This document shows, piece by piece, positions 1 to 20,663 of a stretch of DNA of 20,663 nt. Source of the stretch: a virus; IMG/VR virus record IMGVR_UViG_3300013131_000303, positions 1-20,663 of that record; one strand, written 5' to 3'. The notes below the pieces were generated by a model. It searched no databases. It saw only the letters and a program-made list of their open reading frames with translations, and was not told the DNA's origin. Position 1 is the first letter of the stretch. The number at the start of each line of letters is the position of its first letter. The position numbers and the translations under genes were made by a program.

Positions 1-345
1 CAATGGACTCAATTTAAAAGAGAAATTAAACTAAATACTTTATTAGAAGGTAAGAGAGTGCAATTTGATATTGAGGATATTAATGAATATGGTAAAATTA
101 GTGGATATGAATTTGATCCAATGTTATCAGATATTGCTTTCACTGTTAAAGGAATATCTATGATAATTAAAGATGATTTTGTAGAAGAATTGGAAATTGA
201 ATGGAGACCACTACAAACAGAATTAGGTAGAACTATAATAGACATATTAGATTCTGGTTTAAAAATAGAACTATCAATGAAATTTAATGATAGTGGACAA
301 TTTGTTTATTTCTATGTAAATGAAAATTGGAACAATGTAGCATAA
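1..345 (+). CDS. 3' end of an unknown phage protein (5' partial)
   Basis: The reading frame is open from the first base of the window, so the real start lies upstream; the GTG at 58 is only an internal valine codon. The 114 visible residues are acidic and look like a small beta-rich globular domain, with alternating hydrophobic and charged residues and the ending YVNENWNNVA. I recognise no family, signal peptide or membrane segment. The stop at 343-345 runs directly into a strong hairpin terminator, so this is the last gene of a plus-strand transcript. It converges with the portal/endonuclease transcript on the other strand. That it is coding is well supported; its function is unknown. Confidence 0.75.
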   Translation, partial: QWTQFKREIKLNTLLEGKRVQFDIEDINEYGKISGYEFDPMLSDIAFTVKGISMIIKDDFVEELEIEWRPLQTELGRTIIDILDSGLKIELSMKFNDSGQFVYFYVNENWNNVA

Positions 346-375
346 AAAACCTCTCATTTGAGAGGTTTTCTTTTT
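346..375. terminator. Bidirectional intrinsic terminator
   Basis: The arms AAAACCTCTCA (346-356) and TGAGAGGTTTT (359-369) form an 11-bp perfect stem with a 2-nt gap, followed by a T-run. The A-run on the left gives the T-run for the minus strand. It closes the plus-strand gene ending at 345 and can also stop minus-strand transcription leaving the gene that ends at 440. Confidence 0.85.
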
Positions 376-439
376 TATAATAATTTCTAAAACTCACCAC
401 GAGCAGAATAATTCTATATTAGCTAATCTTCATATTAAT

Positions 440-1090
440 TCATAACTTAGAATTTAATTCTATGAATGAAAATATAAATCCGGAACATGTTATATATTTA
501 TCATCTTTATCTTTGGTTGAATTAAATTTTGCACAAGTTGAAATATTACCTCTTGAAATTTTATAAAATTCAGCACATTCTTTAGCATAATTCCAGCTTT
601 TTAAAAGTTTTAGATTTTTATCATATTGATAAATTACCTTTGATCTTGGATTATCAACACCATTATATAAACCCAATTTTTTTTCTCTCATAATTTTTTT
701 ACTAAAATCGCTATGTTTTTTACCCCACATTGGATTATTCTCTCCATTCATTGGTTTATGAACACCTCTTTTATTATTTATACTATACTCACCACCATCA
801 GTAGCGTTAACTAAATTACCACTTCGATATTTTAAAATCCAATATGTTTCTCTCTCCAAAACATATGATAGATCTGAATCCAAAGATATTTCCTCAATCT
901 TCTCTATAATTGGTTTCAATTCTAATCTAGATAGTTTTAATATCCAATTATCTTTATGTGAATACTTTTTTTTAGTTTTTTTAGATATGTTGGACAAACA
1001 AGAGCTAAAATAGAGAAAAGACTGAGTAATCATATTTGGGAATCCAACTTCATTTGAAATAGGACATTTCAATACATAAATACTATACAT
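440..1090 (-). CDS. Degenerate GIY-YIG homing endonuclease with NUMOD modules
   Basis: 216 residues. The C-terminal half carries two recognisable DNA-binding modules of homing endonucleases. One is a NUMOD3-like element around residues 116-135 (NGENNPMWGKKHS then KKIM). The other is a NUMOD1-like helix-turn-helix around 150-190 (VIYQYDKNLKLLKSW, then AKECAEFYKIS and NIS). The N-terminus begins like a GIY-YIG domain (YSIYVLKCP) and keeps the late part of it (W49, the LERETYWI segment with E79/E81, and NATDGG at 95-100). Where Y-x-G and the catalytic Arg/His should be, it reads GFPN (16-19) and LYFSSC (26-31). The reading frame is intact, so decay is by substitution. It starts 29 nt after the portal stop, a typical site for a free-standing homing gene, and has an exact TATAAATA 10 nt before the ATG. 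It may be a dead nuclease that still binds DNA; alternatively the domain is only very divergent. Confidence 0.78.
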   Translation of the reverse strand: MYSIYVLKCPISNEVGFPNMITQSFLYFSSCLSNISKKTKKKYSHKDNWILKLSRLELKPIIEKIEEISLDSDLSYVLERETYWILKYRSGNLVNATDGGEYSINNKRGVHKPMNGENNPMWGKKHSDFSKKIMREKKLGLYNGVDNPRSKVIYQYDKNLKLLKSWNYAKECAEFYKISRGNISTCAKFNSTKDKDDKYITCSGFIFSFIELNSKL

Positions 1091-1100
1091 ATAATAATTT

Positions 1101-1108
1101 TATTTATA
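1101..1108 (-). promoter_or_regulatory. Candidate T4-type late promoter box TATAAATA
   Basis: The minus strand reads an exact TATAAATA, the consensus that T4 gp55 recognises, 10 nt before the ATG of the endonuclease-like gene at 1090. The leader would be only about 4-5 nt if initiation occurs at the usual distance. In AT-rich DNA this word also occurs by chance, so orientation and position are the main support. Confidence 0.5.
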
Positions 1109-1119
1109 TATATTAAAAA

Positions 1120-2859
1120 TTAAAACTCAAATTCAGAACTTCCACCTTGAGCACCACCCTGAGCTGGTGGTTCTGGAGCAGTTTGACCTCCTTGAGCAGG
1201 TGGTGCTTGAGCACCAGTATCCATTCCACCTTGAGCGCCAGTATCCATTCCACCTTGAGTATCCATTCCACCCTGAGCGCCTACATCCATTCCACTTTGA
1301 GCACTAGCCTGAGCTCCTCCAGAACCAACACCAGCAGCATCTTTAGCCCAGTATTTTTGATTTTCTGCTTTTTCTTCAGGAGTTAACTTAAATACATGAT
1401 CCATAATCCACTCTATATGGAAATAAGGTTTCTCACCATTCATAATACCAGTTAATGTCCCAATTGCCTCAGCTCTTTTAGCCAAATTGTTTATTTTCTT
1501 CCACTCTTCAAAGATTTGATTTGAATTAAAATCAATATCCATCTCATTCATTATAACCTCATCTTCTACAAGCTCTGGAAACTCAACCAACATTTGCAAC
1601 TTTATAGGCTTAACAATCAATTCTTTAAAATTAGCTCTTAACCTACCAATAAAATTATGAAACTTAACCTCATCATTTGTTAAACCAGCTTGATCTGATA
1701 TAAATGTTCCACCACCACTCTCTGCTTCAAACCTAGTAACTGGTATTTTAGAAGCTCTTTTAAGAGCCTGATGAAACCATTTTAACATAGATTCCTCATT
1801 TAAATCATGACCTTGTGGTGTCATTAACTCCATATTTGGAGTACCAGCATCACCTTCAGGAAACCAAACTTGTTTATTATATGGTATGTGTTTAGTACCA
1901 TTAACATTAATAGTACCCAATGTTTCATCAAATTCAATTTCTTCTGAATAATCTTGAATCAATTGACCAATTTGTTCTTCAGCTTTTTGTCGAGACATAC
2001 CCTTAATAGGAATAGTAAACTTTTGATAGATAGTAGCATTCATTATGTTAAACATAATTCTAGTCTGCTCTAATATTTTTAATTGATTATACGGCTTTAT
2101 CAAACCCTCAACATAAGAAGTTTCAGAATAATCATTCTGTGATGAATATGATATAAATACTATTTGAGAATCTAAAAATATTCTCCTCAATTGTGGATCT
2201 TCTGGAAATTGAATCCATAGATGCCCGATATTTGGCTCATAAGCAGGTACTATACTCTCTGGTCTTAACCTATTAAATGCGATAATATTCTTCTTTTTAT
2301 CATCCCAAACTAACTCAATTGCAACATAACCATCAATAAGGAAATCTTTCATCATTTGATATGCAGTTACACTATCAGAGAAACCATATTTATTATACAC
2401 TTTCTCAAAATACTCCTGATACTTATCCGTTATCTCCTTAGAATAATCATTTGATAAAGGAGATGGTGAGCAAAAATCCTTTGTATCATTATATACAATT
2501 GATTCATCAGCTATAGCACTAATAAAATCTCTAATTTCATCCTTAATGGAATATTCTCTTAATATTCTTCTTTTATCTGGATAAGATCTATCTAAATATG
2601 GTATTGATTTTCTATTTAATACAGAAGCGACTGCCCTTTGTGAAAAGAAATTGTACATAGAATCACCCTTTGCAGCATATGGATCTTCATTGATACCAAC
2701 ACCAACTTGGTTTCTAATGATCATATCGTCATAATTCATACCATAATTGGATAAATTACGAAGTATTCTATTAAATAGACCTTTATTTTCTACAGCAGAG
2801 TTGACAAAACCCATTCCATCACCACTGTTATTATTATTTCTATAATTATAAGAAGCCAT
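1120..2859 (-). CDS. gp20: Portal vertex protein (T4 gp20-like)
   Basis: 579 residues, slightly longer than T4 gp20 (524). The portal forms the dodecameric ring at one capsid vertex, through which DNA is packaged and to which the neck and tail attach. Family features include the region around KRRILREYSIKDEIRDFI, the stretch IELVWDDKKKNIIAFNRLRPE, FPEDPQLRRIFLDSQIVFIS, the glycine-rich GDAGTPNMELMTPQG, and LKRASKIPVTRFEAESGG followed by DEVKFHNFIGRLR. The extra length is mostly a C-terminal Gln/Gly-rich tail (about residues 517-574) with repeated GMD-containing units. The start at 2859 has no Shine-Dalgarno but an A/T-rich leader and a TATATATA 20 nt upstream. The preceding transcript ends in its own terminator, so the portal probably has its own promoter. 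The major capsid protein and prohead protease genes that often follow gp20 are absent from the window. Confidence 0.93.
   Translation of the reverse strand: MASYNYRNNNNSGDGMGFVNSAVENKGLFNRILRNLSNYGMNYDDMIIRNQVGVGINEDPYAAKGDSMYNFFSQRAVASVLNRKSIPYLDRSYPDKRRILREYSIKDEIRDFISAIADESIVYNDTKDFCSPSPLSNDYSKEITDKYQEYFEKVYNKYGFSDSVTAYQMMKDFLIDGYVAIELVWDDKKKNIIAFNRLRPESIVPAYEPNIGHLWIQFPEDPQLRRIFLDSQIVFISYSSQNDYSETSYVEGLIKPYNQLKILEQTRIMFNIMNATIYQKFTIPIKGMSRQKAEEQIGQLIQDYSEEIEFDETLGTINVNGTKHIPYNKQVWFPEGDAGTPNMELMTPQGHDLNEESMLKWFHQALKRASKIPVTRFEAESGGGTFISDQAGLTNDEVKFHNFIGRLRANFKELIVKPIKLQMLVEFPELVEDEVIMNEMDIDFNSNQIFEEWKKINNLAKRAEAIGTLTGIMNGEKPYFHIEWIMDHVFKLTPEEKAENQKYWAKDAAGVGSGGAQASAQSGMDVGAQGGMDTQGGMDTGAQGGMDTGAQAPPAQGGQTAPEPPAQGGAQGGSSEFEF
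1198..1310 (-). repeat. Short in-frame repeats in the portal C-terminal tail
   Basis: The codons for Gly-Met-Asp occur at 1219, 1243, 1261 and 1285 (plus-strand left ends), spaced 24, 18 and 24 nt, each in a unit like GAQGGMDT. All spacings are multiples of three, so copy-number changes keep the frame. The encoded tail is Gly/Gln/Ala/Pro-rich and probably disordered. Confidence 0.8.
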
Positions 2860-2879
2860 TAAAAAATTAATTTTAATGG

Positions 2880-2887
2880 TATATATA
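2880..2887 (-). promoter_or_regulatory. Possible late promoter of the portal gene (TATATATA)
   Basis: One mismatch from TATAAATA, 20 nt before the portal ATG and just downstream, in the minus direction, of the terminator at 2910-2931. The position is right for a separate portal promoter, but the sequence is low complexity. Confidence 0.35.
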
Positions 2888-2909
2888 AAAATACTATCTC
2901 CCTAAAATG

Positions 2910-2931
2910 AAAAAAGAGGATTAAATCCTCT
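2910..2931 (-). terminator. Intrinsic terminator after the 78-residue gene
   Basis: AGAGGAT (2915-2921), loop TAA, ATCCTCT (2925-2931); on the minus strand the stem is followed by TTTTTT. It begins right after the stop at 2933-2935 and separates the small-gene unit from the portal gene. Confidence 0.82.
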
Positions 2932-2932
2932 C

Positions 2933-3169
2933 TTATATCCCTAAATCGTTTATTTTTTCCTCTCTGAGTTTTTGTTTTAATCTAAACTCATACTCTTCAA
3001 CTGATATTGAAAACTTATTGCTCCATACGAGTTCTCTATAAGGAGCCATAATATACCCATTTTGAGGACCATATACATTCTCAAATATAATATTCTTTCT
3101 AGTTACAGATGGATCTGATTCACAGATCGCATCTTTAATTATCTCATAATCAAAATCACGTTTGCTCAT
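2933..3169 (-). CDS. Unknown small phage protein, 78 residues
   Basis: I do not recognise this protein. It starts MSKRDFDYE, is charged, and has a C-terminal stretch rich in Glu/Lys/Arg (residues about 57-74) that should be helical. No membrane segment or metal-binding motif is visible. The ATG lies 1 nt after the stop of the 149-residue gene, so the two are translationally coupled. A terminator follows immediately. It belongs to a two-gene unit with a promoter candidate at 3642-3649, unlike the structural genes on either side, which suggests a non-virion or earlier-expressed role. That timing is inference. Confidence 0.7.
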   Translation of the reverse strand: MSKRDFDYEIIKDAICESDPSVTRKNIIFENVYGPQNGYIMAPYRELVWSNKFSISVEEYEFRLKQKLREEKINDLGI

Positions 3170-3170
3170 A

Positions 3171-3620
3171 TTATTTGTAATAAGTTCTTGGTATAACTTT
3201 TATTTCTCTATCCACTAAGGACATTTCTTCTAAAATATTAATAATATCTTTGTTGTAGTTTTTTAGATGATTTACTAATGTGTTAAAGTTATTAACAGAC
3301 TTTCTATTTTCAAATAAATTCCCGTCAGACCAAACTAAACTACCGTCACTTTTAATTGTTGAATTTATTCGGTGTGTATTACTAATACCTGATTTAAAAA
3401 TACACATAATTGTGTTTCCCTCTTTTTCTCTAAGAACCTGAACAGAATCAAATTTAGCACCATTAAAAGCTTTAACTCTACCAACTAAAATATCAAAATC
3501 AATTTGATTTATTTTTCTTTCTTCTATAGAATTGGCATGTTTAATAACTTCCAATGCTTTTTCTTTTTGACCATAAGATCTCAATTTCTGAGCCAACGAC
3601 ATATAAACTGAATACTTCAT
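3171..3620 (-). CDS. Unknown phage protein, 149 residues
   Basis: I recognise no family. The N-terminal 35 residues (SLAQKLRSYGQKEKALEVIK and following) look like a helix-turn-helix or TPR-like pair of helices. The rest is mixed alpha/beta with no obvious catalytic motif. The start at 3620 fits the upstream layout: a TATATTTG box on the minus strand at 3642-3649, a 21-nt leader, then ATG. It is the first gene of the unit that ends at the terminator at 2910-2931. Confidence 0.75.
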   Translation of the reverse strand: MKYSVYMSLAQKLRSYGQKEKALEVIKHANSIEERKINQIDFDILVGRVKAFNGAKFDSVQVLREKEGNTIMCIFKSGISNTHRINSTIKSDGSLVWSDGNLFENRKSVNNFNTLVNHLKNYNKDIINILEEMSLVDREIKVIPRTYYK

Positions 3621-3641
3621 AATTTTACAGGATTAACTCTA

Positions 3642-3649
3642 CAAATATA
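3642..3649 (-). promoter_or_regulatory. Candidate Bacteroidota-type promoter -7 box (TATATTTG)
   Basis: The minus strand reads TATATTTG, matching TAnnTTTG, 21 nt before the ATG at 3620. The ten-base word TATATTTGTA recurs in the same position relative to the gene at 5221. I see no clear -33 TTG element. Confidence 0.5.
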
Positions 3650-3667
3650 ATGAATTTTTGATGAAAT

Positions 3668-4354
3668 TTAAAATCTTCTTAAAGAATTTTGTATTCTTTG
3701 TATATGACCTTTAAGAGCAACATACTTTTCTTTGATTTTACCATCCATCTCGTAAAAATCAGAAATAAGTGAATTCATCATTTCATTATGTCTTTGATCT
3801 CTAGTCTCTAACTTTTTAGTCCATATTTGAATTAACTTCTGAGGATCATATTTAGTTAGTGGATGACCCGACATCAAAAATCTAGGAACTTCATCCATAT
3901 CAATTCGATGAATCATCTTTATTTGAATAGCATTATACTCAACTAATGAGTATTCAAATCCCCATTTCAACAACTCATCATACATACCCTTATAATTAAC
4001 TTTAAGTGGAATACCATCTTTAAAATTTTTCTCAACAAAATAAGGATCAAATATAACAGTACGAACCTCCAATGGTATAAAGTTAAAATTAACAGCAAAG
4101 ACAACTATCTTATTGTCAAATTTTTTCCAATCAACAATAAAAACCGGAGACCAAGCCATCCAATTTGAAGGATCAACATATTGAATAAAATAAAAACTAC
4201 CAGGTTTTATATCATTTATACCGATAGCAGTATATTCTTTACTACTCTTTGTTATTTTATCCATCAAATAGAGGCAATTATTCTTATAGTTATCTGCTAA
4301 TCCATTACCATTGACCAACAAACTGAGTTTAACTCTATCATCTAATAAACCCAT
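3668..4354 (-). CDS. Virion-type protein, possibly gp2-like DNA-end protector
   Basis: 228 residues. The middle has a pattern I associate with a family in T4-like environmental phages often labelled DNA-end protector (gp2): a glycine-aromatic start (KPGSFYFIQY), a short strand (SPVFIVDW), then VNFNFIPLEVRTVIFD, resembling the NLHYLP-type segment of that family. The resemblance is from memory and is partial. The C-terminal 45 residues (from about 184) are strongly charged and probably helical. Its neighbour is the gp4-like gene in divergent orientation. In T4, genes 2 and 4 are adjacent and both act in head completion and genome-end protection, which supports the idea weakly. It could instead be another neck or baseplate component. 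Confidence 0.45.
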   Translation of the reverse strand: MGLLDDRVKLSLLVNGNGLADNYKNNCLYLMDKITKSSKEYTAIGINDIKPGSFYFIQYVDPSNWMAWSPVFIVDWKKFDNKIVVFAVNFNFIPLEVRTVIFDPYFVEKNFKDGIPLKVNYKGMYDELLKWGFEYSLVEYNAIQIKMIHRIDMDEVPRFLMSGHPLTKYDPQKLIQIWTKKLETRDQRHNEMMNSLISDFYEMDGKIKEKYVALKGHIQRIQNSLRRF

Positions 4355-4370
4355 AGAAAGTTTTTTCTTT

Positions 4371-4382
4371 TATATATAAATA
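4371..4382. promoter_or_regulatory. Divergent TATA-rich promoter between the gp2-like and gp4-like genes
   Basis: On the plus strand TATAAATA (4375-4382) lies 15 nt before the ATG at 4398. The overlapping TATATATA at 4371-4378 is self-complementary, so it also reads toward the minus-strand gene, 16 nt before its ATG at 4354. One 12-bp block may therefore serve both head genes. The exact consensus favours the plus direction. Confidence 0.55.
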
Positions 4383-4397
4383 AAAGAAATTAAACTT

Positions 4398-4922
4398 ATG
4401 TTAAATTCGAAACCAAATAACTCTAAATACCATGGAGGACTCTATATACCAACAAATAAAGATAAAGTTATTAAATTAAATGGACAAGGTGGGTTATTTT
4501 ATAGAAGTTCTTGGGAAAAGAAGATTATGACATGGCTCGATCTAAAACCAGAAATAATTAAATGGGGAGCCGAGTGTTTGCAAATACCATATCAAATGAC
4601 TCATTTTGAAAATGGCGATACTAAAGTTAAAAATCATGTGTACCATGTAGACTTTTATTATGAAATGAGGATAAATGGAGTTCTGAGACAAGTTGTTGCT
4701 GAAGTTAAACCACAAAAAGAATATAATTTTGTACAAGCACTAACAGAAGGCAGACTACAAGTCCCAGAAGATAAAGGAAAAAAATTGAAAAATTTTGAAT
4801 ATGATCTAAAAATGGCTTATAAGAATAAACAAAAATGGGAAACTATGATAAACTGGTGCAATAAAAAAGGTTATGATTTTATAATCATAACCGAAGAACA
4901 TCTTAAAAAGTTCAATGTTTAA
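4398..4922 (+). CDS. gp4: Head completion nuclease (T4 gp4-like)
   Basis: 174 residues, close to T4 gp4 (about 150). The family is needed to finish DNA-filled heads before tails join. Its hallmarks are present: the YRSSWEKK motif (35-42), IKWGAE (55-60) and IPYQ, then the PD-(D/E)XK-like core with D85 in HVDFYYE and E102-V-K104 in AEVKPQKE. The C-terminal KWETMINWCNKKGYDFIIIT segment matches the usual family ending. The nuclease assignment rests on the E/D...E-x-K arrangement and family knowledge. Its start is preceded by an exact TATAAATA at 4375-4382 and no Shine-Dalgarno. Its stop overlaps the stop of the convergent gene on the minus strand (4919-4922), and no hairpin separates the two. 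Confidence 0.9.
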   Translation: MLNSKPNNSKYHGGLYIPTNKDKVIKLNGQGGLFYRSSWEKKIMTWLDLKPEIIKWGAECLQIPYQMTHFENGDTKVKNHVYHVDFYYEMRINGVLRQVVAEVKPQKEYNFVQALTEGRLQVPEDKGKKLKNFEYDLKMAYKNKQKWETMINWCNKKGYDFIIITEEHLKKFNV

Positions 4923-5221
4923 TCAATATCTTTGATAACTATTTCATCCATTAAAATTAAATTATTTAATTGGTTTTGAGATAATCTAACAGTCTTAAAA
5001 TTCTCGACTTTTGTAAATAAATCATCCTCGATAAAAGCAATTAACCTATCACCAACAATCCTATCATATTCCTGCGGGACCAAATTAACATCTCTATCAG
5101 AGTAAATATTTTCTATCCATCTAACATATTCCAAATCATCTATGTGCAATGAACACCCATCTGGTATAACATCAAAATCCTCAATAGAATTTTCCCAAAA
5201 CTGAAAAATAACTTTATTCAT
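4919..5221 (-). CDS. Unknown acidic phage protein, 100 residues
   Basis: I recognise no family. The protein is acidic with many Asp/Glu and regularly spaced Ile/Leu/Val, consistent with a small alpha/beta fold; no membrane helix or Cys/His cluster is seen. Its leader carries TATATTTG on the minus strand (5236-5243), 14 nt before the ATG, the same promoter word as for the gene at 3620. The stop overlaps that of the gp4-like gene on the opposite strand. It is probably a non-structural gene transcribed from its own promoter. Confidence 0.72.
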   Translation of the reverse strand: MNKVIFQFWENSIEDFDVIPDGCSLHIDDLEYVRWIENIYSDRDVNLVPQEYDRIVGDRLIAFIEDDLFTKVENFKTVRLSQNQLNNLILMDEIVIKDID

Positions 5222-5235
5222 AATATTTATTTTTA

Positions 5236-5243
5236 CAAATATA
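5236..5243 (-). promoter_or_regulatory. Candidate Bacteroidota-type promoter -7 box (TATATTTG)
   Basis: Second copy of TATATTTGTA on the minus strand (5234-5243), 14 nt before the ATG at 5221. It matches TAnnTTTG; no convincing -33 element is visible. Confidence 0.5.
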
Positions 5244-5269
5244 GTAAAAAAGTTTTATAAAATGTCTTT

Positions 5270-5661
5270 TTATTTTTCGTAATATCTAAAATGATACTTC
5301 ACTATTTCATTAAATGGAGTCCAATTATCAGAAGATATATTAGTTATATCCACATATATGTAAAATCTGAAATTATAGATATCCCTCTCCATAAGATATT
5401 TTACTATCTCTCTATTAAAATATCTATAATCATATGCATCATTTATATATGAGCTGAAATATCGAGAGGTAGTGAGTTCATTATTATAAGGTCTGTCTTA
5501 ACAATTACATTCATACCCAATTTTTTAAATATATCTAAAAGACCTTTTTCAATATTTCTTTCAAATTTATAAATCTGATTTTTATAATTTTCTTCGGTTT
5601 TCACATCACCAACTATTGGTGATAAACAAAAAGAATCTAAGTTAGGTATATTTCTTTCCAT
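5270..5661 (-). pseudogene. Frame-disrupted gene downstream of the late sigma factor
   Basis: The ATG-initiated frame (5661 to stop 5443-5445) gives 72 residues beginning MERNIPNLDSF. A second minus-strand frame is open without a start from 5497 to a stop at 5270-5272 and gives 75 residues, including INDAYDYRYFNREIVKYLM and DNWTPFNEIVKYHFRYYEK. The two overlap for about 52 nt (5446-5497), and a single -1 shift there joins them into one protein of about 130 residues. The second frame has no ATG until its middle, so an independent gene is unlikely. I found no classical X-XXY-YYZ slippery heptamer in the overlap, so a mutation or sequencing error is more likely than programmed frameshifting. The gene starts 2 nt after the sigma-factor stop, so the two are coupled. 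I recognise no family. Confidence 0.65.
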
Positions 5662-5663
5662 AA

Positions 5664-6029
5664 TTATAATGAATGTAGACCCATTCCCTCATTACTACCT
5701 TCTATAGAAATTAACCTTATCTGGTGTTCATTATCACCCTTCTTTTTATAAAGATCATTGTAACCTTTCGCTATACCTCGCTTAAATATCTCGGTAAAAT
5801 ATGCAAAAGCATTAACTGATTTGTCCTCGTTGAAATTATACCAATTTTGAAAGATATAAAGTAATCCACTTTGATAACAATCCATTTTATCATCATTGGA
5901 CCAATATCTCATTTTTTTTATTGTCTTTTTTGCCAGAAGTTCTAACATCTTTTGTGCATTTCTTGTTAATCTTCCCTGCGCCTTACTCACTACTAATTCT
6001 ATATAAAGTTCTTTGTTATTTAAATACAT
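5664..6029 (-). CDS. gp55: Late transcription sigma factor, gp55-like, short form
   Basis: 121 residues, against 185 in T4 gp55. In T4-like phages gp55 binds host RNA polymerase and directs it to late promoters with TATAAATA at -10. The core matches: the N-terminal YLNNKELY segment resembles T4 YVNNKEL, the middle has DDKMDCYQSGLLYIFQNWYNFNEDKS as in sigma region 2, and AFAYFTEIFKRGI followed by KKKG corresponds to the T4 [21 protein letters not shown] region. The difference is the end: after about residue 100 there is only a short tail ending GMGLHSL, with no SLDFLYE-like clamp-binding sequence as in T4. Exact TATAAATA boxes before several genes here fit its role. The next gene starts 2 nt after its stop. 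Confidence 0.8.
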   Translation of the reverse strand: MYLNNKELYIELVVSKAQGRLTRNAQKMLELLAKKTIKKMRYWSNDDKMDCYQSGLLYIFQNWYNFNEDKSVNAFAYFTEIFKRGIAKGYNDLYKKKGDNEHQIRLISIEGSNEGMGLHSL

Positions 6030-6048
6030 CCATAATCGTTTATTTTTT

Positions 6049-6070
6049 AAGTTTATAACATTATAAACTT
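6049..6070. promoter_or_regulatory. Perfect 10-bp inverted repeat upstream of the sigma gene
   Basis: AAGTTTATAA (6049-6058) and TTATAAACTT (6061-6070) are exact inverted copies separated by CA, about 20 nt before the ATG at 6029. It lacks a T-run and is AT-only apart from the tips, so it is more operator-like than terminator-like. It could overlap the promoter of the sigma gene. Confidence 0.45.
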
Positions 6071-6089
6071 ATGATTTTCGATGTCCTTC

Positions 6090-6103
6090 ATGTTATATAA
6101 CAT
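6090..6103. promoter_or_regulatory. 14-bp perfect palindrome
   Basis: ATGTTATATAACAT is a perfect palindrome between the tail-tube terminator and the inverted repeat at 6049-6070. It may be an operator half of the sigma-gene control region, or chance in AT-rich DNA. Confidence 0.35.
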
Positions 6104-6110
6104 AATAAAA

Positions 6111-6137
6111 AAAAGTCCACATTAATTGTGAACTTTT
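6111..6137 (-). terminator. Intrinsic terminator of the tail-tube gene
   Basis: On the minus strand GTTCACA pairs with TGTGGAC through one G-U wobble and is extended by A-T pairs, followed by eight T's. On the plus strand the same position would be a C-A mismatch, so the hairpin is better for the minus strand, matching the tail-tube gene that ends at 6143. Confidence 0.78.
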
Positions 6138-6142
6138 TTTTA

Positions 6143-6763
6143 TTAATATCCAGGTATCATAGGAGGTGTAACTCCAAATGGTGGATCAATATACTCATCA
6201 ACAAAGTAATCCCATACGAAATCAACTTGTAGAGTTTCAATTGTACCATTCGTTGACCAATCAAGACCGTATCCAGCAATTTTCTTAATTTGAGCATTTT
6301 GGAAAGTAACTCTTCTCAAAACAACACCCTTTTTATCATGTTGATTAACAATGATAGTTCCGATTATATCAGACTTATAATGCATTGTCCCATCTTGAGA
6401 ATTAAATACTAAGTCATACCATGCTTTTAATGTAGACCAAGTTTCCATAGATCCAACTTGATTAACATTCACTTGAAATTTAATACTAATCTCACCACTA
6501 GTCTTAGCTGGTGTAGTTTGAAATACTCTAGTTGAATATTTAAATCTTTGTTCTTTTTGTGTGAAGTCAAACTCTGTAAGGTTGAAGTCAACACTAGTGG
6601 CATTTTCCAATAATAATACCGAGTTTCTTTGTTGGTTCTGCAAAATAGTAGGAAGTACAAATGTAACCTCAAACAAGTTAGTGTAAACTATCTCATCTGG
6701 AAATGTACCTGGTCCACCCGGAGATCCAACATTAGAGATTTGCGTGTAATGTGGTAATGGCAT
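6143..6763 (-). CDS. gp19: Tail tube protein (T4 gp19-like)
   Basis: 206 residues, against 163 in T4 gp19. Tail tube proteins stack as hexameric rings inside the contractile sheath and form the channel for DNA. The family pattern is visible: an N-terminal strand segment (YTNLFEVTFVLP), a central part with RFKYSTRVF, and a C-terminal half with WYDLVFNSQDG, then IIVNQHDKKGVVLRRVTFQNA, followed by the LDWSTNGTIETLQVDFVWDY end strand. The extra length is a Pro/Gly-rich N-terminus and a tail ending PPMIPGY. The leader is A/T-rich without a Shine-Dalgarno. A terminator follows the stop directly, so this highly expressed gene is probably monocistronic. The sheath gene that usually neighbours it is not in the window. 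Confidence 0.88.
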   Translation of the reverse strand: MPLPHYTQISNVGSPGGPGTFPDEIVYTNLFEVTFVLPTILQNQQRNSVLLLENATSVDFNLTEFDFTQKEQRFKYSTRVFQTTPAKTSGEISIKFQVNVNQVGSMETWSTLKAWYDLVFNSQDGTMHYKSDIIGTIIVNQHDKKGVVLRRVTFQNAQIKKIAGYGLDWSTNGTIETLQVDFVWDYFVDEYIDPPFGVTPPMIPGY

Positions 6764-6932
6764 ATTTTTTATTATTTTTTTTTAATTGTTACCAATTATA
6801 AAGTATATATTTTTTATTTTTTTTCTCTTGTTTTTTATACACTTTACATATATATTAAACTAAAAAACTAATTTTTTTCCATTTTCAACTTAAAACAAAG
6901 ACGATTATATAATATTAAAATAATAATTATGA
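6764..6932. other. Divergent intergenic region between tail tube and gp47
   Basis: 169 nt with long T- and A-tracts and TATA-rich words (for example around 6803-6810 and 6906-6915). It must hold promoters for both divergent genes, but I cannot pick an unambiguous box in either direction. No hairpin or small gene is evident. Confidence 0.5.
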
Positions 6933-8063
6933 ATGAGTAAAATTTTCCTAATTGGAGATACCCACATCGGATTGGGATATCCAAACTCAGTTGATAAATG
7001 GTATAAAATACATCAACAATATTTTTCAGAGTTTCTAATTCCACTACTAAAAAAAGAAGTTAAAGAAGGAGATATAATTGCACACCTAGGAGACCTCTTT
7101 GATAACAGAAATATCATACCCATAAACCTACTAAACTACGGAATGGATATAATTGAAGAAATATCAAAAATAGCACCACTACACATAATAATAGGAAATC
7201 ATGACCTATACTCAAAAAGCGCATCTGAAATAAATTCAGTTAGACCATTTAAATATATCCCAAATGTTAAAATTTATGATAAAACATCAATATTAGAATA
7301 TAATGGACTAAAAATATTGATGATGCCTTATATTGAAAAGAAATTAGATCAAATAAAAACAATAAATGATAATAAAAATTGCGATTACCTATTTTGCCAC
7401 TCAGACTTAAACGGTTGTAAAATGCACTTAACATCAGTAGCTCATAAAAATAATGATAAAATTGATATAGAAGATTTTAAATCATTTAGAAAAGTGAGAT
7501 CTGGTCATGTGCATCTTGTACAGGTTAATAACAATTTCAAATTTATAGGATCTATTTTCCAAATGGATCGAAATGATATAGGAGATCAAAAAGGAATATT
7601 TGTAATAGACACAGATACAGATGAAGAGATATTTTTTCCAAATAAAGTATCACCAATATTTAGAAAATTTAAGGTTATAACAGAAGACGATATTGATAAA
7701 TTAGATGAATTAAAAGATACTAAAGATTATATTGATATATCAATCTCAAACAATCTTCTTATAAACAATCGAAAATTAAGAAGAAAATTAGAAATGATGT
7801 TAGAAAATGGGAATTTCTCATCAGTCGAATATATAGATGATATCGTACAAAAAGGAGATGATGGTGAGGAAATTATTTCAGAAACTATTCAAATTGATGA
7901 AGATAATTTAGACATATCTATAAAATTAGATTATGAAAATTATATAAAAGAATACATATTAAAACAAAAGTATGAAAACGAATCCTTTAAAAATGGTGTG
8001 ATAAATGAATATGATGAAATAATAAAAATATACACTGATAATTATAAATCAAAAGTAGAATAA
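6933..8063 (+). CDS. gp47: Recombination/repair endonuclease subunit, gp47-like (Mre11/SbcD family)
   Basis: 376 residues, against 339 in T4 gp47. With gp46 (Rad50/SbcC-like ATPase) it forms the exonuclease complex that resects DNA ends for recombination-dependent replication and degrades host DNA. All metallophosphoesterase motifs are present: GDTH (8-11), GDLFDNR (53-59), GNHD (88-91), CHSD (155-158) and GHVH (191-194), so it should be an active Mn-dependent nuclease. The C-terminal third is charged and probably binds the partner ATPase. The ATG at 6933 overlaps another ATG at 6929, whose frame stops after three codons. The gene is alone on its strand here and ends in a terminator, so gp46 is not its immediate downstream partner. 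Confidence 0.93.
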   Translation: MSKIFLIGDTHIGLGYPNSVDKWYKIHQQYFSEFLIPLLKKEVKEGDIIAHLGDLFDNRNIIPINLLNYGMDIIEEISKIAPLHIIIGNHDLYSKSASEINSVRPFKYIPNVKIYDKTSILEYNGLKILMMPYIEKKLDQIKTINDNKNCDYLFCHSDLNGCKMHLTSVAHKNNDKIDIEDFKSFRKVRSGHVHLVQVNNNFKFIGSIFQMDRNDIGDQKGIFVIDTDTDEEIFFPNKVSPIFRKFKVITEDDIDKLDELKDTKDYIDISISNNLLINNRKLRRKLEMMLENGNFSSVEYIDDIVQKGDDGEEIISETIQIDEDNLDISIKLDYENYIKEYILKQKYENESFKNGVINEYDEIIKIYTDNYKSKVE

Positions 8064-8064
8064 T

Positions 8065-8095
8065 AAAAAACCACTCTAATTGAGTGGTTTTTTTA
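8065..8095. terminator. Bidirectional intrinsic terminator
   Basis: CCACTC (8071-8076) and GAGTGG (8082-8087) with flanking A- and T-runs that lengthen the stem. It separates the convergent genes ending at 8063 and 8076. The stop codon of the minus-strand gene lies inside the hairpin. Confidence 0.85.
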
Positions 8096-8348
8096 TTAGT
8101 TTTATTTTTAAGTCACCAGTACCTTTTATCAATCTATGGTAAACACCCATTGGTATAGATATTCTACCATCTATCTTTTTAGGGAGTTGATTATCAAATT
8201 GAATAAGCCAATCAGTTTCTCCAATATTTTCAATAATTCTATCTTCCTTATCAGTATGCCAGATCATCTCATCAGATTCAGTATATTGAGAAAACTCTCT
8301 AATGAATATATTGCACCCAATCTTAGTTTCTTTAAATGGTAAAATCAT
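8076..8348 (-). CDS. Small cupin-like phage protein
   Basis: 90 residues. The sequence has the beta-barrel cadence of a single-domain cupin, with a pattern I recall from small proteins of marine T4-like phages: W-H-x-D-x-x-D-R (MIWHTDKEDR), then DWLIQFDNQLPKKIDG, then IPMGVYHRLIKGTGDLKIKL. H31 and H67 are candidate metal ligands, but the full set of cupin ligands is not clear. Its function in phages is not known to me. The last codons and stop fall inside the bidirectional terminator. A TATATATA word lies only 4 nt before the ATG, too close for a standard late promoter. It is followed upstream by the homing endonuclease gene on the same strand. Confidence 0.72.
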   Translation of the reverse strand: MILPFKETKIGCNIFIREFSQYTESDEMIWHTDKEDRIIENIGETDWLIQFDNQLPKKIDGRISIPMGVYHRLIKGTGDLKIKLIKKPLN

Positions 8349-8382
8349 ATACTATATATAAAAATATTTAATTTAATTTATT

Positions 8383-9801
8383 TTAATCCAAACAAATACA
8401 ACTCCAACCCTTGTGCTTTCTACCATTCTTAGAAACTCTTGATAAATTACCAGGGTCTAAATCTCTATCTGAACAAAATTCCGATAGATTTTTTATAAAA
8501 AATTCAACACCAAATGGATCTGTTAGTTTATAATTTTTAGATCTTTTTTTATTTATATCAATCATTAATTTTGATTTCATTTCAATATTTTTAGTTAATG
8601 ATTTACATACAATTAAATTGTTATTTAAAATTATATCTCTGTAGTATTTTGATAAATCTTCATCATTTGAAAGTAATAAACCAATGTTATTATAGTTATA
8701 TTTTTCAATTAATTCAGTAATTAAATACTGACCACTATTATAATCTTTAAAAATATCGATAATATCTTCCTCTGTTAATATATTTTTTCTTTGTCTAAGA
8801 TTATATTTGGTTTTCAATTCCAAGTAAATTTGATTATATCTTCGTCTCTGATATCTAAAAGATAGTATCAAATCAACTTCTTTAGAATTAATTTTCAATT
8901 TGTCACAAATATCATTATTTGAAAAATTAAAAATGTGTCTTAGTTCAAAAACATCTTTTATAATTTCTTCTTTTATTATAATCTTATTAATTTTTATTCC
9001 ACTTTTTCTATTAATTTTCATTTTATTTTTCCGCTTCTCAATATTAAAAATCAAACCATCCTTTTCAACTTTATAGATATTTTGATTGTAAATAAGATGT
9101 CTTAATGAAATTATTTCAAACCCCGTCAATTTTGATATATCATATATACTCAATTTCTCATTCTCATACATGTCATGTATTTTCAAAACATCATCTCTAT
9201 TGAATTTTTTATATCGATTTACTTCTAATTTTAAATCATATTTCTCTTTAACATATTCATATTTTTTAACTCTGTTCAAAATAGAGGAGACATGATTACC
9301 ATTAATTCCCATCACCTTTGATATTTCACCATTACTCAATTTTAATTCATTTCTAAGATTAAAAATACCAATTATCTGTTCATCACTCAACTTTCTCATT
9401 CTTTCAAATAACTTAATCTTTTCCTCTTTACTTCTTCGAACTCCCAAACAGGAAGATGATTTAGGATTAGTATTATATCCAAATCTATCATCATAAGGTT
9501 TATATAAATCTAAATAAATTTGCTCCCTTTGTAATGAGATTTCTGGCGGACAAACCTCTAATATCGATATTTCAAAATATCCAAAGTTTGGATTTTGATT
9601 AAAACACCTCTGTAAGTGCTTTGAGTGATGTCTATTATTTATTAAATCACTAATATGAGATGTCAACCTTCTTGATAACCTACCAGAAGTCGAACCAATA
9701 TAAACTTTATTATTATTTTTATTTCTTATTTGATAGACTCCACTATTTTTAATAAGTTCTCGATCACTATCTATTAAAATTTCATATAAAATATTTATCA
9801 T
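8383..9801 (-). CDS. GIY-YIG homing endonuclease with four helix-turn-helix-like modules
   Basis: 472 residues. The N-terminal nuclease domain is complete: G21-V-Y23, Y34-I-G36, R45 and H49 in LSRRLTSH, and the catalytic Glu E93 in QREQIYLDLY. It is followed by at least four units of about 50 residues that each look like a helix-turn-helix: 138-190 (LSNGEISKVMGINGNHVSSI), 200-250 (LSIYDISKLTGFEIISLRHL), 278-330 (FSNNDICDKLKINSKEVDLI) and 342-395 (YLITELIEKYNYNNIGLLLS). The C-terminus (424-467) is the small module of phage homing enzymes (DPFGVEFFIKNLSEFC, then KHKGWSC). It lies 47 nt after the 260-residue gene, as a selfish element would. It is probably an active free-standing homing nuclease. 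Confidence 0.88.
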   Translation of the reverse strand: MINILYEILIDSDRELIKNSGVYQIRNKNNNKVYIGSTSGRLSRRLTSHISDLINNRHHSKHLQRCFNQNPNFGYFEISILEVCPPEISLQREQIYLDLYKPYDDRFGYNTNPKSSSCLGVRRSKEEKIKLFERMRKLSDEQIIGIFNLRNELKLSNGEISKVMGINGNHVSSILNRVKKYEYVKEKYDLKLEVNRYKKFNRDDVLKIHDMYENEKLSIYDISKLTGFEIISLRHLIYNQNIYKVEKDGLIFNIEKRKNKMKINRKSGIKINKIIIKEEIIKDVFELRHIFNFSNNDICDKLKINSKEVDLILSFRYQRRRYNQIYLELKTKYNLRQRKNILTEEDIIDIFKDYNSGQYLITELIEKYNYNNIGLLLSNDEDLSKYYRDIILNNNLIVCKSLTKNIEMKSKLMIDINKKRSKNYKLTDPFGVEFFIKNLSEFCSDRDLDPGNLSRVSKNGRKHKGWSCICLD

Positions 9802-9848
9802 AGTATATATATTATTATATAATACACACCCTATAAATATCTTTTAAA

Positions 9849-10631
9849 TTACCAATAACCACCATGAGATGATTTAACTAAATTCTTATATCGAGGTAGA
9901 TGACAGGACCAATAACCAGCTGATAATTTATCCATTGGTTTCCATTTTCTTTTACATCTATGACGTGATACAAATGATTTTCTAGCCACGGGATCATTAA
10001 TTTTAGAAGTCAATCCACCCTTAACATCACCAAAATTAACACACATAACTCTATCAGTTTTTGGATTTTTAACATAAACTTTATACTTTTTAGGACCGGT
10101 ACTTCTCATAGGTTTATTCAATTTAACATCTCTACCTTTATACTCAGCCTCATTTAATTCCTCAATAATCTCCATTGGAAGATCTAATGGAACTAATTGA
10201 CCTCTAAAATATCCAAATTTACCAATATCTGTTTTCTCAAATAATTCAATATCCAAATCATTAAAAGAGTATCTACCACTTTCATATAATTCTCTACCTT
10301 CTACTAATAAGTTAAAAAATTCTTCTGATCCTGGTCTAAAAATATTCTCTATAACAGAAATTGAATTATCGAAATGGTATCTAATATTCTCAGAGATGCT
10401 AAACTCACTAGAAAACTCTTCAAATTTCTTGATAGACTTTTTCAAACCAGGTGTTTCACCATTATTTTGAATTTCTTTTTTAATTTTATTAACTTCCTTA
10501 TCTTTAATCTCTTCGTAATCGCTTACAAATCCAACCAAATCATCTTCTTTTGGTTCTAAAGACTTTATATCAAAACCAGGTTCTAATACATCATCTTCCT
10601 TTTTCTTCTCAAAAAATCTAAGAATCTTCAT
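9849..10631 (-). CDS. Conserved T4-like phage protein with GDxxGGL...RHxC...YWSC motif
   Basis: 260 residues. I recognise the layout from a protein common in T4-like phages of aquatic origin, whose role I do not know; a head or virion role is often assumed. Conserved landmarks are YHFDNSISVIENIFRPGSEE (85-104), FFNLLVEGRELYESG (105-119), LFEKTDIGKF (130-139), RGQLVPLDLPM (143-153), LNKPMRSTGPKKYKVYVKNP (171-190), NFGDVKGGL (199-207), DPVARKSF (213-220), RHRC (223-226) and GYWSCHLPRY (239-248), ending GGYW. His224, Cys226 and Cys243 could bind metal, but this is unproven. The first 80 residues are a charged, less conserved extension. It is divergent from the giant tail gene, with 86 nt between starts, and the intact homing endonuclease follows it. 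Confidence 0.78.
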   Translation of the reverse strand: MKILRFFEKKKEDDVLEPGFDIKSLEPKEDDLVGFVSDYEEIKDKEVNKIKKEIQNNGETPGLKKSIKKFEEFSSEFSISENIRYHFDNSISVIENIFRPGSEEFFNLLVEGRELYESGRYSFNDLDIELFEKTDIGKFGYFRGQLVPLDLPMEIIEELNEAEYKGRDVKLNKPMRSTGPKKYKVYVKNPKTDRVMCVNFGDVKGGLTSKINDPVARKSFVSRHRCKRKWKPMDKLSAGYWSCHLPRYKNLVKSSHGGYW

Positions 10632-10692
10632 TTTTTTAATTATTTTTTACACCTTATATATTAAAATAAATTATCAAAGAAGTGTTTTTTAA

Positions 10693-10700
10693 TATATATC
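10693..10700 (+). promoter_or_regulatory. Possible late promoter of the 1904-residue tail gene
   Basis: TATATATC, two mismatches from TATAAATA, 17 nt before the ATG at 10718. The spacing equals that at the exact boxes before 4398 and 17850 (15 and 17 nt), which is the main support. Confidence 0.3.
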
Positions 10701-10717
10701 AAAAAAGTATTAATTAA

Positions 10718-13700
10718 ATGTCTGAATCATTAATTTTCTTTAACAAAGAAGGAGATAGTTTAAATTTCAAATATGATTTTATAGATGAAAGATTTGAAGG
10801 TGATATCCTTTTTCATGAAAACTCATCAGATACATATAAAACATATGGTTTATATGTTATGGAAAAAGTACCTTCTATTGAACTAGAATCACCAAATAGA
10901 TTGTCATTAAATAAATTTCAATTATTTAACGAATGGGGTGTACACTTCTATGAGAAAACTCTACAAAAGCAAATAATAACTAATATAGAGCCAGTAAATA
11001 ACGATTGGAACTTCTATTCTAAGTGGATATATGGTGATAATTTTGACATAAAATTCCCAATTGGTACATTAGTCAGCTTTAACAATCCAATATTAGAATT
11101 TACAGATGATATGAGAGTTTATACTGTTGTGTCAACCAAAAATGATGCTATAATGATAATATCAGATGTTGATAATGCAACATTTGAATCTAAATACTCA
11201 TCGATATATTCAAATTCGGAAACATGGAAAGACTTATATCTATTAAATTCGGTAAATTCAATAGGAATTTATAACTATGTAAACTCAAAGTTTGAGAATA
11301 ATTTATCAAATTGGAATGAACCAAATTTTTATGATAAGTTATTCAATGGTAAAAAACTCAATGTAGTAAATAGCAATTTAAATGATGGTACATACACTAT
11401 ATTAAATGATAAATTAATAGATCTGATACATTTCGAATACTCGACAAATCCAAGTAAATTAATTGGATCCGGAACTTTTTCAATTGAAGTAATAACAAAA
11501 AGTGATTTACCAAAAATATATGAGGGTGAAATAAACATAAAAGATAGCAAAATATATTTTAATAACTTTTTAGAAATTCCAACAAACCTGAAGCCTGGAT
11601 CGGAATTTACAATATCAGGGTCACAACAAAATATAAATTATTATAGAGTGGATAATATACCACAATTTAATAAAGTTTTAAATAAAACTTACTATGCAAC
11701 ACAATCACAAGTCATATATAATAATCAAATATGGGAATGTGTAAAAGCATATACACAAGATCAAGTAAATAACTCAACAATAACACCAGAAAACTCAGAT
11801 TATTGGAATAAAACGAAATACCTACCAGTAAGCGGTTTGAAAGATGAATACTTACAAAAATGTCAAATATATCTAACAACAAATAAAGATTACTTTGAAT
11901 ATGGTTGGACAAAAGATGCTGAAACAACATTATCATCAGTAGCTGAGAAATTTAAAAATGATTTAGATCTCTATAATATTGATTTATATTTTTCAAATAA
12001 TGAGTTGAAAGCTGACTTAAAATATTCTTCAAAATATGCAGAGGTTAACTTCTACTATACAACAGACAATAAGGTCTTAGTATCATCAACCATTCAAAAG
12101 AACGAAAAACTAATAGAAATATCAGAAGATCTAAATCATGAGTTAAATTATGATTATTCAAATAATACACAATATAATGTAGTATTCACAGATATTGACG
12201 ACTGGGGAATTAAATTAACAATAAACGGACAAATTTACGAGTCAGATGTTATATGGATTTACAATGGAGGAATACCAAATTTAGAAAGAACAATAGACAG
12301 AACTCTACGAAATTGGTTAACGATTAACTATGTGAAATTATACACCATTGGAATCGTAGCAGAAATTGATTTTATTGGAATATCATCAAACTACCAAAAC
12401 TCAATAATATTAAAAACATTTTTCCCAAATGTGCCATTATCACTGAAAGTTGAGGTTGGATCCGGTGGAAATTTCTATGTAGAAAACTCATTATTAGTTT
12501 TTAAAAACTTAACAAGTGATGATCCAAAAACTTTAACAAAAAACTTAACGATAACAATAAATGACACACCATATGAAATAAAAATGTCCACAACAATACC
12601 TATAACTCTAAGAGAATGGGTAAATAAATGGAGAATTAAATTATTAGAATATGGAATAATAGTTAAGAATATAAATAACTCAATTAAAGTCGATACAATA
12701 TACCCAAACAATAGAATAGATATATCAATAAATAACGGTAGAATACAAATACCTGGAAATGAAGACTTTTATATTTTAAATAAAAAAACTGGAAATAAGG
12801 GAATTGTTATCTCCTCAAACGAAATAACACTAAAAGATGATGAGTTTGATGATAAAAATTTTGAAAATATAGGAATATCAACCGGGATGATAATATCAAT
12901 TAATAACTCGGGATTTGTTTGGGATAACCAAGAATATAACGTTCAATATGTAGATAAAAATAAAGTAGGTCTTAGCTACAAAGGACCATTCTGGGGTCTA
13001 ACTAACTCAATTTATAATTCATCAGCTTACAACACAATTGGATTTAGTTTAGGATTTGGAATAACAGCAAGTTATACACCTGATTTTATAAAAGATTCGA
13101 ATCTAAATTTAAATCATTTCAACAAAACTTTATTCTCCACAAAAATAGAATCAAATGTTAAAGATTTTGACTTAAATGAAATTGAAATATCTGTAGATAA
13201 AATCTATGACATATTAACTGTTCAACTATCTAACTCATATTATATTTTAGCTAAAAAATCAACAAATACAATATTAATAAAGATAGATTCATTTACAAAT
13301 AAAATAAAAAATACAATAAACTTAGGAACTGACGATGGTATAAAATTAGAATATAACAATTTCAATAATCTTATTTATTGTTTATTAAAAAAAAGTTTAA
13401 TAACTGTAGATCCTATTATAGATATAACAAGTAAAATACTCACTACAAAAGTAGATTTTAAAACAATATCTATTAATAATCTAACTGGTGATTATTATAT
13501 CACAAATAACGACAATAACAACATAATCACATCAAAAACTATAATTAGTTTACCATCTAAATCTATATCTATAACAAAAGTAAATGAGAAGGAAAATAAA
13601 ATATACTTAATAAAAAGTAGTGGTGATGATATATATCAAATTAGTTCAAAATCAGTATGGTTAAAAACATTTAAATTATCCAACTTAGATAAAAGTTTTA

Positions 13701-16432
13701 TTGAATATGACTCAACAAACGGGAGTATAATAGTAAGAGACACCTCAAGAAATTTATATAGAATTATAGATGATACAGTGAGACCAATACTAAAATCGAG
13801 TGATATTGTAAAATCCAACACAATAGGCAATAACATAGTCTCTCTAAAAGACAACGAGATTTCATTTATAAACAATCTAAATAATACCGATAATACAAAT
13901 ATCTACAACTATACAGATATTAATTTGATATCAATATGCATAAATTATTATGACTCATTTATTTATATTTATGAAAAAAATAAAATATCAATACTAGATC
14001 AATTTGGAAAAACTCTAAAATCTAAACAATTACCAAACACATCTGATGTGAATGATAAAATCATATTCAACACAGATAGAAACAAAATATTAATAAACAA
14101 CAACAATAAATTATATGAAATAAATGTCTATTATGACAATGTCATTAATTATAAAAGTGAAATAAACGAATCTATAAAAGAGGATATATACGGAACATTG
14201 GATCTAAATTACACATCAAGAGAAAATATATGGATAAAAAGTAGAGAGTATGTAAGAAGACCCAGAGAAAATTATATCGGTGAAGTTCCGGTAAAATATT
14301 ACTGGGAATGGTATGATGATAGTAATCCAGAATTTTTTCTTTATGATATATCAGGAGATCAAATATCATCCGGCACTAGTTCATATAAATACACGGGAAC
14401 ATCACCACTTATTGATGTACCATTAAATAAGACCGCAAATAAAGATCTAAGCAAAATAGATAAACCAGAATATCAACAAACCGTTTTTGATGTTGTAGCA
14501 AAATCACTTGATTATATAAATGATTCAGAAAACTTTTCATCAGAACCAGAAGCGATAGAATTATTCATTGGGTTTAAATCCAATGACGAAGGACCTAAAT
14601 CTTCTGTATTACAAATGTTTAAGAAAGAAAATATTGAATTTAAAATACAATCAAACTCCGATTATAAAACACCAACCTTAAAATTCGAAACTCTGGGACT
14701 AATATTAACAAGTTCAGATACCGATAAAAGAGGTGTTATAACAATAAATACTAATGATAATATCTACTTTACAGGAAGAGGATTAAAAACAGGACAATTA
14801 ATATCTCTAACAATAAAGGACTTAACAAGCAAAGAGAATCAATACACATCAAAAAATAATGGATCCATATTCAAAATAAGAGAAGTGTATGCTAAACAAT
14901 TAGTCGTTGATTTTCTAAATATAGCTACGGATATGTTATATCCTGAAACATCAGTTATACTACACCCAACAATATCATTAAGAACCGAAACAACATTCAA
15001 AGTATTAGATAAAGAAATAGGAAGATTCAATGTATATGGACAAACAGAAATAGAAGATTTTAGATTTAAAACGCAATTAAATAATATCGGTAAAAATATA
15101 TCACCAAATGATATTTACATCTTTAAAGATTATGATATCTACGAAGGAGGAATAGACTGGACTTTCTTAAACAAAAAAAGAAAAGAACTCTTATTAGTTA
15201 GAAATGAAATATTCCCATATGTAGGATCATATAAGTCTATAATAAACGCAATAAATTATTTCGGATATAATGATCTAAAATTAAATGAATATTATAAAAA
15301 TATAGATAACAAATCACCAAATTTCTTAAAGTTATTTAAAGTTGAAATACCTGATATATTTGACAACACAATAGAAGGTTGGAATGATAATGACTTTCTT
15401 AAAAATACCATGCCTAATGAAAATTTTGAAGAAACCAATCTATTCAACTTATCATATGATATAACAAATAAATATGGTGATATAATACTAAACTACACAT
15501 TAGATGAAGTAACGATAAAACTACAAGGATTAAAAAAATGGCTAAAAGGGAATATAATACCATTAACACATAAGATATTAGATGTAACGGGTAACTCTTA
15601 TTTAAATGCAGAAACAACAATAAATCACAAACTTTCAGATGTTAGAATTTTCAAAAATAGTGAAAATATGACACCTATATCCTTTAAATTAAATGAAGCT
15701 TATCTACTACCGATAAATTCAGGATCAACCGTTTATAACTGTGTGCTAGATTTATATACAATAATAAATAATGATCTTAATATAAAACCACATAACGAAT
15801 ATTTGGATAAAATAAAATTACCAGACTATTATGATATTAAAATAAGGACTTGGAAAACCTACAAAGAATGGGAAGCATTTACTGAATATTCTAAGGGTGA
15901 AAAAGTTATCTATTATGGGAATATATACGAATCTGTTATAAACTCAAATAAAATGAACAGCCCCATTAAATGGGAAGCACTAATATCAGAATGGGAACCT
16001 ACTGGTAATTATGAAGTTGGAAACATAGTTAGATATGAAAATGAATACTACTCATACACAGGTCTAGGAAACGAAATTGAAAATCCAATAACATATGAAC
16101 TAAATGGATTAAACTACCAATATCCACCACCATCCATAGATAACGGAGATGGTTATAACTGGGTAATAATTACAGAATGGAGAAAAATAGGTTATGAGCC
16201 CGTACAGACTATAAATGAAAATAGAAAAGGTGATAATTTAACACCATTCAATTTTACTTTAGATGCAAACATAGATCCATTTGTAACGATAGAATTAACT
16301 TGTGATAATGGATATGGTATGATTTATAGAGATAGAAAAAACTATGAAATAAGAACTCTAAAAGATTTAAGTTCACCGATAAAATATATTGAACCAATCG
16401 GACCATTTGAACCAATTGCTTATATAAAATAA
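10718..16432 (+). CDS. Giant tail or baseplate protein with beta-propeller-like and carbohydrate-binding-like regions
   Basis: 1904 residues. The N-terminal 80 residues (LIFFNKEGDSLNFKYDF and following, up to LNKFQLFNEWGVHFYE) resemble the start of large structural proteins in T4-like phages. About 325-370 and again about 1717-1785 are short aromatic-rich units (YYATQSQVIYNNQIWECVKA; YSKGEKVIYYGNIYESVINS; YEVGNIVRYENEYYSYTG) like CBM5/12-type carbohydrate-binding repeats. Residues about 828-1147 have blade-like repeats of strand pairs with Ile-Lys-Ile and Asn-Lys-Ile-Tyr patterns, suggesting an NHL/YVTN-type beta-propeller. About 1482-1700 holds a segment (LVRNEIFPYVGSYKSIINAI, YFGYNDLKLNEYY, LKKWLKGNIIPLTHKI) that recalls baseplate-wedge or P2 gpI-like proteins. 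I infer a baseplate wedge or tail-tip component that contacts host glycans. It is monocistronic, ending in a terminator. Confidence 0.75.
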   Translation: MSESLIFFNKEGDSLNFKYDFIDERFEGDILFHENSSDTYKTYGLYVMEKVPSIELESPNRLSLNKFQLFNEWGVHFYEKTLQKQIITNIEPVNNDWNFYSKWIYGDNFDIKFPIGTLVSFNNPILEFTDDMRVYTVVSTKNDAIMIISDVDNATFESKYSSIYSNSETWKDLYLLNSVNSIGIYNYVNSKFENNLSNWNEPNFYDKLFNGKKLNVVNSNLNDGTYTILNDKLIDLIHFEYSTNPSKLIGSGTFSIEVITKSDLPKIYEGEINIKDSKIYFNNFLEIPTNLKPGSEFTISGSQQNINYYRVDNIPQFNKVLNKTYYATQSQVIYNNQIWECVKAYTQDQVNNSTITPENSDYWNKTKYLPVSGLKDEYLQKCQIYLTTNKDYFEYGWTKDAETTLSSVAEKFKNDLDLYNIDLYFSNNELKADLKYSSKYAEVNFYYTTDNKVLVSSTIQKNEKLIEISEDLNHELNYDYSNNTQYNVVFTDIDDWGIKLTINGQIYESDVIWIYNGGIPNLERTIDRTLRNWLTINYVKLYTIGIVAEIDFIGISSNYQNSIILKTFFPNVPLSLKVEVGSGGNFYVENSLLVFKNLTSDDPKTLTKNLTITINDTPYEIKMSTTIPITLREWVNKWRIKLLEYGIIVKNINNSIKVDTIYPNNRIDISINNGRIQIPGNEDFYILNKKTGNKGIVISSNEITLKDDEFDDKNFENIGISTGMIISINNSGFVWDNQEYNVQYVDKNKVGLSYKGPFWGLTNSIYNSSAYNTIGFSLGFGITASYTPDFIKDSNLNLNHFNKTLFSTKIESNVKDFDLNEIEISVDKIYDILTVQLSNSYYILAKKSTNTILIKIDSFTNKIKNTINLGTDDGIKLEYNNFNNLIYCLLKKSLITVDPIIDITSKILTTKVDFKTISINNLTGDYYITNNDNNNIITSKTIISLPSKSISITKVNEKENKIYLIKSSGDDIYQISSKSVWLKTFKLSNLDKSFIEYDSTNGSIIVRDTSRNLYRIIDDTVRPILKSSDIVKSNTIGNNIVSLKDNEISFINNLNNTDNTNIYNYTDINLISICINYYDSFIYIYEKNKISILDQFGKTLKSKQLPNTSDVNDKIIFNTDRNKILINNNNKLYEINVYYDNVINYKSEINESIKEDIYGTLDLNYTSRENIWIKSREYVRRPRENYIGEVPVKYYWEWYDDSNPEFFLYDISGDQISSGTSSYKYTGTSPLIDVPLNKTANKDLSKIDKPEYQQTVFDVVAKSLDYINDSENFSSEPEAIELFIGFKSNDEGPKSSVLQMFKKENIEFKIQSNSDYKTPTLKFETLGLILTSSDTDKRGVITINTNDNIYFTGRGLKTGQLISLTIKDLTSKENQYTSKNNGSIFKIREVYAKQLVVDFLNIATDMLYPETSVILHPTISLRTETTFKVLDKEIGRFNVYGQTEIEDFRFKTQLNNIGKNISPNDIYIFKDYDIYEGGIDWTFLNKKRKELLLVRNEIFPYVGSYKSIINAINYFGYNDLKLNEYYKNIDNKSPNFLKLFKVEIPDIFDNTIEGWNDNDFLKNTMPNENFEETNLFNLSYDITNKYGDIILNYTLDEVTIKLQGLKKWLKGNIIPLTHKILDVTGNSYLNAETTINHKLSDVRIFKNSENMTPISFKLNEAYLLPINSGSTVYNCVLDLYTIINNDLNIKPHNEYLDKIKLPDYYDIKIRTWKTYKEWEAFTEYSKGEKVIYYGNIYESVINSNKMNSPIKWEALISEWEPTGNYEVGNIVRYENEYYSYTGLGNEIENPITYELNGLNYQYPPPSIDNGDGYNWVIITEWRKIGYEPVQTINENRKGDNLTPFNFTLDANIDPFVTIELTCDNGYGMIYRDRKNYEIRTLKDLSSPIKYIEPIGPFEPIAYIK

Positions 16433-16460
16433 AAAAACCTCTTTAAAGAGGTTTTTTTAT
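16432..16460. terminator. Bidirectional intrinsic terminator
   Basis: CCTCTTT (16438-16444) and AAAGAGG (16445-16451) form a perfect palindrome flanked by seven A's and seven T's. It separates the convergent genes ending at 16432 and 16460. Confidence 0.85.
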
Positions 16461-17140
16461 TAATTTGTAGTAGTTTCAGTTTCTACTTCTGTAGTCTTTT
16501 TAGACTTCTTCTTTTTTGGCTCTAATTCAACACCTTCCTCAAATGAAGTAACCCAATCTTGAATATCAGATGATAGATTCTTACCATAATTATCATAATA
16601 ATTAAATACTTTAGAAATAGATCCAATTCTTTTCAATACTTGTGAGAACATATAAGCATCCTTTGTTAATCCCTTAACCTTATATTGAGCAATTAAATGA
16701 TAAACATAAGTAATCTCAGTAGCATTAACTGGAAAAGAAACCAATTCAGTATCATTAGTATATTTAGCATCTCTCATAGATCCCAAAAGATCAGTTAATT
16801 CAATAGCAAAGAAAACTGAATTCACATCATACTCTAATTTAGAAAGAACTAAGTCTGTTAAAAACTTCCACTGAGATCTATTTAAATGAAAATTATATTT
16901 AGTATCTCTTAATGTTGTAGCATAATTCTTCCACAATTCTTGAGATTGAGAATATAATTCATCTTTCTCAGTATCATTTTTACCTTTACCAGTATTTTTC
17001 TCTAAATACTCCTCAATAGTTGAGATTTTATTCTCTAATTCAGATTCATAAAAAGGTGTTAAGATTAAATTTTCTGTTTCATTTTCGAAAAATGAAATTT
17101 CAGGTCTAACTACATTTGTTTCAATTGTTTGATTTGACAT
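16460..17140 (-). CDS. Unknown virion-operon protein, 226 residues
   Basis: I do not recognise a family. The N-terminal 95 residues are acidic with probable helices, including SELENKISTIEEYLEKNTGK. The centre (about 90-180) is a helical bundle-like region with FHLNRSQWKFLTDLVLSKLE and the stretch KDAYMFSQVLKRIGSISK. The last 25 residues are a Lys-rich run followed by Thr/Glu (KKKKSKKTTEVETETTTN), probably disordered. It is the last gene of the right-hand minus-strand operon, 24 nt after the 81-residue gene, and ends at the bidirectional terminator. It could be a tail-assembly factor or a minor structural protein. Confidence 0.72.
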   Translation of the reverse strand: MSNQTIETNVVRPEISFFENETENLILTPFYESELENKISTIEEYLEKNTGKGKNDTEKDELYSQSQELWKNYATTLRDTKYNFHLNRSQWKFLTDLVLSKLEYDVNSVFFAIELTDLLGSMRDAKYTNDTELVSFPVNATEITYVYHLIAQYKVKGLTKDAYMFSQVLKRIGSISKVFNYYDNYGKNLSSDIQDWVTSFEEGVELEPKKKKSKKTTEVETETTTN

Positions 17141-17164
17141 ATTTTATTTTTATTTTTTTACAGA

Positions 17165-17410
17165 TTAACTGTTAATTCTTTCCATAGAATTAACATCATT
17201 AAAATTCAATGATGTTAAAGTTTCTAACTTATCTTTAGCATTAGTGTATTTCTCAATCCACTTATCATGTTCATCCATTAAATCAGAATGTTCTCCGATA
17301 GCTGCTAAATTTCTATCAGAAAAATAAAGTGATAAGTTAGCCTCAGCCTCAGCCATTTCAGCTTCATATCTCTTTTTTAACGCGTTTAAATATCTATTTC
17401 CTATACTCAT
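17165..17410 (-). CDS. Small helical protein, 81 residues
   Basis: No family recognised. The sequence is almost wholly helical with heptad-like spacing: NRYLNALKKRYEAEMAEAEA in the first 25 residues, then a second helix around DEHDKWIEKYTNAKDKLETL. It looks like a two-helix coiled-coil hairpin with a break near residues 30-40. The ATG is 2 nt after the stop of the preceding 145-residue gene, so translation is coupled. It is probably a small assembly factor or chaperone of the tail operon; this is inference from size, fold and position. Confidence 0.75.
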   Translation of the reverse strand: MSIGNRYLNALKKRYEAEMAEAEANLSLYFSDRNLAAIGEHSDLMDEHDKWIEKYTNAKDKLETLTSLNFNDVNSMERINS

Positions 17411-17412
17411 AA

Positions 17413-17850
17413 TTAAATAATAAATTCTTCATCGCCTTTAGCGTCTTTTTGTTGATCTACAAACAATTCCTCTACCTTGTTAGCCCTCGCCACTTTTTCG
17501 ACTCCCCATTTATTAACAATAGATGTGAAAGTATTTAAATCAGTACCAACTAATTTAATTTTACCACTCTCCATATTGATATTAATCTTATCAATTTCTT
17601 GCTCAATAAGAATTGTGATTGAATCGTCATCAAAAGCATTTAATAAATCTTCATTAATTGAAATTAATAATTCTTTACCAAGAGCAAATGCATATTGATC
17701 TGATATCTTAGATACTTTAATTAATTGTTTTTGCTTTGAATTTCCTTGAAAAAGGAATCTGATATTCATTGTGAATGATTTTCTATTGAAAATATCCATA
17801 AATAATTCCTCAGTAGTTGAATCAACTTCATAGTAAGTTTCTTTTGCCAT
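17413..17850 (-). CDS. Phage metallopeptidase-like protein lacking zinc ligands
   Basis: 145 residues from the ATG at 17850 (MAKETYYEV). A longer frame exists from an ATG at 17883, but those 11 extra codons run through an exact TATAAATA box at 17868-17875, so the inner start is preferred. The centre, LLNAFDDDSITILIEQEIDK (69-88), followed by TDLNTFTSIVNKWG (103-116), aligns by eye with the putative phage metallopeptidase pattern (DxxxxxLxxHExxH, later HDFxxFxxIIxRYG). Here the HExxH-like site reads QEIDK and the third His is Thr, so zinc ligands are missing. ARANKVEELFVDQQ follows. I infer an inactive relative used as a structural or regulatory protein; the alignment is from memory. It heads a coupled run of three genes. 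Confidence 0.6.
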   Translation of the reverse strand: MAKETYYEVDSTTEELFMDIFNRKSFTMNIRFLFQGNSKQKQLIKVSKISDQYAFALGKELLISINEDLLNAFDDDSITILIEQEIDKININMESGKIKLVGTDLNTFTSIVNKWGVEKVARANKVEELFVDQQKDAKGDEEFII

Positions 17851-17867
17851 TTTATAATATTGTTTTT

Positions 17868-17875
17868 TATTTATA
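17868..17875 (-). promoter_or_regulatory. Candidate T4-type late promoter box TATAAATA
   Basis: Exact TATAAATA on the minus strand, 17 nt before the ATG at 17850. Initiation about 6 nt downstream would leave a leader of about 11 nt. It explains why the upstream ATG at 17883 is not the likely start. Confidence 0.6.
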
Positions 17876-17895
17876 AAACGCAATTAGATAAAAGT

Positions 17896-18330
17896 TTATA
17901 TGAAAATAAATAAAAGTGTGATAATTAAAATTGATAATAAAGATATTGGCAAAAATCTAAAATAGAATTTATCATAAAACTCATTTGATCTAAATAATTT
18001 AAATCCTATAACAACTTTCCAAGAAAATTTATCAACTTTTGACACCTCATAGAAATCATACATTTCATTCAAACCCTTTGAATTTAAAAAAGTTGCCAAT
18101 TCATTTGAAAACTCTCTAATATAAGGCTCGGATATCCTATCAATATCACTTTTTCGTAAAGTAAATGCCTCACCGATTAATTCTTCAGGAATATTTAAAA
18201 CAGTATATAACCTATATGCTCTATCAACTCTGATACCAAAATCTCTATTCAAAACATCACTATTTTCTTTTAGAGTTTTCCTAAAAGTTTTGAATAATCT
18301 CAATTTTTTAAAGAATCCAATATTTTTCAT
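17896..18330 (-). CDS. Tail-anchored membrane protein of unknown role
   Basis: 144 residues. The N-terminus is basic (MKNIGFFKKLRLFKTFRKTL). A compact soluble region follows (about 30-120) with RAYRLYTVLNIPEELIGEAF and DIDRISEPYIREF. The last 20 residues are one strong hydrophobic segment (LPISLLSILIITLLFIFI) ending at the C-terminus, so the protein should be tail-anchored with its bulk in the cytoplasm. I have no named family. It lies 29 nt after the repeat-protein gene and before an internal late promoter. A membrane protein inside a virion operon is unusual; it could help assembly at the membrane, act in lysis, or be part of the tail tip. Confidence 0.72.
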   Translation of the reverse strand: MKNIGFFKKLRLFKTFRKTLKENSDVLNRDFGIRVDRAYRLYTVLNIPEELIGEAFTLRKSDIDRISEPYIREFSNELATFLNSKGLNEMYDFYEVSKVDKFSWKVVIGFKLFRSNEFYDKFYFRFLPISLLSILIITLLFIFI

Positions 18331-18359
18331 ATGAATTATATGAATTTAATTAAATTAGT

Positions 18360-20663
18360 TTACTTAGTTTGTGAAGCAGGACCGGCACCACCACCACTTT
18401 CACCTAATTTTTTATAAATAAAGTCATCAAATGCAGAACCCTCAGAGAAGATTTGGTTTAAATTGAATAATAATTGAGCTATTGTATTTAATCTAATCAG
18501 CTCTGGACTCTTCTTGACATCTTTACCAACAATAGTCTTAGAATTAACCCCGGTCTTTTCACCATCTTTCTTACCAACACCAGAACCAGATTTAGATTTA
18601 CCCTCTAACATTTTAGATAAAGCTGAAGATCTAGATTCCAAAACTTTAAGTACCTTATCAAGAGCCTTAGCATCAACAACCGATAAAGTAGCGATATTAG
18701 ATGTCAAATCATTTAATTGTTTTAATTTATCAGTATTAACATTCTTAATAGATGATGTAAATTTGCTTAAAGATTTTGACAACTTGTCAAATGATTTAGC
18801 CATCTTAACTATACCATCAGTTATATTATTAATTGACTTTTTATCAAAAGTTTTAGAATCGATTAAACCTTTCTTTTGACTATCTTTAATTGTTTTAAGT
18901 AGTTTAACATAACTACTTATATTTGATATCATATTTTTAATATATTTATTAGACATATTATTTGAAAAATACTTAGAATTATTTGAAAATCTAATAGATA
19001 TTCTAACAATTTCATCAACTATAGACTCAACTGATGATTTACCAAATCCAAACCTCAAACTGTTCTTTAATTTATTAAATGACCTAATACTATTAATCAT
19101 ATTGTTTAAATTATTATTAGCAACAGTACTAAATTTAACTTTTGATAATTTACGAGAAGTCTCAACAATAGAATTAACCAACTTATTAAAACTAGACATT
19201 TTAATAAAATTAAAAATTGATGTCGAATTCAAAATTCTCTGGAATTTTGAAATAGCCTTATAAACACCAGATGACCACTCAGAACTCGGATACTTAGTAT
19301 AATTACCACCTGCTAATATAACACTAGCACTCTTTATACCCATAGAAACCGATCTAATCGAAGAAGTAAATTCTTCAACATCAGGAGCTGAACTAAACCA
19401 ACCACTACTATCAGATAACATCTTATAAACAGGCATAAATCCCTTAATAGCAGCACTAACACCACTCGACCATTCAGCACTAGGACCATTTTTATAAACA
19501 CCATCACCAACTGCTAAACTCTTAGCTGCCGCAACTATACCAGCTGAAACAGACTTGATTGCTGAAACAAAATCATCAACATCAGGCCCCGAACTAAACC
19601 AACCACTACTATCAGATAACATCTTATAAACAGGCATAAAACCCTTAATAGCAGCACCTACACCATTTGACCATTCAAAACTAGGACCATTTTTATAAAC
19701 AGCATCACCAACTGCTAAACTCTTAGCCGCTGCAACTATACCAGCTGAAACAGACTTGATTGCTGAAACAAAATCATCAACATCAGGTGCTGAATTAAAC
19801 CAACCACTACTATCTGATAATATCTTATAAACGGGCATAAATCCCTTAATAGCAGATCCTACACCATTTGACCATTCAAAACTAGGACCATTTTTATAAA
19901 CACTCTCACCAACCGCTAAACTCTTAGCAGCGGCAACTATACCTCCAGACATAGACTTAATAGCAGTAACAAAATCATCAACATCTGGCGCTGAATTAAA
20001 CCAACCACTACTATCTGACAACAATTTATAAATAGGAGTAAACGCTCTTAAAGCAGAAGAAACACCATCAGCCCACTCAACTGTTGGTCCATTTTTATAA
20101 ACACCCTCACCAACCGCTAAACTCTTAGCTGCCTCAACTATACCTCCAGACATAGACTTAATAGCGGTGACAAAATCATCAACATCAGGTAAAGAATTAA
20201 ACCAACCACTACTATCAGATAATAATTTATAAATAGGAGTAAACGCTCTTAAAGCAGAAGAAACACCATCAGCCCATTCAACTGTTGGGCCGTTTTTATA
20301 AACACCCTCACCAACTGCCAAACTTTTAGCCGCCTCAACTATACCACCAGCCATAGATTTAATTGCAATGACAAAATCATCAATGCTCGGTGGAGAATCG
20401 AACCAACCATCAGAATCTGACAACAACTGATAAATAGGAGAAAATGCTCTCAATGCAGATGAAACTCCACTTGACCACTCTTCCGTTGGACCGTTTTTAT
20501 AAACACCCTCACCAACTGCTAAGCTTTTAGCAGCAGAAACTATACCAGTAGATATAGTTTGAATTGCTTTGGAAAAATCTTCAATACTAGGACCAGCAAA
20601 CCAACCAATGGAATCATCCAACATTTCATAAACTGAAGAAAATCCTTTAATTGCAGTAGCAAC
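18360..20663 (-). CDS. Tandem-repeat tail protein, tape-measure candidate (5' partial)
   Basis: The frame is open to the window edge: 13 codons before the Met at 20624 read VATAIKGFSSVYE, which fits the end of another repeat unit, so that Met is internal. At least 767 residues are visible. The first part is seven units of 63-67 residues with consensus-like landmarks SDSSGWF, then DDFVTAIKS, GIVAAAKSLAVGE, VYKNGP, W, and AIKGFMPVYK. Residues about 466-640 of the visible chain are helical with shorter, decayed versions of the same paired-helix pattern (SIVETSRKLSK / MINSIRSFNKL; EIVRISIRFSN / MISNISSYVKL). The end is low complexity (GKSKSGSGVGKK, and GGGAGPASQTK at the stop). Long helical repeats with spaced Trp and Phe are typical of tape-measure proteins, but other tail or tip roles are possible. 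Confidence 0.7.
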   Translation of the reverse strand, partial: VATAIKGFSSVYEMLDDSIGWFAGPSIEDFSKAIQTISTGIVSAAKSLAVGEGVYKNGPTEEWSSGVSSALRAFSPIYQLLSDSDGWFDSPPSIDDFVIAIKSMAGGIVEAAKSLAVGEGVYKNGPTVEWADGVSSALRAFTPIYKLLSDSSGWFNSLPDVDDFVTAIKSMSGGIVEAAKSLAVGEGVYKNGPTVEWADGVSSALRAFTPIYKLLSDSSGWFNSAPDVDDFVTAIKSMSGGIVAAAKSLAVGESVYKNGPSFEWSNGVGSAIKGFMPVYKILSDSSGWFNSAPDVDDFVSAIKSVSAGIVAAAKSLAVGDAVYKNGPSFEWSNGVGAAIKGFMPVYKMLSDSSGWFSSGPDVDDFVSAIKSVSAGIVAAAKSLAVGDGVYKNGPSAEWSSGVSAAIKGFMPVYKMLSDSSGWFSSAPDVEEFTSSIRSVSMGIKSASVILAGGNYTKYPSSEWSSGVYKAISKFQRILNSTSIFNFIKMSSFNKLVNSIVETSRKLSKVKFSTVANNNLNNMINSIRSFNKLKNSLRFGFGKSSVESIVDEIVRISIRFSNNSKYFSNNMSNKYIKNMISNISSYVKLLKTIKDSQKKGLIDSKTFDKKSINNITDGIVKMAKSFDKLSKSLSKFTSSIKNVNTDKLKQLNDLTSNIATLSVVDAKALDKVLKVLESRSSALSKMLEGKSKSGSGVGKKDGEKTGVNSKTIVGKDVKKSPELIRLNTIAQLLFNLNQIFSEGSAFDDFIYKKLGESGGGAGPASQTK
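19230..20663 (-). repeat. 201-bp in-frame tandem repeat array
   Basis: Six units of about 201 nt (20424-20624, 20223-20423, 20022-20222, 19821-20021, 19620-19820, 19419-19619; limits approximate within one codon), one shorter unit (19230-19418), and the end of another at the window edge. Anchors such as ACCAACCACTACTATC recur every 201 nt. Units 2 and 3 are almost identical in their second half, and units 4-6 share another variant (AIKGFMPVYK), which suggests duplication and homogenisation. Confidence 0.93.

Follow-up and report, generated by a model that had tools for sequence, protein, structure and literature searches.

The window, by which we mean the whole stretch of DNA analysed here, is a 20,663-base IMG/VR virus fragment (IMGVR_UViG_3300013131_000303). 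Its end is occupied by a repeat gene, noted in a preliminary description of this DNA, that lies on the minus strand. Since the open frame at 18360-20663 runs off the contig end, the N-terminus of this gene is missing. The genes and features are as follows, with repeat units numbered according to sister contig L002.

18360..20663, minus strand: tape-measure-like gene, C-terminal 767 codons plus stop (ORF, open at the contig end)
20502..20663, minus strand: partial unit, u3 of L002 (unit mapping and comparison with L002)
20301..20501, minus strand: 67-aa unit u4 (unit mapping and DNA identities)
20100..20300, minus strand: 67-aa unit u5, 92% DNA identity to u6
19899..20099, minus strand: 67-aa unit u6 (unit mapping)
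19698..19898, minus strand: 67-aa unit u7, 93.5% DNA identity to u8
19497..19697, minus strand: 67-aa unit u8 (unit mapping)
19302..19496, minus strand: 65-aa edge unit u9, grouped in the unit tree with the final units of L003 and L004
about 19134..19301 (boundary approximate), minus strand: degenerate unit (YTKYPSSEW...), read from the sequence
18363..19133 (start approximate), minus strand: family-wide C-terminal domain with motif KFxxxIxxIDxxKLxxLxxLTxN
17896..18330, minus strand: 144-aa protein, adjoining the repeat gene in 74/80 loci, mostly 0-40 bp downstream
17413..17883, minus strand: 156-aa protein, conserved neighbour in 74/80 loci
17165..17410, minus strand: 81-aa protein, conserved neighbour in 38/80 loci
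16460..17140, minus strand: 226-aa protein, conserved neighbour in 74/80 loci
10718..16432, plus strand: 1904-aa probable baseplate protein, close to the repeat gene in 61/80 loci, usually on the opposite strand
6143..6763, minus strand: tail tube protein (phrog_45, weak Phage_T4_gp19)
1120..2859, minus strand: T4-type portal protein (phrog_213, E 2e-57; Portal_T4)

Profile matches show that the window also encodes a head-completion nuclease and an SbcD/gp47-like subunit. Residues 1434-1660 of the 1904-aa protein are common to PTm1, MA9V and Lak phages. Two ORFs on the minus strand (440-1090 and 8383-9801) resemble GIY-YIG homing endonucleases, as judged by their sequence, and lie by the portal gene and the gp47-like gene, respectively. 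A short tandem repeat with 24- and 42-bp periods is present at 1206-1304, at the end of the portal gene.

The 67-residue periodicity that had been noted in the repeat gene is real. Units measure 65-67 aa. TRF reports a period of 201 bp between 19368 and 20552; its score of 1255, or 1422 when the period is doubled, greatly exceeds the threshold. Where seven in-frame units had been counted, six are complete and one is partial, after which a single degenerate unit follows. The proposed gradient of decay towards the C-terminus was not confirmed: what follows the degenerate unit is a different helical domain that is found family-wide and also reaches PTm1. Identity between the window and L003 is 65% for this domain versus 86% for the neighbouring 226-aa gene; the domain evolves faster and is therefore conserved in pattern rather than slow.

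Sister contigs were used for reconstruction of the complete gene. L002 (IMGVR_UViG_3300013132_000131) represents the same phage as the window, with 99.976% identity over 12.3 kb, and contains an array of nine soluble units, upstream of which lie hydrophobic units with the same period. At its 3' end, L025 (IMGVR_UViG_3300013126_004149) is identical to the first 123 bases of L002. Joined in silico, L025 and L002 imply a protein of about 1,870 aa for the window's clade (828 + 1083 - 41), a figure that may be off by at least one unit since the join sits within the repeats.

A search with the N-terminal alignment as query yielded 80 viral contigs, 74 of which contain a full-length gene. The 74 proteins, 60 of them distinct, have 956-2,959 aa (median 1,220) and share a constant plan: a coiled coil of about 100 aa at the N-terminus (MDKxLLxALxNLSxALE), hydrophobic hairpin repeats, a further set of hydrophobic repeats with YxxYPxxxW, soluble repeats with GPxxxW and the C-terminal domain. 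According to the unit model, family members usually have 3-7 units, in most without evident pattern; expanded arrays are found in the window's clade (nine units in L002, 13 soluble units in L004) and in L055/L056. The gene was single-copy in all seven records checked, including LR745206, LR756502 and LR756501 (634-735 kb). These three metagenomic megaphages and LR756500 are direct family members with proteins of 995-1,801 aa, but their units are fewer or more diverged than those of the window, and in LR756501 the period has shrunk to 58-63 aa. The GTDB genome search identified one contig only, in a Rickettsiaceae MAG, which probably is a binned phage contig. In L005 (7319-11773), an extra proline-rich tandem repeat, KPTLPKxDLPKLPKLDFxF, follows the coiled coil and precedes the hydrophobic part (residues of about 118-400); the other four proteins in alignment A1 lack it. 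In L090 (9893-13755) the gene lies in two overlapping frames, by assembly error or real frameshift, and in LR756501 the repeat gene is followed, about 14 kb downstream, by a DnaK-like chaperone gene (L008:35053-36921, minus strand).

Searches of Pfam, PHROGs and NCBIfam gave no usable family name. ApoLp-III, phrog_29988 and NF038080 were rejected as identities, their short matches being due to helix composition or to summing across repeats; the peptidoglycan-binding domain NF038080 reaches 46 bits against a cut-off of 55 when summed over the repeats, and no stretch passes alone. Matches from the PDB profile search (designed coiled coils, GldL) were taken as a composition effect. The 1989-aa protein of Lak-B6 (L145:27054-33026, minus strand, code 15) has 20 hydrophobic segments in a layout that resembles the family, but was not included since its homology is not significant. 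In the literature searched, of which coverage was partial, we found no description of the repeat, of the family or of one-unit variation in nature. The family is new here, as are its architecture and the unit-by-unit variation among natural relatives.

Units of L002 show 59-94% identity to each other at the DNA level, and the most alike are neighbours: u2/u3 (94.4%), u5/u6 (92.0%) and u7/u8 (93.5%). Sub-types are hence clustered, as had been described, albeit in pairs (W3-W4 and W5-W6 in window numbering) rather than as units 2-3 and 4-6. Where the members of such a pair differ, most of the changes are synonymous (pN/pS 0.07-0.22). A tree built from 58 soluble units of 11 proteins groups the units by genome, with 18 label changes versus 40.5 when shuffled and none of 200 shuffles as low as 18. 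Edge units are orthologous, the first units of L002 and L004 grouping with one another within the window's clade, as do the last ones of L002, L003 and L004, although single forks are weak because the tree has few columns. The pattern is that of concerted evolution: replacement affects internal units, and the edges escape it. Among 13 close pairs, defined as pairs of proteins at least 85% identical, six have a long indel of 58, 60, 61, 83, 85 or 118 aa, each corresponding to one or two whole units, and no other indel of at least four residues was seen in the 13 pairs. The recent unequal recombination suggested in the preliminary description is supported by internal units that cluster by genome, orthologous edge units and close relatives that differ by whole units.

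What the gene encodes was deduced from synteny, homology and size. A sheath gene lies 0.65-1.2 kb upstream on the same strand in four loci (L074, L078, L092 and L103). In LR756502, a complete 642-kb genome that was read whole, the repeat gene is situated in the tail region, with tube (180254), homologue of the 1904-aa protein (185346) and sheath (192324) within 17 kb. There, it is the only ORF of more than 700 aa rich in hydrophobic segments, with 14 whereas others have at most three, and no rival tape-measure candidate was found among ORFs of this size in LR756502, the genome searched for one. Profile comparison identified homologues in cultured Bacteroidota myophages, namely MA9V1_009/MA9V2_061, PAU gp97, pT24 BPT24_118, PTm1 ORF-027/028 and MaF61 ORF115. 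The family profile matches PTm1 ORF-028 with an E-value of 5e-10, and hhalign of the family versus the five cultured-phage proteins gave 98.4% (E 6.6e-15), compared with 18% (E 1.3e-3) for reversed and about 0.1% for block-shuffled controls. At least in PTm1, PAU and MA9V the homologues sit shortly after sheath and tube or tube-like genes. They share the similar size and hydrophobic middle of the family, with 883-1096 aa, but lack a long homogenised array and are annotated as hypothetical or misnamed ('ubiquitin-like'); the MA9V homologue has repeats of about 87 aa, judged by eye, near its C-terminus. PTm1 ORF-027 and ORF-028 (AP019524 27670-30320; L144:12671-15321), annotated as 'hypothetical' and 'ubiquitin-like proteins', look like a single tape-measure-like gene that a frameshift has divided in two.

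Protein length and tail length could be compared for cultured phages. Tails of MA9V-1 and MA9V-2 measure 170.34 nm (PMC10537231) and 166 nm (PMC13414440), respectively, which for their 1082-aa proteins corresponds to 1.57 and 1.53 Å/aa, close to the TP901-1 deletion slope of 1.53 Å/aa ((118-65 nm)/347 aa; PMC5099701), although these two close relatives amount to little more than one data point. The MaF61 candidate, with 892 aa for a tail of about 170 nm (1.9 Å/aa), fits poorly and counts against a tape measure. Other points against are the 14-25 hydrophobic segments, which are many for a tape measure, the Pro/Gly loops that occur twice per unit, unlike one continuous helix, and the position of the gene in LR756501, far from the homologue of the 1904-aa gene. 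Curated tape-measure families gave no significant match, the nearest being phrog_5755 (E 0.004-0.03), a model that is silent in 13 genomes. Both structure models predict the protein to be all-helical throughout, at low confidence (pLDDT 60 and 47). Taken together, we consider it very probable that the gene encodes the tape measure protein of a contractile-tailed, T4-type megaphage, from a group that, judging by its cultured relatives, probably infects Bacteroidota. The identity proposed in the preliminary description is not proven, but it has good support: synteny, homology to positional tape measures, the lack of a rival in a complete relative and the match with MA9V-1 and MA9V-2 tail size all favour it.

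The hydrophobic segments, and the fact that two family members touch a DNA-ejection PHROG at an E-value of about 1e-3, would also suit a virion-borne membrane-channel or DNA-ejection protein, with another protein acting as ruler and repeat number tuning the channel itself or how far the protein reaches across the envelope, rather than tail length. We deem this very unlikely, given that LR756502 has no other long helical candidate among ORFs of more than 700 aa and that the protein suits the tails of MA9V-1 and MA9V-2 in size. Moreover, known tape measures such as that of TP901-1 carry membrane segments too, and ruler and channel roles are therefore not mutually exclusive.

Collapse or expansion of repeats during assembly could mimic variation between near-identical contigs: L052 and L053 are 99.98% identical and differ by an extra 255 bp that is a copy with one mismatch, which may be an artefact, and both the window and L002 break off within the array; exact repeats in the L002 gene reach 117 bp at most. 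As a general explanation this is nonetheless unlikely, since assembly hardly accounts for the differences in L099/L102 and L032/L034 or, less strictly, in L093-L095/L097. Nothing else in the L099 gene closely resembles its extra unit (best 27 bp at 85%). The one in L032 and L033 shows 20 mismatches to the neighbour unit over 237 bp, and both forms occur in several assemblies each; L093-L095 agree among themselves. Much harder to set aside is the possibility that the gene is a tape measure of which unit number drifts neutrally within wide limits, rather than adjusting tail length. Tandem arrays change by slippage anyway and most members have 3-7 units without evident pattern; we regard such drift as a serious contender, if somewhat short of an even chance. 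Constraint within units is strong (pN/pS 0.07-0.3), and close pairs show indels of at least four residues only as whole in-frame units. Both observations speak against drift, but they point to constraint on the units and not directly on their number.

A tape measure of this type would function as follows. While the tail assembles, several copies of the protein would lie in its lumen as extended helices, with tube and sheath growing up to the end of the tape measure; upon contraction the protein would exit the tail and its many hydrophobic hairpins would aid DNA in crossing the membrane. Slippage or unequal recombination between alike units would add or remove whole units in frame, such that internal units stay similar and edge units diverge. 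Tubes of the T4 type have roughly 4 nm per ring. A 67-aa unit corresponds to about 10 nm at 1.5 Å/aa, or about 2.5 rings rather than a whole number, and single-unit changes may therefore round to whole rings. Each added unit would lengthen the ruler by about 10 nm, and tails predicted for the family at 1.5 Å/aa range from about 143 to 444 nm. Given that close relatives differ by whole units, tails have probably become longer or shorter by single steps of fixed size. The earlier notion of a built-in tail-length switch is plausible in the evolutionary sense. It is rather doubtful that the array behaves as a contingency-like locus, in which unit number would shift often within a population and tails, varying in steps of about 10 nm, would be selected by the thickness of host envelope or capsule.

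The family can be placed beside two known rulers. The classic protein ruler, as proposed here for the window family, is gpH of phage lambda, of which in-frame deletions reportedly shorten the tail (work of Katsura and Hendrix in 1984 and Katsura in 1987); lambda is not known to have such a homogenised array. Tape measures are established to set tail length, and for TP901-1 it is already known that their repeats can alter it: removal of repeats shortens the tail proportionally, by about 1.5 Å per residue, and the authors of that work have proposed that repeats facilitate duplication and deletion (PMC5099701). The TP901-1 protein resembles the family in its combination of repeats and hydrophobic segments, but belongs to a siphophage and has aromatic repeats of 11/18 aa and two hydrophobic regions, whereas the family has two-helix units of 58-87 aa and 14-25 hydrophobic segments. 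A survey of moraphages, jumbo phages of Bacteroidota, could not find a tape-measure gene (PMC12619734), and the window family is a candidate to fill this gap. For a large group of giant phages in which the gene had no annotation, a likely tape measure can now be named. The family also offers rulers that vary naturally in steps of whole units, and hence the link between ruler length and tail length, as well as its evolution, becomes testable in natural variants.
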